Shown here: in pieces, positions 1-64,000 of the stretch | How positions within the stretch are numbered: the stretch's first letter is position 1 | Layout: every line of letters starts with the position of its first letter | Assembly (NCBI RefSeq): GCF_001610895.1 | Contig: NZ_CP011273.1 | Location: forward strand, 1,302,001 to 1,366,000 | DNA length: 64,000 nucleotides | Source: Planctomyces sp. SH-PL62 | GTDB lineage: Bacteria > Planctomycetota > Planctomycetia > Isosphaerales > Isosphaeraceae | Direction: 5' to 3' | Notes under the pieces: generated by a model | Seen by the model: the letters and a program-made list of their open reading frames with translations, nothing else | Told to the model about the DNA's origin: nothing | Database searches by the model: none | Position numbers and translations under genes: made by a program

Positions 1-1
1 G

Positions 2-298
2 TTCGTCGGCCCTCCCCACTGCGAGTCGGCCGACCTGATCCGGCGCTCCGGCGGCGGCTTCGCGGTCCCCTTCGGCGACGCCGACGGCGTCGTCGCGGCC
101 CTGGAACGGCTCCGCGCCGACCGCAACCTCGCCCGGCAGATGGGCGAGAAAGCCCGCCACGCGTTCATCGCCTCGCACGAGATGGGGCCCTGCTGCTACC
201 AGTGGTTCGAGCTGGCCCGAGGCCTGGTCACGCCCACCAGGCCGGCCTCGCACGCCGTCGCCGTCCCGTCGAGGGCGGGGGCGATCGAAGTCGGCTGA
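2..298 (+). CDS. Glycosyltransferase, C-terminal fragment (5' end outside window)
   Basis: An open frame enters from the left edge and stops at TGA 296-298, giving about 98 residues. The visible part begins with a PPHCESADLIRRSGGG-like stretch followed by a VPFGDADGVVAALERL segment and a helix with ARQMGEKAR. This resembles the C-terminal end of GT-B fold (group 1, family 4) glycosyltransferases, where a glutamate and glycine-rich turn bind the nucleotide sugar and a helix for per-residue assignment follows. The donor, the acceptor and the catalytic N-terminal half cannot be seen. The family call is inference from the tail only. The next gene starts 86 bp downstream on the same strand. Confidence 0.6.
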   Translation, partial: FVGPPHCESADLIRRSGGGFAVPFGDADGVVAALERLRADRNLARQMGEKARHAFIASHEMGPCCYQWFELARGLVTPTRPASHAVAVPSRAGAIEVG

Positions 299-384
299 GC
301 CCGGACCGGACGAGACGGCCTCCGGGCCTCGTCGAAACGTATCGAAGATCGTCTCCAGCCTCAGTCTCTCGGGAGGAACGCGTC

Positions 385-1368
385 GTGGAGCTTCGCAGCC
401 GCGGAACCAGCCTACTCGCCTTGACCCTGTTCGCCGCGACCGCCGCCGGCCTGTCGGCGCAGACCGCTCCGACCGAGAGCGTCGCCGACATCCAGAACCG
501 CCACGACCGCGCCCTCGTCCGCGAGCTGGGCGAGTACCTGATCCGCAACCCCAAGGCCGAGGACCGCGACCAGGCCTACGCGGCGCTCTTCAACAAGGCG
601 ATCGAGCACGACTGGTTCGCCGAGAACCAGGAGGCCGCCGAACGCTACCTGAAGGACGACCCCGAAGGCCCCGTCCGCGCGCTCGCCCAGATCATCGCCG
701 TCATGGCGAAGGCCCAGGCGAAGCAGTTCCCGGACGCTTTGGCCCGCTATCAGGAGCTGATCCAGGGCCTGAACGCGGCCGAGCAGGAGGAGTTCGCCGT
801 CAGCTTCTCGGAGACCTTCGCCATCTCGGCCGTCGTGGCCGGCGAGGTCGACGTCGCCGCCCAGGTCTATCAGAGCCTCGCCGCCAAGTTCCCCGAGAGC
901 GCCGCCGTCCGGCAGAAGGCCGAGACCGAACTGGCCCGACTCGCCCGCGTGGGACGCCCCGCGCCGAACGTGGAGGCCCAGGATCTCGAAGGGAAGACCG
1001 TGCGGCTCGCCGACTTCCGGGGCAAGTTCGTCCTGGTCGACTTCTGGGCGACCTGGTGCACCCCCAACCTCGTCGAATTGCCGCGACTCCAGGAAGCCCA
1101 CCGCAAGTACCACGACGCCGGCTTCGAGATCGTCAGCGTCAGCCTGGACGACACCCGGACGGCCGTCGTCGACTTCGTCAAGGCCCGCAAGATCCCCTGG
1201 GTCCAGCTCCACAACGCCACGGCCGGCGTCGACCTGATCGACGCCTTCGGCGTGAGCTCGATCCCGGCGAGCTACCTCGTCGACCCCCAGGGGAACGTCG
1301 TCCGGCTCGACCTCCGCGGCGGCGCGCTCGACGAGGCGCTGGCGAAGCTGATCAAGACGGGTGGCTGA
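385..1368 (+). CDS. TlpA-like thioredoxin-fold protein, exported, with altered active site (CTPN)
   Basis: 327 residues from a GTG start chosen because GGGAGGA lies about 9 bp upstream and because it begins directly with a signal peptide (LLALTLFAATAAGLSAQ). Longer in-frame extension upstream reads as arginine-rich non-coding sequence. Residues about 40-190 are helical and repeat-like. The C-terminal 140 residues are a TlpA/AhpC-TSA-type thioredoxin domain (GKTVRLADFRGKFVLVDFWATWC). The active site reads WCTPN where redox-active members have WCxPC, so the nucleophilic Cys is kept but the resolving Cys is Asn. It probably acts in the periplasm, but classical disulfide exchange by a CXXC pair is not possible. 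The protein is convergent with the ABC permease across a bidirectional hairpin. Confidence 0.8.
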   Translation: MELRSRGTSLLALTLFAATAAGLSAQTAPTESVADIQNRHDRALVRELGEYLIRNPKAEDRDQAYAALFNKAIEHDWFAENQEAAERYLKDDPEGPVRALAQIIAVMAKAQAKQFPDALARYQELIQGLNAAEQEEFAVSFSETFAISAVVAGEVDVAAQVYQSLAAKFPESAAVRQKAETELARLARVGRPAPNVEAQDLEGKTVRLADFRGKFVLVDFWATWCTPNLVELPRLQEAHRKYHDAGFEIVSVSLDDTRTAVVDFVKARKIPWVQLHNATAGVDLIDAFGVSSIPASYLVDPQGNVVRLDLRGGALDEALAKLIKTGG

Positions 1369-1397
1369 GGCCGGCCATCGCGGGAGGATCCAAAACG

Positions 1398-1431
1398 CCG
1401 GCGGCCGTCCTCACCCGGGGACGGCCGCCGG
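1398..1431. terminator. Bidirectional intrinsic terminator between tlpA-like and ABC permease genes
   Basis: A perfect 13-bp inverted repeat: arm CCGGCGGCCGTCC at 1398-1410 and its complement at 1419-1431, with an 8-nt loop. It is followed by TTTC on the plus side and by GTTTTGG on the minus side. The stop codon of the minus-strand permease (1411-1413) sits in the loop. Position between two convergent stops fits a shared terminator. Confidence 0.75.
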
Positions 1432-2931
1432 TTTCGCTTCCGGTTGGATCAGGTCGGGATCGAGCCCGGCCTGATCGTCCCCCGCTCGCTCGTTTGCAGA
1501 CCGGGCCCGCCGCACGGCCTTCGTGTACAGCATGTTGAACACGAAGGTGAAGAGTAGCGACAGGGTGATCGCGACGGTGGCCGGGCCGGAACCGGCGTCG
1601 TTTTCGAAGGCCCCCGAGGCGGCGATGATCCCGACCAGGGGCGTCGCCGAGAAGATCATCGCGGGCCGGGCGTCCCCGTTCATCACGTTGCCGATCGACA
1701 CGATCGTGATCACGCCCAGGATCAGCGGCAGGACCCAGGCCACGAACAGGAAGAGGCCGAAGTAGTTCGAGGCGCGGCGGCCGAACCGGATCAGGAAATA
1801 CTGGCAAGCCAGCCCGAAGTAGGCGACGACCAGGACGCCGTTCGCCACCGCCAGCGGGAATCCGCCTCGGGTCGGGACGTTGCGCGCGGCCGTCTCGGAA
1901 ACCGTGGTGCCCAGGATCGACCCCGCGACCAGCAACACGCCGCAGATCGCGACCAGGATCGGGCGGTTGGGGGCGAAATCGCTCCAGACCGAGGGACGCG
2001 GCTGCTCGAGCTTGCGGGCTCGCAGCAGGCCTTTGTCGAACTCCGCCAGGGTCGGCGTCGCCAGCGCGGCCAGGAACAGGGACGCGATCACGAGGATGTA
2101 GAGGACGATCAGGTGGGCGACGCCGTTCCCGTCCCAGTTGCCGGCGCCGCCGATCGCCAGCAGGCCCAGCGTCGCCGAGGCCGCCAGGGCTTGCGGCTTC
2201 GTGAGCCCGTGGAGCCGCTCCGACCCGATCTTCCGCGTGGCCGCCAGCAGGAAGAAGGCGAGCAAGGCCGCCAGGTGGAGCAGCACGAACGCCAGCCAGG
2301 GGAGCGGAATCCCGAAGAAGCCCAGGTGCAGGTCGCCGTCGATCAGGCCCTTCAGCACGCTGAACGCGCCGAACAGCGGCCCGACCACGAAGATCCCGAT
2401 GATGATGGTGAAGCCGAGCGCGTTCTGGCCCGACACCCCGCTCTTGAGCGCCAGCCCTCCCAGCAGCGAGATCGCGTGCATCGTCCAGGCCGTCGCGAGG
2501 AGAAGCAGCTCGGCCTGGACCAGCCCCCGGAAGTCGGGGAAGCCCATCATGACGCAGAAGAGCATGAACGGGATCGTCAGCGCCGTGAGGAGATACTCGC
2601 GCACCGGGGCGCCGAACAGGAAGCCCAGCGACAGCTCCCAGCGGCTCAGCGGGGAGACCCGGTGGAAGTCCAGGATGCCCGAGGTCCGCGCGCCCCCCAC
2701 CGAGGCCCCCACCTGCGTCGACCCCATGAGGACGAGGACGACGAACTGCAAGACCAGGAGCGCCGTGAAGCCGTCGCCCGAGGCGAACGCCCTCCCCTGG
2801 AACGTCCCGTAGAGGATGCAGAGGCTGATCAGGACGGTCACGGCCGCCGACGTCGTGAACGCCTGGGGCCGGAGTCGGGAACGGACGTGCTTCACGAAGA
2901 TCGGGTTGTCCAGCCACTCGGAAAGTATCAC
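1411..2931 (-). CDS. ABC-2 type transporter, permease subunit
   Basis: 506 residues from a GTG start at 2931, which overlaps the stop of the upstream ATPase gene in a GTGA junction, so the two are translationally coupled. The protein starts with a short cytoplasmic segment (LSEWLDNPIFVKHVRSRLR) and then has about ten to twelve hydrophobic segments, including VLISLCILYG, LLVLQFVVLVLMG, FTIIIGIFVVGPLFGAF, LIVLYILVIASLFLAAL and MIFSATPLVGIIAA. It has no nucleotide-binding motifs. With the ATPase it would form a transporter in the inner membrane. The gliding-type or export ABC-2 families are the nearest by architecture. The substrate cannot be told from sequence. Confidence 0.8.
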   Translation of the reverse strand: MILSEWLDNPIFVKHVRSRLRPQAFTTSAAVTVLISLCILYGTFQGRAFASGDGFTALLVLQFVVLVLMGSTQVGASVGGARTSGILDFHRVSPLSRWELSLGFLFGAPVREYLLTALTIPFMLFCVMMGFPDFRGLVQAELLLLATAWTMHAISLLGGLALKSGVSGQNALGFTIIIGIFVVGPLFGAFSVLKGLIDGDLHLGFFGIPLPWLAFVLLHLAALLAFFLLAATRKIGSERLHGLTKPQALAASATLGLLAIGGAGNWDGNGVAHLIVLYILVIASLFLAALATPTLAEFDKGLLRARKLEQPRPSVWSDFAPNRPILVAICGVLLVAGSILGTTVSETAARNVPTRGGFPLAVANGVLVVAYFGLACQYFLIRFGRRASNYFGLFLFVAWVLPLILGVITIVSIGNVMNGDARPAMIFSATPLVGIIAASGAFENDAGSGPATVAITLSLLFTFVFNMLYTKAVRRARSANERAGDDQAGLDPDLIQPEAKPAAVPG

Positions 2932-3857
2932 GACAGCTCCTTGGCGCCGACCATGAGGAACAGCTCTTCCAGGTTGTCCTTGCGGCGGGAGAACGAGGAG
3001 AGGCGCACGCCGGCTTCGATCAGGCGGGCGAGCAGGTCGCCGGCCGCCTCGGCGTCGCCCCGGTATCGGAACTCGTGCACGCCCCCCGCGCGGGCCTCGA
3101 CCAGGCCGGCGTGGTCGTCCTCGGCGACGATCCGCAGGAAGTCGTCGAGCCCGGCGAGGATCTCGACCGAGAGCGACATGTCCCCCATGATCCGCCGGTT
3201 GACCTCGTCGATCCGGCCCCCCACGACCAGCCGCCCGCGCTCCATGATCGCGACCGAGGTGCAGAACTCGTTCATCTCGGCCAGGATGTGCGACGAGATC
3301 AGGACCGTCTTGCCCTCGGCCGCGACCCGCTTGAGGATGTTCTTGAGGTCGATCCGCCCCTGGGGGTCGACGCCGCTCGCCGGCTCGTCGAGCAGCAGCA
3401 CGGCCGGGTCGGGGATGAGGGTCTTGGCCAGCATCATCCGCTGTTTCATCCCGCGCGACAGTCCCGTCACCGTCGCGTCTCGCTTGTCGGCGAGCCCCAC
3501 CATCTCCAGGTGGCGGCCGACCACGACGGGCCGCGCCCGCCGGGGGATGCGGTAGCTCGCCGCGAAGAGGTCGAGGAATTCCCAGACCTTCAGGTCGTCG
3601 TAGACCGGCGGGAAGTCGGGCATGAACCCGACGGCGCGGCCGACCAGCTCGTGGTCTTCCTGGAGGCCGACCCCCAGGATGCGGATCTCGCCGTAGGTCG
3701 GCTCGATCAGCCCGAGGATCGTCCGCATCGTCGTGGTCTTGCCGGCGCCGTTGGGGCCGATCAGCCCGCAGACCTCGCCCGGTCCGACCTCCAGCGAGAG
3801 ATCGTGCACGGCGCAGAAGTCGTCGTAGTCGACGCGCAGGTCGCGTATCGAGAGCAT
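2928..3857 (-). CDS. ABC transporter ATP-binding protein
   Basis: 309 residues with all core ABC ATPase motifs: Walker A GPNGAGKTT at residues 34-42, Q-loop region near residue 80, signature LSRGMKQR near 136, Walker B VLLLDEP near 155 with the following SGVDP D-loop, and the H-loop in LISSHIL. The C-terminal 90 residues form the regulatory extension seen in CcmA/NatA-like ATPases of ABC-2 systems. It hydrolyses ATP to power the adjacent permease, whose GTG start overlaps this gene's TGA by four bases. It is transcribed divergently from the histidine kinase gene, with about 260 bp between them. Confidence 0.9.
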   Translation of the reverse strand: MLSIRDLRVDYDDFCAVHDLSLEVGPGEVCGLIGPNGAGKTTTMRTILGLIEPTYGEIRILGVGLQEDHELVGRAVGFMPDFPPVYDDLKVWEFLDLFAASYRIPRRARPVVVGRHLEMVGLADKRDATVTGLSRGMKQRMMLAKTLIPDPAVLLLDEPASGVDPQGRIDLKNILKRVAAEGKTVLISSHILAEMNEFCTSVAIMERGRLVVGGRIDEVNRRIMGDMSLSVEILAGLDDFLRIVAEDDHAGLVEARAGGVHEFRYRGDAEAAGDLLARLIEAGVRLSSFSRRKDNLEELFLMVGAKELS

Positions 3858-4115
3858 CCCCGTCCTCGCTGGTTCGACGTTCGTCCTGGCCTCCCACGAT
3901 TGTGCGAGGCCCGGCCGCGACCTTCAAGCGAAATGCGTGCGACCGATCAGTTTTCGCGGCTTGACGGGCGGAACTCGGGCGAGGGGGCGGCCAGGCGCGT
4001 GGACAATCCGCGATCCGGGAGCCATCATTCTGGTTGGAGGCGAGCCGGAATTCTCCCGACCACCGGGTCCTGGGACGGCGAGGCGCGGAAGAGTCCCCGG
4101 ACGACCGGAGGAGCC

Positions 4116-5831
4116 TTGAAGTACGACGGCGATCGGTCGGTCGAGCCGAGCCCCGGCGGGGGGTGGGCGGACCTGACCGACCATCTTTGGCGGTTCCGTT
4201 CCCAGTATCGCGACGTCCGCGACCCGGACAAGATCCTGCGCGGGGCCCTCCGCCTCGGGATGGACCTCTCCGGCGCGTGCGAGGGCTGCGTGGGGGCGAT
4301 CCAGCCCGGCCTGGGCGAGGCGCGGCTCCTGCACCGGACCAGCGAGGACGCCTCGTGGGACCGCCGGCTCCTGTCCGGATTCCTGCGCGGCGAAAAGGTG
4401 GCCGTCCCCCCCGACGTCATGCTCGCGAGGCTCCGCCGCCACGGCCGCATGTGGGGCGCGCTCGCGATCCGATCGGCCGACGCCACCTTCCACTGGGACG
4501 CCCGCCAGGCGTTCTCCGCGATCGGCGGCCTGGCCAACGAGCTGATCGACCAGGCGGACCTCTTTCGGATCCGCGAGGTCCGCGCGCGGGTGGACCGCAA
4601 GGTGCTGGAGCAGAGCCACCCCAAGCACCTCTCTTACGAGGTCCTCCACGGCATCCGGTCGCTGATCGCCTACGACCACTCGGCGGCCCTCCTGATCCAC
4701 GACGCCGACCTCGGGGTGCTCGAAGTCGTCGCCGAGCAGGTCGCCTGGCGCAAGGCCAAGGGGGAGAACGTCGGCCGGAAATTCCCGCTCAAGGCCTCGC
4801 TCCACGAGCTTCTCGCGCAGCCCGTCGTCCTGGGGTTCGACCGCGCGGAAGGCGGCGACGGCTGGACGGACTGGGCCGGCGGCGGGTCGCCGCTGCTCGC
4901 CGAGTTGCTCGATTACGACCGGGTCTCGCGGTACGGGACCTTCGCCCCCCCCGAGGGGGCGATCCTGTGCGCGTCGCTGATCACGCGGTCGGGACTGCTG
5001 GGGGTGCTCAAGGTCGCGTCGATCCACCCCGGCTCGTTCTGCCCGTACGAGGTCGACCTGATCTCGCAGTTCCTGCCCCAGGCGGCCGTCTCGCTCCAGA
5101 ACGCGCGCCGGACCGAGACGCTCGAGCGCCGGATGATCGACGCCGAGCGGAAGCACGCGATGGCCGACCTGGCGCGGGGCGTCTCGCACGACGTCAACAA
5201 CGCGCTGGGGGCGGTCCTGCCGCTGGTCCAGCAGCTCCTGGACGACCTGGAGACCGACGCCTTCGATCCCGAGTCGGCGACGGCCGACCTGCTCCAGGTG
5301 GAGCGTTCGATCCGGGTGTGTCGGCGGATCTTCGGCGGCATGCTGAACTTCGCCCGGGGCTCGGCGCGGAACCCCAGCGACGTCTCGCCGGCCCAGGCGG
5401 TCGACTCGGCGCTGGTGATCTTCCGCGAGACGCTGGAGCGTCGGGGCGTGACGCTGACGGTGGACGTGCCGGCCGACCTGCCGCCCCTGTTCGCCGTCCA
5501 GGCCGACGTCGAGCAACTCCTGCTCAACCTGATCAGCAACGCGCGGGACGCGACCGGGCCGGGCGACTCGCTCACGATCCGGGCGCGGACGGTGGAAGGG
5601 TGGCTGGTGCTGGAGGTGGAGGACACCGGATCGGGCATCCCGCCGGAGGACCTCGCCAAGTTGCAGGAGCCGTTCTTCACCACCAAGCCCAACGGCCACG
5701 GCCTGGGCGTGGCCATCTGCCGCTCGATCGCGGCGCAGCTTCGGGGCCGGTTCAGCATCGACAGCATCCCCGGCGAGGGGACGCGGGTGAGGGTGGACTT
5801 CCCCATCGACGAAGGACGAGAAGGATCATGA
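4116..5831 (+). CDS. Soluble hybrid-partner sensor histidine kinase with GAF domains
   Basis: About 571 residues. No transmembrane segment is visible, so the sensor is cytoplasmic. Residues about 30-160 and 175-340 look like two GAF-type modules. The dimerisation box contains the phosphoacceptor His in GVSHDVNNALG (near 355). The HATPase domain has N-box LLNLISNARDAT, G1 DTGSGIP and G2 GHGLGVAI. The start is uncertain: TTG 4116 has GGAGGAG immediately upstream, but with only two bases of spacing. An ATG at 3933 would add a low-complexity arginine-rich leader. The stop overlaps the ATG of the response-regulator gene (ATGA), which makes that protein the obvious phosphotransfer partner. The signal is unknown. 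Confidence 0.85.
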   Translation: MKYDGDRSVEPSPGGGWADLTDHLWRFRSQYRDVRDPDKILRGALRLGMDLSGACEGCVGAIQPGLGEARLLHRTSEDASWDRRLLSGFLRGEKVAVPPDVMLARLRRHGRMWGALAIRSADATFHWDARQAFSAIGGLANELIDQADLFRIREVRARVDRKVLEQSHPKHLSYEVLHGIRSLIAYDHSAALLIHDADLGVLEVVAEQVAWRKAKGENVGRKFPLKASLHELLAQPVVLGFDRAEGGDGWTDWAGGGSPLLAELLDYDRVSRYGTFAPPEGAILCASLITRSGLLGVLKVASIHPGSFCPYEVDLISQFLPQAAVSLQNARRTETLERRMIDAERKHAMADLARGVSHDVNNALGAVLPLVQQLLDDLETDAFDPESATADLLQVERSIRVCRRIFGGMLNFARGSARNPSDVSPAQAVDSALVIFRETLERRGVTLTVDVPADLPPLFAVQADVEQLLLNLISNARDATGPGDSLTIRARTVEGWLVLEVEDTGSGIPPEDLAKLQEPFFTTKPNGHGLGVAICRSIAAQLRGRFSIDSIPGEGTRVRVDFPIDEGREGS

Positions 5832-6967
5832 TGGAGACTCAAGAGGCGGCGATCCTCGTCGTGGACGACGACCCCGGCATGCTCCGCGCGGTCTCGCGGA
5901 TCCTGTCCCACAAGCACCACCGCATCGTCGTGGCGGGGGGCGGCGCCGCGGCCCTGGAGGCCGCCCGCGAGGAGGCGTTCGACCTGGCGATCCTCGACAT
6001 CCGGATGCCGGACGTCAACGGGTTCGACCTGATGCGGACGCTCAAGAAGGACCAGCCGGGCCTCGACGTCATCATCATGACGGGGAACGCCGAGGATCCC
6101 GACGAGAACCTGCTGCGGGCCATCGACGAGGGGGCGTACTACTTCATCCAGAAGCCCTTCGACCGCCGGGTGATGCTGGCCCTGGTCCATCGCTGCCTGG
6201 AGCGCCGCCGGCTCCGCGACGAGCGCGAGCGGTTCCTGGACCGCGTGGGCCGCGAGCTGGAGGAGGCCCGCCAGTTCCAGCTCAGCCTGCTGCCGCCGCC
6301 GGATTACGCGGCTCGGGGGCTGACGATCGCCGCCCGATACCAGGCGTCCAACGAACTGGCCGGAGACATCTACGACTACGCCGAGACTCGCGACGGGGGC
6401 GTCTCGCTGCTGATCGCCGACGTCGCCGGCCACGGGACCTCGGCCGCGATGGTCACCGGCGTCGTCAAGGCGGGCTTCCGCGCCTCCCACGTCGACGACT
6501 TCGAACCCTGCAAGGTGGTGGACCGGATCCGCGAGGGAATCCGCGACTTCGATCCCGGACGGTTCGTGACCCTCTGCTGCATCCGACTCCATCCCGATCG
6601 CGACGTGATGGAGTACGTCAACGCCGGCCACCCGGAATCGATCATCCTGGATCGCGACGGCGGCGTCCGCCTGCTGGACTCGACCGGCCCGATCCTCTCG
6701 TCGGCCCTCTGCGACTTCCCCTGCGCGCAGCTTTCGGCGGCCTTCGGGGCCGGGGAATCGCTGCTCCTCTACACGGACGGCGTGACCGAGGCCCGGGGCC
6801 TGGTCGAGATGTTCGGCCGGGACCGCATGCTGACGGCCTTCCTCCGGGGGGAGGGGACGGGGGCGGAGCGTCTCGACGCGGTGCTGGACGACGTGCGACG
6901 GTTCGCCGGGGCCTCGGCCCGCGACGACGACGTGACCCTGCTGACGCTGGCGCGCGACGGGAGCTGA
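5828..6967 (+). CDS. Response regulator with C-terminal PP2C-type (SpoIIE/RsbU) phosphatase
   Basis: 379 residues. The N-terminal receiver domain (residues 8-125) carries the acidic pocket (VVDDDPG), the phosphoacceptor Asp in LAILDIRMP, Thr in IIMTGNA and Lys in FIQKPF. A coiled linker (residues 125-165) leads to a SpoIIE-type serine phosphatase domain with metal-binding aspartates in NELAGDIYDY, LIADVAGHG, LLLYTDGVTEA and ARDDDVTLL. Such proteins dephosphorylate anti-sigma-factor antagonists in partner-switching systems, so phosphorylation by the upstream kinase would be converted to a dephosphorylation output. No anti-sigma factor or antagonist gene lies next to it, so the target must be elsewhere. 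The start is ATG 5828, in a four-base overlap with the kinase stop. Confidence 0.9.
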   Translation: MMETQEAAILVVDDDPGMLRAVSRILSHKHHRIVVAGGGAAALEAAREEAFDLAILDIRMPDVNGFDLMRTLKKDQPGLDVIIMTGNAEDPDENLLRAIDEGAYYFIQKPFDRRVMLALVHRCLERRRLRDERERFLDRVGRELEEARQFQLSLLPPPDYAARGLTIAARYQASNELAGDIYDYAETRDGGVSLLIADVAGHGTSAAMVTGVVKAGFRASHVDDFEPCKVVDRIREGIRDFDPGRFVTLCCIRLHPDRDVMEYVNAGHPESIILDRDGGVRLLDSTGPILSSALCDFPCAQLSAAFGAGESLLLYTDGVTEARGLVEMFGRDRMLTAFLRGEGTGAERLDAVLDDVRRFAGASARDDDVTLLTLARDGS

Positions 6968-7081
6968 ACCGCCCCGGGAATTGGCCTCGATCGGATCCAT
7001 CGGCCTCGATAGACTCCACGCGCCGGGGCCGTGCCCGCCCCGGCCGGTCGTCGTTTCCCCCAGGCAAGTCGAGGCGAGAGG

Positions 7082-7933
7082 ATGGGCCCCATCGGCTCGC
7101 GAGTCTCCGAACTGACGATCACCGCGGCGGGGGGCCGTCGCCTGAAGGGGCGATGGTGGCGTCGCCCCCGGCCCGACGGCGTGGTGCTCGTCGCGCACGG
7201 CTTCGGCGAGCACGGCGGGCTCTATTCCCACGTCGCCGAGCACCTCGGGGCCGAGTTGAACGTCGACGTGGTGGCGCACGACTTCCACGGCCACGGTCGG
7301 AGCCCGGGGCGTCGGGGCGTGGTCCGTCGCTACGAGGACCTGGTCGACGACCTTCGCGCGGTCGCCTCGTGGGCCCGTCTCCACTTCGCCCACGTCCCCC
7401 TGTTCCTCCTCGGCCACTCCAACGGCGGCCAGGTCGCGCTGCGGTACGCGATCGAGCACGGCGAGGGGCTGGCGGGGGTAGTCGTCTCCAACCCGTCGAT
7501 CCGGCTCGCGATGCGGGTGCCGCGGCTCAAGCTGACGATCGGCCGGCTGCTCCTGCGGCTGGCCCCCTGGGCGACCCTCCCCGCCTTCGACGACTCGTAC
7601 GCCGAGAACCGCGACCCGGTCGTCCACGAGGCGATGCGCCGGGACGACCTCCGGCACAACCGCATCAGCCCGCCGTTCTACTTCGGCCTGGTCGCCGGCG
7701 GCGAGATGCTCCTGCGCCGGGCGGGCGACCTGCGCACGCCGCTGCTCCTGATCGTCGGCGGCGACGACCCGATCGTCGACCCGGCGTCGGTCCGCGAGTT
7801 CTTCGACGCCGTCGCCATCGAGGACAAGACCCTCATGCTCTACCCGAAAATGTTCCACGAGCCGCTCAACGAGCTGGGCCGCGAGCGGGTCATGCACGAC
7901 ATCGTCCGCTGGATCGCCCCCCGGCTCGGCTGA
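7082..7933 (+). CDS. Alpha/beta hydrolase, monoacylglycerol-lipase/lysophospholipase type
   Basis: 283 residues from ATG 7082, chosen because GAGAGG lies just upstream. An upstream in-frame ATG at 7031 adds a low-complexity stretch without a ribosome site. The fold signature is strong: HGFGEHGGLY oxyanion region, nucleophile elbow GHSNGG (Ser near residue 118), acid in GGDDPIVDP (near 230) and His in KMFHEPLNE (near 258). This matches the Hydrolase_4 (serine aminopeptidase S33-like) family, which cleaves monoglycerides or lysophospholipids. There is no signal peptide, so it is likely cytoplasmic. It stands alone, about 110 bp after the phosphatase gene. Confidence 0.85.
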   Translation: MGPIGSRVSELTITAAGGRRLKGRWWRRPRPDGVVLVAHGFGEHGGLYSHVAEHLGAELNVDVVAHDFHGHGRSPGRRGVVRRYEDLVDDLRAVASWARLHFAHVPLFLLGHSNGGQVALRYAIEHGEGLAGVVVSNPSIRLAMRVPRLKLTIGRLLLRLAPWATLPAFDDSYAENRDPVVHEAMRRDDLRHNRISPPFYFGLVAGGEMLLRRAGDLRTPLLLIVGGDDPIVDPASVREFFDAVAIEDKTLMLYPKMFHEPLNELGRERVMHDIVRWIAPRLG

Positions 7934-8051
7934 ATCGGCCGCGACGGCCCCAGGCGGCGACGAACCGACGGACCGGGCTCGCTGTCTTCCAAACCTCCCC
8001 TCCGGAGGCGCCGAAGATCGATCATCCAGGGGGTCAAACCGGGGGTTCACG

Positions 8052-8870
8052 ATGCATCACGTCGCGATCATGCTGATGCTCCTGTCGCAAGCCGCCCCGG
8101 CCGACGGCCCGGCTGCGAGCGACGCCGCATTCGAGGCACGGGTGGAAGCCCTCGGCGGGCGTGTCCATCGCGCCGATTCCCCGGCGCTCGAGCGGCGACC
8201 GATCACCAAGGTCTCCCTGGCGGACACCAAGGCCACGAACGACGACATCGAGCTCATCGACAAGCTCCCGCACCTGTTGTGGCTCGACCTGGAGAACACG
8301 CGGGTCAACGAGGCCGCCTGGGCCGTGATGAGCCGGTGCAAGGTGCTGGACGTGCTGAACCTGAGCGGGACCGCGATCTCCTCGGCAGACTACGAAGGCG
8401 TGCGGAAATTCGACGCGCTCCAGATGCTCGTCCTGTATGACACGGACATCGATGACGCGGGGCTCGGGATTCTCGCGATGACCCCCACCGTCACCGTGCT
8501 CAACCTGGAGAAGACCAGAGTCACCGACGAGGGTCTGCTCCACCTTCGCCACGTCCCCCGCCTGGTGGGACTCAACCTGGCGGATACCGGCGTGACCAAC
8601 GCGGGGCTGACTCACCTGAAGCCCTTGAGACGCCTCGAGCGACTCACCCTCAGGGGCGCGCAGATGGATGACCGGGCCCTCGCCGATCTGGATTTCGCGA
8701 AGGAACTCCGAACCCTGCGGCTCGACGAGACGCCCGTCACCGACAGGATCGTCGAGGAACTAGGGCCGTTCACCAAGCTGGAGACCCTCAGCATCACCGG
8801 AACCCTGGTGAGCGAGAAAGGCCTGGCCGAGCTGAGGGCCCGCTATCCCAACCTCGCCGTCGAGAGGTAG
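8052..8870 (+). CDS. Leucine-rich repeat protein, probably exported
   Basis: 272 residues. A short hydrophobic N-terminus (MHHVAIMLMLLSQAAPADG) suggests secretion, although it is weak for a classical signal peptide. From residue about 55 to the end there are nine or so tandem units of about 24 residues with the pattern LxxLxLxxTxVTDxGL, e.g. VTVLNLEKTRVTDEGL and LVGLNLADTGVTNAGL. This is the RNI-like or LRR_6 form common in Planctomycetota. It has no catalytic domain, so a binding role is likely. It is flanked by the convergent dprA gene, whose stop is 84 bp downstream. Confidence 0.8.
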   Translation: MHHVAIMLMLLSQAAPADGPAASDAAFEARVEALGGRVHRADSPALERRPITKVSLADTKATNDDIELIDKLPHLLWLDLENTRVNEAAWAVMSRCKVLDVLNLSGTAISSADYEGVRKFDALQMLVLYDTDIDDAGLGILAMTPTVTVLNLEKTRVTDEGLLHLRHVPRLVGLNLADTGVTNAGLTHLKPLRRLERLTLRGAQMDDRALADLDFAKELRTLRLDETPVTDRIVEELGPFTKLETLSITGTLVSEKGLAELRARYPNLAVER

Positions 8871-8954
8871 GTCGCATCATTTCGTGGGACGGACGTTTCG
8901 ATCCCAGGCGATGGGACGACGGCGGGCCTGAACTCTCGACGACGGGGGCGCGGC

Positions 8955-10085
8955 TCAGGCCCTGACGAACTGGTGGCCGGGGAGCCGCTTGACCATCCGC
9001 TTGAGTTCCAGGACGCTCAGGGTGGCCATCACCTGCGAGGCGGTCAGGCCGGTGCGGGCGATGAGGACGTCGACGCCGCTGGGGGCGTCGTCGAGGCAGC
9101 CTAGAAGGGAACGCTCCTGGTCGGTCAGGCCGAGTTCGGCCGGGTGGCGGACGGCCGGCTCGTCGGGGGCGGGCCGGACTTCGCGGACGAGGGGGCCCAG
9201 CTCCTCCATCACGTCGTCGACCGTCTCCACCAGGCGGGCGCCGTCGCGGATCAGGCGGTGGCAGCCCCGGCTGGCCAGGCTGTCGACCGGGCCGGGGACG
9301 GCGAAGACCTCGCGATTCTGCTCCATCGCGTGGTGGGCCGTCGACAGCGAGCCGCTCCGGGGCGCGGCCTCGACCACGATGACGCCGAGGGACAGCCCCG
9401 AAATGACTCGATTGCGTTGCGGGAAAAGGCCCGAGAGAGGCCCTTGGGTCATGGGGAGCTCGCTCACGATCGCCCCACGGCCGGCGACGATCTCGGCGGC
9501 CAACTCCTCGTGCTCGGGCGGGTAGATTCCCGAGAGTCCGTTGCCCAGCACGGCGATCGTCCGTCCGCCGGCCTTCAGCGCGCCCCGATGCGCGGCGGCG
9601 TCGATCCCTCGCGCCAGGCCCGAGACGATCGTGAATCCCGTCCGGCCCAGGGAGGTCGCCAGCCGTTCGGCGGTGCGGATCCCATAGGGGGTGCAGCGCC
9701 GCGAGCCGACGATCGCGATGGCGATCTGGTCGCGGGCCTCCAGGGCGCCCTTGATGTAGAGCAGGGCGGGGGGATCGGGGATCTCGTCGAGCGGCGGGGG
9801 GTAGCCCGGCTCGCCTCGGGGGATCACCGCGACCCCGTGGCGGCGGCACTCGGCCAGCTCGCGGTCGGGGTCGTTGTCGGCGCGGGCGTGCTTGATCCGG
9901 TCGGCCAGCTTGGGGCCGACGCCGGAAACCTCGCGAAGTTGGGCCACGGGGGCGTCGAGCACCTGCCCGGGCGTTCCGAAGTGATCCAGGAGCGCCCGGC
10001 TGGTGAGCGGCCCGACCCCGGGCGTCAGCATGAGCGTGAGCATGTCGCGGAGCGGGTCGTCGGCCGGGCTCGGGCTCGGGTCCAC
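8955..10085 (-). CDS. dprA: DNA-processing protein DprA
   Basis: 376 residues. DprA loads RecA on incoming single-stranded DNA during natural transformation. The N-terminus holds a helix-hairpin-helix-like region (LREVSGVGPKLADRI, residues 47-61). The Rossmann-fold DprA/Smf core has IVGSRRCTPYG, SGLARGIDAAAH, LGNGLSGIYP, FPQRNRVISGLS and EAAPRSGSL. A C-terminal winged-helix domain (last 65 residues) ends in KRLPGHQFVRA. The GTG start is supported by GAGGA six bases upstream. The stop of aroB is 63 bp upstream on the same strand, so both may share a transcript. No other competence gene is in view. Confidence 0.95.
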   Translation of the reverse strand: MDPSPSPADDPLRDMLTLMLTPGVGPLTSRALLDHFGTPGQVLDAPVAQLREVSGVGPKLADRIKHARADNDPDRELAECRRHGVAVIPRGEPGYPPPLDEIPDPPALLYIKGALEARDQIAIAIVGSRRCTPYGIRTAERLATSLGRTGFTIVSGLARGIDAAAHRGALKAGGRTIAVLGNGLSGIYPPEHEELAAEIVAGRGAIVSELPMTQGPLSGLFPQRNRVISGLSLGVIVVEAAPRSGSLSTAHHAMEQNREVFAVPGPVDSLASRGCHRLIRDGARLVETVDDVMEELGPLVREVRPAPDEPAVRHPAELGLTDQERSLLGCLDDAPSGVDVLIARTGLTASQVMATLSVLELKRMVKRLPGHQFVRA

Positions 10086-10148
10086 GGGGGGTCCTCGATT
10101 CGACTCGATTCGGTTCGATGGGCGTCGGGCGGCCGGGGCGGGGGGCGG

Positions 10149-11300
10149 TCAGGGGGCGTCGGGACGGCAGAGGTCTTCGAGCAGCGACCGAAGGTCCTCG
10201 ACGCCGGCCGCGTCGGTGAGCTCGACCGTCCCCAGCCGCCGGGGGAGGACCAGCCGGATGCGCCCGCCCTGGTTCTTCTTATCTCTCGCCATGGCGTCCA
10301 GGAGCGGCCCGGGGGCCAGCCCTCGCAAGGAAGTGGGGAGCCCGAATCGTTCCAGGAGGCGGATCAATCGCCCGGTGAACGCGGCGTCGACCCAGCCCAG
10401 GCGCTCGGCCAGGCGGCTCTCGGCGACCATCCCCACGGCCACGGCCTCGCCATGCTGGAAGGCGCCGCCGTAGCCGGCCGTCGCCTCGACCGCATGGCCG
10501 ATCGTGTGTCCGAAGTTGAGGACCGCCCGGAGGCCGGTCTCCTCGCGCTCGTCCCGCGAGACGACGTCGGCCTTCAGCTCGCAACTCCGGGCGACGATCC
10601 GCCGCAGACTTGCGGGCCGACGCTCCAGGATGGCCCCGGCGTCGGCCTCCAGCTCCTCGAAGAACGGGGCGTCGAGGATCACGCCGTACTTGACCACCTC
10701 GGCCAGGCCGCAACGCAGTTCGCGGTCGGGGAGGTCGTTCAGCGTCGCCACGTCGATCCAGACGGCGATCGGCTGGTGGAAGGCCCCGACGATGTTCTTG
10801 ACCCTGGGCAGGTTCACCCCGACCTTGCCGCCCACCGAGCTGTCGACCTGGGCGAGCAGCGTCGTGGGGACCATGAAGAGGGGGAGCCCCCGCGCGAAGG
10901 TCGCCGCGACGAACCCCGCCAGATCGCCGATCACCCCGCCCCCGACCGCGGCGACGAGCGTGTGCCGGTCGGCCGCGAACGCGACGAGCTGCTCGAACAG
11001 CTTTTCCGCCGTTCCCAGCCCCTTGCTGGCCTCGCCATGCCGCACGACCGACTGGATCGTCTCGATCTCGAGGGATTCGAGCGCGTCCCGCACCAGCCCC
11101 GGATAGGGGAGGGCGGCGACGTGGTCGTCGGTCAGGATCAAGGCCTTGCGGCAGCCCCGCCCCGCCCACGATCGGTCGATCGCGGCGCGAAGGCGGCCGG
11201 GGAGGCGGTCCCAGCCGCCCTCGGTCACGTCGACCTCGTAGGAGCGTTCGCCGAGCCTGACCGGCACGGTCAGGGAGCCTTGGTCGTCGGAGCGTTGCAT
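10149..11300 (-). CDS. aroB: 3-dehydroquinate synthase
   Basis: 383 residues, the usual family length plus a short N-terminal extension. It converts DAHP to 3-dehydroquinate, the second step of the shikimate pathway, in the cytoplasm with NAD+ and a divalent metal. Key motifs are GGGVIGDLAGFVAATF (NAD-binding and active-site loop), VPTTLLAQVDSSVGGKVGVN, the metal ligand Glu in GLAEVVKYG, and metal His residues in LNFGHTIGHAVE and FQHGEAVAVGM. Transcribed toward dprA and away from the M50 protease gene, with a 304-bp divergent spacer upstream. Confidence 0.97.
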   Translation of the reverse strand: MQRSDDQGSLTVPVRLGERSYEVDVTEGGWDRLPGRLRAAIDRSWAGRGCRKALILTDDHVAALPYPGLVRDALESLEIETIQSVVRHGEASKGLGTAEKLFEQLVAFAADRHTLVAAVGGGVIGDLAGFVAATFARGLPLFMVPTTLLAQVDSSVGGKVGVNLPRVKNIVGAFHQPIAVWIDVATLNDLPDRELRCGLAEVVKYGVILDAPFFEELEADAGAILERRPASLRRIVARSCELKADVVSRDEREETGLRAVLNFGHTIGHAVEATAGYGGAFQHGEAVAVGMVAESRLAERLGWVDAAFTGRLIRLLERFGLPTSLRGLAPGPLLDAMARDKKNQGGRIRLVLPRRLGTVELTDAAGVEDLRSLLEDLCRPDAP

Positions 11301-11604
11301 GGTCTCGGCCCGAAATGCGGTCCAGGGGATCGGCCGGCGCCTCCGGCCGCGTCCTCAGTGTAGCATAGTCCTCCGGCCGTTGGATGGGTCGCGCTCGGCC
11401 CGGGATTTTCGGCCTTCCCCGGCGACGCCCCTGCGATGCCGTAGTCGTCGGCACGGGGTATGCGGGCGGAAGGACTTGCGGGGCGGGGGGCGGCTCGCCG
11501 AACGGCGCATCGGGCCTCGACGATTCTTGACGCGGCTGCTAAAGTTGAAATGGCTCGACGGCCCGCGCGTCGCCCAACGGCATAACCTTTCGAGCACCTC
11601 GCAC
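11301..11604. other. Divergent intergenic spacer, aroB / M50 protease
   Basis: 304 bp between the starts of aroB (minus) and the M50 protease (plus). It must hold both promoters, but I could not find a convincing -35/-10 pair. TTGACG at 11527 on the plus strand has no good -10 at the right distance. No coding potential, repeat or RNA structure was recognised. Confidence 0.5.
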
Positions 11605-12687
11605 ATGAGCGATCTGTTGACGTGGTCGCCGATTCACCTGGGGCGGTGGTTTGGGACCACGGTCAAGGTCCACGTCTCGCTGATCGTCTTCGTCGCGTCG
11701 CTGATCGTCACGGCCCCGTTCGAGCCCACCAAGGGGTCGCTGTCCGGCCACCTGGAACAGGCCGTCGCCTGGACCGCGCTCTTCCTGCTGGCGCTGGCGA
11801 TTCATGAGGCGGCCCACGCCTACGTCGCGAGCAAGCTGGACTGCGAGCAGGAGGACGTCCACCTCTGGCCGCTAGGAAGCCTGGTCGGCCCCTCGACGCC
11901 GCCGCTCAGCATCAATTACCTGTTCACGGTGCTCGCCGGCCCGTTCGCCAGCGGGGCGATCGCCCTGATGGTCGCGGCCTGGCTGGGCTTCTCGTTCGAC
12001 GCCCAGTTCGCCTGGCACCCGCTGGGCAAGGAGCTGGACGCGGGGGCTCCCTGGATCCAGGGCCGGGTCAAGGCGGAGCCGATGTCGGCCCCCTGGCTGA
12101 TCGGCTGGTTCGGCCACGTCAATTACCTGCTGTTCCTGGTCAACCTGCTCCCCGCGCTGCCGTTCGACGGCGGGCGGCTGTTCCGATGGTTCCTGGCGAA
12201 CACCGCCCTGGGCTCCTCTCGCGAGAGTATGGCCGCCCCCTGGACCGCGCGGGCGACGGCCGCCATCCTCTTTCTCGTCGGCATGGTCCGACTCCTGTTC
12301 GGCCAGCGCTGGGACGGGCTGACCATCGTCATGCTGGCCGTCCTGATCGAACTCTTCGTGCGCTCCGAGGCGAGGGTGATGGAGGACGGGGGGTATTTCG
12401 ACGACGGCCTGTTCGGCTACGACTTCTCCGAAGGGTATACTAGCCTCGAAAGCGGCGCGGCGAAGGTCCGTCCCCATCGTGAAAGCGCGTTGAAGCGCTG
12501 GAGGCGACGGCGGTCCGACCAGCGTCGCGAGCGTCGGATCATGCAGGAGGTCGCGGAGGAGCGGCGGATGGACGAGATCCTCGACAAGATCCATCGCGAG
12601 GGCCGCTCGTCCCTGACCGACGAGGAGAACCGCTTCCTCGTCCGCGTCAGCACGCGCTTCCGCAACCGTCAGAACACCCAGGATTGA
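11605..12687 (+). CDS. Site-2 protease family (M50) zinc metalloprotease
   Basis: 360 residues from ATG 11605. The upstream extension lacks coding character. About six transmembrane segments are visible. The first zinc motif is HEAAH in LALAIHEAAHAYVASKL (residues 70-74), and the third zinc ligand is in NLLPALPFDGGRLFRW (near 185), the NPxPxxDG-type motif of site-2 proteases. It would cleave substrates inside the membrane. The C-terminal 110 residues are charged and cytoplasmic (KRWRRRRSDQRRERR), an addition beyond the catalytic core. First gene of a plus-strand run ending with coaD: the next start is only 16 bp downstream. The substrate is unknown. Confidence 0.88.
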   Translation: MSDLLTWSPIHLGRWFGTTVKVHVSLIVFVASLIVTAPFEPTKGSLSGHLEQAVAWTALFLLALAIHEAAHAYVASKLDCEQEDVHLWPLGSLVGPSTPPLSINYLFTVLAGPFASGAIALMVAAWLGFSFDAQFAWHPLGKELDAGAPWIQGRVKAEPMSAPWLIGWFGHVNYLLFLVNLLPALPFDGGRLFRWFLANTALGSSRESMAAPWTARATAAILFLVGMVRLLFGQRWDGLTIVMLAVLIELFVRSEARVMEDGGYFDDGLFGYDFSEGYTSLESGAAKVRPHRESALKRWRRRRSDQRRERRIMQEVAEERRMDEILDKIHREGRSSLTDEENRFLVRVSTRFRNRQNTQD

Positions 12688-12703
12688 TCCAGGGGAAGAC
12701 CCG

Positions 12704-13168
12704 GTGAAGCCATCGCTCCCCTTGCCCGTCGTCAGGCCGACCCGCGACCAGTTGAAGCCCGGCGAAAGCCTGTGCGACCACTGCACCGGCAAGTGCTGCC
12801 GCTACTTCTCGACCCCGATCGAGACCCCCGCCACCTGGGACGACTACGACGCGATCCGCTGGTACCTGGCCCACGACCTGACCCTGATCTACGTCCACGA
12901 GGACGCCTGGTATCTCCTGGTCTCGACGAAGTGCCAGTACCTGCTGGACGACTATCGCTGCGCCATCTACCACGACCGTCCCAAGATCTGTCGCGAATAT
13001 ACGACGAAGGACTGCGAGTACGAGGACGACTGGGCGTTCGACAAGGTCTTCGAGGCTCCCGAGCAGCTCTGGGAGTACGCCGAGGTCCTGCTCCCGCCGC
13101 GTCGGAAACCGGCCGCGAAGCCGTCCCCGGCCGCCGAGCTGCTGCCGATCGTGACCTCGCCGTCCTGA
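12704..13168 (+). CDS. YkgJ family cysteine cluster protein
   Basis: 154 residues from a GTG start with AGGGGAA upstream. The cysteine cluster starts with CDHCTGKCCRYF (residues 25-36) and continues with CQYL, CAIYHDRPKICREY and the pair-ending DCEYEDDW. This is the CxxCxxxCC pattern of the UPF0153/YkgJ group, which is thought to bind zinc or an iron-sulfur cluster. The C-terminal 30 residues are proline- and alanine-rich. The biochemical role is not established for the family. It sits 16 bp after the M50 protease and 45 bp before the HYExAFE gene, so all are likely co-transcribed. Confidence 0.85.
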   Translation: MKPSLPLPVVRPTRDQLKPGESLCDHCTGKCCRYFSTPIETPATWDDYDAIRWYLAHDLTLIYVHEDAWYLLVSTKCQYLLDDYRCAIYHDRPKICREYTTKDCEYEDDWAFDKVFEAPEQLWEYAEVLLPPRRKPAAKPSPAAELLPIVTSPS

Positions 13169-13213
13169 CCGGGGGGCCGCCGCAGGCCGCCCCGAACCCG
13201 GAAAGCCTGATCC

Positions 13214-13774
13214 ATGGCCATCCGCTCCAACCACTACGAGGCCGCCTTCGAAGCGTACGTCCGGTCGCTGCGGGTGCCTTGCGTGGCGGTCGACGAGGCC
13301 AAGCGGGCGATTTTCGGGGACGGGGGGGTGAAAAACCCCGACTTCCTGCTGTATCCTCGATTCGCGGACAATCTGGTCGTCGAGGTCAAAGGGAAGCGGG
13401 CCAAGGATCGCCGAGGCCGTCGCGACTGGGAGAACTGGGTGACGACCGACGACCTGGACGGGCTGACGCGCTGGGGGGACCTGTTCGGCCCCGGCTTCCG
13501 TCCGATCCTGGCGTTCGTCTACGCCGAGCCCCCCCGGGAGTTCGGGCTGCCGTCGGACGACGGGGCCTTCGCTTTCCGGGGGCTGGAATACCGCTTCTGG
13601 GCGGTGGGGCTCGACGATTACCTGGCCCACCTGAGGTCGCGGGGGCCGGCCTGGAAAGCCGTGGCGATGGCCCGACGGGCCTTCCGCCGCCGCGTCCGGC
13701 CGCTCTCCGAATGGCTGCCGATGCTCGCCGAATCCCCCCGACGCCCCAAACCCGTCAAGGAACGTGAACGATGA
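13214..13774 (+). CDS. HYExAFE family protein (nuclease-fold-like)
   Basis: 186 residues. The N-terminal motif HYEAAFEAYV (residues 7-16) is the family hallmark HYExAFE. It is followed by KNPDFLLYPRFADNLVVEVKGK, where NPDF...EVKGK matches the spacing of a PD-(D/E)xK nuclease core (Asp near 43, Glu near 57, Lys near 59). The C-terminus is basic (RRAFRRRVRPL). Members are found mainly in Planctomycetota, and their function is not known to me. Nuclease-like chemistry is inference from the motif. The TGA overlaps the ATG of the next gene by four bases. Confidence 0.75.
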   Translation: MAIRSNHYEAAFEAYVRSLRVPCVAVDEAKRAIFGDGGVKNPDFLLYPRFADNLVVEVKGKRAKDRRGRRDWENWVTTDDLDGLTRWGDLFGPGFRPILAFVYAEPPREFGLPSDDGAFAFRGLEYRFWAVGLDDYLAHLRSRGPAWKAVAMARRAFRRRVRPLSEWLPMLAESPRRPKPVKERER

Positions 13775-13983
13775 ACTCGAATCGACGTCGATGGATCCGT
13801 ACGGCCGCCAGCGGCCTGGTCGCCCTCGGCCTGTTGCTGGCGGCGGCCCCGACGACCGTCCGGGCCCAGGAAGATCCCGCCGCCGAGGGCGAATCCTCCG
13901 GGAGGCCGCTCGACGGCTACTTCGGCACCCTGATCCTGGCCGCCGGGGCCTTCTTCATCATCGGCAAGAGCGCCCGCCGCTGA
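13771..13983 (+). CDS. Small exported or membrane protein, function unknown
   Basis: 70 residues. A basic N-terminus (MNSNRRRWIR) followed by a hydrophobic stretch and AAPTTVRAQ looks like a signal peptide with cleavage after AQ. After an acidic spacer, a second hydrophobic segment (TLILAAGAFFIIGKS) near the C-terminus would anchor it in the membrane with the basic end SARR inside. The ATG overlaps the stop of the HYExAFE gene (ATGA), which supports real translation of this short frame. I do not recognise a family. Confidence 0.65.
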   Translation: MNSNRRRWIRTAASGLVALGLLLAAAPTTVRAQEDPAAEGESSGRPLDGYFGTLILAAGAFFIIGKSARR

Positions 13984-14017
13984 GGTCGGTCTCGCCCGGA
14001 AAGGCGAAGGGGAAGGG

Positions 14018-15187
14018 ATGGGGACGGACTGGGCCGCGATCCGAGAGGCCGAGTTCCCGGTGGGTCGGGACTGGGCCTATTTCGACCACGCGGCGGTGGC
14101 CCCCGTGCCTCGCCGCGCCGCCGAGGCCGTCCGCCTCTGGGCCGAGGACCAGGCGCGGAACGGCGTGGTCCACTGGAAGACCTGGGGCGACAAGATCGAG
14201 GCCCTGCGCGGCGATCTCGCCGACTGGATCGCCGCCGATCCCGACGAGATCGCCTTCGTCGCCAACACCACCCACGGCATCGGCCTGGTCGCCGAGGGCT
14301 TCCCCTGGCGTCCCGGCGACAACGTGGTCGTCCCGGCCGAGGAATACCCCTCCAACGTCTACCCCTGGATGAACCTCGCGGATCGAGGGGTCGAGACCCG
14401 CCTGGTCCCCTCACGCGACGACCGCATCCTCCTGGACGATCTCCGCGAGGCGATGGACGACCGGACGCGGGTCCTGGCCGTGAGCCACGTGGAGTTCGCC
14501 TCGGGTTTCCGCAACGACCTCGACGCGATCGGCGGGCTCTGCCGATCGCGGGGCGTCGCCCTGTTCGTCGACGCGATCCAGGGGCTCGGCCCGCTGGAGC
14601 TGGACGTGCGGCGGACGCCCGTCGATTTCGCGGCGGCCGACGGCCACAAATGGCTCCTCGGCCCGGAGGGGGCCGGGTTCCTGTACGTGCGCCGCGAGTG
14701 GATCGACCGGCTCCGCCCCCTGGGCGTGGGCTGGCACAGCGTGACGGCGTCGTTCAGCGCCCCGGGGCTGGACTTCACCCTCAAGCCCAACGCCCAGCGC
14801 TGGGAGGGGGGCTCCTGCAACATGCCGGGCCTCCAGGGCTTCGCGGCGAGCGTCGGCCTGTTGCGGGAGATCGGCCCTCGGGCGCTCTCGGAACGCCTCC
14901 TGGATCGGGCCGAGGCCGTTCGCGAGGCGGTCGCCGGGGCCGGCTGGCGGGTCCTGGGCTCGACCCGCCCCGAGGAGCGTTCCGCGATCGTGACGGCGGC
15001 GGCCGACGGCGTGGACCCCGATGCGGCCGTCGCGCTGCTCCGCGGGCGCGGGGTCGTGGCCTCGTGCCGCCGCGGCCGGCTGCGGCTCAGCCCCCACCTC
15101 TACACCGACGACGACGACTTGCGAAGACTCCAGGACGGCCTGATCGCGGCCCGCGGCCCGCTCCCCCCGACCGCGAAAGGATTGTGA
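14018..15187 (+). CDS. Aminotransferase class V-fold PLP-dependent enzyme
   Basis: 389 residues, with GGGAAGGG just ahead of the ATG. The fold type I aminotransferase V domain covers nearly the whole protein. Visible signatures are the phosphate-binding ANTTHGIGLV region (near 85), the cofactor Asp in LFVDAIQGLG (near 188), and the Schiff-base Lys in AADGHKWLLGPEG (near 211). This architecture is shared by cysteine desulfurases and isopenicillin-N-epimerase-like enzymes. There is no conserved Cys loop of IscS/SufS near the C-terminus, so a desulfurase role is doubtful. The substrate is unknown. It overlaps the start of coaD. Confidence 0.85.
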   Translation: MGTDWAAIREAEFPVGRDWAYFDHAAVAPVPRRAAEAVRLWAEDQARNGVVHWKTWGDKIEALRGDLADWIAADPDEIAFVANTTHGIGLVAEGFPWRPGDNVVVPAEEYPSNVYPWMNLADRGVETRLVPSRDDRILLDDLREAMDDRTRVLAVSHVEFASGFRNDLDAIGGLCRSRGVALFVDAIQGLGPLELDVRRTPVDFAAADGHKWLLGPEGAGFLYVRREWIDRLRPLGVGWHSVTASFSAPGLDFTLKPNAQRWEGGSCNMPGLQGFAASVGLLREIGPRALSERLLDRAEAVREAVAGAGWRVLGSTRPEERSAIVTAAADGVDPDAAVALLRGRGVVASCRRGRLRLSPHLYTDDDDLRRLQDGLIAARGPLPPTAKGL

Positions 15188-15768
15188 TGCGACCGACCGG
15201 GACCCCGATCGCCCCCCTCCGGATGGCCGTCTTCACCGGCACCTTCGACCCGATCTCGCTGGGCCATCTCGACGTGATCAGCCGGGGACGGCTGCTCTTC
15301 GAGCACTTGGTTGTGGGCATCGGCGTCCACCCGAACAAGACGTCGCTGTTCAGCGTCGAGGAGCGGATCAAGCTGGCCGAGCGAGTGGTCGCCCCCTTCG
15401 ACAACGTCTCGGTCGAGTCGTTCGAGGAGCTGACGGTCCAGTACGTCCGCCGGATCGGGGCGCGGGTGATCCTCCGAGGGCTCCGCACCCTGACCGACAT
15501 GGAATACGAGTTCGGGATGACGTTGACCAACCAGCGGCTCGATCCCGAGATCGAGACGGTCTTCCTGATGGCCGACGGCCAGTACTCCCACGTCTCCAGC
15601 TCGCTGATCCGGCAGGTGGCGAAGTTCGGCGGGGCCGAGGCGCTTCGGCCGTTCGTGCCCGAGATCCTGATCGGCCCGATCCTCGCCAAGATCAAGCGAA
15701 ACGAGCCCGGCGACCCCTACGTCGACTACGACAAGCGGAGGTCGGACGACGCCCCGTCCCCCCCGTGA
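15187..15768 (+). CDS. coaD: Pantetheine-phosphate adenylyltransferase
   Basis: 193 residues, somewhat longer than the usual 160 because of short N- and C-terminal tails. It transfers AMP from ATP to 4'-phosphopantetheine, the penultimate step of coenzyme A synthesis, in the cytoplasm. The nucleotidyltransferase motif is GTFDPISLGHLDVI, with GH at the ATP site. The other conserved parts are ARVILRGLRTLTDMEYE and SHVSSSLIRQVAKFGG (the ISSTxIR-like motif). The ATG overlaps the TGA of the aminotransferase gene. It is the last gene of the plus-strand run and is convergent with the J-domain gene, 33 bp away. Confidence 0.95.
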   Translation: MRPTGTPIAPLRMAVFTGTFDPISLGHLDVISRGRLLFEHLVVGIGVHPNKTSLFSVEERIKLAERVVAPFDNVSVESFEELTVQYVRRIGARVILRGLRTLTDMEYEFGMTLTNQRLDPEIETVFLMADGQYSHVSSSLIRQVAKFGGAEALRPFVPEILIGPILAKIKRNEPGDPYVDYDKRRSDDAPSPP

Positions 15769-15801
15769 GCCCGGACCTGGACGGGAGTTCGACCCCCCGG
15801 G

Positions 15802-16542
15802 TCAGCTCCAGTTGCGAGGGATGAACAGGTCGCGCGACCACTGCCGCATGCCGAGGTCCCGGGCGTGGAGCGCCTCCTGGAGGAGCCGGATCGACTTCCA
15901 GGTGCGGTCGAAGCTGGAGTAGGTGAGCCATCCCGTGAATCCGCCGTCGTGGACGTGGCTGCGGGAGCTGACCGCGCGGGTGGAGAGGACCTGGTGGTCG
16001 AAGACCTCGCTCAGCGAGGCGAGGATCTCCTCGTCCTCACGCTCCGCGAGCTGGAGCGGGCCCTGGCCCTGGTCCGGCCAGGAGATGTTCAGGCTGCAAC
16101 TCAGGAAACGGTCGTCGTCCGAGGACTTCTGGTTGAGCCAGAGGTAGGACGCCTGGTCCCAGAGGTAGCGGACGCAGAGCAGCTCGACGGCCACCAGTCG
16201 GTGCGGCGGGACGTCCTTGTCGACGATCCCGACGTAGACCGACTCGGTCTTGGGCTCGGCCCGGTGGGGAGCCTCGCGGCCCTGTCGCGCCTGGCCCGCG
16301 CCGGCGGCTGCGGCGGGGGTCGGACGTGGGGCGGTCTCCGTCCGGGTGGCCCGCATGACGCGGTCGGTGCTGAGGAGCTCGTAGGCCTGGGCGAGGATGC
16401 GGAAGGCCCAATCCTCCCCGCCGACGTCGGGGTGGTATTTCTTGGTCTTCGACCGATAAGCGTCGCGGATCTCCTGAAGCGAGGCGTCGCGAGTCACGCC
16501 GAGCACGGCGTAGGGGTCGATGTCGAAGCTGAAGGAGGCCAA
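15802..16542 (-). CDS. J-domain (DnaJ-like) protein
   Basis: About 246 residues from a tentative TTG start at 16542. No ATG or GTG is available before the J-domain, so the start is uncertain. The J-domain spans residues about 8-60: DPYAVLGVTRDASLQEIRDAY, with the essential HPD in TKKYHPDVGG and AQAYELL. A low-complexity Pro/Ala linker follows. The C-terminal 150 residues, rich in Trp and charged residues, match no family I recognise. J-domains recruit and stimulate Hsp70. It lies 65 bp downstream of mcsB on the same strand, and the whole block of four genes can be one operon. Confidence 0.85.
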   Translation of the reverse strand: MASFSFDIDPYAVLGVTRDASLQEIRDAYRSKTKKYHPDVGGEDWAFRILAQAYELLSTDRVMRATRTETAPRPTPAAAAGAGQARQGREAPHRAEPKTESVYVGIVDKDVPPHRLVAVELLCVRYLWDQASYLWLNQKSSDDDRFLSCSLNISWPDQGQGPLQLAEREDEEILASLSEVFDHQVLSTRAVSSRSHVHDGGFTGWLTYSSFDRTWKSIRLLQEALHARDLGMRQWSRDLFIPRNWS

Positions 16543-16607
16543 GTCGTCGATCCTGTCCGAGAGGAAGACGTTTGGTCGAGGGCCGGGCCGGACGACGTCG
16601 TCGGGCC

Positions 16608-17672
16608 TTACACGTCCTCGACGCTCCGGCCGTTGGCGAGGCGGCTGCGCAGGAGCGACGCACGCGCCACGTTGCGCTGGTCGCTGTCCAGCTCGCTGCC
16701 GCGGAGCTTCTGCAGGAAGGCCGGCTGGGTCTGGATGAACAGCTCGTTGACCGTGGCGATCGAGAGGTCGTCGATCAGGCCCAGGTTCACGCCCATGCGG
16801 ACGCTGGAGAGGAGCAGCATCGTCTCCTCGCTGGAGATCGTCTGGGCCGTCTTGAGGACGCCGTAGGCCCGGCTGACCTGGTCGTGGAGGTGCTGCCGGC
16901 GGCCGGTCACGAGTTCCTGGCGGGCCGAGCGCTCGTACTGGAGGACCTGGGGGACGACGTCGGTGAGGATCTTGATGATCTCCTCCTCGCTCTTGCCCAG
17001 GGTCTGCTGGTTGGAGATCTGGTAGAAGTCGCCGAACGCCTGCGAGCCTTCGCCGTAGAGGCCGCGGACGGCCAGGTTGATCTTCTGGAGGGCCCGGAAG
17101 ACCTTGTCGATCTGCTTGTTGGCGACCAGCCCCGGCAGGTGGAGCATCACGCCCACGCGGATCCCCGTCCCCACGTTGGTCGGGCAGGCGGTGAGGTATC
17201 CCAGCGAGGAGCTGTAGGCGTAGGCGATGTCGTCTTCGAGCTGGTCGTCCAGCGAATTGATCTCGTCCCAGACCTCGGGGAGCCGGAATCCCGAGAGCAT
17301 GTACTGGATGCGGAGGTGGTCCTCCTCGTTCACCATGATCGAGATGTTCTCCTTGGGGGTGACGGCGACCCCGCGCGGGCCCTCGCCGCCGGCGAGCTCC
17401 CGGGAGATGATCTGGCGCTCGACCAGGAACTGGCGGTCGAGGTTGGGCATGGCGTTGACGTCGAAGTAGGCGGCGTCGTGCCCGGCGGCGTCGACGGCCG
17501 CCCTCACCTGCGCCTCGATCCCCGCCTTCTCGTTGCGGCTGGCGCGGTTGGTGAAGGGGAAGTCGGCCAGGTTGCGGGCGAGGCGGATGCGCGAGCACAT
17601 CACGATGTCGCTCTCGGGGCCGGCGCCCCGGAGCCATTCGCCGGAGGTCCTCGTCAGGTCGTCCAGTGTCAT
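16608..17672 (-). CDS. mcsB: Protein arginine kinase McsB
   Basis: 354 residues, close to the 363 of Bacillus McsB. It transfers phosphate from ATP to arginine side chains. In Firmicutes this marks damaged proteins for ClpCP. Phosphagen-kinase signatures are present: SRIRLARNLADFPF (ATP-binding SRxRxARN), VNEEDHLRI (NEEDHxR), and the catalytic Cys in TACPTNVGTGIR. The C-terminal segment reads DQRNVARASLLR, which resembles the RDxxRA phosphoarginine-binding motif with Asp replaced by Asn. ATG 17672 overlaps the stop of the McsA-like gene by four bases. No clpC or ctsR is nearby. Confidence 0.93.
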   Translation of the reverse strand: MTLDDLTRTSGEWLRGAGPESDIVMCSRIRLARNLADFPFTNRASRNEKAGIEAQVRAAVDAAGHDAAYFDVNAMPNLDRQFLVERQIISRELAGGEGPRGVAVTPKENISIMVNEEDHLRIQYMLSGFRLPEVWDEINSLDDQLEDDIAYAYSSSLGYLTACPTNVGTGIRVGVMLHLPGLVANKQIDKVFRALQKINLAVRGLYGEGSQAFGDFYQISNQQTLGKSEEEIIKILTDVVPQVLQYERSARQELVTGRRQHLHDQVSRAYGVLKTAQTISSEETMLLLSSVRMGVNLGLIDDLSIATVNELFIQTQPAFLQKLRGSELDSDQRNVARASLLRSRLANGRSVEDV

Positions 17673-18154
17673 GCGTGTTGATCCTTGAGGCGAAGCTGGT
17701 CTCTCAGCCTCGCGGCTTCTTCGTAGTCTTCGCGGGCGACGGCCTGGCGGAGTTGGGAACGGAGTCGAAGGCGGAGCGAGGCCCCGGGGCGGAGCCGGGC
17801 CCGCTTGCCGACGTGCCGGGTGGCGCCGTGGAAGCGCTGGAGCATCGGCAGCAGGCCTTCCCGGAAGACCCGGTAGTCGTGGGGGCATCCCAGCCGCCCG
17901 CCGATGCGGAAGTCCATGTAGCGGAGCCGGCAGTCCGGGCACCGGGACTCGGCCAGCCCGCCGACGAGTTCGCCGACGTTCTTCTTGATGAGGCCGTGGA
18001 GGACCGCGTCGAGGCCGAGGTCCGGCGGGGCGTCGGGGAGCGTCAGGCCGGCCTCTCGGGCGCAGTCGACGCACAGATGACGCTCCCGACGCCGGCCGTC
18101 CACCACGTCGGTGAGGTGGACGACGGCTTCGTTCTGGCACGTTTGACAAATCAT
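17669..18154 (-). CDS. McsA-like zinc/UVR-motif protein (copy 1, adjacent to mcsB)
   Basis: 161 residues from ATG 18154, which places the first zinc motif at the N-terminus as in McsA. An upstream TTG would overlap the preceding stop, but adds 20 unconserved residues. Zinc-binding pairs are MICQTC, HLCVDCA and RCPDC. The fourth motif reads GCPHDY, so its second Cys is Asp. A C-terminal UVR motif (QLRQAVAREDYEEAARLRDQ) follows. McsA is the activator of McsB in Firmicutes, so this protein is the likely kinase partner. It is about 57 bp downstream of its paralogue and overlaps mcsB. Confidence 0.85.
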   Translation of the reverse strand: MICQTCQNEAVVHLTDVVDGRRRERHLCVDCAREAGLTLPDAPPDLGLDAVLHGLIKKNVGELVGGLAESRCPDCRLRYMDFRIGGRLGCPHDYRVFREGLLPMLQRFHGATRHVGKRARLRPGASLRLRLRSQLRQAVAREDYEEAARLRDQLRLKDQHA

Positions 18155-18210
18155 GACCGGGTCCGCCCCCAGGAATTCGATGTCGATCCGACCCGCGCCC
18201 GCCGGGCCGG

Positions 18211-18726
18211 TCAAACCTGGTCCCGCTCGATCTCCTGGATCTTGTCGCGGAGCTTGGCGGCGGCCTCATAGTCCTCGGCGGCGACCGCCCGCTTCAGCTC
18301 GTTGCGGAGCTGGATCAGGGTGGTCTGCTGCTGGGTGTTGCGGGGGGCCCGCTTGGGGACCTTCCCGGAATGTCGAGTCTCTCCGTGGATGCTCTCCAGG
18401 AGCGGCATCAGCTCGTCGCGGAACACTTCATAGTCGTACGGGCAGCCTAGGCGTCCCGAGTTGCGAAATTCCAGGAAGGTGATCTGGCAGACGGGGCAGA
18501 CCTGCTTGTCGGCGGCCGAGGGTTCGCGCATCGTCGGCGAGGCGGCCCCCAGCCCGGCCTGGGTCGCCAGCGTCTCGGCGAGCTTGCCCATGGTCGGAGC
18601 CTCCTCCGGGGGGGCCAGGTGTTGACGGGCGTGCTCGTCGCAGAAGTGGAATTCCTGATGCTTACCCTTCTCGATGACGTCCGTGATGTGGAAGGTCGCC
18701 GGCTTCGCACATTTCTGGCATTTCAT
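18211..18726 (-). CDS. McsA-like zinc/UVR-motif protein (copy 2, operon leader)
   Basis: 171 residues from ATG 18726, with GGAG about 9 bp upstream. It has the same layout as the next gene: MKCQKC, HFCDEHA and VCPVC zinc ligands, GCPYDY in place of the fourth CxxC, and a C-terminal UVR motif (ELKRAVAAEDYEAAAKLRDK). The middle region differs, with a longer Ala/Pro spacer. The second motif here is CDEH, not CVDC, so the ligand sets of the two copies differ. Tandem duplication of an McsA-like protein ahead of one McsB is the unusual point. It is the first gene behind the promoter at 18858-18885. Confidence 0.85.
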   Translation of the reverse strand: MKCQKCAKPATFHITDVIEKGKHQEFHFCDEHARQHLAPPEEAPTMGKLAETLATQAGLGAASPTMREPSAADKQVCPVCQITFLEFRNSGRLGCPYDYEVFRDELMPLLESIHGETRHSGKVPKRAPRNTQQQTTLIQLRNELKRAVAAEDYEAAAKLRDKIQEIERDQV

Positions 18727-18857
18727 GGGTGGTTTCTCCGCCGGCGCCTGCAAACGCCGGCGACGGGCCGTGGTCCGAGGGACCCCCGACGGGCGGGGCT
18801 CCAGCTTCGAGCGTGCAACGCCCTGGCGATCTCGTCTGCTGCGGTGCCGTAAATTTC

Positions 18858-18885
18858 ATTCTAATTGACCCCCAGAGGGTGTCAA
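18858..18885 (-). promoter_or_regulatory. Sigma-70-type promoter of the mcsA-mcsB-J operon
   Basis: On the minus strand, -35 TTGACA (18885-18880) and -10 TAGAAT (18863-18858) are separated by 16 bp. The predicted start is near 18850, giving a leader of about 125 nt before the first McsA-like gene. This is the best promoter match in the window after 30771-30799. Confidence 0.65.
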
Positions 18886-18994
18886 GAAACCCGAAGGCCG
18901 TCCGACCGCCGGCGCGGCCCGCGAACCTCCCGGTCGCGACGGCCGTCCGGCGTGGGAAGGCCCCCGGCGCGGCCCGCTTCCCGAGGCCCTCGAC

Positions 18995-19023
18995 TTGTCG
19001 CGCCCGGCCCGGGCTGCTAACGT
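18995..19023 (+). promoter_or_regulatory. Candidate trpE promoter
   Basis: TTGTCG (18995-19000) and TAACGT (19018-19023) with 17-bp spacing, about 50 bp before the trpE start. The match is moderate. The 348-bp spacer 18727-19074 thus carries two divergent promoters. I saw no trp-attenuator-like leader peptide in it. Confidence 0.4.
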
Positions 19024-19074
19024 ATTCACGGACACGCCTTACGGCCCCGGACACCGGATTCGCGACGACCCGAC

Positions 19075-20574
19075 ATGAGCATCCATCGCCCTTCGTTTGA
19101 GGATTTCGCGGCCCATGCCGGTTCGGCGGCCTGCATCCCGGTTTATCGCCAACTCGTCGGCGACAACCTGACGCCCGTCTCCGCCTTCAGCCGGATCGAG
19201 CGCTCCGCCCCCTCCTTCCTGTTCGAGAGCGTCGTCGGCGGCGAGAAGGTCGGACGCTACAGCTTCCTGGGCACCGAACCCTTTCTCCGCTTCGAGGCCC
19301 GAGGCAAGAGCGTCGTCGTCACCGAGCCCGGCCGGCCCGAGGCCGCGCGCCGAGTCGAGTGCGACGATCCGTTCGCCGAGCTGGAGCGGCTGACCGACAC
19401 CTACCGCGCGGCGCATCTGCCGGGGCTCCCCCGGTTCACCGGCGGCGCCGTTGGCTACGCCGCGTACGACGCCGTCCGCTACACCGAGCGGCTGCCGAAC
19501 GTCCCCGAAGACGATCGCGGCCTCCCCGACCTCTCGTTCGCCTTCTTCGACCGCATGGTCCTCTTCGACCACATCCGCAAGACGGTGCTCGTGGTCGCCC
19601 ACGCCCACGTCGAGCCCGGTTGCGACCTGAAGGCGGCCTACGACAAGGCCGCCTCGCGGGTCGACGAGCTGGTCGAACGCCTGGAGACCCCCGGGGCCGA
19701 CCTTCCGCTCCGCGACATCGACGCCGGCGGCCCCTGTCGTCTCCAGCCCCGATCCAACTTCGCCCGCGAGGCCTACGAGGACGTCGTCCGACGCTGCCAG
19801 GAGTACATCAAGGCCGGCGACATCTTCCAGGTCGTCCCGAGCCAGCGGTTCGAGCTGACGACCACCGCCGAGCCGTTCAACATCTACCGGGTGCTCCGGG
19901 TCGTGAACCCGAGCCCCTTCCTGTTCTACCTGACCTTCGACGATTTCCAGCTCATCGGCAGCTCGCCCGAAATCCTGGTCCGCGTCGAGGAGGGGATCGT
20001 GACCATCCGGCCCCTCGCCGGCACCCGCCGCCGCGGCAAGGACGACGCCGAGGACCAGGCGCTGGCCGAGGAGCTGCTGGCCGACCCCAAGGAACGCGCC
20101 GAGCACATCATGCTCGTCGACCTGGGCCGCAACGACGTCGGCCGCGTGGCCGAGTACGACAGCGTCACCCTCTCCGACGTCATGAAGGTCGAGCGCTACT
20201 CCCACGTCATGCACATCACCTCGAACGTGACGGGCAAGCTCAAGGAGGGCAAGACCGCGTTCGACGCCCTCCGCGCCGGGCTCCCCGCCGGGACCGTCTC
20301 CGGCGCCCCCAAGGTCCGGGCGATGGAGATCATCGACGAGATGGAGCCCACCAAACGCGGGCCCTACGCCGGCGCCGTGGGCTACATCGACTTCACCGGC
20401 AACATGGATACCTGCATCGCCCTGCGGACCCTGGTCCTCCAGGGGGACAAGGCCTACGTCCAGGCCGGCGGCGGCGTCGTCTACGACAGCGTCCCCTCGG
20501 ACGAGTACGACGAGACCGTCAACAAGGCCCGGGGCCTGCTGAAGGCCATCGAGATTGCCGAAACCCAGCTCTGA
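19075..20574 (+). CDS. trpE: Anthranilate synthase component I
   Basis: 499 residues, full length. It converts chorismate to anthranilate with the glutaminase subunit TrpG, the first step of tryptophan synthesis. The N-terminal domain carries the feedback-site element SAPSFLFES (the LLES-like motif). The chorismate-binding domain contains [68 protein letters not shown] and [10 protein letters not shown]. It stands alone: no trpG or trpD is next to it. The downstream neighbour is convergent, 30 bp away, with a GAGCCGC/GCGGCTC hairpin at 20573-20605 in between. Confidence 0.96.
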
Positions 20575-20603
20575 GCCGCCGGCTCGGGATCCCGAAACGC
20601 GGC

Positions 20604-21038
20604 TCAATCTCGCGACGGTTCGACGGCGGTCGCGGCTCGTCTCAGGGCGTGGGCCAGTCGGACCCGGCCCGTATCCCGCGCCTGCCGGAGACGGCCGAGG
20701 AGGATCTCCTGCTCCTCGCGGGCGCGGTTCGCGGCGGGCGGGACGTCCTGCGAAGCATCGGTCGATGGCGACCGAAACGCCGCGGTCGCGGCCGCGGCGG
20801 CGTGCACCAATCGGTCCGGGAGCTTGCGGAGGTCCTCGAGGCGGATCGCCCCGGTCGAGAAGCCCCAGGCGAGCGCCGCGCAAACGCCCGCGCTGAAGAG
20901 CAGGGGAGCCCAGGCCGGCGAGCCGAAAACGAGGGCCGCGAGGCTGAATGTGGCGAGGGCTCCGGACGCGATCGCGCAGGCCGAAGACGCCGACGCGGCG
21001 TAGGCGCAGGGGCGGGGGGTCGTCGTGGACGTGGTCAT
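20604..21038 (-). CDS. Small membrane protein, function unknown
   Basis: 144 residues from an ATG with GGGAGCG at good distance. Two hydrophobic segments (residues about 20-38 and 43-60) are followed by a charged, probably cytoplasmic tail of 80 residues with EEQEILLGRLRQARDTGRV, which may form a helix. I do not recognise a family. Codon use matches the neighbours, with the third position strongly G/C. It is convergent with trpE. Confidence 0.55.
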   Translation of the reverse strand: MTTSTTTPRPCAYAASASSACAIASGALATFSLAALVFGSPAWAPLLFSAGVCAALAWGFSTGAIRLEDLRKLPDRLVHAAAAATAAFRSPSTDASQDVPPAANRAREEQEILLGRLRQARDTGRVRLAHALRRAATAVEPSRD

Positions 21039-21191
21039 GGGTCGCTCCCGGTTCGATCGACGTGCCCCCGTCCGATGCGAGGGCTATCGGTTATTCGGTC
21101 CGGGCGGCCGAATCTTCGGACACGCCGTCGAGGTTCTCGCGACAACCGGCCCCTGCGGCTCCCAGTGCGGTCGACGTCGGTCATCCCACTT

Positions 21192-21803
21192 TCAGCAGGC
21201 CGCCCGCTCTCGCCTTCGGCCGCGGAGGACGGCCCCGAGACCGACGCTCCCGGCGCTGGCGGCCATGATCACGGACGACGGCTCGGGCACGGGCTGGAAG
21301 AACCCGCGGATCTCGCCGCCGGGCCTGAAGGTCGAGTGGATGTTGAGATAAGCCTTGCCCTCGGCCAGGGCCTGGGCCAGCGCGGCTTCGGCCCCGAGCG
21401 CCGTGCCGCCGTTGGCCGCGAGGTAGGGCGCATTCCAGGTGGAGTCGAGCGCGGTGTTGAACGTTCGGTCGTACGACCCGCTCGTGACGCCGAGGGGGAA
21501 GCCGACGAAAGTCGGCGTCTGGGTCGCGACGCCGGCCGTGCCGGAGAAGGGGGCGGCCGTCGGAGCGTGGATGTGCGCGGCCGTGGTCGTCCCCAGGAGG
21601 CCGCTGAATTGAAACCGAATGTGGAGCGTATGAGCCGTCGTGTCGAGATCGAGCCAGGCGAAACCGGTGCCGGGAGAGGCGTTGGGCGGTTCCTCCCTCG
21701 CCCCGTCCAGGCTCGTGAGGTAGATGGTGCCGGCTTCCGCCGTCGGTGCGGCCAGAGAGGCGGTCGCCATTGCGAGCACGCACAGTTTCAACACGATCCT
21801 CAT
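21192..21803 (-). CDS. CHRD-domain protein with PEP-CTERM sorting signal
   Basis: 203 residues, start ATG 21803 with AAGGA upstream. A clear signal peptide (LKLCVLAMATASLAAPTAEAG) is followed by a CHRD domain, seen in HIRFQFSGLLG, TTAAHIHAP and YLNIHSTFRPGGEIRGFF. The C-terminus has the tripartite sorting signal: PEPSS, a hydrophobic stretch and RGRRRER. It would be exported and then anchored or processed by an exosortase-type system. CHRD domains derive from chordin, and their bacterial role is unclear. It is encoded alone, with 153 bp before the convergent neighbour and 165 bp upstream. Confidence 0.85.
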   Translation of the reverse strand: MRIVLKLCVLAMATASLAAPTAEAGTIYLTSLDGAREEPPNASPGTGFAWLDLDTTAHTLHIRFQFSGLLGTTTAAHIHAPTAAPFSGTAGVATQTPTFVGFPLGVTSGSYDRTFNTALDSTWNAPYLAANGGTALGAEAALAQALAEGKAYLNIHSTFRPGGEIRGFFQPVPEPSSVIMAASAGSVGLGAVLRGRRRERAAC

Positions 21804-21968
21804 GGGCGTCCTTTCGGGTGATGTAGGTCTCGATATGTTCGATAAAAGGATTTCATAACGAAACCACGGACGCCTTTAGAACCGATAGGCGGGGGCGACG
21901 CCACCAGAAAAATCGAAAGCGTTGAATTTCGTGCGCCTTGCGCGCCTCGACCCCATGGGGCGACGAAT

Positions 21969-23273
21969 TCAGGCATCAACCTCCGGCGAGTCTCCTGGCC
22001 GATTCGCGGCCAGGAGCGACGGACGCTCCCCGGACCCGGCCGGATCTTCGAGGGCCCTCGTCGGGGCCCCAAGGTGGTCGCCGGTCCGGCGTGACCGCCC
22101 GTACCAGAAGATCGGGAAGCAGGCCAGGTAGACGACCGAGCCGCAGATCCAGACGAGGCCCGGGAACGTGTCGCGAGAAGAATCGTAGAGGGTCGTGACG
22201 AGGACCGGCCCGGCGATCGTGGCCAGGCTCATGAGCGCGACCAGGGTCCCCTGGAGTTCGCCTTGCTGATCCTCCCCGACTTCCTTGGAGAGCAACGCCT
22301 GGAGGGCGGGCATGGCGATGCCGCCGACGGCCAGGAGGATGCAGATCGCGAACGGCATCCAGCCCCGAGTCGCGAAGCCCATCATCAGGAATCCGGCGTT
22401 GTCGGCGAGGAGCGCCACCAGCAGCGCCCCGCGCTCGCCCCAGAGCGCGGAGAGTCTCCCGGTGAGGAACGCCTGCGCGGCCGCGAACAGGATCCCGAAG
22501 AAGGCGAAACTGAGCCCGACCGTGCGCGTGTCCCAGCCGAATCGATCCTCGCCGTAGATCACCCAGATCGTCGACGGCACCTGGGCGACGCAGCAGATGA
22601 TCGTGTACACCAGCACGAACGGGAGGACGCCGCGCAGGCCGAAGACCCAGCGCAGCGAGCGGAACGGGTTCAGGTGCGGCAGCGTGAACGACTTCCGCTC
22701 GGCCAGGTGCGATTCGGGCAGGACGAAGTAGCCCAGCAGGAAATTCAGGCCGTTGAACAGGGCCGCCGCCAGGAAGGGATACCGGGAGGAGTACGCCCCG
22801 ACCAGGCCGCCGAGCATTGGGCCGACGACGAAACCCACGCCGAAGCTGGCGTTCAGCAAGCCGTAGCGTCCGGCCCGATCCTCCTCGGTCGAGATGTCGG
22901 CCAGATACGCGGTGGCGACGGCCATGTTCGCCCCGGTGATCCCGGCGATCACGCGGCCGACGTAGAGCAGCCCGAGCGTCGGGGCGACGGCCATGAGCGT
23001 GTAGTCGACCGCCGCCCCGGCGAGCGAGACCAGGAGCACCGGCCGCCTCCCGAACCGATCGCTGAGCGCCCCCAGGATCGGCGAGAAGACGAACTGCATC
23101 AGCGCGTAGACGGATAGGAAATAGCCGAAGTGTCCGGCGACGTTCGGCTGGTGCGAAACCTCGCGCAGCAGTTTGGGGAGGACCGGGAGGACCAGGCCCA
23201 TCCCCACCGCGTCGAGCATCACCGTGACGAGGATGACCAGAAGCGGGCGATTCAACGAGCCTTTTGCGATCAA
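21969..23273 (-). CDS. MFS transporter, TetA-like drug exporter family
   Basis: 434 residues with about 12 transmembrane segments. It starts with VILVTVMLDAVGMGLVLPVLP, the D-motif typical of 12-TM drug:proton antiporters, and the loop 2-3 motif A is GALSDRFGRRPVLL. Later segments include YVGRVIAGITGAN (motif C-like) and SFGVGFVVGPMLGG. The closest group by these features is the TetA/TCR branch, although drug specificity cannot be inferred. The start is TTG 23273 with only a weak ribosome site. The C-terminal 35 residues are hydrophilic. Confidence 0.85.
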   Translation of the reverse strand: MIAKGSLNRPLLVILVTVMLDAVGMGLVLPVLPKLLREVSHQPNVAGHFGYFLSVYALMQFVFSPILGALSDRFGRRPVLLVSLAGAAVDYTLMAVAPTLGLLYVGRVIAGITGANMAVATAYLADISTEEDRAGRYGLLNASFGVGFVVGPMLGGLVGAYSSRYPFLAAALFNGLNFLLGYFVLPESHLAERKSFTLPHLNPFRSLRWVFGLRGVLPFVLVYTIICCVAQVPSTIWVIYGEDRFGWDTRTVGLSFAFFGILFAAAQAFLTGRLSALWGERGALLVALLADNAGFLMMGFATRGWMPFAICILLAVGGIAMPALQALLSKEVGEDQQGELQGTLVALMSLATIAGPVLVTTLYDSSRDTFPGLVWICGSVVYLACFPIFWYGRSRRTGDHLGAPTRALEDPAGSGERPSLLAANRPGDSPEVDA

Positions 23274-23403
23274 GCGTTCGTCTCAGAAGGGAACCGCCTC
23301 GCCGCCGAGGCGCGGGATGGTCTGCACGGCTCCGCATGGACAGTCGGAGGCGGGTCGAGGTTCGCGACAAGGGGGACGGTCGAGGCGGCTCGGGGCTGAA
23401 GGC

Positions 23404-26151
23404 TCAGCCCCAGGTCCATGAGCAGCGATGCTCGCCGGCCTCCAGGGGGAGCGTCCACCTGAGACGGCCGGATTTGATGTCGAACTCCGGGGGGGCCGAC
23501 GGCGGCGTGGCTTGCCACGGACCGAGATCCGTCAGTCCGGGGCACGTCACGGCCAGATCGAGCGTGATCGGCACGTCGAGCTGGCCCTCGAAGGTGAGCC
23601 GATGCACGGCGCCCCCGAGCGGGCGTTCCAGGCGATAGGTGACGTCGCCGCAGGCGAACTGGCGCGAGACTCCCGTCTGGGGCCACGATCCGGCCAGGAT
23701 CGGTCGGACCTGGAGCCGCCGCTCGACGGCGTCGTATTCGAGCCCCGCCAGGTCGAGCATCGTCTCGATCATCATGGCGTGGAGCCCCCAGGCGATCCCC
23801 CCCGGAGTCGTGGCGATCCGGGCCGATTCCTGCCCTCGGGCGCCGGGGCGGAGGAGCAGGCCCAGGGGGCCGAGGCGACCTACGAGGGCGTCGATCATGG
23901 AGACCGCCCGCGTCCAGTGGCGACCCTGCCCCGAGGCCCTTCCCAGTTCCAGCAGGTAGCGGATCATCCAGAAGGTCGCCAGGCTGGAGACCTCCGGATG
24001 CTCGCCGACGTGCCCCGTCCGGGACCGGGGGACCGGCGGATAGGCCATCCGGGCGAGGACGTTGGGGTCGCCGCTCAGGGGCGTGTTGGCTCTGAGGATC
24101 GTCTCGGCCGTCTTGAGTAGGTGCGGGTTGGTGGCGGGGAGCAATCCGAAGGGGCAGGCCAGGGCCAGGGCGTTGACGTCGATCGTGGCCGAGCGGTCGG
24201 CCACGAAGGCGGGGTCCCGGGTCCAGAGACCCCGGAGCATCGAGATCCGGCGCCCGCTCAGGAACCGTCCGGTCTCGGTGTCGATCAGGCCGGGGAGCCC
24301 CTCGCGCTCGGTGGCGACCTCCTTCATGATCCCTTCGTGCCAGATCCGGTGGGCCAGCGCGTTCCAGCGCACGGCCGAATCGTCCTGGTTCACGCGACGG
24401 GCCAGCCGGGCCGCCGCGTGGAGGCCGGCGACGACCGTCGCGTTCGAGTACAGGAACCGCCCGTAAAGCTGGTCTCCCATGCCCGCGGAACTGACGAGAT
24501 GCAGATCCTCGTCGAAGGAAAGTCCGGGATGGCCCCCGGAGTCGCCGCCGCAGACCCTGGCCGCCTGTTCGACCATCGGCCAGACGCCGGCGACGAAATC
24601 CAGGTCGCCGGTGGCCAGGTAGTACCGCTCCAGGCTCCAGGGGATCATCGCCGTCTGGTCGACCGCCGGGGTCTCCCATTCGGGGACGCCGTCGATCGAG
24701 TACTTCTGGAACCAGTACAGGAACGGGCTGTTCTTGGCCCGCGTGCGATCAAGCCAGGCCAGGGCGCCACGGAGGATCTCCGGTTGGCCCAGTCGGGCCA
24801 GCGCGCCGCCGACCCAGAGGGCGTCGCGCGGCCAGCAATAGGCGGAAAGGCCCCGGTCCAGCCCGGCGGCCACCGCGCCGGTGTCCAGGTCCGCGTGCAG
24901 CGCCGCCGCGAGCGCCGATCGCCGCAGGCTTACGGCGTACGCGGCGCGGGGAAGGTGCAGGGTCGGGATCGGCTCGACGAACTCGTCCCACTCCTGGGCC
25001 GTGCTCTGCTCGACCGCATCGAGGTCGGTCGAACGGAACCAGTTCAGGGCCGGGCGCAGCCAGTGCAGGAAGGTCCCCTGGTCGCCCCGCCAGCCGGTGA
25101 ACGCGCCGCTGACCAGCAGGTCGATCGTCACCGATTCACCTGGCGCGAGGTCGATCCAGCGATAGAGAATGGCCTCGTTGGGGCCGGTGGGCTCGCAGTC
25201 CACGTCCCCCCTCGGGTCGAGCGCCAGCGCGAACTCGATCGTCGAGTCGCGGGCCAGCTTGCGATTCGAGTGGCCGTGGCCCCGGTTGATGGCGAGCAGG
25301 GTGCGGTCCTGGTCGTGCCAGCTGAGCCCGGTGTCTCCCACGCCGCCGTTGATCTCCGCCTGGACGTAGACGCCGAAGATCGCCTGCCTCGGCACGTCCC
25401 CCTCGTTCTTGAGCCGGAATCGCTTGATGTACTGCCCGGCCGACGGCTCCATCCCCGCGTTTCGCGGCAGGCTCTCTCCCATCGCCACGAAATCGGTGAT
25501 CAGGACCCGGATCGGCCCGTTTCGCCAGGAGAGGTCGGTCGTCAGCAGGTTGGTGGCGCCCGAGTAATTCTGGAAGGCGTCCCAGGCCGACCGTTCCGTG
25601 AACCAGTCGAGGCGACGGCCGACCGCCAGCCCGCCCACGATCGCCCGGAAGTGCGACCGGCTCTGGGGAAGGTCCCCCTCCTTCGGCCTGACGTTCGAGT
25701 GCAGCCCGACGGTCGGGAAATAGATGTCGTAGGTCGAACCACGGGCATCCACCCGTACCGCCATGCGCCGGTTCCCTACCAGGCCCTCCGGCGCGGGCGA
25801 GAGCAGGTCGGCGACTTCCGTCCGATCGGGAAGATTGGGCCGGACGATGGAATCTTGATAAACGCTGTAGGCCGTCTCCGCCCCGGGACGCTCGGCGACG
25901 GAACGATAGTGGAGGCGGACCCCGACGGCCTGCGGCGGGATCGGCGCATGCCAGTAGCTGTTCCCGCCCTTGTTCTCGATCCAGAACGTCGGGGCCAGGC
26001 CCAGGTAGAGGTCGTCGGCGTAGATCTCCAGCCAGACGCGCTGATCATCCTCGATCGGATGCGTTCCGATCACTGCCGCCGACCACATGCCCGCACGGAT
26101 CGGACCCGCGTTGCGTCCCTTCGCCGCCGATTCGATCCACGTCGCGACCAT
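23404..26151 (-). CDS. GH15-like glycosidase (glucoamylase/glycogen-debranching type)
   Basis: 915 residues with no signal peptide. The N-terminal 400 residues are beta-rich, as in the super-beta-sandwich of GH15. The catalytic (alpha/alpha)6 region runs from about 410 to 830, with YCWPRDALWVGGALARLG (the conserved WPRDxxW), FLYWFQKYSIDGVPEWETPAVDQTA, and TIDVNALALACPFGLLPA. C-terminal residues 840-915 form a further beta domain. The family cleaves alpha-glucosidic bonds, and glycogen or a related glucan is the likely intracellular substrate. A phosphorylase or trehalase activity cannot be excluded. It is divergent from the isomerase-fold gene. Confidence 0.75.
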   Translation of the reverse strand: MVATWIESAAKGRNAGPIRAGMWSAAVIGTHPIEDDQRVWLEIYADDLYLGLAPTFWIENKGGNSYWHAPIPPQAVGVRLHYRSVAERPGAETAYSVYQDSIVRPNLPDRTEVADLLSPAPEGLVGNRRMAVRVDARGSTYDIYFPTVGLHSNVRPKEGDLPQSRSHFRAIVGGLAVGRRLDWFTERSAWDAFQNYSGATNLLTTDLSWRNGPIRVLITDFVAMGESLPRNAGMEPSAGQYIKRFRLKNEGDVPRQAIFGVYVQAEINGGVGDTGLSWHDQDRTLLAINRGHGHSNRKLARDSTIEFALALDPRGDVDCEPTGPNEAILYRWIDLAPGESVTIDLLVSGAFTGWRGDQGTFLHWLRPALNWFRSTDLDAVEQSTAQEWDEFVEPIPTLHLPRAAYAVSLRRSALAAALHADLDTGAVAAGLDRGLSAYCWPRDALWVGGALARLGQPEILRGALAWLDRTRAKNSPFLYWFQKYSIDGVPEWETPAVDQTAMIPWSLERYYLATGDLDFVAGVWPMVEQAARVCGGDSGGHPGLSFDEDLHLVSSAGMGDQLYGRFLYSNATVVAGLHAAARLARRVNQDDSAVRWNALAHRIWHEGIMKEVATEREGLPGLIDTETGRFLSGRRISMLRGLWTRDPAFVADRSATIDVNALALACPFGLLPATNPHLLKTAETILRANTPLSGDPNVLARMAYPPVPRSRTGHVGEHPEVSSLATFWMIRYLLELGRASGQGRHWTRAVSMIDALVGRLGPLGLLLRPGARGQESARIATTPGGIAWGLHAMMIETMLDLAGLEYDAVERRLQVRPILAGSWPQTGVSRQFACGDVTYRLERPLGGAVHRLTFEGQLDVPITLDLAVTCPGLTDLGPWQATPPSAPPEFDIKSGRLRWTLPLEAGEHRCSWTWG

Positions 26152-26376
26152 GACCGGGTTGCCTCATCTCGCCAGTGGGCGCATCTTGCAGGCGTGATTA
26201 GGATAAGAGCGCAGCGGAAGGGAATTGGTCCACCGGCTCAGCCGTGCGGCGTCCCGCAGGCCCTAAGATTCTCCGACTTTCCGAAGCTCGCGCCAAGGGG
26301 ATGCCGGAGCGGCGGGATCGCATCCGGCCCGACAGGCCCGACGCGATCGCTTTTTCCGAAGGATCGGCCGCAAGTG

Positions 26377-27294
26377 ATGGGAGGGGTCGCCTTGTATGCT
26401 TGCTGGAATGCGAGGGCGGTGGGCCTGGTGATGACGGCCGAGGCGTCCATCGCGACGGCCGCTGCAACCGGTTTCCAGGGGGTCGACCTTCTGGTCCGCG
26501 ACGTGATCGACGCCGGGAGGGATCCGGGCGAGCTGAAGCGACGGATGGACGACCTCGGGCTGCGAGGGGGCGGGTGGACGCTGCCGATGAACTGGAAGAA
26601 CGACGAGGCGTCGTTCGAGTCCGATCTGGCGCGACTGCCCCGATGCGCAGAGGTTGCGGCGCAGTTAGGGCTGTTCCGAACGGGAACCTGGGTGCGCTTC
26701 GAATCCGAGCCGGTCGCCCCCGAGACCCTGGGCTCCCGCGAGGCTCGCGATCGAGTCGTCGCAGAGACGACGGCGTGGCAGGTGGAGCGCCTCGGCCGGA
26801 TCGCGCGGATCCTCGGCGAGCACGGCGGCCGGCTCGGCCTTGAAGTGATCGGCTCGCGCTCGGAGCGGACGGGGGAGGGGGTCCCGCTCGTCTCGACGTA
26901 CCGCGATCTCTTGCGCCGATATGCAGACCTCGGGCGTGCCTACTCGAACGTGGGCGTGCTCGCGGACGCCTACCATCTCTACGCGGCCGGCGAGGAGGCG
27001 GAGGCCGCGCTGGCCTGGGGCGTCGAGGCTGTCGGCTGGGTGCATCTGGCCGATCCGGCGAATCCGGATCGCACGACGATGCGCGACGTGGAACGTCTAC
27101 TACCCGGCGAATCGGGCGGGGAATTGTGTCGTAAACTGCTGACGCGGCTGGCGGAGGGGGGCTACGACGGCCCGGTCACGGCGGAACCGTTGGCGCAGAG
27201 TCGCTCTTTCCGATCAGATGACGCGCAGGAGCGAGCGCGATTGACGCGCGAGGCGCTGCGTCGTGTCTGGCCGGCATCGGGAGCCTCAAGCTGA
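26377..27294 (+). CDS. Sugar phosphate isomerase/epimerase (xylose-isomerase-like TIM barrel)
   Basis: 305 residues from ATG 26377. The barrel begins with VALYACWNARAV and GFQGVDLLVRDV, as in AP-endonuclease-2-like proteins. Metal-binding residues are expected in GRLGLEVIG (Glu), GVLADAYHLY (Asp and His), GWVHLADPAN (His) and DGPVTAEPL (Glu), all visible in order. These use a divalent metal to isomerise or epimerise sugars. The substrate is unknown. The position opposite the GH15-like gene suggests carbohydrate metabolism. A GCCGGGG/CCCCGGC hairpin follows the stop at 27320-27336. Confidence 0.8.
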   Translation: MGGVALYACWNARAVGLVMTAEASIATAAATGFQGVDLLVRDVIDAGRDPGELKRRMDDLGLRGGGWTLPMNWKNDEASFESDLARLPRCAEVAAQLGLFRTGTWVRFESEPVAPETLGSREARDRVVAETTAWQVERLGRIARILGEHGGRLGLEVIGSRSERTGEGVPLVSTYRDLLRRYADLGRAYSNVGVLADAYHLYAAGEEAEAALAWGVEAVGWVHLADPANPDRTTMRDVERLLPGESGGELCRKLLTRLAEGGYDGPVTAEPLAQSRSFRSDDAQERARLTREALRRVWPASGASS

Positions 27295-27408
27295 TCGCGA
27301 ACCTCGGCCGCAAGGTGAAGCCGGGGGAACCCCGGCAACGTGGGGTTTGCAATCTCGAGGACGTCGGATCGATTGCTTGAAGAATGACCGTCGACTGCGG
27401 GTCGGGCT

Positions 27409-27594
27409 TTAGACGCCGGCTTCTTCCATCTGGTGATTCGTCCGCTGCGGGGCGATCTCTTCGCGGTAGACGGGGATGTCGTGGGGCGCTTCGATCCCGA
27501 TGCGGATCTGATTGCGGTCGATCTTGACGACCGTCACCACGATGTTGTCGCCGATCACGATCTTCTCGCCCAGCTTCCTGCTCAGAACCAGCAT
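27409..27594 (-). CDS. csrA: Carbon storage regulator CsrA (solitary copy)
   Basis: 61 residues, the canonical size. It starts MLVLSRKLGEKIVIGDNI and has the RNA-binding IRIGIEAP...VYREEI strands. Two surfaces per dimer bind GGA motifs in mRNA leaders and block translation. The Arg residues needed for this (R6 and the R of YREEI) are present. The leader upstream has CAGGGAGAG just ahead of the ATG. This copy is not next to fliW. It lies downstream of a metallophosphoesterase gene, with 250 bp between. Confidence 0.95.
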   Translation of the reverse strand: MLVLSRKLGEKIVIGDNIVVTVVKIDRNQIRIGIEAPHDIPVYREEIAPQRTNHQMEEAGV

Positions 27595-27821
27595 GGCACT
27601 CTCCCTGATGTCATCGTGCTCGTGTGAGTGGCGGACCCGATTGGGTCGGTTTCGCCCATCACTTAGAGCACGTGGCGTGCCGAAGCCTCGGGGCTGGGTG
27701 TCTGATGGTTGGTTAAGTCATCGTCGGGAAAGGAGTTAGAAAAAAATTCAAGACGCATTTCGTCAGGGTGTCGAGAGGGTTGGGACTGTCAACCTCGGCA
27801 CTCCTTCCGTGGGACCTTTGT

Positions 27822-27837
27822 AAAAACGGGAACCCGG
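27822..27837 (-). terminator. Weak terminator after the metallophosphoesterase gene
   Basis: On the minus strand, CGGG-TT-CCCG is followed by TTTTT, nine bases past the stop at 27846. The stem is only 4-5 bp. It lies between the phosphoesterase and csrA, which would separate the two transcription units. Confidence 0.4.
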
Positions 27838-27845
27838 GTAGTCAC

Positions 27846-28556
27846 TTAGACGCCGACGACGCGGATGGGGCGGAATCCGACGGCGTCGGCGGCGACGCAT
27901 TGATACCGGACGTTCCCGTGCCGGCCCTGGACGGCGCCGGCCCACTGGCTCTCCTGGTGGAGATGTCCGTAAAGGCAGGTGGTGACCTGGAAATGCTCGA
28001 AGCGTTCGACCCACGGGCCGGGGCGGCCGTAGGCGTCGAAGGGCGGAAAATGCCAGAGCAGGATCAGGGGCTGTTCGGGGCTTTTGCGGAGCGCCGAGGC
28101 GGCCTGGAGGGCGGTCTCGAGCCCCTGGAGGGCGCGGGCGACGGCCTTGTCGTCGACGGGGGCGTCGGGGTCGTCGACGCGAGGGACGGCCATCGATCGC
28201 GCCCCGGCGACGATCGCGTCCCCGAGGTCCTCGGCGGTCGCTTCCACGGCCCGGAGCGAGGCCCGCATCATGGGGCGGACCTTGGCGAGCTTGTTCCACC
28301 AGGCGTCGTGATTGCCGGGGGCGAGGACCTTGCGGCCCGGCATCGATTCCAGCCAGTGCAGGTCGGGCTGGAGTTCGCGGTGGTTCCTCGCCATCGAGAG
28401 GTCGCCGGGGAGGAGCACGAGGTCGCCGGGCCGGACGGCGTCGCGCCAGCCGGCCTCGAGCTTGGCGACGTGGTCGCGCCATCGATCGGCGAAGCGATCG
28501 CGGCGGTCGGGCCGGGCGAGCGACAGGTGGAGGTCCGAGATGGCCCAGGCGTTCAT
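27846..28556 (-). CDS. Metallophosphoesterase
   Basis: 236 residues. The calcineurin-like fold is shown by AISDLHLSL (DxH, residues 6-8), LPGDLSMA (GDxxx), APGNHDAWW (GNHD) and the C-terminal LLWHFPPF and YGHLHQES, which give the second set of metal ligands. This is the small cytoplasmic type of phosphoesterase. Substrates in this family range from nucleotides to phosphoproteins, and nothing here separates them. The start ATG overlaps the stop of the MBL-fold gene by four bases, so both are translationally coupled. Confidence 0.9.
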   Translation of the reverse strand: MNAWAISDLHLSLARPDRRDRFADRWRDHVAKLEAGWRDAVRPGDLVLLPGDLSMARNHRELQPDLHWLESMPGRKVLAPGNHDAWWNKLAKVRPMMRASLRAVEATAEDLGDAIVAGARSMAVPRVDDPDAPVDDKAVARALQGLETALQAASALRKSPEQPLILLWHFPPFDAYGRPGPWVERFEHFQVTTCLYGHLHQESQWAGAVQGRHGNVRYQCVAADAVGFRPIRVVGV

Positions 28557-29239
28557 GCGTCGCGCCGGCTCGTCCGGGCGAGGTAGTCGCGAACGAACGG
28601 ATTCGACTGCCGCTCCGCCCCGATCGTGGTGACGCCGCCGTGGCCGGGGTAGATCAGGGTCTCCTCGGCCAGCGTCATCAGCTTGGCGACGATGCCGGAC
28701 ATGAGCACCTCGAAATCGCGGCTGGGATCGCCGCCGAAATCGGTGCGCCCGATCGAGCCGGCGAAGAGGACGTCCCCGCCCAGGACGGCGGGGGGCTCCT
28801 CGGCGTCAAGGATGTAGACCACGGAGCCGGGGCTGTGGCCGGGGATCTCCCGGACCAGGAGCGAGAAGCCGGCGAATTCGAGCCGATCGCCGTCGTCGAC
28901 CAGGCGGTCGGCGGGGGGGCTGAGGACCGGCTGGCCGTAGGAGAGGCTGAGGTTCCTCGCCCCGTCGGCGAGCAGGGGGGAATCGCCCCGGCCGATGATC
29001 AGGGGGGCCTGGGGATGGGCCGCCTTCAGGGCCGCGTTGCCGGCGATATGATCCACGTGGCCGTGCGTGTTGAGGATCGCGGCCAGGGTCTTGCCGTCAT
29101 GCTCCAGGAGTTCGAGGATCGTCTCGGCGTCGAACCCCGGATCGACGACGATGGCGTCAGAGCGGTCGGGCCGCCAGAGCACGTAGGCCATCTGGGCGTA
29201 GGGCGCCGATTCCACGACGTCGATGGTGAATTCCGCCAT
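28553..29239 (-). CDS. MBL-fold metallo-hydrolase (glyoxalase II-like)
   Basis: 228 residues. Start ATG 29239 is supported by GGGGAGAG about 10 bp upstream, better than the in-frame TTG 30 bp earlier. The metal-binding motif is TLAAILNTHGHVDHIAGN (HxHxDH), with further ligands in EIPGHSPGS, GGDVLF and YPGHGGVT. The layout resembles glyoxalase II and related thiolesterase-type hydrolases (two-metal site). There is no signal peptide. Coupled to the metallophosphoesterase by an ATGA overlap. The substrate is unknown. Confidence 0.88.
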   Translation of the reverse strand: MAEFTIDVVESAPYAQMAYVLWRPDRSDAIVVDPGFDAETILELLEHDGKTLAAILNTHGHVDHIAGNAALKAAHPQAPLIIGRGDSPLLADGARNLSLSYGQPVLSPPADRLVDDGDRLEFAGFSLLVREIPGHSPGSVVYILDAEEPPAVLGGDVLFAGSIGRTDFGGDPSRDFEVLMSGIVAKLMTLAEETLIYPGHGGVTTIGAERQSNPFVRDYLARTSRRDA

Positions 29240-29416
29240 GGCGGCCGCTCTCCCCTGTGTCTCGGACAATCATTTCCAACTTTGTTCGCGCGTTGCCCTT
29301 GATGCGGCGCGTCCGGTTCGCCGATGATGGTCTCGCGGGCCGGCTCGGCGACCGAGAGACCACCATATCGCGAATCCGAAGAAAAGGCGAGTCGCGGCCG
29401 AGGCCTGATATTTGCG

Positions 29417-29425
29417 TGCTATAAT
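29417..29425 (+). promoter_or_regulatory. Extended -10 promoter element before the DUF1571 gene
   Basis: TGCTATAAT at 29417-29425 matches the extended -10 consensus (TGnTATAAT) exactly. No good -35 is seen at the expected distance, which extended -10 promoters can lack. It lies 177 bp ahead of the ATG at 29602. The 362-bp spacer 29240-29601 is otherwise without recognised features. Confidence 0.45.
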
Positions 29426-29601
29426 CCGTTGTCGTTGCGTTGCGCGGCGGCCGACGGAGGCGGGTCGGAGGAGATGGCGGGGCGGAGGCCCGGGTCGCCG
29501 ATCGGTCGTGCGCCTCGCGCAGCACCTTTCGCAGGCCCCGCAACTCTTCCCCGACTTCGAGCGGTCGATTCGGAATCCATGAAGACGGGGGATGCGGAAA
29601 C

Positions 29602-30588
29602 ATGCGTCAAGCTCGATCCGGAGCGCTGACGGGAGCAGGTGCGCGGCGCGTCTTGGCCGGGTCGCTCGTCAAACGCACGGCCGCCTCATCCCTGATCCTG
29701 GCGATGGCGATGGCGGCGGACGCCCCGAAAGAGGGCGACGCGAACTCCAGGACGGCCGACGCGCCGACGGCCGGCTCGGAACGCCGCATCGCCCTCAAGG
29801 ACGCCTCGGCCGCCCCGATCGGGCCGGCGGCGGCCAGCCCCGACCTCTCCTCGAAGGGCCCCGCCAAGGCCGACGCGCTCACCCTGGTGACGGCCAGCCC
29901 GAGCGCCCGCGCGGTCCGCGTCATGCTGGAGTGCCGCGAGCGGTTCGCGAGCGTGAAGGATTACACCTGCACGTTCTACAAGCGTGAACGGGTGGACGAC
30001 GTGCTCACCCCCATGCACGTCATGACCATGAAGATGCGGAACGACCCCTACAGCATCTACTTCCGCTTCCACCAGCCGAACAAGGGCCGCGAGGCGATCT
30101 ACGTCCAGGGCCGCAACAACAACCGAGTCCTGGCCCACGACGTCGGCTTCACCAAGCTCCTCGCCGGCACGATGAAGCTCGATCCGCTCGGCGCCCGCGC
30201 CATGGAGAATTGTCGACACCCCATCACCAAGGCCGGGATCGGCAAGCTCATCGAGACCGTCCTCGACCGCTGGCAGGCCGAGCTGGACGATGAGGAGTCG
30301 GTGGTGATGTTCGACTCCAAGATCCGTCTCGGCTCCGCGCCCTGCCTCCTGATCGAGGCCATCCATCCCGAGAAGAAGCCGGAGTTCATGTATCACAAGG
30401 TCCGGCTCTTCATCCACGCGGAGCTCGGCCTCCCGGTCCGCTACGAGGCCTACGATTGGCCCGCCGGGCCCGGCGACGCCCCGGAGATGCTCGAAGAGTA
30501 CGTCTACGACGGCGTGAAGCTCAACGTCGGCCTCCACGACGACGACTTCGACGCGACGAATCAACTCTACTCCTTCGGGCGCTTCTGA
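29602..30588 (+). CDS. DUF1571 domain-containing exported protein
   Basis: 328 residues from ATG 29602. A hydrophobic segment after KRTAASSLILAMAMAADA suggests export. The DUF1571 domain starts near residue 100 (MLECRERFASVKDYTCTFYKRERVD) and runs to the end, with the conserved core MHVMTMKMRNDPYSIYFRF, GREAIYVQGRN, and EYVYDGVKLNVGLHDDDFD. The domain is typical of Planctomycetota and resembles LolA/LppX-type lipoprotein-binding folds. That resemblance is inference. It is followed by a strong hairpin at 30630-30656. Confidence 0.85.
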   Translation: MRQARSGALTGAGARRVLAGSLVKRTAASSLILAMAMAADAPKEGDANSRTADAPTAGSERRIALKDASAAPIGPAAASPDLSSKGPAKADALTLVTASPSARAVRVMLECRERFASVKDYTCTFYKRERVDDVLTPMHVMTMKMRNDPYSIYFRFHQPNKGREAIYVQGRNNNRVLAHDVGFTKLLAGTMKLDPLGARAMENCRHPITKAGIGKLIETVLDRWQAELDDEESVVMFDSKIRLGSAPCLLIEAIHPEKKPEFMYHKVRLFIHAELGLPVRYEAYDWPAGPGDAPEMLEEYVYDGVKLNVGLHDDDFDATNQLYSFGRF

Positions 30589-30629
30589 GCCCGGACCGTC
30601 GGCCGCGTCAAGCTTTGTTAATCTTGGCG

Positions 30630-30656
30630 GGCTCCCGGGGGGAATCCCCGGGAGCC
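30630..30656 (+). terminator. Strong hairpin after the DUF1571 gene
   Basis: Perfect 11-bp stem GGCTCCCGGGG (30630-30640) with CCCCGGGAGCC (30646-30656) and a 5-nt loop, 42 bp past the stop. No T-tract follows, so it may terminate poorly or act as an RNA stabiliser. Confidence 0.5.
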
Positions 30657-30770
30657 TCCAGCTCGATCCTCATGATCCCTGTCGCCGGAGCCGATACACC
30701 ATCACGGCGGCCGGCGGAATCGCGGCCCCTCGGCCTTTCGACGGGGCCCTCCAGGCCCGGTCAAGCGACC

Positions 30771-30799
30771 TTGGCAGGAGTGGGACCGTCCGCTAGAAT
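30771..30799 (+). promoter_or_regulatory. Sigma-70-type promoter of rimI
   Basis: TTGGCA (30771-30776) and TAGAAT (30794-30799) with 17-bp spacing. It lies 184 bp before the rimI ATG. The -10 is identical to the one of the mcs operon promoter. Confidence 0.65.
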
Positions 30800-30982
30800 C
30801 CGCCCGCTTCAAGGATGGCGAGCGGGTCGATCGCTGGATTCATCTCTTCACGACATCGTTCAGGCGTCCCCCTTCTTGCACTTCTCCGAATCGCCGCCGT
30901 TGGTCTAATGTTGCGCAAACCGCAGGCCGTTCCAGGGCCGGGACGGTCGAAGGTCTTCGATCGATCCATGGAAGGAGGCTCG

Positions 30983-31513
30983 ATGAGCACGATACCAACC
31001 ACCCCGTCGCAGACCCGGGTGCACGTGCGTTGGATGATCCGTCGCGACATGCCCGAGGTCCTCGCCATCGAGCATGCGAGCTTCGAGTATCCCTGGGCCG
31101 AGGAGGAATTCCTCCGAGTGCTCCGCCAGCGCAACTGCATTGGTATGGTGGCCGAGCAGGGCGAGCGGATCGTCGGCTTCATGATCTATGAGCTGCACCG
31201 CAATCGCATCCACGTCCTCGACTTCGCGACCCATCCCGACTTCCGCCGCCAGGGCGTCGGCCGGCAGATGATCGCCAAGCTGGCGAGCAAGCTCTCGGCC
31301 CAGCGCCGGAATCGGATCGCCCTGCTCGTCCGCGAGACGTGCGTCGCGGCCCAGCACTTCTACAAGGCGATGGGCTTCCGGGCCGTCGAGGTCATCCGCG
31401 AGCACTTCGCCGACACGGGCGAGGACGCCTACGGCATGCTCTACCACCTCGACGAGTCGATCCTCCACCCCCCCGCGACGGTGAACCGGATCGCCCGCCA
31501 GTACGGGAGCTGA
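30983..31513 (+). CDS. rimI: Ribosomal-protein-alanine N-acetyltransferase RimI
   Basis: 176 residues from ATG 30983, chosen because GAAGGAGG lies 6 bp upstream. In-frame ATGs further upstream lack a ribosome site. GNAT fold with IEHASFEYPWAEEEF near the N-terminus, HVLDFATHPDFRRQGVGRQM (acetyl-CoA-binding Q/RxxGxG/A) and AQHFYKAMGFRAV at the C-terminus. RimI acetylates the N-terminal Ala of ribosomal protein S18. The N-terminal 20 residues are an extension. A perfect terminator follows. Confidence 0.85.
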   Translation: MSTIPTTPSQTRVHVRWMIRRDMPEVLAIEHASFEYPWAEEEFLRVLRQRNCIGMVAEQGERIVGFMIYELHRNRIHVLDFATHPDFRRQGVGRQMIAKLASKLSAQRRNRIALLVRETCVAAQHFYKAMGFRAVEVIREHFADTGEDAYGMLYHLDESILHPPATVNRIARQYGS

Positions 31514-31552
31514 TCGAGGTCGTCTCGACCCTCGCGAATTCGAACGAGCGAA

Positions 31553-31595
31553 GCCGGCGGCGTCGGCCCGACATGGGCCGACGCCGCCGGCTTTC
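31553..31595 (+). terminator. Perfect intrinsic terminator of rimI
   Basis: 17-bp perfect inverted repeat (31553-31569 with 31575-31591) and a 5-nt loop (GACAT), followed by TTTC. It lies 40 bp past the rimI stop. Confidence 0.85.
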
Positions 31596-31707
31596 ATTCG
31601 TGGGGCTCCCAAAGGCCGATTTCCCGAGACGCCTGGCTCGCACGCCGCCTGGGGGGCAATAATATCTTGACCCCCAACGACCACGTCGACCCCTCGGACG
31701 CCGGATC

Positions 31708-32763
31708 ATGACGAACGACCCGACCCAATCCGACCCCGAGTCCGCGAGGCTCGCGAGCCCGAACGCGTGGTTCGAGGACGCCTCGGCCTGGATCGTCCGG
31801 GGCGGGGTGTTGCTGGGCGCCCTCCGCGCGGTCCAGGCGCTGGCCCTCTCGCTGGGGATCGGCCGGACGGAAGCCGCCGCCGTCGCCGAGGCCGTCGTCG
31901 GCGCCGCTTATGTGGGGGTCGCGCACGCCCTCGCCGGGCTCCTGCTGGCCGCACCCGTTCGCGCGCTGGGCGCCTGGCTCGATGGGTACGGCCGTGAAGG
32001 ATCGCGGCACGGGCCCGCCGTCGCGTCGTTCGCCCCCCCGCCCACGCCGCCCGACGCCCCTTCGGCCGCGCCGGTCCCCGTCGCGCCGGGCCGGGACGCG
32101 GGTGAGCGGGCGGCCGAGGTTCGCGATTTGATCCGCGAGGGGGAGTGGGAGGCGGCCGACGAGCGGGCTCGGGCGTTCGTCGCCGACCACGAGGGGGATC
32201 CTCGCGGCCCGGCCCTGTTCGAGGAGCTGGAGCGAGCCCGCCGGGATGCGGCGGATCGGTGGCGCGAGCAGCTTCAGGCCGCTCGCGAGGTCAACGACCC
32301 GGCGCGGGTGCTGGAGCTTTACGAAGGGGTGCCGCCGGTCCTCGACGATCCGGCCCGCCGCGACCTCGACTCCGAACTCGCGAGCTGGTTCCTGGCCGTC
32401 GTCCACCGTCGCCTCCGTTCCGGACTCCTGCAGATCGAGGTCGTGACCCTGGTGGAACGAGTGTCGGCGACGTTCGGCCACACGAAGGAAGGGGCGAGCC
32501 TGCGGGCGGCCTTGCCGACCCTCCGACGCGGGGCGGGCCTCTGCGCCCGCTGCGGCAAGCCTTACACGGGGCTGGCCGACGCCTGTCCCGAGTGTCTCGG
32601 AGGAGCGGCTCCCCCCCCGCCGGTCATCCCCGAGCTGGACCCCGTCGACGACCTGGAGCCGATTTCCGCCGAGGATGAGGAGCCGAGTTGGTTCCTCGAC
32701 GACGACGAGGAACAGAATGACGGAAATCCGGATGGTGAGGCCAACGGCCGACTCCGCCCCTGA
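31708..32763 (+). CDS. Membrane protein with C-terminal zinc ribbon, function unknown
   Basis: 351 residues. Two hydrophobic segments lie at about 30-50 and 58-90 (RGGVLLGALRAVQALAL and YVGVAHALAGLLLAAP). A Pro/Ala-rich linker leads to a helical stretch at about 130-270 (EWEAADERARAFVADH), possibly repeat-like. A zinc ribbon CARCGKPYTGLADACPEC sits near residue 285, followed by an acidic tail (EEPSWFLDDDEEQND). I do not recognise the family. It begins 113 bp past the rimI terminator, so it is an independent unit. Confidence 0.6.
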   Translation: MTNDPTQSDPESARLASPNAWFEDASAWIVRGGVLLGALRAVQALALSLGIGRTEAAAVAEAVVGAAYVGVAHALAGLLLAAPVRALGAWLDGYGREGSRHGPAVASFAPPPTPPDAPSAAPVPVAPGRDAGERAAEVRDLIREGEWEAADERARAFVADHEGDPRGPALFEELERARRDAADRWREQLQAAREVNDPARVLELYEGVPPVLDDPARRDLDSELASWFLAVVHRRLRSGLLQIEVVTLVERVSATFGHTKEGASLRAALPTLRRGAGLCARCGKPYTGLADACPECLGGAAPPPPVIPELDPVDDLEPISAEDEEPSWFLDDDEEQNDGNPDGEANGRLRP

Positions 32764-32814
32764 TCGCCCCGGCGCGGCCGGAATCGAGGAATCGAAGGCG
32801 GGACCAGGACCCGA

Positions 32815-32845
32815 TTGGACCCCGGCGCGGCGGAACAGTTAGAAT
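32815..32845 (+). promoter_or_regulatory. Candidate promoter of the PQQ-type beta-propeller gene
   Basis: TTGGAC (32815-32820) and TAGAAT (32840-32845) with 19-bp spacing, 130 bp before the ATG at 32975. The -10 is the same TAGAAT seen at 18858 and 30794. The spacing is longer than ideal. Confidence 0.4.
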
Positions 32846-32974
32846 CAACCGATTATTCGAGATCCGCCGCGGGGAAGCCCGCCTCGCGGCGGTTGACGGC
32901 GCCGGAAACGTCGGCTAGGCATGAGTATCGAATTCCATCGCGCGCTTTGAACCGGGCCCTGAAAGGAACCGACC

Positions 32975-34279
32975 ATGTCCCGCCGACTCGCTCTGGTCTG
33001 GGCGCTCTTGCTGTTGTGCTGGGCAGGGCCGATGGCGCACGCCCAATCCCCCCTGTCCAGCAGCGTGGTCCCCACGCGGACGGCGCTCTCGCGCCTCGGG
33101 CTGGAACGTCAGTGGATCAATGTGGCGCCGATCGCCGGCACGGAACGAATCCTCAGGATCGGCCGCGGCAAGGACCTGCTCGTCGTCCTGACGAACCTGG
33201 CGATGCTCCACGTCTACGACGCCGAGACCGGCCGGCCGCTCTGGTCCGCCCAGATCGGGGAGTCGTCGCGTGCCGCGCTCGGTGCCTCGGAGAATTCCTA
33301 TGCGGTCTTCGTGACCAGCGCAAACATAATGACCGCCCTCGACCGGAAGACCGGTCGGGTCATCTGGCGGGAGAACCTGGATACGCTCCCCAGCAGCGCC
33401 TCGGTCGCCAACGACGACCAGGTCTTGGTCGGCATGTCCACCGGTATGATCCACTGCTACAACCTCAGGGAGAAGCAGGAGAAAGGGCCGGACAAGCTCC
33501 GCGAGAAGCCGGAACTGGCCTGGAAGCTCGCCACCGGCGGCGAGGTCAAGACCCGCCCCTTGTTGGCGGAACAGTTCGTGTGCATCGGGAGCTCGGACGG
33601 CAAGGTCAGCGTCGACATGGCCAGCGACGCCACGCCCCTGTTCCGGGTCGTCACCGGCGGTCCGATCGGCCGCGACATGGCGAGCTACGGCACCCGCACC
33701 CTGCTGATCCCCTCGGCCGACCAGAGCCTCTACGCCGTCGACGTCCTGACCTCGAAGATCTCCTGGGTCTTCCCGTCGGGCGCCCCGATCGAGCAGGGGC
33801 CCGTCGTCGCCCGGGAAGAGATCTTCGTCATCAACGAGGCAGGCGGCCTGAGCGTCCTCGACCCCAAGACCGGCGTGCCCCGCTGGACCACCTCGACCGA
33901 CTCGGGACGATTGCTGGGCGCCAGCCCGACCAAGGTCTACCTGTTCTCCCAGGACAACGACCTGATGATCGTCGATCGCGCCTCGGGCAAGCTCCTTCAG
34001 GATCCCGCCGCGACCTACCAGCGGGCCGGGCTGAATCTCCGCGATTTCGAGCTGAGCTTCCCCTCCCGCTTCGACGACCGCCTCTACATGGCGACGCCGT
34101 CGGGCGTGATCGTCTGCCTTCGAGAGATCGGTCAGACCAGCCCGGCGCTCCTGCGGGACCCGAAGGCGGAGCCGTTCGGCCACGTCCCGCCCGAAGGGAT
34201 CAAGGAACTCCCCAACCCGTTCCAGGAGGCCCCGGACGATCCGAACGCCGAGGCCCCCGCGGAAGAACCTCTGCCCTGA
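32975..34279 (+). CDS. PQQ-binding-like beta-propeller repeat protein, exported
   Basis: 434 residues, ATG with AAAGGA upstream. It has a signal peptide (LALVWALLLLCWAGPMAHAQ). The body has seven or so beta-propeller blades with the PQQ-type pattern: MLHVYDAETGRPLWSAQIG, MTALDRKTGRVIWRENL, LYAVDVLTSKISWVFPSG, LSVLDPKTGVPRWTTSTD. This is similar to BamB and outer-membrane-assembly propellers, but without the lipobox. The C-terminal 50 residues are Pro/acidic and disordered. No PQQ-dehydrogenase catalytic residues are seen, so a binding or scaffolding role is more likely. It ends 109 bp before purH. Confidence 0.8.
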   Translation: MSRRLALVWALLLLCWAGPMAHAQSPLSSSVVPTRTALSRLGLERQWINVAPIAGTERILRIGRGKDLLVVLTNLAMLHVYDAETGRPLWSAQIGESSRAALGASENSYAVFVTSANIMTALDRKTGRVIWRENLDTLPSSASVANDDQVLVGMSTGMIHCYNLREKQEKGPDKLREKPELAWKLATGGEVKTRPLLAEQFVCIGSSDGKVSVDMASDATPLFRVVTGGPIGRDMASYGTRTLLIPSADQSLYAVDVLTSKISWVFPSGAPIEQGPVVAREEIFVINEAGGLSVLDPKTGVPRWTTSTDSGRLLGASPTKVYLFSQDNDLMIVDRASGKLLQDPAATYQRAGLNLRDFELSFPSRFDDRLYMATPSGVIVCLREIGQTSPALLRDPKAEPFGHVPPEGIKELPNPFQEAPDDPNAEAPAEEPLP

Positions 34280-34388
34280 CGCGGGCCCGGTCCGCGAACG
34301 AAACGAATGACGACGGGACGGGAGGTCGGCCGGACTCCCCCCCGTCGTTTCGTCGATACTCAATCATCCGTCCGGCGCCGAGAACAAG

Positions 34389-36017
34389 ATGGCCAAACCT
34401 GAGACTCAGGAGGGGTGGGCGACGATCCGTCGCGCGGTCCTCAGCGTTTCCGACAAGCAGGGCCTCGTCGAGCTGGCGACGGCCCTCGCCGACGCGGGCG
34501 TGGAATTGATCGCGAGCGGAGGGACCCGGTTCGCGCTGGCCCAGGCCGGCTTGCCGGTGATCGAGGTCGCCGATTACACCGGCCAGCCCGAGATCCTCGA
34601 CGGCCGGGTCAAGACCCTGCACCCCCGGATCCACGGCGGCATCCTCGCCCGCCGCGACGTGCCCGAGCACCTGGAGACGCTCGCCGAGGCGGGGATGGAG
34701 CCGATCGACCTCGTCGTCGTCAATCTCTACCCGTTCGAAGCGACGATCGCCCGCCCGGACTGCTCGTTCGAGCATGCCGTCGAGAACATCGACATCGGCG
34801 GGCCGTCCCTGATCCGAGGCGCCGCCAAGAACCACGACGGCGTCGCCGTCCTGACCGACCCCGGCCAGTACGAGAGGTTCCTCGCCGAGTTCCGCGAGTC
34901 CGGCGGCACCCGCATCGAAACCCGGAAACGCCTGGCCCGCGAGGCGTTCGCCCAGACCGGGGCCTACGATCGCGCGATCGCCGCGTATCTGGAGAAACAA
35001 GAGACCGCCGCCACGGCCACGGCCACGGCCGGCGCCGACGAGCCGCCGCCGTCGCTCGACCTCCACTTCCCGCTCAGGCAGGCCCTCCGCTACGGCGAGA
35101 ACCCGCACCAGAAGGCCGCCCTCTACATCGACCCCGACGCTGTCGGGCCGAACCTGGCGACGGCTCGGATCCTCCACGGCAAGGAGCCGTCGTACAACAA
35201 CCTGCTCGACCTCGACAGCGCGTTGCGGCTGGTCAGGTTGTTCGACGGCCCGGCGGCGTGCATCCTCAAGCACAACAACCCTTGCGGCGCGGCCATCGCC
35301 GACGACCCGGCGACCGCCTTCGAAGCGGCCTATGAAGGAGACCCCGTCAGCGCGTTCGGCGGGATCGTCGGCCTGAACCGGCCGGTCGACCTCGCCACGG
35401 CCGAGTTGATGTGCAAGCCCGGCCGGTTCCTGGAGGCGATCCTCGCCCCCGGCTTCGAGCCCGAAGCGATCGCGCTTTTGACCACGAAGCCGACCTGGAA
35501 GAACAGCGTCCGGCTCGTCGACCTGGGGGCGCCGATCGGCCCGACGACGGCCCCGCCTTCGGGGTGGGACCTGCGACGGATCGAGGGGGGCCTGCTGGCG
35601 CAAGGCTGGGACGAGCAGCAGGCGGACCCGACGGCCGGCGAGGTGAAGACCAAACGACCGCCGACGCCCGAGGAGCTGCGCGACCTCGACTTCGCGTGGA
35701 AGATCTGCGCGATGGTCAAGTCGAACGCGATCGTGGTGGCGAAGGGGGGCCGGCTGCTGGGCGTGGGCGCCGGCCAGATGAGCCGCCTGGACTCGGTGCG
35801 GATCGCGGTGGAGAAGGGGGGCGAGGCCGTCCGCGGCGGCGTCCTGGCCTCCGACGCCTTCTTCCCGTTCCGCGACGGCCCGGACGTCGCCGCGGCGGCG
35901 GGGATCGCCGCGATCATCCAGCCCGGCGGCTCGAAGCGCGACGCCGAAACCGTCGACGCCTGCGACGAGCACGGCATGGCCATGATCTTCACCGGGCGTC
36001 GTCACTTCCGACATTGA
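34389..36017 (+). CDS. purH: Bifunctional AICAR transformylase / IMP cyclohydrolase
   Basis: 542 residues, ATG 34389. It catalyses the last two steps of purine synthesis. The N-terminal IMP cyclohydrolase (MGS-like) domain shows RAVLSVSDKQGLVELA, IASGGTRFALAQAG, GRVKTLHPRIHGGILARR and NLYPFE. The transformylase domain shows RYGENPHQKAALY, CILKHNNPCGAAI (catalytic KHxNPCG), SAFGGIVGLN, AMVKSNAIVVAKGG and GVGAGQMSRLDSVRIA. A 20-residue Ala/Thr-rich linker (TATATAGADEPPP) sits between the domains. A GC hairpin follows the stop at 36025-36044. Confidence 0.96.
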   Translation: MAKPETQEGWATIRRAVLSVSDKQGLVELATALADAGVELIASGGTRFALAQAGLPVIEVADYTGQPEILDGRVKTLHPRIHGGILARRDVPEHLETLAEAGMEPIDLVVVNLYPFEATIARPDCSFEHAVENIDIGGPSLIRGAAKNHDGVAVLTDPGQYERFLAEFRESGGTRIETRKRLAREAFAQTGAYDRAIAAYLEKQETAATATATAGADEPPPSLDLHFPLRQALRYGENPHQKAALYIDPDAVGPNLATARILHGKEPSYNNLLDLDSALRLVRLFDGPAACILKHNNPCGAAIADDPATAFEAAYEGDPVSAFGGIVGLNRPVDLATAELMCKPGRFLEAILAPGFEPEAIALLTTKPTWKNSVRLVDLGAPIGPTTAPPSGWDLRRIEGGLLAQGWDEQQADPTAGEVKTKRPPTPEELRDLDFAWKICAMVKSNAIVVAKGGRLLGVGAGQMSRLDSVRIAVEKGGEAVRGGVLASDAFFPFRDGPDVAAAAGIAAIIQPGGSKRDAETVDACDEHGMAMIFTGRRHFRH

Positions 36018-36024
36018 TCGGACG

Positions 36025-36044
36025 GGCCCGCCCGGAGGCGGGCC
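36025..36044 (+). terminator. GC-rich hairpin after purH
   Basis: GGCCCGCC (36025-36032), loop CGGA, GGCGGGCC (36037-36044). It has no T-run. It may reduce read-through into the phosphofructokinase gene, 84 bp further on. Confidence 0.4.
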
Positions 36045-36127
36045 GTTCCCGACCATCGAGGGGAGGAGGCCGCGGGACGTTCCCTTCGGCCTCGCTTCCC
36101 TCTCGCACCTGGCGAGGAAGGATCATC

Positions 36128-37423
36128 ATGCTGACGCTGACGCCCCAGGACCTGGAGATCGCGTCGCTCGGGCCCCGCACCATCCCTTCGCCCTTGATCC
36201 GGCTTCGCGACGTCGGCTTCCTCAACGACGACAGCCGCATCCTGCTGGAGCATCACGTCGTTCCCCAGGGCGACCCGTCCTCCTCGCTCTCGCTGGAGGA
36301 GGCCGGGCCGCGCCGCGAGATCTACTTCGATCCCGCCCGCACCTGCGCCGCCGTCGTGACCTGCGGCGGCCTCTCGCCGGGGTTGAACAACGTCATCCGT
36401 TCGGTGTACTCGGAGTTGGCTTACAACTACGAAGTCCCCCGGATCGTCGGGGTTCGCGACGGCCTCATGGGCCTGAATCCCAGGATGGGCCGCCCGCTGG
36501 TGGAGATGACCCCCGCCTTCGTGGATCACATCCACGAACTGGGCGGGACCGTCCTCGGGTCGTCGCGCGGCCCGCAGGATCCGTCCGTGATCGTCGACAC
36601 GCTGGCCCGGGAATCGATCGACATCCTCTTTTGCGTCGGCGGCGACGGCACCCAGCGGGGCGCCCTGGCCATCGCCGACGAGGTTCGCCGGCGGGGCCTC
36701 GGGAAGGCCGTCGTCGGCATCCCCAAGACGATCGACAACGACATCCAGTTCGTCTACACCTCGTTCGGCTATTACACCGCGCTCGAGAAGGCCCAGGAAG
36801 TCCTCCGGGGCGCCCACGTCGAGGCCCGATGCGCCCCGAACGGGATCGGGCTGGTCAAGCTGATGGGCCGGCACGCCGGCTACATCGCCGCCGGCGCGGC
36901 GCTCGCCAGCCAGGACGCGAACTTCGTCCTCATCCCCGAGGTCCCGTTCAAGCTGGACGGCGAGAACGGCTTCCTGGCGGCCCTGGAGCGACGGATCCTC
37001 AGCAAGAACCACGCCCTCATCGTCGTGGCGGAAGGCGCCGGCCAGGATCTGCTCCAGGCCGATCTGGAGGCTCGCGACGCGTCGGGGAACGTCCGGCTCC
37101 AGGACGTCGGGCTCTTCCTCCGCGACAAGATCCTCGCCCACTTCCGGTCGCGCTCGATCGACGTGAACCTGAAGTATCTGGACCCCAGCTATTTCATCCG
37201 ATCCGTCCCCGCAAACCCGTCGGACAGGATCCTCAGCGACCAGATGGCCCGCATGGCCGTCCACGCGGCGATGGCCGGCAAGACCGACCTCTTGATGGGC
37301 TACATCCATAACGAGATCGTGCACGTCCCGATCGCGACGGCCGTGGCGCAGAGGAAGCATGTGGACGTCGCAAGCGACCTGTGGACCGCCGTCATGCGAT
37401 CGACGGGCCAGCCCGTCTGGTGA
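36128..37423 (+). CDS. pfkA: 6-phosphofructokinase, PPi-PFK-like clade with ATP-type glycine
   Basis: 431 residues, longer than the 320 of classical bacterial PfkA. ATG 36128 with AGGAAGGA upstream. Signatures: TCGGLSPGLNNVIRS, FCVGGDGTQRGAL, GIPKTIDNDI, LVKLMGRHAGYIA, VAEGAGQD and LKYLDPSYFIRSVPAN. Gly in GGDGT is the ATP-type residue, while Lys in PKTIDND is shared by PPi-dependent enzymes. This G/K pairing is known from ATP-using plant and kinetoplastid PFKs. It therefore likely uses ATP to phosphorylate fructose-6-phosphate, but PPi use is not ruled out. It is convergent with the glycine-rich gene. Confidence 0.88.
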   Translation: MLTLTPQDLEIASLGPRTIPSPLIRLRDVGFLNDDSRILLEHHVVPQGDPSSSLSLEEAGPRREIYFDPARTCAAVVTCGGLSPGLNNVIRSVYSELAYNYEVPRIVGVRDGLMGLNPRMGRPLVEMTPAFVDHIHELGGTVLGSSRGPQDPSVIVDTLARESIDILFCVGGDGTQRGALAIADEVRRRGLGKAVVGIPKTIDNDIQFVYTSFGYYTALEKAQEVLRGAHVEARCAPNGIGLVKLMGRHAGYIAAGAALASQDANFVLIPEVPFKLDGENGFLAALERRILSKNHALIVVAEGAGQDLLQADLEARDASGNVRLQDVGLFLRDKILAHFRSRSIDVNLKYLDPSYFIRSVPANPSDRILSDQMARMAVHAAMAGKTDLLMGYIHNEIVHVPIATAVAQRKHVDVASDLWTAVMRSTGQPVW

Positions 37424-37434
37424 GGCCTCGTCCC

Positions 37435-37465
37435 TGAGCCCCTCGGCGGAATCCGAGGGGGCTCA
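37435..37465. terminator. Bidirectional terminator-like hairpin, pfk / glycine-rich gene
   Basis: TGAGCCCCTCGG (37435-37446) pairs with CCGAGGGGGCTCA (37453-37465) with one bulged G. It is between two convergent stops, and the minus-strand stop (37463-37465) is inside it. Confidence 0.6.
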
Positions 37466-38470
37466 GCGCATGTGTCCGCCGAAACCGCCCCCCCCGGCGC
37501 CGCCCATCCCGCCGCCACCGCCGACGTTGACTCCCCCGGCGGCCCCCATGCCGCCGCCCCCGCCGCCGCCGAACCCCCCACCGCCCATTCCCCCGCCGAA
37601 TCCGGATCCGCCCACGCCTCCCATGCCGCCGCCGCCGCGCATGCCTCCGAACCCGCCGCCTGAGGGCGTCCCTCCGAATCCTCCGGTCCCCACCCCGCCT
37701 CCGAATCCGCCCGCGCCACGCATCCCACCGCCGAATCCCCCGCCCGGGCCGCGCATCCCGCCGGAGAATCCGGAGCCGAGCCCGCCGGCGGAGTTGCCGC
37801 CGCCGCCGACGTTCACGCCGCGCATCCCGCCGAAACCCGGATTGATCGCGCCGGCCGCTGGGGGGGCGCCGAAGTTGGGAGTCCCGGCTCCTCGCATCGC
37901 TCCTCCATTGAAACCGGCGGGTCCCCCGGCGTTGACGGCGCCCGCGCCGAAGCCCGGCGCGAGGCCGGGAGCGTTCGCGACGCCCGACGACCTCATCCCG
38001 CGCATCCCGCCGAGTCCCTCGGGATTCGACCCGAGCCCGGCCACACCAGGATTGGGGGCGGGCGACGCGTGAAGCTGCGGCGCGAAGCTCGGGGACGCCC
38101 CCCCGCCGCGCATCCGGGGCGTGAAACCGCCCGGATTCGCGCCTGCGTTCGCCCCGAGACCACCGCCGGGGACGTTCGGGCCTCCCTGGCGCATTCGTCC
38201 CATTCTCGAGGCCTCGCCGGTGAAGGCGGGGCGCGCCGCTTCACGGCGGGGCGTGGCGCTCGGCGCAACTCCGTTAAAGGCGTGGTTCCACGTCGCGGCC
38301 CGCTCGATCCCGGGGCCGGTCCTCATCGCGCCCGCGAGGGCCGCCGATCGATCTTCACCGCGGGCGATGAGCGAAGCGAACGGTCGCGTGGACGGAGGCG
38401 GCTGAACCCCGCCGATGCCACGCATACCGCCCAGCCCTCGCGCCGACAGGTCCACGGGTCCCTGACGCAT
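37463..38470 (-). CDS. Glycine-rich reading frame, probable 3' part of the YXWGXW gene
   Basis: 335 residues if read alone from ATG 38470. The sequence is almost wholly Gly, Ala and Met-Arg, with units such as FGGGMRGAGGFGG and GGMRGGGGMGG. There is no signal peptide, and the only upstream purine run is the poly-G tract. The frame stays open upstream past this ATG and there reads PQNLNGQRPGGG, which is more protein-like than the competing frame. I infer that it is the C-terminal domain of the upstream gene, now split by a one-base shift. A separate glycine-rich protein is the alternative. Confidence 0.55.
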   Translation of the reverse strand: MRQGPVDLSARGLGGMRGIGGVQPPPSTRPFASLIARGEDRSAALAGAMRTGPGIERAATWNHAFNGVAPSATPRREAARPAFTGEASRMGRMRQGGPNVPGGGLGANAGANPGGFTPRMRGGGASPSFAPQLHASPAPNPGVAGLGSNPEGLGGMRGMRSSGVANAPGLAPGFGAGAVNAGGPAGFNGGAMRGAGTPNFGAPPAAGAINPGFGGMRGVNVGGGGNSAGGLGSGFSGGMRGPGGGFGGGMRGAGGFGGGVGTGGFGGTPSGGGFGGMRGGGGMGGVGGSGFGGGMGGGGFGGGGGGGMGAAGGVNVGGGGGMGGAGGGGFGGHMR

Positions 38471-40016
38471 CCCCCCCCGTGAACCGAGCCGATCCCCCCC
38501 GGCGACGGGAGTCCGGTCGATCCCCCCCCCGGGGCGCTGGCCGTTGAGGTTTTGCGGCGGGGGGGCTCGTCGACCGCTGGTCGGGAACGGGCATCGGGCC
38601 GCCCAGAGCGGAGGAATCCCCCCCAGGCGCCGCCAGGGAAACCCCAGCCGAGGCCCCCCAGTTCGGGCCCAGGCCGAACCCGCCCCAGCCGAATCCGCCC
38701 CAGCCGAACCCGCCCCAGCCCGAGGTCCAGTTCGGGAACCCGAGATTGATCCCGAACGCGGGAAAGGCGCCGATCGCCGGTCCGCTCCAGCCGAACGTCC
38801 CCCAGTTGAAGCCGGGCCAGGTCCCCAGCGCCATCCCGCTCCATCCGGAATTGCCCCAGCCGTACCCGCCCATCCCCCAGCCGGGGTATCCCCAGCCCCA
38901 TCCCCCCCCGATCAGTCCCAGGTTCCCGAAGATCGGATAGCCCATCATGATCGGCAGCAACGAGCCGCCGAAGCCGTAATACGGGACTCCGAGCCCGTTC
39001 GCCAGCGCGACGGGGAGCCCGGCCGAGTAGGGAGAGGGGTAATACAAGGGCGAGGCGTAGTAGGGATTGCCGCGCCAGCCGTATGCGGGGTAGTCGAGAT
39101 AGCCGTAATACGGGGGCAGTGCGCCGTAGTCGGCGTACGCGAAATAACGACCGGAGCCGTCGTAGCTGACGCCGGGGTAGCCGTCGTAGCAGGAGGTCGA
39201 GCGGCCGAACGCCCCATAAAGCTGCCCGTACAACGCCGGTGAGACGATCGTGTAGGGGCGGTAGGCCAGGACGTCCCCCTCGCGAGCTTCCCCGGCGAGG
39301 CTCGCCGGTGCGAACAGGATGCCGCGGTCCTCGAGCGGGCGGTCCCAGTAGCCCTCCTGGAAAATCCAGCCCTCAGGTTGCCTCGTCCAGCTCGACGGGA
39401 CCCACGACCATCCGAGCTTCGCGTCGGCCCAGAAGCCCTTGCGCCAGGCGAGTCGATCCCCATCGGGGACGTAATCGCCGGGGATGTAGAAGCAGTTCGG
39501 CTTGGGGGGCGGGCCGGGGTCGTCGAGCGGACGGTCGGCGGGCGGACCCTCCTTGCGGTAGGCGAATCGGTCGGTCGCGCGATCGCTCCAGAAGCCGGGA
39601 GTCCGTCGCCACCCGTCCTCCTCCCGCTTCCAGAAGCCGTTGACCCAGAACCGGCCCGGAGGAGGAACCCGCCAGGTCCCCGTCACCCAGACGAAATCGT
39701 CGCGGCTGGAATCCCAATCCCAGTAGCCCCCGATCCAACGAGCCTCGCCGTTCGGGGCCTCGACGGCCGGCCGCTCCACGACCGGTGGGAGGGGCGACCT
39801 CGTCACCAGGGGAGGCGCCTGATCCCGCCGGGGCGAGAGGAAGGCCTCATGCAACGGCCCATCGGCCAGGGGCGTCAGATCGGCCGCGGCCGCCGCACGA
39901 GGCGTCGCGGTCGCGGCCGCCGTCGGCTCCTGGGCCCGGCCCGACGCGAGGCTCAGGGCCGCGGGAAGCGCGGCGAGGATCGCACAATGTCGGATGAGTT
40001 CCTGGATGCGGATCAT
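38355..40016 (-). CDS. YXWGXW-repeat-type exported protein (5' part; frame probably shifted near 38480-38565)
   Basis: Start ATG 40016 with GGAGG 8 bp upstream. It has a signal peptide (LIRHCAILAALPAALSLASGRAQ). The Trp-rich units at residues about 85-230 are of YXWGXW type: GGYWDWDSSRDDFVWVTGTW, VNGFWKREEDGWRRTPGFW, RKGFWADAKLGWSWVPSSW. A Tyr/Gly/Trp-rich region follows, with WGGFG repeats. The last 65 residues (RRRGGSARFTGG...) look like out-of-frame sequence and overlap the glycine-rich frame. The true protein is probably about 830-850 residues, continuing in that frame. It is likely secreted or surface-located. The role is unknown. Confidence 0.7.
   Translation of the reverse strand: MIRIQELIRHCAILAALPAALSLASGRAQEPTAAATATPRAAAAADLTPLADGPLHEAFLSPRRDQAPPLVTRSPLPPVVERPAVEAPNGEARWIGGYWDWDSSRDDFVWVTGTWRVPPPGRFWVNGFWKREEDGWRRTPGFWSDRATDRFAYRKEGPPADRPLDDPGPPPKPNCFYIPGDYVPDGDRLAWRKGFWADAKLGWSWVPSSWTRQPEGWIFQEGYWDRPLEDRGILFAPASLAGEAREGDVLAYRPYTIVSPALYGQLYGAFGRSTSCYDGYPGVSYDGSGRYFAYADYGALPPYYGYLDYPAYGWRGNPYYASPLYYPSPYSAGLPVALANGLGVPYYGFGGSLLPIMMGYPIFGNLGLIGGGWGWGYPGWGMGGYGWGNSGWSGMALGTWPGFNWGTFGWSGPAIGAFPAFGINLGFPNWTSGWGGFGWGGFGWGGFGLGPNWGASAGVSLAAPGGDSSALGGPMPVPDQRSTSPPAAKPQRPAPRGGDRPDSRRRGGSARFTGGDASGTRGPVGARAGRYAWHRRGSAASVHATVRFAHRPR
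38471..38565. repeat. Cluster of four C/G homopolymer tracts at a reading-frame switch
   Basis: C8 at 38471-38478, C7 at 38494-38500, C9 at 38522-38530 and G7 at 38559-38565, within 95 bp. Removing one base from any tract joins the YXWGXW frame to the glycine-rich frame. Such tracts are prone to both slippage in the cell and sequencing error. Confidence 0.7.
38674..38718 (-). repeat. Three tandem 15-bp repeats encoding WGGFG
   Basis: CCGAACCCGCCCCAG, CCGAATCCGCCCCAG and CCGAACCCGCCCCAG follow one another at 38674-38718, with one base different in the middle copy. On the coding strand they give GFGWG units in the YXWGXW gene. Confidence 0.85.
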
Positions 40017-40210
40017 GACGAAACCTCCGCGACGTTCGACCCACGCGGCGACGCGGTCGATCTCGCCGGTCGACGCCGCGAATCTTCGTCGCTCCTGAAG
40101 GATTATACGTTTCGGGGTGGGCATTTTCCTTGTGAAGAGGGGAGAATGGTCCTACCATTCCTCGGGAACGATACGTGATCGACTCAGGATGAAGCCGAGG
40201 GCCGGGGCGC

Positions 40211-40720
40211 ATGAAAGCCGAACTCATCCCCGACAACGGCGACCCACCGATCCCGATCACCCGCGACGTGACCATCGTGGGCCGGCGCGACTTCGCCGAT
40301 GTGGTCGTCGACCATCCCAGTCTCTCCAAACGGCACGCCGTTCTGGTCAAGACCGACGGCCTGCTGGTGATCCGCGACCTGATCACCACCAACGGCACCA
40401 GGGTCAAGGGGCAGAGGATCCGCTGGGCCGCCCTCCTCCCCGGCGACCGAATCGCCCTGGGCGGCTATAAGATGAGGGTCTATCTGGGACCCGACGACGC
40501 CATGTCCCCCTCCGAACTCTATCGCAAGCGGGCCGGCAAGGCCGCCGACCTGCGAGGGGCCGGAGAGGCCCTCCACAAGGTCGACCCGATCCAGGCCCGG
40601 CGTTTCGGCTCGTTCGCGGCCCCCTCGATCGAACAGCTGCCCAGCAGCTCGTACGACGAGGTCGCCAGGCCCGACGCACCCGAACTCGACGACGACGATT
40701 CCCTCATCGAGCTCGACTGA
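40211..40720 (+). CDS. FHA-domain protein
   Basis: 169 residues. The FHA fold covers residues 1-100: IVGRRDFADVVVDHP (GR), SLSKRHAVL (SxxH) and TTNGTRVKG (NGT), which are the phosphothreonine-contacting positions. The C-terminal 65 residues are helical and end in an acidic tail (DDDDSLIELD). FHA proteins bind phosphothreonine, mostly in signalling by Ser/Thr kinases, which are numerous in Planctomycetota. No kinase gene is nearby, so the partner is elsewhere. The gene is divergent from the YXWGXW gene (194 bp apart) and precedes the sialidase by 86 bp. Confidence 0.88.
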   Translation: MKAELIPDNGDPPIPITRDVTIVGRRDFADVVVDHPSLSKRHAVLVKTDGLLVIRDLITTNGTRVKGQRIRWAALLPGDRIALGGYKMRVYLGPDDAMSPSELYRKRAGKAADLRGAGEALHKVDPIQARRFGSFAAPSIEQLPSSSYDEVARPDAPELDDDDSLIELD

Positions 40721-40806
40721 CCGCCCCCCGGCGCGACGGGTCGGAAATCCTGCTATCATCGCGGGACCTGCCCGATCCGCACGCACGCCCGGGGAAGCGA
40801 AACATC

Positions 40807-42729
40807 ATGGCTCGAAAAACCTTCTGGCTCGCAACGGCCCTCCTGCTGACCCTGCAACGGCCCCTCACCGCCGATCCGGCGGAAGTCCTCAAACTGGACG
40901 ACGCGACTCGCGACCGGTGCCTGGCGATCCTCCGCGAGGGCCTGGCCTCCGACGATTTCTGGCCGGCCATGCACGCCGCCGAGGCGCTCTCGCTCGACGG
41001 CCGAGGCTCCGAGGTCCGGGCCGCGCTCGCCCCCAGGCTCCCCGCCGAGACAGACGCCCGCCGCCGCTGCGGGCTCGCCCGCGAATTGGTTCGCGCGGGC
41101 GATCTGTCCCAGGCCCGGGTCCTGCTGGAAATCCTGACCTCTCCGGATCCTTACGGCCACGCACACGCCTGCGAGAGCCTCTTCAAGGTCGGCGAGATCG
41201 GCGACGGCGTCGCGCTGCGGCGGGCGCTGGAGACCGCCGATCCCTCGTCCGTCTCGCTCATGGCCGCCGGGGCGCTCGCCCGTTGGGGGAATCCCAAAGC
41301 CTTCGCCCACCTCCGCGCCGCCCTGAAGCATGACGACGAGAACCTGGCCCGGACCGCCGCCTGGATCCTGGCCCGGGTCGGCGACTCGCGTGACGTCCCA
41401 GCGATTCAGGCCGTTCGCGGACGTTTCCAGGAGCCCCTGACCCGCGCCTATTTCGATCACGCCCTGGCCGCGCTGGGAGACCCCGAAGGCCGCATGGCCC
41501 TGGTCGGGAATCTGACGCATGCGGACCCGAAAGTCCAGGTCTACGCCGCCGAGTTCGCGCCCGACGCGCGGGTCTTCGAGGCGAAGGAAGCTCTCGTCAA
41601 GCTGCTGGCCGACCCGACTCTCGACGTCCGCATCCGCGCGGCCCAGGCGCTTTCGTCGCTCGCCAGGCCGATCCCGGCCGACGCCGACGGGGAGTTCGCC
41701 GTGGACGTCTTCCCGGCCGACGCGACCCATCCGCGTTACAGCGAAGGCTCCGTCGTGGTGCTGCGGGACGGCCGGCTGCTCTATGCGACGACCGAGTTCG
41801 ACGGCAGCACCTCCGATTTCGCCAAGGCCCGGATCGTCGCGGTCGAGTCGGCCGACGAGGGGCGGACGTGGGGAGCGAAGCGGATCGTCCAGGAGAACGT
41901 GGGGCGGACCAACGTGATGTCGGCGACCCTCCGACGGCTCCTTCCGGGGGCCGTCCACGACGGGCCGATCGGTTTCCTCTACCTCCAGAAGAATTCGTTC
42001 ACCGACCTCCACGCGTTCTTGCGCGTGTCGGACGACGAGGGGGCGACGTTCGGCGAGCCGATCCAGACGACGACGGTCCCCGGCTATCACGTCGTCAACA
42101 ACGACCGGGTGACGGTCCTGTCGACGGGACGGCTGGTCGTCCCCGCCGCCTCGACGGCCGACGTCGACAAGGGGGGCCACTTCGTCTCCACCTGCTTCCT
42201 CTCCGACGACGGCGGGAAGACCTGGCGTCGGAGCGGTTCGACCGTCGACTACGCGAAGCGGGGCGCCATGGAGCCCGAGGTCCTGGAACTCCGGGACGGG
42301 CGGCTCCTGATGCACATCCGCACGCAGCTCGGCCACATCGCGTTCAGCGAGTCGGCCGACGGCGGCGAGACCTGGAGCGAGGCGAAATCGTGGGGCGTCG
42401 CGGCTCCCGAGGCCCCGTCCACGCTGCGGCGGATCCCCTCGACCGGGGATCTCCTGCTGGTCTGGAACGACTCCGTCCGCGAGGGGCAGGATCACGGGGG
42501 GCGTCGCACCCCCTTGAGCGCCGCCGTCTCGGCCGACGAGGGGAAGACGTGGTCGCGGCCGATCGCGATCGAGCCTTCCGACAAGGAGACCTACGCTTAC
42601 ACGAGCCTTGAGTTCCACCGGGGTCGGGCGCTGCTGACCTATTACATCGGCCCGGACTCGTGGGAGCGGCTTTCTTCGCGGTTCCGCTCGATCCCGATCG
42701 GGCGGTTTTACGAGCCGGCCGCGCGTTGA
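40807..42729 (+). CDS. Sialidase-family protein with N-terminal HEAT repeats, exported
   Basis: 640 residues with a signal peptide (FWLATALLLTLQRPLTA). Residues 30-290 are HEAT-like helical repeats (AAGALARWGNPKAFAHLRAAL, RIRAAQALSSLA). Residues 295-640 are a sialidase-type six-bladed propeller with five Asp-boxes: SADEGRTWG, SDDEGATFG, SDDGGKTWR, SADGGETWS and SADEGKTWS, near residues 348, 408, 467, 516 and 575. The C-terminal Tyr in TYYIGPDSW may be catalytic. It could remove sialic acids or related sugars from glycans outside the cytoplasm. The activity is inferred from the fold. The HEAT-propeller fusion is unusual. Confidence 0.82.
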   Translation: MARKTFWLATALLLTLQRPLTADPAEVLKLDDATRDRCLAILREGLASDDFWPAMHAAEALSLDGRGSEVRAALAPRLPAETDARRRCGLARELVRAGDLSQARVLLEILTSPDPYGHAHACESLFKVGEIGDGVALRRALETADPSSVSLMAAGALARWGNPKAFAHLRAALKHDDENLARTAAWILARVGDSRDVPAIQAVRGRFQEPLTRAYFDHALAALGDPEGRMALVGNLTHADPKVQVYAAEFAPDARVFEAKEALVKLLADPTLDVRIRAAQALSSLARPIPADADGEFAVDVFPADATHPRYSEGSVVVLRDGRLLYATTEFDGSTSDFAKARIVAVESADEGRTWGAKRIVQENVGRTNVMSATLRRLLPGAVHDGPIGFLYLQKNSFTDLHAFLRVSDDEGATFGEPIQTTTVPGYHVVNNDRVTVLSTGRLVVPAASTADVDKGGHFVSTCFLSDDGGKTWRRSGSTVDYAKRGAMEPEVLELRDGRLLMHIRTQLGHIAFSESADGGETWSEAKSWGVAAPEAPSTLRRIPSTGDLLLVWNDSVREGQDHGGRRTPLSAAVSADEGKTWSRPIAIEPSDKETYAYTSLEFHRGRALLTYYIGPDSWERLSSRFRSIPIGRFYEPAAR

Positions 42730-42745
42730 CGGAGCAGGGCGAACG

Positions 42746-42789
42746 AAAAAACCGGACCGACGACTCCCGAGTGGGGGGTCGCCGTCCGG
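42746..42789 (-). terminator. Intrinsic terminator of the fliW-csrA operon
   Basis: On the minus strand an imperfect GC stem (42789-42775 with 42768-42752, CCGGAC at its base) is followed by TTTTTT at 42751-42746. It is about 90 bp past the csrA stop and close to the sialidase stop, so it can serve both genes. Confidence 0.7.
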
Positions 42790-42880
42790 TCGGATGCGGG
42801 ACGGTTGTGGGGGGCGTGGCGGTTCCCGTCGCGTCGGGGCCGCCCATCCTGGTCGGCGAGTCGTTCGATCGTCCGCTTGC

Positions 42881-43150
42881 TCAGACCTCGTCGGTACGGG
42901 CGCGACGCAAGGGGTCGCGCCGGACTGGCGGGGTGAGGCGTTCGATCTGACGGGCTTCCTGGGGTTCCAGTCGGCTCGCCTGGCGGTTCTCGCGTTGGAT
43001 GGCTTCGTACACCTCTTGGCGGTGTACGGAGATCTCGATGGGGGCCGCGATCCCCAAGCGGACCTTATCGCCCCGAATATCGACCACGGTGATGACGATG
43101 TCATCCCCGATGATGATACTCTCGTCGCGGTGTCGGGACAGGACCAGCAT
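42881..43150 (-). CDS. csrA: Carbon storage regulator CsrA with C-terminal extension (fliW-linked)
   Basis: 89 residues from ATG 43150. An upstream in-frame ATG adds 14 unconserved residues. The first 55 residues are a normal CsrA: MLVLSRHRDESIIIGDDI, VRLGIAAPIEISVHRQEV. Residues 56-89 are an added basic tail (AIQRENRQASRLEPQEARQ...) absent from the solitary CsrA at 27.5 kb. It is an RNA-binding repressor, classically of flagellin mRNA. FliW, encoded 133 bp upstream on the same strand, is its protein antagonist in Firmicutes and epsilonproteobacteria. Confidence 0.92.
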   Translation of the reverse strand: MLVLSRHRDESIIIGDDIVITVVDIRGDKVRLGIAAPIEISVHRQEVYEAIQRENRQASRLEPQEARQIERLTPPVRRDPLRRARTDEV

Positions 43151-43282
43151 CGTTCTCGGCTCCTTCCTCCTGCCAACGAGGCCCGTGACCATCCCCGATC
43201 ACGTAGCCTGGGCTTTTGGCGACCACGACGAACCTGGGGATGGTGAGAAGCCCGTAAATACCTGAATCACATGCAGCGGGAG

Positions 43283-43765
43283 TCACGCAGTCGCTCGCAA
43301 CGGCGTGAGACCGGGCAGCAGGGTCGGGGTCGCGGGCTGCGACGCGCCCGTCTCCAGCGGATACCGCACCGGGTAGCGGCTGGAGGTGAGGACGAGCTGC
43401 CTACCCAATCGACGGGCCGGATTGAACACGAGGGGGCCCTGGAGGTTGACGGTCAACCCCCCCGCGCCGCCGCGGTTCAGGACGACGTAGATCATGGCGG
43501 CCCGTTCGTCGCTGAGCTCCAACGCCGCCCGGTCGCCGGGACGAAGCTCGATCCGATAGTCGCCGACCGCCAGCGGGGGCGCGACCAGGCCGAAGGCCAG
43601 GTCGGGGGCCGTCGCGCTTTGCAGCCACGACAGACCCGAGACGACCGGATCGGGGAGGTGGAGGAACTGCGTGTACGAACGGAACCCCAGCAGGCCTTCG
43701 GGAATCCTGTAGATCTCCGATTCCGGGGCCTGGATCAGACCGAAACGGGTCGTGATGATGTTCAC
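43283..43765 (-). CDS. fliW: Flagellar assembly factor FliW
   Basis: 160 residues from GTG 43765, chosen because GGAGG lies 10 bp upstream and because FliW proteins begin at this point (VNIITTRFGLIQAPESE). Conserved parts are EIYRIPEGLLGFRSYTQFLHL, PVVSGLSWLQSATAPDLAF and VNLQGPLVFNPARRLGRQLV. FliW binds CsrA and frees flagellin mRNA; free flagellin sequesters FliW. The C-terminus is longer than usual by about 15 residues. The gene is followed by csrA on the same strand, the classical order. No flagellin gene is in the window. Confidence 0.93.
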   Translation of the reverse strand: MNIITTRFGLIQAPESEIYRIPEGLLGFRSYTQFLHLPDPVVSGLSWLQSATAPDLAFGLVAPPLAVGDYRIELRPGDRAALELSDERAAMIYVVLNRGGAGGLTVNLQGPLVFNPARRLGRQLVLTSSRYPVRYPLETGASQPATPTLLPGLTPLRATA

Positions 43766-44563
43766 TTCCTGGTTACCTCCTTGAACGCCGAGCGGGGCGC
43801 ATGCCTGATCGATCCTTCGAGCGTCGTTCGGCATGGCCGGGCTTTCCTCGCTCCGAGGCGACGTGCCGGTCGGTTCGTGCGGCGGCCGTCGCGGCGTCGA
43901 GTCGGGCCGCCCGCGACGGGCGCCCACTCGCTCCACCCCGAAGTTCCGGCCGCCCGGCGACCCGTCCGTCCCGCCCCACGCGGCCACGACGCATCCCGCA
44001 GACTCCGCCCATCGGCCCCTCCGTCGAATCTCTTCGCCGAGGGAGACGGGCTTGACCGACCGTAATATCGTCCCACCCCGGGCGCATTTGTTACCGGGCG
44101 TCGACCGAAATCAGAGGCCGCGCGCACCGCGCAAGGACTGCGCCGGTCGCTCCGCTCATGACGGCGGAGCCATGCCCGCCGCGCGATCGGACGATCCGCC
44201 CCGACCCGATCTCGGCCACCTCCAAAGTGACCGCGCGGGGACATTTCCGCTCCCGAATCGCCTCCCCTGGACCGGGCGCTTGCTTGGGTGCAGCTTTGGG
44301 CCCTCATTCAACCCCTTCCTCCGGCACAAGCCTCACTTCCCGTCATGCGGGAGCCTGGCGCTCAGAGTCGGACGAAGGGGGGACGAACGCGAACGTCGGC
44401 GCCTGTTCGGTCCGCCCGTGAACGCGGAGGCCTCGTCCCCGCCGACCCCCACGTGCGGGGCAGGAAAGAGCGCGACGGCTTCGGTTCGACGCTTTCGGCT
44501 CTTCGTGGGGGAGAAGTCCGCTCGGCGAACGAGTCTGGGGAGCTTTGCCACCGGATGCCCTCG
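43766..44563. other. 798-bp gene-poor stretch upstream of fliW
   Basis: The open frames here on both strands are arginine- and proline-rich shadows without a ribosome site or any family resemblance. No promoter, repeat or RNA was recognised with confidence. The stretch is somewhat less GC-rich than flanking genes in places (44090-44120, 44330-44345). It must contain the promoter of fliW-csrA. Confidence 0.5.
43776..43780 (-). promoter_or_regulatory. Shine-Dalgarno sequence fixing the fliW GTG start
   Basis: GGAGG on the minus strand, followed by TAACCAGGAA and the GTG at 43765. It rules out the longer upstream starts of this frame, which have no ribosome site. Confidence 0.8.
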
Positions 44564-44851
44564 TCAGGTCCGGTAGTTGTCCTCAAGGCCCCAGAGCCGC
44601 TGGAGTTGCCGGTCGCGTTTGCCGGACTCGTAGCGGTAGATGGCCAGCTCCTCGACGACCTCGTTGGGGGCCGCCTGGTAATCCTGCTGGCGCTGTTCGG
44701 CTTCCTGGAAGACGGGACCGAGGTGGTCGGAGCAGGCGAAGCCGTAGGTCTTCAATTCCGCGAAGCGGCCGTCGCTCCAGCGCGCGGCGATCTTGTACGA
44801 CGCCGGCTCGGAACATCTCGGGAACGAACACTGGACCGCGTGCCTGGTCAC
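44564..44851 (-). CDS. Small zinc-finger-like protein, function unknown
   Basis: 95 residues from GTG 44851. An ATG at 44917 would add 22 residues. The N-terminus carries a zinc-ligand set: VQCSFPRCSEPASYKIA, then FACSDHLGP (C-x4-C ... C-x-x-H). The remainder is helical and charged (EEAIYRYES and RDRQLQRLWGLEDN type segments). The pattern is a plausible small treble-clef zinc protein. I think similar proteins exist in related Planctomycetota, but do not know a name or function. Neither start has a convincing ribosome site. Confidence 0.55.
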   Translation of the reverse strand: MTRHAVQCSFPRCSEPASYKIAARWSDGRFAELKTYGFACSDHLGPVFQEAEQRQQDYQAAPNEVVEELAIYRYESGKRDRQLQRLWGLEDNYRT

Positions 44852-44955
44852 CGGACGAGCCCCGAACGGGTGCGAGTCGCCGAATCCTCGGCGAGAGTCC
44901 CTGACGCCGACGAGCATTCTAACCCGGGGGATGCTGAGGCCGCCAGCCGGACGGA

Positions 44956-44998
44956 ATCGGGCCGCCCGCCGTCGATCACGCGGCGCGGGCGGCCCGAT
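44956..44998 (-). terminator. Long perfect inverted repeat after the DUF1559-lipoprotein operon
   Basis: ATCGGGCCGCCCGC (44956-44969) and its exact complement (44985-44998), with a 15-nt loop. It is 43 bp past the lipoprotein stop on the minus strand. No T-run is present. Confidence 0.6.
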
Positions 44999-45040
44999 GG
45001 GGGATGCGGGAGGAGGAGGGCCGCTTCGGCCCGGCCTCCC

Positions 45041-45550
45041 TCAGTCGGTGAGGGTGAAGTCGATCGTGTTGCTCTTGGCTTCAACCTTCGCCTTCAGGCC
45101 GCCGGATTCCGGCGATTCGTACTTCGTCGGGATGTCGCTGGAAGCCTTCTTGTAGGCCTTCGCGACGTCCTCTTGCCGATACAGGCCGCCGATCTTCTCG
45201 GCGTTGGCCTTCGCCTCCCCCATGTCCGGCTTGCGGGCGGTGATGGCGACGACGTAATCGCCGGGGAACGCCCCGTCGTCGTTCCCCTGCGTGGAGAGCG
45301 TGTAGGAGCCGTCGGTGATGACGCCGGTGGCCCCGCGCTGGTCGGGCCCGCCGCCCCCGGCGGGGTAGAACTGGATCGAGCCGCTGGAGACGGGCTTGTC
45401 CTTGTAGGTGACGGTGCCGGAGACCTTGTACCGATCGCCCAGGCCGTCGTCGCTGCAGCCGGGGACGATCAGGGCGAGGGCCAGGGGGGCGAACAGAAAC
45501 CTCGTCGCCCGTCGCGCGGGGCGGAGACGAGTCGCGGAAGGAATTGACAT
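45041..45550 (-). CDS. Lipoprotein with carboxypeptidase-regulatory-like domain
   Basis: 169 residues. The N-terminal signal ends in a lipobox-like LALIVPGCSDD, with Cys near residue 32, so the mature protein is probably lipid-anchored. The rest resembles a transthyretin-like or carboxypeptidase-regulatory fold: YKVSGTVTYKDKPVSSGSIQFYP, GATGVITDGSYTLSTQ and PGDYVVAITARKP. Such lipoproteins regularly follow DUF1559 genes in Planctomycetota. It starts 110 bp after the DUF1559 stop, with a strong hairpin between. Its function is unknown. Confidence 0.85.
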   Translation of the reverse strand: MSIPSATRLRPARRATRFLFAPLALALIVPGCSDDGLGDRYKVSGTVTYKDKPVSSGSIQFYPAGGGGPDQRGATGVITDGSYTLSTQGNDDGAFPGDYVVAITARKPDMGEAKANAEKIGGLYRQEDVAKAYKKASSDIPTKYESPESGGLKAKVEAKSNTIDFTLTD

Positions 45551-45607
45551 CGGAGTTGTCCTGCAATCGAGACGTGGGACCGAAGACGGGGAAGATGATC
45601 GGCGGCT

Positions 45608-45650
45608 CCCCCGGCCCGCGCGGCGGATTCAGCCCGCAGCGGGCCGGGGG
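45608..45650 (-). terminator. Intercistronic hairpin between DUF1559 and lipoprotein genes
   Basis: Perfect 12-bp stem CCCCCGGCCCGC (45608-45619) with GCGGGCCGGGGG (45639-45650), loop 19 nt, starting 11 bp past the DUF1559 stop. It lacks a T-run. It may attenuate or stabilise, giving more prepilin than lipoprotein mRNA. Confidence 0.5.
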
Positions 45651-45660
45651 CGGCCGGCGA

Positions 45661-46773
45661 TCAATAGGCGTCCGAGCTGACCACCTCGCCGCCGCTTCGG
45701 CTGCCGAGGGCGCAGTAGATGGGAAGCGCGATCGAGTTCTTGAGGAACCGGACGGAGCCGTCGCCGAACGCGAAGTTGGCGCCGCCGGGGTGCTTGCTCT
45801 TGGCCCCCTTGCTGGCATAGCTGAAGCGGTTCTGCCAGTCGGTGCTGCCGAACGGCGTGGTGCCGTCCAGCGGCGCTCGCAGGGTCTGCCAGTTGATCGG
45901 GATCGTGGTGCCGAAGGTGGAGCCGTTGTTGTTCCAGAAGTTGCTGTCGGCCGTCTGGGCGGGCAGGACCTCGCCCACCATGATGGTGTTGGAGGTGCCG
46001 TCGGTGATCGAGGCGATCGTCACGGCGCCGATGCTCTGGATGCGGTAGGCGAACATGCCGCGAAGCTGGCCCCCGGATTCCGCGTTGATCTGGTCGTTGT
46101 ACCGGGTGCCCCAGAAGCCGGGATAGCCGATGCGGACCTGGCCGGCGGACAGCGTGGGCGGATAGGGGAAGGTCTCCCAGGGATTCTGGCCCGCGCTGAG
46201 CGCGCCGATCGCGTAGTTGTCGCCGAAGCTGCCGGCGTAGCTGGAGACCATCGTCCGGGTCTCAGGCTGGCCGGTGATCGGATTGACCGGGCTGCTCCCG
46301 TTCGGATAGTTGCCCCAGGGGCCGCTCGCCGACCGGATGCCCGGCGACTGTCCCTGGTAGTTGTCGTCCGAAGGGCAGAGCCACGCGGTCGACACCGTCA
46401 TCAGCGCGGTCCACTGGGCCGAGCTGTCGACGATGTTGTTCAGGGGCAGGTTGAAGTTGATCGCGTTGTAGATGTTGCCCCCTTCCATCTGGGGGATCAC
46501 CAGCGCTCGCCACGAGGCCAGGTTGTTCCCGCCGGCCGAGCCCCCCCAGACGCTCCCCTTGCTCTCGTCGGCGATGGCGCCCGGCGGGAAAGCCCCCTGG
46601 GCGCTCTCGTAGTTGTGCAACGCCAGGCCGATCTGCTTCAGGTTGTTCGTGCACTGGGCCCGCCGCGCCGCCTCTCGCGCCGACTGGACGGCCGGGAGGA
46701 GGAGGGCGATCAACACCGCGATGATGGCGATGACGACGAGCAGCTCGATCAGGGTGAAACCGCGTCGCTTCAT
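45661..46773 (-). CDS. DUF1559 domain protein with type IV prepilin-like N-terminus
   Basis: 370 residues from ATG 46773, with AGGAGCG 8 bp upstream. The N-terminal methylation motif is [20 protein letters not shown]: a peptidase would cut after Gly and methylate Phe. The following [21 protein letters not shown] is the standard DUF1559 start. The DUF1559 core ends with [26 protein letters not shown]. These pseudopilin-like proteins occur in large families in Planctomycetota and are thought to be pilin- or surface-related, with no defined role. The lipoprotein downstream is probably co-transcribed. Confidence 0.93.
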
Positions 46774-47435
46774 GAGAATCGCTCCTGGAAACGGTGACGA
46801 GAGAGGCCGCCCGCCGCACCGGGCCGTTGCAGGCCGGGGACGTGAGAACGGCCGAAGCCGATGGGACGCCGCGAGCGCCCCTCGGGGGAGGACCAAGGAT
46901 CGATCCGGGCGCACGAAGTCGCCGCGCCCGGCGGGGAGCCGTTCAATTGCTTGAGTAAGCGGAAGCCTGGAGTCCTTCATGCAACCACGGTGCGTTGTGG
47001 CCGCCGAGCGGGAGAGGAAGCGTCCGGCCCGATGTCGTATTAGAGAATAATCATGAAAGGCGATTAGATGATGTGCGTGCATGGAGATGTGGGCCGCGTC
47101 GCCGCCCCGTCGCCACGCGATCGGCCCGCGATGCGGCCCGAGTCTCCTCCTGTTTATCGCCGGTTTTCGGTGTTGTCAAGCATCCCACGCCCAAGGTTAT
47201 GAAGGGCTATTCATGTCTGACGCTCCGAATGATTTCGAAGTCGATCGGGAGGTCCGTCGCAAGTCCATGCTATTTCTGGCGATCGTCATCCGAGAAGCTT
47301 AGGAGACGGGACGGCGGGCGCCGCGAAGAATTTTCGCCATCGCGGTGGCCCTTTTAGACCGAAGGCGCATGACGTGGGGGCGGGGGGCGGCCGAGGGCGC
47401 CGGGATGGATCGCTGCGAGAATGCGAGATCGACCC
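46774..47435. other. Long upstream region of the DUF1559 gene
   Basis: Contains the 5' region of the DUF1559 gene (minus) and less GC-rich patches at 47030-47060 and 47150-47340. A very short frame at 47213-47302 is listed separately. No clear -35/-10 pair was found for the DUF1559 gene. No repeat or transposon trace is seen. Confidence 0.5.
47213..47302 (+). CDS. Possible 29-residue peptide
   Basis: ATG 47213 with AAGGG 7 bp upstream, stop TAG at 47300-47302. The peptide is acidic at the start (MSDAPNDFEVD) and then basic-hydrophobic (RRKSMLFLAIVIREA). It could be a small membrane-associated peptide, or the broken N-terminus of a lost gene. Evidence is limited to the ribosome site and reading frame. 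Confidence 0.25.
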   Translation: MSDAPNDFEVDREVRRKSMLFLAIVIREA

Positions 47436-47463
47436 TTGACAATGCGGGTGGGGAGAGTATTTT
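47436..47463 (+). promoter_or_regulatory. Strong sigma-70-type promoter ahead of a candidate small RNA
   Basis: TTGACA (47436-47441), 16-bp spacer, TATTTT (47458-47463). The -35 matches the consensus exactly. The predicted start is near 47470. The next gene downstream begins at 47613, after a terminator. Confidence 0.65.
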
Positions 47464-47469
47464 AGAGTT

Positions 47470-47595
47470 TGTCGGTCGTGCCGCCGTCTGCCAGGCGCGT
47501 CTTCGATCGGCCGAGGCGTCTGCCTCGATCATCCGGCCTCTTCTCTGTTCCGGCCCCGTCGACCCGAGATCACCCGGGTCGCCGGGGTTTTTGTC
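47470..47595 (+). ncRNA. Candidate small RNA or attenuated leader (about 125 nt)
   Basis: The segment is framed by the promoter at 47436-47463 and an intrinsic terminator at 47554-47592. Inside is a stable hairpin CGAGGC-GTCT-GCCTCG (47512-47527), which can extend by GGCC pairing. There is no plus-strand gene upstream for about 7 kb that the terminator could serve. I match no known RNA family. It may be a free small RNA, or a leader controlling the gene at 47613. Structure and ends are predictions. Confidence 0.45.
47554..47592 (+). terminator. Orphan intrinsic terminator
   Basis: CCCCGTCGACCCG (47554-47566) pairs with CGGGTCGCCGGGG (47575-47587) with one T-C mismatch; TTTTT follows at 47588-47592. 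The nearest plus-strand stop upstream is 4.8 kb away, so the terminator must act on a locally started transcript. Confidence 0.75.
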
Positions 47596-47612
47596 TTGAT
47601 AGCGGGTGGCAC

Positions 47613-48404
47613 GTGGCCGAGCAACGGGATGAGACGACCTGGCGGCGATCCGGCGACGCCTGGGTGATCGGCTGGGGAGGGGACGACTGGACCCTCGGCT
47701 TCGTCGACGGCCGATACGGGCTGCGAGGGGGGCGGGGGGGCGGCGAACGCCTGGTGCTCCGCGGACTGGCCGCGACCGGTCGGCGGGACGGCCATGTCTT
47801 CACGCCCGAATCCCTCGTGGGCGTCGAGAGCTTCCATTCCCGGGTCCTGGCGACCTTCGAGCCGGCCGGCTGGAACGGCCTGACCGTGCGCGCCGCCTGG
47901 GGGCCGTGTCGGGACGGTCGCGGGCTGGATCTGGAGGTGCAGGCGTCGACGTCGACCGTCGGCGAGCTGCGCCGGATGGAGGTCCTGGTCGGGACCCGTT
48001 CGGGGCCGGACGGCGCGCGCGAACGCCGCCGGTTCGTCACGGCCCGGGACCGGGCCTCGGCAGGCATGAGCTACGACGGTCGCGAGACGGCCGAGACGCT
48101 CGCCGTCCTGGAGACGCTCCCCGTCGCGGGGCCGGGCCGTCCTCTCCTGTTCCAGCCGACGGACTCCCCGTCCGCCTATCTCGAATTCGTCCACCCCGAG
48201 GACTTCTCAAGGGTGGTCGTCGAGACCGTCGAGGGGACGGCGACCGACGTGGAGTACGCGCTCTTCGGCTACGACCTGGAGAAAGGGGTGGTCCTCCGGG
48301 GCCGCCTGCGCGGCGTCTGGCTGCCGGGCGCGACGACCCCTGAGGCGGCCGACGAGGAATGCCGGCTGTTCCTGCACGAGCCGCCGCCGCTGCGGACCTC
48401 TTGA
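47613..48404 (+). CDS. Hypothetical protein
   Basis: 263 residues from a GTG at 47613. The frame upstream of it crosses the terminator, so the longer reading is unlikely. The ribosome site is weak. The protein is soluble and beta-rich by appearance: VIGWGGDDWTLGFVDGRYGLRG, RDGHVFTPESLVGVESFHSRV, VEYALFGYDLEKGVVLRGRLRG. It may be a carbohydrate-binding-type beta-sandwich, but I recognise no family, catalytic motif or signal peptide. It is the only gene that could be controlled by the 47.5-kb leader. Confidence 0.6.
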   Translation: MAEQRDETTWRRSGDAWVIGWGGDDWTLGFVDGRYGLRGGRGGGERLVLRGLAATGRRDGHVFTPESLVGVESFHSRVLATFEPAGWNGLTVRAAWGPCRDGRGLDLEVQASTSTVGELRRMEVLVGTRSGPDGARERRRFVTARDRASAGMSYDGRETAETLAVLETLPVAGPGRPLLFQPTDSPSAYLEFVHPEDFSRVVVETVEGTATDVEYALFGYDLEKGVVLRGRLRGVWLPGATTPEAADEECRLFLHEPPPLRTS

Positions 48405-48434
48405 GGTCGATCCGCCGCGCGGGGCTTGTTCGCC

Positions 48435-48977
48435 TCAACCCGCCGGCGGGGCCGTGGGGGCCTTCGGCGGCGACGCCGCCAGGTCGCGCAGCTTCTTGAC
48501 GACCTCGGGAGCGTCCCACTCCGCGCCCCCGACGCGCGAGTAGGCGAGGCGTCCGTCCGGCGAGACGAAGAACGTCGCGGGGATTCCATCGGTCAGGAAG
48601 ACCGGCGGGAGCGCCCGCGCGTGGAGGATCGTCATCGGCCAGTCCTTGCCGGCGACGAACCGCCGCACGTCCTCGATCGAATCGTCCGTGGCGATGCAGA
48701 GGAACGCGACGTCGCCTTTCTGGAGGTCCGGTTCGGCCGCCAGGCGGGCGATCGAGGGCATCTCGCGCACGCAGGGGCCGCACCAGGTCGCCCAGACGTT
48801 CACGAAGAGGGTCTTGCCCCGAAACGAGGCGAACTCCACCGGCGCTCCGTCGAGGCCCTCGAGCTTCCAATCGTAGGGGACGGCCGTTCCGGGGCCCGGC
48901 GCGTCGAGGTCGTCGATCCGCCCCGGCCTCGCCACGATCAGGTACACGACCCAGAACGCCGCGAGGACGAAGGCCAT
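48435..48977 (-). CDS. Membrane-anchored TlpA-family thioredoxin (true start probably at 49051, frame shifted)
   Basis: 180 residues if started at ATG 48977. A transmembrane anchor (MAFVLAAFWVVYLIVARP) leads to a TlpA domain with an intact WCGPC motif (LFVNVWATWCGPCVREMPS) and the cis-Pro region TDGIPATFF. Upstream in the same frame the sequence reads PPAPAPPPSPAGRDRPWLT. ATG 49051 in another frame begins MTDESAPQ, with AGAGAAGG upstream and 14 bp after the previous gene. Adding one base in the tract at 49030-49035 joins the two. The protein likely acts as a periplasmic reductase. Confidence 0.8.
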   Translation of the reverse strand: MAFVLAAFWVVYLIVARPGRIDDLDAPGPGTAVPYDWKLEGLDGAPVEFASFRGKTLFVNVWATWCGPCVREMPSIARLAAEPDLQKGDVAFLCIATDDSIEDVRRFVAGKDWPMTILHARALPPVFLTDGIPATFFVSPDGRLAYSRVGGAEWDAPEVVKKLRDLAASPPKAPTAPPAG

Positions 48978-49065
48978 GGTGAGCCAGGGGCGGTCCCGGC
49001 CCGCCGGGGACGGCGGCGGGGCGGGGGCTGGGGGGCGGATTCGTCGGTCATGGCCTTCTCTCGGT

Positions 49066-51900
49066 TCAATCCTGGCCGCGGGTCTCGGCGACGGGGGCCA
49101 GCAGGTTCTCGACGGGCGCGTAGTCGTCGGTGAGGATGATACCCCGCGATCGGCTTTCGAGCACGGCCTTCTCGTCGTCGGGTCCGTAGGGTGCTGCAAC
49201 GGTCTTCTGGCGCTTCTGGAAGAAGCGGGGGTCGTCGTCGCGACGGCCCAGGTCGGCGAGGTCGAGGGGCTGCTTCGCGGCCACGACGACGAACGTCTCG
49301 CGCTGGCCTTCGCCGGTCTCGTTGCTCGTGCCGAAGATGTAGACGTGCGGGAAGGTCAGCTTGGCGGTGGCGGTCCACGACCCGAGGAAGCCGCCGAAGC
49401 GGTGCGCCGCAGCCAGGTGCTCCCGGCGGACCCGTTCCTGCTGGTCGGGGTCGACGATCTTCTGGGTCTCGATCCGCTTCTCGGCCTTCTTGAGGGCGAT
49501 GGCGTCGGACTCGTAGGCGTCGATGATGTTGATCATGTAGACGCCGGTCGGGGCAAGCATCTTGGCGATCTTCTCGTTGAACTCGCGGGTCGTCAGGTGC
49601 CAGGGGACGGAGAAGTCGTTGAAGGCGTCGCCGAAGACGATGTCATACTGCTTATCGTCCTGGTTTCGCTCGACGAATTGGCGGGCGTCGCCCCAACTGG
49701 TGTGGATCGGAGTGTCGACGGGGAGGCCGGTCGCCGCGTGGTTGGCGCGGGTGACGGCCGGATCGATCTCGGCGACGTCCACCTCGGTCCCCGGATAGAC
49801 GTGCTGGACGTGCCGCTGGAAGGTGTAGGCGCCTCCCCCCAGGAAGAGCGTCTTGAGCGTCGATTTCTCGATCCTGGGCATCCACGACTTCGACGGCGAT
49901 TCGAGGATCACCTCGTCGGCCGGCGCGACGTCGGACTCGCCGACGGCCGCTTTCAACTCGGGGGGCTTGGTGCCGCCGGGCTGGGCGTCCGCGAAGACCT
50001 GATCGGGCAGGGGCCCGCCCTCGGCGGCGGTCGCGGACGACGCGGGCGTCGCCCGGGTGATCTTGCCCGACGCCTTGGCGGAGCGGTAGGCGACCATCGC
50101 GTAGATGTGCTCGTAGTCGTAGTCGAGCCGTTCGGGATGGCCGAGGATGAAATAGCCGTGGATCAGGTTGTCGAGGACCAGCGTGCGGAGTTGCACGCCC
50201 CCCGATTCGGGCTCGTTGTTGACCTTGATGTAGTAGTAGTTGCTCTCATCGGCGTAGGCGAGCGCATCCTGTGTGGTGTTCGGGTCGCCGACCGGCTCGC
50301 GGATGCTCCACTCCTCGCCGATCTTCTCGGTCCACTGCATCGGGAGGAAGCCGATGACGCAGAGGCCCAGGGGGATGCCCGCCCAGACCGCGTGCAGGAC
50401 CGATCCCAGGATCGTGGCCGTGAGGGCCAGGACGGCCGCGAGCAGCAGGAGCACCCCCTTGGTCCCCAGGACGTCGATCAGGACGAAGCCCGTGAGGAAG
50501 GTGCCGAGGATGCTGCCGACCATGCCCCAGGCGTAGACCTGGCCGATGGCCGTCCCCGTCCGCTTGTGACGTCGCAGCCGGTCCACCGCGAGCTTGGCGA
50601 CCACCGGGCTGACCGTCCCCATCGTGACCGCCGGCAGGAAGAAGACCAGGAACACCACGAGCAAGACGCGGAAGGGCCAGGAGAGGGGGATCGGTCCCAT
50701 CCCCGGCAGGTCCAATTCATTCCACACGATCGCGTGGCTGAGGACGCTCGGGTTCGGGCCGTTCTCCAGCGACTCGCGGAACCACTGCGGCTGGTTGTCC
50801 AGGAAGAGGATGAGCAGCATGGCGACCGAAGAGATCAGGAACAGCCAGCTCGCCTGCTTCTCATTCTGGATCCCGTTGGCGACCCGCCCCCCCAGATAGT
50901 TGCCGACGCTCAGGCCCGCGAGCAGCACGCCGATGACGCTGGTCCAGCCGTAGACGCTCGACCCCAGGTGACGCGTCACCAGTCGGCCGGCGACCATCTC
51001 CATCGCCATGAACGCCAGGCTGGCGATGAAGGCCAGGATCGCCAGGTCTCTCAGGCTCGCGTGCGGGCCGTCCTCGTGGGCCTCGTCTCCTTGGAGGACC
51101 CCCTCCGAGACCGCCCGAGGCGCGCCCCAGAGCGCCCTCGCGGCGAAGACCGCCATCGCGAGCGAGGCCGCGCCTCCCAGCACCGCCAGATAATTGAGCT
51201 GATAGCCCCCCAGGTCGATCCCGCCGATCCCGAGCGTCCGCACCAGCGGGCCGACCGACGCCGCCCCGAACAGCGCGGCCGTCGCGGTCGCCAGGGAACG
51301 CACCGCGGGGGTCGGATCGAGGATCGCGGCCAGCAGGGCCAGGGCCGCGGCGACCACCAGGACGATGACCGAGGTGGGGGCCAGATAGATCAGCACGAAG
51401 CCCGCCAGGAAGGTCCCGACGATCGAGCCGACCGCGCCCCAGAAGTAGACGTCGCCGATGGCGCTGCCGGCCTTCCGCGAGAGTTCGACGGCCATCTTGG
51501 CGACCACCGGCCCCACCATGCCCAGCACCGTCGCCGGCAGCAGGAAGTCGAGCGTGACGACCAGGATCGTCCGAAGTTCCCAGTTGATCGCCTGAGGAGA
51601 CGGCACGATCGACGGGATCGTCGCGTTCACCGCCAGCGCGCCGAATGTCAGGAACGACCCGAGCGCGAACAGGGGCCCCACCGCACGGCGGGGCTCCACC
51701 CGGTCGGCCAGGCGGCCGCCCAGGACGTTCCCCAGGCAGATGCCGCCGAGGATGATCCCGATGACGCTGTTCCACACGGTCAGCGACGACCCGACGTGGC
51801 GGGCCACCAATCGGCTGGAGACCAGCTCCAGGATCATGATGCAGAGGCTGCTGAAGAACGCCAGGGCGTAGGGGGAGGTGCGAGCTGCCAGGCCGGCCAT
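49066..51900 (-). CDS. Fused spermidine-synthase-like protein with duplicated membrane module
   Basis: 944 residues. Residues 1-220 and 285-520 are two related multi-spanning modules; compare SSRLVARHVGSSLTVWNSVI with AGRLVTRHLGSSVYGWTSVI. Each has about six to eight segments. The C-terminal part (about 670-900) is a spermidine-synthase-type Rossmann domain: LFLGGGAYTFQRHVQHVY, VDVAEIDPAVTRANH, IVFGDAFNDFSVPWHLTTREF. Aminopropyltransferase activity is not certain, since such fusions are often called fused MFS/spermidine synthase with unknown substrate. An insert of about 60 residues rich in Ala and acidic residues (600-665) separates the parts. The next gene starts 14 bp downstream. Confidence 0.8.
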   Translation of the reverse strand: MAGLAARTSPYALAFFSSLCIMILELVSSRLVARHVGSSLTVWNSVIGIILGGICLGNVLGGRLADRVEPRRAVGPLFALGSFLTFGALAVNATIPSIVPSPQAINWELRTILVVTLDFLLPATVLGMVGPVVAKMAVELSRKAGSAIGDVYFWGAVGSIVGTFLAGFVLIYLAPTSVIVLVVAAALALLAAILDPTPAVRSLATATAALFGAASVGPLVRTLGIGGIDLGGYQLNYLAVLGGAASLAMAVFAARALWGAPRAVSEGVLQGDEAHEDGPHASLRDLAILAFIASLAFMAMEMVAGRLVTRHLGSSVYGWTSVIGVLLAGLSVGNYLGGRVANGIQNEKQASWLFLISSVAMLLILFLDNQPQWFRESLENGPNPSVLSHAIVWNELDLPGMGPIPLSWPFRVLLVVFLVFFLPAVTMGTVSPVVAKLAVDRLRRHKRTGTAIGQVYAWGMVGSILGTFLTGFVLIDVLGTKGVLLLLAAVLALTATILGSVLHAVWAGIPLGLCVIGFLPMQWTEKIGEEWSIREPVGDPNTTQDALAYADESNYYYIKVNNEPESGGVQLRTLVLDNLIHGYFILGHPERLDYDYEHIYAMVAYRSAKASGKITRATPASSATAAEGGPLPDQVFADAQPGGTKPPELKAAVGESDVAPADEVILESPSKSWMPRIEKSTLKTLFLGGGAYTFQRHVQHVYPGTEVDVAEIDPAVTRANHAATGLPVDTPIHTSWGDARQFVERNQDDKQYDIVFGDAFNDFSVPWHLTTREFNEKIAKMLAPTGVYMINIIDAYESDAIALKKAEKRIETQKIVDPDQQERVRREHLAAAHRFGGFLGSWTATAKLTFPHVYIFGTSNETGEGQRETFVVVAAKQPLDLADLGRRDDDPRFFQKRQKTVAAPYGPDDEKAVLESRSRGIILTDDYAPVENLLAPVAETRGQD

Positions 51901-52097
51901 GCGGGAGGCTCTCCGGGAGGTCGCCGATCCTGTTTCGGCGTGAGGAGTTCCGTCCCTGGAACTGGTGTGTCTTCGTCACGCGACGAGCCTCCACGATATC
52001 CCCGGCGGCCGGCTTCCACAACCGAGTACCCGACGCCCGTCGAACCTCGCGACCGTCGCCGCGCGACCGATCCGAAGGCCGGCCGGCGCGGGCTCGA

Positions 52098-52126
52098 TTG
52101 ACGCCGGCCCCGGCGCGCGGTACACC
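52098..52126 (+). promoter_or_regulatory. Candidate promoter of the nifJ leader
   Basis: TTGACG (52098-52103) and TACACC (52121-52126) with 17-bp spacing. The -10 is weak (3 of 6). A start near 52133 would give a leader of about 240 nt before nifJ. Confidence 0.35.
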
Positions 52127-52132
52127 TGGATA

Positions 52133-52222
52133 TGTCACCTCCGACTCATGGCGGGTCGGAGTGTCTGAAGGCTATGAGCGCCCCCAACGCACGTCGTCCG
52201 ACGCGCGCCGGGGGCTTTTTTT
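52133..52222 (+). ncRNA. Structured nifJ leader or small RNA
   Basis: Hairpin CTCCGAC/GTCGGAG at 52139-52161 with a 9-nt loop, followed by an intrinsic terminator ending at 52222. CTCAT (52145-52149, stem end and loop) could pair with ATGAG (52174-52178) just ahead of the terminator. This might compete with hairpin formation. After the terminator, AAGCCCCC (52251-52258) is complementary to the terminator's 3' arm. No match to a riboswitch class I know. It may control nifJ by conditional termination, or be an independent small RNA. Confidence 0.4.
52180..52222 (+). terminator. Orphan intrinsic terminator in the nifJ leader
   Basis: GCCCCC (52180-52185) pairs with GGGGGC (52210-52215), with an inner CGTCG/CGACG helix, followed by seven T (52216-52222). 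The gene upstream is on the minus strand, so no plus-strand gene ends here. The stop lies 153 bp before the nifJ start. Confidence 0.75.
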
Positions 52223-52374
52223 ATGCGCGGAATCCAGATCAGCCACGAGGAAGCCCCCGCTCCAAGAGCCCGGCGCTTCAGCGATTCGTCGAGACCTGGC
52301 GTCGCGTCGGCCCGCAACGGGCGACGGCGGCGGGACGATCTCGACGCCCGAAAACGTGTCGAAGGAGGCCCGTC

Positions 52375-55949
<3,575 letters not shown>

Positions 55950-55953
<4 letters not shown>

Positions 55954-56957
55954 GCGCCCGCCTGAAGACCAAGTACCTCGGCCTGGAGCTGAAGAACCCC
56001 CTCGTCGCCTCGGCGGGCCCGCTCACCGGCAAGCTCGAGACCCTCATCAAGCTTGAGGAAAACGGCGTGGCGGCCGTCGTCCTGCCATCGCTCTTCGAAG
56101 AGCAGATCGTCCGCGAGGAAGACGAGATCAACAAGCTCTACGAATACGGCACCGAGTCGTTCGCCGAGGCCCAGACCTACCTCCCCGAGATGGAGGAGTA
56201 TCACACCGGCCCGGACAACTACCTGCACCACCTCCGCCAGGCCAAGGCCGCACTGACGGTCCCTGTGATCGCCAGCCTCAACGGCACCAGCACCGGCGGC
56301 TGGACCCACTACGCCGAGTTGATGCAAGACGCCGGGGCCGACGCCCTCGAATTGAACATCTACTACCTCCCGACCCACCCCGAGCTGACCTCGGACGACG
56401 TCGAAAGGCGCTATCTGAGCCTGGTCGCCGCCGTCCGCAAGTCGGTCAAGATCCCCCTGGCGGTCAAGATCGGCCCCTTCTTCAGCTCGCTCCCCAACAT
56501 GGCGAAGCGGCTGTACGACGAGGGGGCGGACGGCCTCGTGCTGTTCAACCGATTCATCCAGCCGGACATCGACCTTCCCAGCCTGTCGGTCCAGCCCCGG
56601 CTCGTCCTCAGCAGCAGCGACGAACTGCGGCTCCCCCTGCGCTGGATCGCCATCCTCCGCTCGTACTTCGACAAGTCGCTCGCGGCCACCACCGGCGTCC
56701 ACACCGCCGAGGACGTCATCAAACTGGTGCTGGCCGGGGCCGACGTCGCCATGATGACCTCGGCCTTGCTCCAGTCCGGCCCCTCCCTCCTCGGCACCAT
56801 CCTGTTCGGCATGCGGAGCTGGCTGGACGACAACGAGTACGAGTCGGTCGAACAGATGAAGGGCTCGATGAGCCAGCGCAACATTCCCGACCCCGAAGCC
56901 TTCGAACGTGCCAACTACGTCAAGACGATCGTCTCGTACAGCACCGACTCCGAGTAA
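55950..56957 (+). CDS. Dihydroorotate-dehydrogenase-like protein
   Basis: 335 residues, TIM-barrel flavoprotein of the DHOD family. ATG 55950 overlaps the nifJ stop (ATGA). It begins LKTKYLGLELKNPLVASAGPLTG, the PyrD-like start, and shows VIASLNGTSTGGW, ADALELNIYYLP, IPLAVKIGPFFSS and GADGLVLFNRF. The phosphate-binding end is AGADVAMMTSALLQSG. The catalytic-base position of class 1 enzymes is not obvious, and the protein differs from PyrD in length and loops. These proteins commonly follow nifJ genes, and a link to ferredoxin-dependent redox metabolism is inferred. The true reaction is unknown. It ends in a terminator. Confidence 0.85.
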
Positions 56958-56974
56958 ATCCCTCAGACGCCCCC

Positions 56975-57010
56975 AGCCCCGTGCGATGATCGCTTCGCTC
57001 GGGGCTTTTC
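56975..57010 (+). terminator. Intrinsic terminator of the nifJ operon
   Basis: AGCCCCG (56975-56981) pairs with CGGGGCT (57000-57006), followed by TTTTCC. It lies 18 bp past the stop of the DHOD-like gene. Confidence 0.7.
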
Positions 57011-57451
57011 CTTTCTCTCCACCGCACTTCCGGCCCATGGGAATCTTCCCGCCGTTCCTCACTTCTCATCGGTATCGTACAGACTCTCCATATGGGGATG
57101 GTCCGCCTTGGTCGAACCCCGGCAGCGAACGTTCCCCCCGAATCGACGGATGGAGTACGAAGGACGCAAGCGAAACGAGATCAAAACCGCCGAACGAAGC
57201 CAATACGCGGCCCGGAGTTTTCAGCGGAAGGACTTTATGGTAAAGATGTTGCGGCCGATGGCTCCGTTCGCCGAGGCTTGCGAACCAAGCCAATCGCGGA
57301 GTCCTCCCGGCGCTCGGACCGCCGCATCCCGGCGAGACGACCGGACCCGACGGATCGAACGCCTGGGCGACCGTTCGGGGCGGATCCGCCCGACATGACG
57401 CCTCCCCGTAACCCAGCGACGGCGAGCCGGACCTCAAGAGAACAGGCCCAC
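57011..57451. other. 441-bp spacer before the SpoU methyltransferase
   Basis: No coding signal, repeat or RNA was recognised. It is less GC-rich than the genes, notably 57060-57260. A long open frame extending the methyltransferase upstream is Arg/Pro-rich and without a ribosome site, so it was not accepted as coding. Confidence 0.5.
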
Positions 57452-58255
57452 ATGATTTCCGAACTCATTCACGATCTGGACGATCCCCGACTCGCGGTCT
57501 ATCGCTCGCTGAAGGCGACGAACGCCACGCGCGACCTGGACTGTTTCGTCGTTGAAGGGGAGAAGCTCGTCGAACGGTTGATCGCCAGCCGCTTCCCGGT
57601 CGCCTCGGTGCTCGTCACCGATCGCCACCTGGACCGGCTCGCCGCGACCATCCCGGACGGGGTTCCGGTCTACGTCGTGCCGTTCGAGAAGGTGCATGAC
57701 CTGGTGGGCTTCCCGTTCCACCGCGGGGCTCTCGCCTGCGGTCGTCGTCTTCCCCGACCCGACTGGCGGGCCCTCTGGGGGACTTCGAAAGGTCCTCTGA
57801 CCTTCGCAATCTGCCCCCAGATCAGCAACCCGGAGAATGTCGGCTCGATCGCGAGGCTCTGCGACGCATTCGGAGTCGACGGGATCTTCGCCGGCTCGTC
57901 CTGCCCCGACCCGCTCTCCCGCCGCGTGCTCCGGGTCTCGATGGGCTCGACCCTCCGGGTCCCGATCGTCGTCGCGGACGACCTGCTCGGCCTGGCCTCG
58001 GAACTGGAGTCGGCGCTGGGCGTCGGCTTCCTCGCCGCCGTCGCCGACGACCACGCGACCCCCTTCGGCCGGGTCGAGATACCCAGCCGGGTGGGCCTGG
58101 TCCTCGGAGACGAGGATCGCGGGGTCGACCCGGACTGGCTGGCGCGATGCCGCCACGCCGTTACGATCCCGATGAACGGCCGCGCCAGCTCGCTCAACGT
58201 CTCGACCGCCGCCGCGATCCTGCTCTACCACTTCAGCCGTCGCGACGGGGATTGA
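57452..58255 (+). CDS. TrmH/SpoU-family RNA 2'-O-methyltransferase
   Basis: 267 residues from ATG 57452. The N-terminal substrate-binding part starts with LIHDLDDPRLAVYRSLKAT and FVVEGEKLVERLI. The SPOUT knot shows the three motifs: NPENVGSIARLCDAFG (motif 1), VGLVLGDEDRGV (motif 2) and IPMNGRASSLNVSTAAAILLYH (motif 3), which bind S-adenosylmethionine. It methylates ribose in rRNA or tRNA. The exact target is not evident. No clear ribosome site precedes the ATG. It is convergent with the DUF2934 gene. Confidence 0.93.
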   Translation: MISELIHDLDDPRLAVYRSLKATNATRDLDCFVVEGEKLVERLIASRFPVASVLVTDRHLDRLAATIPDGVPVYVVPFEKVHDLVGFPFHRGALACGRRLPRPDWRALWGTSKGPLTFAICPQISNPENVGSIARLCDAFGVDGIFAGSSCPDPLSRRVLRVSMGSTLRVPIVVADDLLGLASELESALGVGFLAAVADDHATPFGRVEIPSRVGLVLGDEDRGVDPDWLARCRHAVTIPMNGRASSLNVSTAAAILLYHFSRRDGD

Positions 58256-58363
58256 GCCGACGGACCCGGCCCCCTCGCCGGCGCGATCGGCTCGTTGCCT
58301 CAATTATCGAATATTTTGGAATCGATCTGGGTCTAAGTGTTTGCGCATTCATGCGATGGGCGG

Positions 58364-59203
58364 TCAGGCGAACAGCCGCATCCCGCGACGTCGAGGGCGG
58401 TCGTTCCGCTCCAGCGGGAGCAGCCTGCGCATGGCGGTGCGGGAGTCGGCCCCGAAGCCCGTGGTGAACGAGCGGGGGGGGAGGCTGAGGTCGGCTTCCT
58501 CCTGGTCCTGGTCCCGAGCGCAGAGCGGGGGGGCGATCTCGACGACGTGAAAGCCGGAGACCAGCACGAAGACCGCGTAGGGCAGGGGGGCGTCCGGGTC
58601 CGTCCGCCGCGAGAGCGAGACCCAGGGGATCGCGTGCGCCGAGTGGGTCCGGTAGACCAGGCAGCCGGTGCCGGAAAACAGCGAGCTGTCGAAGTCGTGG
58701 TCGGGATTGCCGACCCATTCCAGGGTGTCGGCGAAATGCCCGAGTTCGCGCGCCGGCATGATCGCGATCGCCATGCGGACGAGCGACTTGTACGCGCCGA
58801 TCGAGACCGTCGCGGGCGGCGAGGCTCCGTCGTCGAGGGACCGCCAGAACTTCGCGAAGTCCTCGTCGATGGCCCCGGCGAACTGCGCGTGGCACTCGTC
58901 GCAGATCTCGCCGGTGTAGAGCGAGGTCTCGCCCACGGCGGCCGGCACGATCAGCCGGGCCTTCGAGAATTTGGCCCTCGGCGCAGCTCGCTCACAATAG
59001 CGGCAATGCGTCTGGGACCGCGAGCCGACCACGATGGGTTCGGCCGACGCCAGGGGATACTCGGCCGCGGGCCGGTAGTTCATCTGGAAGGCGACGTCCA
59101 TCTCGGCGGCGGCCCAGTCGTCCTGGTCCGCCCCGTGAGCCCAGCCTCGCCGCTCCCAACGCTCATAGGCGGCACGCTGAATCTGTTCCCAGGTAGGCTG
59201 CAT
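58364..59203 (-). CDS. DUF2934 domain protein with C-terminal zinc-finger-like region
   Basis: 279 residues. Residues 6-35 match the DUF2934 motif: IQRAAYERWERRGWAHG followed by QDDWAAAEMD. A zinc-ligand set, CRYCERAAPRAKF ... GEICDECHAQF (near residues 67 and 99), resembles an HNH or treble-clef zinc finger. The middle and C-terminal regions (SLFSGTGCLVYRTHSAHAIP, AVFVLVSGFHVVEI) are beta-rich and have no family I know. It has no signal peptide. DUF2934 is a short domain of unknown function. The combination with a Cys4 finger is uncommon to my knowledge. Confidence 0.7.
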   Translation of the reverse strand: MQPTWEQIQRAAYERWERRGWAHGADQDDWAAAEMDVAFQMNYRPAAEYPLASAEPIVVGSRSQTHCRYCERAAPRAKFSKARLIVPAAVGETSLYTGEICDECHAQFAGAIDEDFAKFWRSLDDGASPPATVSIGAYKSLVRMAIAIMPARELGHFADTLEWVGNPDHDFDSSLFSGTGCLVYRTHSAHAIPWVSLSRRTDPDAPLPYAVFVLVSGFHVVEIAPPLCARDQDQEEADLSLPPRSFTTGFGADSRTAMRRLLPLERNDRPRRRGMRLFA

Positions 59204-59515
59204 CGCGCGATCCCTCGTCCCTTCGACGCGTTTCCGTACTCATCGGCCGGGCGCGGACGGTCCCCGAAACCCTGCCGGCCCCATCATAAACCTAACGCGA
59301 CTTCACAGAAAGAGCGGCCGTAGGATCAGAGGCCGACCTCCAGGTGGCCCCCAATCCGATTCGGGTCGTCGGCGTCCCCAGGACGAATGACATTCCGGGG
59401 CGACCTTGACGGCCGAGAGGCGTCGAGAGGACGATGGCGCGGACATCTCCCCTTCGCCGGGCCGACCGTGTGACGGCCCGCCGCCGCATCCCCGGACCCG
59501 GAGAGCGACTCAATC

Positions 59516-60409
59516 ATGATGCCGACGATCCTCACCCCTCTCGTCCTGGCCATCTCCTCCGCCGCGTTCGTACCGCCGACCGACCAGCCCGCGAAACCGG
59601 GGGCGAGAGCCTCGCTGGCGAGCTTCGAAGAACTCCAGGGCCGCCTGGGCGCGCCGGACCTTCGCATCCTCGACGCCCGGGCGAAGGGGGAGTATGAGAA
59701 GGGCCACCTGCCGGGGGCCGTCTGGGTGGACCCGAAGGCCGTCGCGGCGAGGGCCGCCCAGCCCGGAGCGTTGACCGACCGCGAGTCGTGGGAGACCTGG
59801 ATCCGGCCCCTGGGGATCGGGCCGGAGACGACGGTCCTGGTCTACGACGACAACCGCCAGCTCGACGCCGCTCGCGTCTGGTGGCTGCTCGGCTACCTGG
59901 GAGTCGAGCGGGTCGGCCTCCTCGACGGCGGTTTCGCACTCTGGTCGTCCGAGGGGCGGCCCGTCTCTCAGGAAGCGCCCGAAGTGGCGCCCCGGCCCTT
60001 CCCCGTGTCGTTCCACGCCGGTCGTCGGGCCTCCCGCGCCGAGGTGCTCGCCGCCGTGGAAGCCCGCTCCGCGCGGATCATCGACGCCCGGAGCGAGGCC
60101 GAGTATACGGGCGAGGACAAGAAATCTAAGCGAGGCGGCCACGTCCCCGCCGCCTGCCATCTGGAGTGGAAGAACTTCGTCAAGCCCGACGGCCGCTTCC
60201 TCCCCCTTGAGGAGATTCGCGAGAAGGTCGTGAAGGCCGGGGTGAAGCCGGGAGAGCCCGTCATCACCCACTGCCAGGGAGGCGGCCGCGCGGCGGTCGA
60301 CGCCTACGTCTTCGAGCGCCTGGGCCACCCATCCAGGAATTATTATGAAAGCTGGGCCGACTGGGGCAACGCCGAAGACACTCCCATCGAGACCGGCTCG
60401 AAAGACTGA
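59516..60409 (+). CDS. Exported sulfurtransferase with tandem rhodanese domains
   Basis: 297 residues, ATG 59516 or 59519 with GGAGAG upstream. The N-terminus (TILTPLVLAISSAAFVPP) suggests export. Two rhodanese domains follow: the first (RILDARAKGEYEKGHLPGAVWVD ... YDDNRQLDAARVWWLLGYLG) lacks a catalytic Cys, and the second has HCQGGGRAA with the persulfide-bearing Cys near residue 251. That is the usual arrangement of thiosulfate or mercaptopyruvate sulfurtransferases. It could transfer sulfane sulfur to cyanide or thiols in the periplasm. It is convergent with the next gene, 15 bp away. Confidence 0.87.
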   Translation: MMPTILTPLVLAISSAAFVPPTDQPAKPGARASLASFEELQGRLGAPDLRILDARAKGEYEKGHLPGAVWVDPKAVAARAAQPGALTDRESWETWIRPLGIGPETTVLVYDDNRQLDAARVWWLLGYLGVERVGLLDGGFALWSSEGRPVSQEAPEVAPRPFPVSFHAGRRASRAEVLAAVEARSARIIDARSEAEYTGEDKKSKRGGHVPAACHLEWKNFVKPDGRFLPLEEIREKVVKAGVKPGEPVITHCQGGGRAAVDAYVFERLGHPSRNYYESWADWGNAEDTPIETGSKD

Positions 60410-60424
60410 CGCGATCGGACGCCC

Positions 60425-61651
60425 CTACGCCCAGATCGAGTCGCACGAGGTCGACAGGACGACGCTCCCCGGTTCGCCGTGCGCCTGCTTGCCGTTGTGC
60501 GAGGAGTTCACCCCGGTGTAGAAGAGCCACCACCGGCCTTCGTGCCGGACCAGCGATTTCGGGGCGTAAATCCCGTAGCTGTCCGGCTCGCCGGGCGCTC
60601 CACGAGGGATCCACGGCGATCGGAGCGGCCGTTCCCAGACGATGCCGTCCTCGGAGAAGCACCACTCCAGGTCCATCGTCTGGGCCTCGACGCGGTAATG
60701 CCCCAGCATCCCGATCCTCCCCTTGTCGGTGTGCGTGACCGACAGGTAGTAGAACTGCTGATCGATCGGGTCGTGTTCGTCGGGCGTCAGCACTCGCCGG
60801 GGGGCGGACCAGTTCAGGCCGTCGTCGCTCGTCCGGCGGTCGATGACCCGGATCAGCCCGGGGGCGTTGTCGTGGGCGATGTAGCGGGGGTCGTCCCTGG
60901 GCACGTCCAGCAGGCCCACCGAGTACATCTCATACCCGCCGTCGGGGAGGCGGTACACGTCGGCGACGTCGTTGGAGATCAGGCGGCCCGGGGCGGAAGG
61001 TTCACCTGGCGGCTTCGAGGACGACCTGCGGGCGTGGCGGGCCAGGCCGGCCTCGATGGCCGCCTCGCCGGAGACCGCGCGGTCGAACGCATGGTAGAGG
61101 CAGGGCCGGTGCGGGTCGAGCACGCGATAGCGCCGGCCGTCGTCGCTCTCGGCGGCCAGGTAGCGGCCGACCCCCGGCCCGTGCGCCCAGAAGTAGAGTC
61201 GATGACGGCCCCCAGGCAGTTCGAGGTGGACCGGCTGGACGGGGTTCCAGCCTTCCGGCAGATTCCCGATGGCGAATGCGGCGTCCTGGGGCTCGCCGGC
61301 CGATAGCGTCGCGACCCGGCGCTCCATCGGCTCGCCCGGGACTCCCGTGGCGACGGCCACGTTGTATCGGGATTTGGGATCGGTCAGCGAGTACCAGAGC
61401 CGCCAGCGTCCCCCATCCAGGGGCTCGGCCGGGCAGGTGAAGTTCTGCACCCAACCGTCGCCGGGCCCGCCTTCCCGACCAAGGACCACCGGCCCTTTCT
61501 TCCACGCCTCGGGCGGGCAGGGGCGGGGGGCGTCCCTCCGAGCCGCGACGGCGTGGGACGGGAGGATCGAGGCCCCGCAGAATCCCATCGCGGCGCCGAG
61601 GAACGTCCGCCGATCGAAGGACGCCGCCGAATTCCCCATGGTCTGGCTCAT
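60425..61651 (-). CDS. Twin-arginine-exported beta-propeller protein (GH43/GH32-like)
   Basis: 408 residues from ATG 61651, with AAAGGA 9 bp upstream. The N-terminus has a Tat-type signal: DRRTFLGAAMGFCGASILP with AVAAR after it. The mature protein is beta-rich, with repeated W-rich strands (GRWRLWYSLTDPKSRYNVA, RHRLYFWAHGPGVGRYLAAES, EMYSVGLLDVP, GRWWLFYTGVNSS), like the five-bladed propellers of glycoside hydrolase families 43, 32 and 130. The catalytic acids cannot be assigned with confidence. Probably a periplasmic or exported glycan-active enzyme. The next gene starts about 60 bp downstream. Confidence 0.7.
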   Translation of the reverse strand: MSQTMGNSAASFDRRTFLGAAMGFCGASILPSHAVAARRDAPRPCPPEAWKKGPVVLGREGGPGDGWVQNFTCPAEPLDGGRWRLWYSLTDPKSRYNVAVATGVPGEPMERRVATLSAGEPQDAAFAIGNLPEGWNPVQPVHLELPGGRHRLYFWAHGPGVGRYLAAESDDGRRYRVLDPHRPCLYHAFDRAVSGEAAIEAGLARHARRSSSKPPGEPSAPGRLISNDVADVYRLPDGGYEMYSVGLLDVPRDDPRYIAHDNAPGLIRVIDRRTSDDGLNWSAPRRVLTPDEHDPIDQQFYYLSVTHTDKGRIGMLGHYRVEAQTMDLEWCFSEDGIVWERPLRSPWIPRGAPGEPDSYGIYAPKSLVRHEGRWWLFYTGVNSSHNGKQAHGEPGSVVLSTSCDSIWA

Positions 61652-61711
61652 GCTCAAAATCCTTTCGCAAGCGTACATCGGGCGCGTGAAAGGTGGAAAG
61701 ACGGCCGGAAT

Positions 61712-62569
61712 TCACGGAGTTTCCGGGCGTCGACCTCGCTCCCGCCACGCCCTGTCGAGGAACTCGACGATCGCCCCGGGATCGGTCAATCCGTGGGGGT
61801 GGTGGTCCGCTCCGGGCTTGATGATCCGCTCGACCGGCCCCCCCAGCGCCCGGTAGCGTTCGTAGACGATCTCCGAATTCTCGCGATGGGGGACGGTGAC
61901 GTCGGCGTCTCCATAAACGAGGAGGATCGGGATTCGGGCCTCGGCCAGCGGCTTGAGGTGGTCCACCGGATTGCCGCCGTAGGCGACGGCCTCCTGATCG
62001 TTTCGAAAGCCGAAGGCCCGCAGCAGCTTCGCCCACTCCTCCGGAGAGCCGGAGCCGGTCCCCAATCCCTTAGGGCGACCGCCGGGCCAGCTCTTGAAGT
62101 CGCAGACGCCGTTGTCGAGATAGACCGCCAGCGTCTCGTCGGGATGGGCCGCCGCCCAGGCCATGCAGTAAAGCGCACCCCGGCTCAGGCCGATCAGGGC
62201 CGGCCGGGGGGCCAGCCCGTGTCGCTTCACCATCACGTCGTGGAACGTCTTCCAGCGGGCCATCGCCTTGGGCGACCCGAACAGGTTCGGGACGGAGATG
62301 TAGGCGAGGTGCCAGCCCTTCCCCAGCAGTTCGACGTCGGCGTTGGGATAGGCTCCGAAGAACTCGCCCCGCCAGGCCCAGGGCCTCCCCGCCAGCGGCG
62401 TCCGCGGCTCGACCACGATCACATCGACCCCGTCCACCCGAAAGTCATGACGGACGAAGCCGTTCCACTGACTGGCGGTCCCGGGGAACGCCCGGGGCTC
62501 CTCGGCGTGGACGGCCGCGGCGAGCCCAGCGATCAAGGCGACCGTGGAGAGAACTCTCAGCATCATCAT
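61712..62569 (-). CDS. Exported alpha/beta hydrolase
   Basis: 285 residues. The N-terminus has a signal peptide (RVLSTVALIAGLAAAVHA) after two to three alternative ATGs at 62569, 62566 and 62563. The alpha/beta-hydrolase nucleophile is in LIGLSRGALYCM (Ser near residue 122), the acid in YGDADVTVP (near 215) and His in DHHPHGLTDP (near 257). This corresponds to esterase/peptidase-like clan members. It has no obvious polymer-binding module. The substrate is unknown. It is upstream of the beta-propeller gene on the same strand, 60 bp apart, so both may act on the same polymer. Confidence 0.8.
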   Translation of the reverse strand: MMMLRVLSTVALIAGLAAAVHAEEPRAFPGTASQWNGFVRHDFRVDGVDVIVVEPRTPLAGRPWAWRGEFFGAYPNADVELLGKGWHLAYISVPNLFGSPKAMARWKTFHDVMVKRHGLAPRPALIGLSRGALYCMAWAAAHPDETLAVYLDNGVCDFKSWPGGRPKGLGTGSGSPEEWAKLLRAFGFRNDQEAVAYGGNPVDHLKPLAEARIPILLVYGDADVTVPHRENSEIVYERYRALGGPVERIIKPGADHHPHGLTDPGAIVEFLDRAWRERGRRPETP

Positions 62570-62658
62570 CCCCCAGGCTCGGGTAACGGGGGCCGACCCA
62601 GGCCCCCATGACGAAAGAGCGGATCATACCCCGCCGCTCCCGTCCAGAGCCCACCGCA

Positions 62659-63885
62659 TCAGGTTTCGAGCTTGAGCCCCTCCCGCTCGGCCCATCGCAT
62701 GAGGATCGCCCGGCAGTCTGGGGCGGGGTCCTCATTCTCCCTGGCCTTCGCCTGGACGATCTCGCGGCTCGTCGGCTCGACCTCCACCGTCGCAGACCGC
62801 ATCCAGCTGCCGGACGCCTCGACCCGGATCGACCAGATCGTCGTCAGCCGCCTGGCGCACGGGTCGGTATAGGTGGCGACGCAATGTTCCATCGCCTTCC
62901 CCTCGGAGGCCAGCGTGTGGCTGTCGAGCAATTCCCGGACGGACCAGTTGCGCCCCGATTCGTCCTCGCACTCGAATTCGCCGATGGACGATCGGTCCCA
63001 TCGGATCAGCACGCGCTCAAGCCTTGCTTTTCGCTCCGCCTTCCAGGCCGCGACCCGCCTCAGCAGCGAGTCGGCCGTCCAACCCTTCAGCGAAAGGTTC
63101 GGCTGCGGGGCCTCCACGTCGACCTCCACCTCCTCGGGCCCCTCGCCGATCAGGACCGATCGCCATTCATATTTCTGATCTTGCAGGTACTCCACCACCG
63201 ATCCGACGGCCGTCGGATCGACTCCCGGGTGGTCGACGAGGAACTGGATCGCGGACGACCAGAACTCCTCGTGCTCGAACGCCCCGCCCAGGCGCGTGGA
63301 GGCCACGGCCCGGGCCAGGCTGTCCGAACCGCCCAGACCTCGGACCTGCGCCCATCGCAGCGCGAAATCGATCGGATAGTGGGCCGGGGCGTGGGCGAGC
63401 CGGTGGGCCATGCGACGGGTCAGCGAGATCGGAAATCCGATCTCCCGCAAACTGACGCCCCGAGCGGCCTGAAGGAACCAGCGGCGCGATCGCAGGCCCT
63501 CCCAATCGTCCCTCATGAACCAGGCCGAGAGCAGGACCGGCGGCGCCGGGTACTCGGCCGTCAGGTGATGCGCGAGCGAGGAGAACAAGGGGATCGGATT
63601 CGTCCCCTCCGGCCTCCACGATTCGACCGGCCTGATCCAATCTCGGCGACACCGGGAGAGGGCGAGCATCCCCCGCAGAAGGACGTCGAGCCAGTCGGCC
63701 TCAGCGTGATTCCGATGGCGGCCGATCTTCAGCAAGTCGGAGCGAGCGCGGACGTCATTAAGAAACCGGAGGAACTTCGTCCTCGGCTTGCCGGAGGTTC
63801 GGTCGAGGATTTTGCGCACGGAGCGATCCACGAGAGACCGGGAGCGGTCCCTCGATGCAGTCGTCGCGGGCATGGCGAGGCTCAC
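62659..63885 (-). CDS. PcfJ-domain protein
   Basis: 408 residues from GTG 63885, or 404 from ATG 63873; neither has a clear ribosome site. The PcfJ-like domain is in the C-terminal third: RELLDSHTLASEGKAMEHCV followed by RLTTIWSIR, SATVEVEP and EIVQAKARENEDP, where His, Cys and acidic residues are conserved. The N-terminal 270 residues are helical. PcfJ was named from the enterococcal conjugative plasmid pCF10, but many homologues are chromosomal. Its function is unknown. No conjugation or plasmid gene is near it here, and base composition is like the rest. Confidence 0.78.
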   Translation of the reverse strand: MSLAMPATTASRDRSRSLVDRSVRKILDRTSGKPRTKFLRFLNDVRARSDLLKIGRHRNHAEADWLDVLLRGMLALSRCRRDWIRPVESWRPEGTNPIPLFSSLAHHLTAEYPAPPVLLSAWFMRDDWEGLRSRRWFLQAARGVSLREIGFPISLTRRMAHRLAHAPAHYPIDFALRWAQVRGLGGSDSLARAVASTRLGGAFEHEEFWSSAIQFLVDHPGVDPTAVGSVVEYLQDQKYEWRSVLIGEGPEEVEVDVEAPQPNLSLKGWTADSLLRRVAAWKAERKARLERVLIRWDRSSIGEFECEDESGRNWSVRELLDSHTLASEGKAMEHCVATYTDPCARRLTTIWSIRVEASGSWMRSATVEVEPTSREIVQAKARENEDPAPDCRAILMRWAEREGLKLET

Positions 63886-63975
63886 GGATTTTACGGGAAT
63901 TCAAACCAATGGACGAGGGACGACGACGCGCCTCCGTCACGGTCGGTCAGGCTTCCCGAGGCCGGGAGCGAGCCT

Positions 63976-64000
63976 TCAGGTGCCGACCAGGGCGAGGTGC
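63976..64000 (-). CDS. Possible C-terminal end of the next gene (right edge)
   Basis: A minus-strand reading from the edge gives HLALVGT and a stop at 63978-63976. With only seven residues this cannot be verified. The distance of about 90 bp to the PcfJ start is ordinary. Confidence 0.2.

Follow-up and report, generated by a model that had tools for sequence, protein, structure and literature searches.

The window analysed here, 64,000 nucleotides of the Planctomyces sp. SH-PL62 genome (NZ_CP011273.1; family Isosphaeraceae), carries four genes on its minus strand between positions 15802 and 18726, all running in the same direction. From 5′ to 3′ these are mcsA1 (18211–18726), encoding a McsA-type activator of 171 amino acids; mcsA2 (17669–18154), encoding a second McsA paralogue of 161 amino acids; mcsB (16608–17672), encoding a predicted protein-arginine kinase of 354 amino acids; and a J-domain gene (15802–16542), encoding 246 amino acids from a TTG start. 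Family models and motifs bore out all four identities, which the earlier note had proposed from the letters of the DNA. The four-base overlap that it described between mcsA2 and mcsB is an ATGA at 17672–17669 on the same strand, in which the mcsA2 stop and the mcsB start are read from the sequence, and this suggests that the two genes are translationally coupled.

One good promoter was also said to precede the block, and we found TTGACA-N16-TAGAAT at 18885–18858 of the minus strand, about 130 nt 5′ of the mcsA1 start, with 11 of 12 consensus positions. Shuffles of the 3.5-kb region contained a mean of 0.2 sites this good, compared with the one observed. The form TTGAC[AT]-N16-TA[GC]AAT was kept in 36 of 40 Isosphaeraceae loci (34 at 11/12 and 2 at 10/12), and of the 38 upstream regions examined from other Planctomycetota families, 16 have the same promoter. 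Altogether, 63 of 78 upstream regions scored at least 9/12, where mononucleotide shuffling would give 4.1. In Paludisphaera the −35 box is part of a palindrome (TTGAC...GTCAA), which was considered as an operator and rejected, as other genera lack it. We saw no conserved element in the 5′ leader between the promoter and mcsA1. Within the window, Rfam gave no match at gathering thresholds and a tRNA scan was empty.

McsA1 and McsA2 scored 122.7 and 100.9 bits against the NCBIfam McsA model NF053706, both below its cut-off of 210. Each protein has zinc modules and a UVR motif and the genes adjoin mcsB, the features by which we assign them as McsA activators. In the second zinc finger, the fourth ligand is aspartate rather than cysteine (C77-C80-C95-D98 in McsA1, C72-C75-C90-D93 in McsA2), in contrast to the Cys87/90/105/108 described for the activating finger of S. 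aureus McsA (PMC12467219). This C-x-x-D motif, once thought to set the locus apart, is real in both copies but is a common rule across the phylum: 35 of 38 first copies from other families have it, and the second McsA copies at loci L098 and L099 also carry a C-x-x-C/C-x-x-D finger. Nor is the duplication particular to this locus, as had been supposed. Two mcsA genes lie upstream of mcsB in all 40 Isosphaeraceae loci, and the McsA1 and McsA2 copies form separate clades in trees. Joining the two clades was rejected (p-AU 0.02, reduced sequence set), and with the clades separate and old we reject a recent tandem duplication. Placing the second copies of Isosphaeraceae and of family f6 in a single clade was compatible with the data (p-AU 0.47), so the two families may share an older mcsA duplication.

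McsB scored 444.1 bits against the NCBIfam model NF002194 ('protein arginine kinase'), above its cut-off of 385, and 386.8 bits against NF053707, below its cut-off of 500. Residues 11–346 align to the solved McsB structures 6fh1, 8wtb and 6tv6 (E ~2e-87). Glu117, Cys163 and Glu208 are kept, corresponding to B. subtilis positions 121, 167 and 212. Together with positions 29, 176 and 207, these were invariant in 40/40 family, 40/40 other-family and 39/39 named non-family McsB rows; we take Glu121, Cys167, Glu212, Arg29, Arg176 and Arg207 to have catalytic and phosphate-binding roles. Taken at the level of sequence, these results support a McsA/McsB operon with intact catalytic residues, whose kinase would be active.

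B. subtilis McsB is described as an octamer in which autophosphorylated Arg194 is held by Arg337, Asp338, Arg341 and Ser285 of a neighbouring subunit (PMC8370763). Here, Lys190 replaces Arg194 and Asn334 replaces Asp338, with Arg337, Arg341 and Ser285 (B. subtilis numbering) retained. Because both tether partners are replaced, a caged chamber like that of the B. subtilis enzyme (PMC8370763) may not form here, and control of the kinase is predicted to differ from that in Bacillus. The asparagine in the RDxxRA-like motif, which had been read as a peculiarity of this locus, is genuine but is the rule in the phylum: in sums over three partly overlapping sets, 97 of the 118 rows in which position 338 is filled have Asn, and Lys occupied position 194 in 110 of 119 rows.

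The earlier note held that ClpC and CtsR are absent. No clpC lies around the operon, but the genome does encode a ClpC at another place, which scores 874.8 bits against its B. subtilis counterpart across the 680 residues available, so ClpC is not missing. This ClpC has a UVR motif, and both GTEH glutamates of its phosphoarginine (pArg) pocket align with those of B. subtilis, presumably the pArg-binding Glu32 and Glu106. For CtsR (PF05848, PF17727) there was no match, a weak test in which B. subtilis, a positive control elsewhere, gave none either. The genome also contains two clpP genes, dnaK next to clpB, and a YwlE-type LMW phosphatase with the motif CTGNTCRS, fused to Sua5; we assume that the Thr of C-x-G-N-T-C-R-S marks the YwlE type. 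The GNTCRS motif was found in 20 of 20 sampled relatives, with a frame long enough for the Sua5 fusion in 19. The phosphatase domain had no match in 31 of 118 genomes, and all 20 of the phosphatase-negative genomes that were listed (17 of family f43, 2 of f64 and 1 of f68) have McsB. In a Rhodopirellula heat-shock array, ClpB, DnaK, GroEL, DnaJ and ClpP were induced, and the available main text contains none of the terms 'arginine kinase', 'guanido', 'clpC' or 'ctsR' (PMC2754498).

The J protein matches the Pfam DnaJ domain at 50.8 bits (cut-off 27.8) and has an HPD motif, which was intact in 29/29 mcsB-linked J proteins. Its TTG start at 16542 is consistent with the relatives: at 23 of 29 loci a start codon stands in this alignment column, and at the other 6 in the one after it. 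The J domain is predicted to be followed by a low-confidence linker and a C-terminal beta-alpha-beta-beta-alpha-beta domain, which we saw only in Isosphaeraceae within the class draw searched. A PDB fold search with the whole protein or this domain alone gave no match at E ≤0.001. A second fold comparison gave the BMC shell protein 3cgi (Z 8.2, 93 residues aligned, rmsd 3.1), barely above a background of 7–8, so we claim only a ferredoxin-like arrangement. J protein identity was 34–88% in 20 relatives, compared with 73–97% for McsB at the same loci. The gene follows mcsB on the same strand after 20–325 nt (29 loci), and no promoter-like site of at least 9/12 was seen in this gap at any of the 29, which makes co-transcription plausible, although many gaps are too short for a promoter and their lack of one is weak evidence. 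The J protein may, as the earlier note suggested, link the operon to Hsp70.

McsB was found in 386 of 393 Planctomycetota genomes, and the McsA–McsB core is thus ordinary in the phylum. mcsA precedes mcsB in 78 of 80 loci; other families as a rule have a single mcsA (35 of 40 loci), while 3 loci, each from f6, have two and 2 loci have none adjacent. By contrast, the J gene lies beside mcsB in 29 of 40 Isosphaeraceae loci, is absent from 8 of the 37 that could be assessed, and was found in none of the 40 loci of other families. The earlier note had taken McsB without the J-domain gene in related genomes as refuting the module idea, and such loci exist. A fixed mcsA-mcsA-mcsB-dnaJ module therefore fails as a general claim, and the J gene is possibly a family-limited accessory.

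In Bacillus, Geobacillus and Staphylococcus, the genes form a ctsR-mcsA-mcsB-clpC operon. The planctomycete system has in common with these an mcsA directly 5′ of mcsB, the catalytic residues, a McsA with two zinc modules and a UVR motif, a ClpC with both pocket glutamates and a YwlE-type phosphatase. It differs in that ctsR was not found (by the weak test above), clpC lies elsewhere, mcsA is present twice, the two McsB tether residues are changed (Arg194 to Lys, Asp338 to Asn), the phosphatase is fused to Sua5 and a J gene lies downstream. Chlamydia trachomatis belongs to the same PVC superphylum. As here, its mcsAB operon is separate from clpC, and its ClpC with ClpP1P2 degrades arginine-phosphorylated casein, with B. 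subtilis McsAB having no enhancing effect on the chaperone activity of chlamydial ClpC (PMC10128030). The available text of that account shows no activity of chlamydial McsAB and mentions neither a J gene nor a second McsA (PMC10128030). Chlamydia is thus a precedent for the pathway favoured below, although the lack of enhancement by B. subtilis McsAB speaks against it.

How the J gene came to lie here has another explanation that we consider quite possible, if somewhat short of even: a J paralogue specific to the family would have left a copy between mcsB and coaD, and slow rearrangement of this neighbourhood would have kept it there with no functional tie to the genes around it. Retention near mcsB in the fetched family stretches is similar for trpE (34/40), J (29/40) and coaD (24/40), and trpE is also near mcsB in 19 of 40 other-family loci. 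The absence of J from some family loci and its fast divergence fit this explanation, as do the copy numbers of the C-terminal domain, which occurs in 28 genomes and is present twice in 17 of them; many genomes hold a J paralogue away from mcsB, whose adjoining genes differed among the five genomes compared and gave no functional hint. It accounts less well for the constant strand, the short gap with no promoter-like site, the intact HPD, and the persistence of the gene across many genera while identity falls to 34%.

Two further alternatives concern the kinase. McsB might chiefly phosphorylate regulators in signalling, with the protease link secondary, rather than mark damaged proteins for ClpC. 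The replaced tether residues and the McsB-bearing genomes with no phosphatase match are consistent with this, but ClpC retains both pArg-site glutamates and there was no match to CtsR, the classical target in regulation (again by a weak test), and we regard it as unlikely. That McsB is a phosphagen-type kinase acting on free arginine is highly improbable: it shares the PF00217 catalytic domain, but its alignment to McsB extends through the C-terminal dimerisation region and McsA so regularly precedes it.

On balance, we favour a planctomycete McsA–McsB pArg–ClpC pathway with two McsA proteins, altered control of McsB and, in most Isosphaeraceae, a J accessory. In such a pathway, the zinc fingers of McsA would activate McsB, which would phosphorylate arginines on damaged proteins; the mark would be read by the N-terminal domain of the separately encoded ClpC, which would feed these proteins to ClpP, and it would be erased by the YwlE-type phosphatase–Sua5 fusion. 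The two McsA paralogues, one of them translationally coupled to McsB, probably give the kinase two separate routes of input. McsB would be controlled unlike its Bacillus counterpart, as the tether residue and its receptor are Lys and Asn, with the phosphoryl contacts Arg337, Arg341 and Ser285 retained. The J protein of most Isosphaeraceae is probably co-transcribed. Through its J domain with HPD it should act as a stimulator of DnaK, and clients or McsA/McsB may be bound by its C-terminal domain, such that refolding would compete with tagging. A stronger version, which we consider rather unlikely, is that the J protein is wired into the pArg system and passes clients between McsB/McsA and DnaK, in one direction or the other, which would couple refolding and pArg–ClpC degradation within one operon, with McsB controlled by two McsA proteins and J instead of by a self-caged pArg194–Asp338 octamer. 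Absence of the J gene from 8 of 37 loci, its fast divergence, retention no better than that of trpE, the frequent J paralogues away from mcsB and an eraser that is not universal count against the favoured mechanism.

Most of what is known of tagging by arginine phosphorylation comes from Firmicutes. Nearly the whole phylum Planctomycetota encodes McsB, usually with McsA beside it, and this genome adds a reader and a likely eraser, which makes it testable whether pArg tagging operates in these bacteria. The replacement of the self-tethering residues raises the question of how McsB is restrained without an octamer tether. The J gene, if functional, would be a direct link from Hsp70 to the pArg–ClpC pathway.

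The four genes all lie on the minus strand of the window: mcsA1 (18211-18726) and mcsA2 (17669-18154), each matched by NCBIfam McsA and Pfam UVR, followed by mcsB (16608-17672; NCBIfam McsB) and a J-domain gene (15802-16542; Pfam DnaJ). Pfam and NCBIfam searches bore out these assignments, and with them the gene set of the earlier note. The NCBIfam scores of McsA1 and McsA2 were below the cut-off of 210, and McsB scored above the threshold of NF002194 and below that of NF053707. An ATGA is common to mcsA2 and mcsB, which overlap there.

McsB was present in 386 of the 393 genomes sampled across the phylum and in all 45 genomes of the family Isosphaeraceae. We took neighbourhoods from 40 of these 45 (G406, G412, G415, G424 and G425, with fragments or contig-edge matches, were excluded) and from 40 loci of other families among the McsB matches listed for the phylum, that is, the better matches. 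Two mcsA genes preceded mcsB in 40/40 family loci; other-family loci had one (35/40), two (3/40, all from family f6) or none adjacent (2/40). In the latter two, L106 and L140, no mcsA was found within about 4 kb of mcsB. In a McsA tree of 78 rows that included 18 of the 40 family loci, and in which bootstrap values had not fully settled, the family's first copies formed one clade (100/98) and its second copies another (100/99). A constraint joining the two was rejected (p-AU 0.02) in a test on a set reduced to 39 rows. Because the copies form separate clades and a joint clade was rejected, the second McsA is an old paralogue.

Upstream of mcsA1, the promoter sequence TTGAC[AT]-N16-TA[GC]AAT was found in 36/40 family loci. 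Outside the family, an 11-of-12 site whose spacer is 16 nt long occurred in 16 of 38 upstream regions. Matches at 9 or more of the 12 positions occurred in 63/78 upstream regions, compared with 4.1 expected from shuffles. No 9-of-12 site was present in any of the 29 gaps between mcsB and the J gene (20-325 nt), the short ones being too small to hold one. The operon is real and conserved.

The earlier note had called the C-x-x-D motif of McsA and an Asn in McsB distinctive of this operon; counts across family and other-family rows show both to be typical of the phylum, with some families providing exceptions. In Staphylococcus aureus McsA, Cys87, 90, 105 and 108 are the zinc ligands of the McsB-activating finger, according to passages of a review (PMC12467219). 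The fourth-ligand position was Asp in 40/40 first and 40/40 second family copies (38 of the latter by motif pattern, two by reading the sequence) and, in other families, in 35 of the 38 first copies. The second McsA of three loci, L098, L099 and L100, lacked the N-terminal zinc module and kept the McsB-facing C-x-x-C/C-x-x-D finger; the J gene was missing at all three, and the conserved promoter at L098 and L099.

We compared McsB residues, in Bacillus subtilis numbering, across 40 family, 40 other-family and 39 named non-family rows, the last two sets partly overlapping. Arg29, Glu121, Cys167, Arg176, Arg207 and Glu212 were invariant throughout. In B. subtilis McsB, Asp338 binds the pArg guanidinium and Arg194 is its autophosphorylated partner, as described in part of PMC8370763. 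Position 338 was Asn in 38 of the 39 family rows that are ungapped at this site, 28/40 other-family and 31/39 named rows, and Asp in 8/40 and 6/39 of the latter two sets; position 194 was Lys in 40/40, 36/40 and 34/39, respectively. Among 120 unique rows, two of them from Firmicutes, 92 had Lys194/Asn338 and 12 had Lys194/Asp338, a pattern that fits a loss of Arg194 before Asp338. Arg337 and Arg341 were retained in all rows with a letter at those positions, and Ser285 in 40/40 family, 36/40 other-family and 39/39 named rows. The sites matching B. subtilis Ser27 and Ser178 were Cys and Gly in 40/40 family rows, including the window McsB, and both Ser in 79/79 rows of the non-family sets (40 and 80, respectively, of the 120 unique rows). 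Cys27/Gly178 is a family signature in the McsB catalytic domain.

The earlier note had read the J-domain operon as a candidate quality-control module, and its gene order, mcsA-mcsA-mcsB-dnaJ, held in part. Searches with tblastn and with a J-protein HMM placed the J gene next to mcsB in 29/40 family loci; it was missing in 8 family loci with enough sequence and was found in 0/40 other-family neighbourhoods; three family loci (L092, L104 and L105) were not assessable. At L103, one of the 29, an inversion close to where a short metagenome contig ends splits the gene, and the only J-type frame in other-family neighbourhoods (L127) is unrelated, on the opposite strand and more than 2 kb away. Genes kept near mcsB in the 40 family loci were trpE (34), J (29), coaD (24) and a class V aminotransferase (20), counts that are lowered by contig ends and 4-kb flanks; trpE was also near mcsB in 19/40 other-family loci. 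Because unrelated neighbours were retained at similar rates, J-mcsB linkage alone carries little weight.

Of 248 genomes of the class, 28 carried a match to the J C-terminal domain, and all 28 are Isosphaeraceae; four family genomes were listed without a match. A second match lay elsewhere in the genome in 17 of the 28, and these unlinked copies also had a J domain in 15/15 extracted loci; G396, G397, G399 and G400 had only the unlinked copy. The linked copy required at least three presence/absence changes on a quick McsB tree, and linked versus unlinked state two changes on a J tree of 27 linked (L102 and L103 excluded) and 15 unlinked rows. The window's own genome had six J-domain matches in all, including an unlinked paralogue of the same two-domain layout (L225, G000:C1:2698889-2699671); neighbours of this paralogue vary among the genomes examined. 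In the structure predicted for the J protein (mean pLDDT 80.0, pTM 0.58; C-terminal domain alone, 84.7 and 0.79), a J domain is joined through a low-confidence linker to a beta-alpha-beta-beta-alpha-beta domain that has additional strands. The J gene is an addition at the level of the family, and any role it has in the system is putative.

Three frames with Clp_N domains were found in this genome. One is ClpC, which scores 874.8 bits against B. subtilis ClpC over the 680 residues covered by the extracted locus and has the two GTEH motifs as well as a UVR motif; another is ClpB, adjoining DnaK. A single open frame at L035 (G000:C1:2370309-2370701) has two Clp_N-type repeats, lacks AAA modules and, by eye, contains apparent thiamine-phosphate synthase-type sequence. 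Two ClpP genes adjoin each other. CtsR models gave no match, a weak negative because B. subtilis, one of the controls, was not matched either. In Chlamydia, passages of PMC10128030 describe a mcsAB operon apart from clpC, and ClpC that with ClpP1P2 degrades pArg-casein. Full-text searches pairing McsB or arginine kinase with planctomycetes, with most subscription journals outside their coverage, returned nothing on this system; in passages of PMC2588565 and PMC4395418 the terms occur apart. In a wider search, McsB and planctomycetes did not occur together among the matches listed.

The genome's sole low-molecular-weight phosphatase match, with CTGNTCRS, follows a Sua5 (threonylcarbamoyl-AMP synthase) domain in a fusion (L216:1450-2691; G000:C1 about 5405073-5405495). 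GNTCRS was present in 20/20 sampled relatives, and in 19 of them the frame is long enough to accommodate the fusion; among the candidates, Pfam confirmed the Sua5 domain in the window genome's gene only. A full-text search found no literature on a YwlE-Sua5 fusion. A phosphatase-domain match occurred in 87 of 118 genomes of the phylum draw; McsB is present in all 20 of the genomes listed among the 31 without one, of which 17 belong to family f43. Near-complete genomes of f43 and f64 encode McsB but gave no match to the YwlE-type phosphatase domain, a kinase lacking the known eraser. At its core the operon is a known system in planctomycete form; the Sua5-phosphatase fusion may tie pArg removal to tRNA t6A synthesis.
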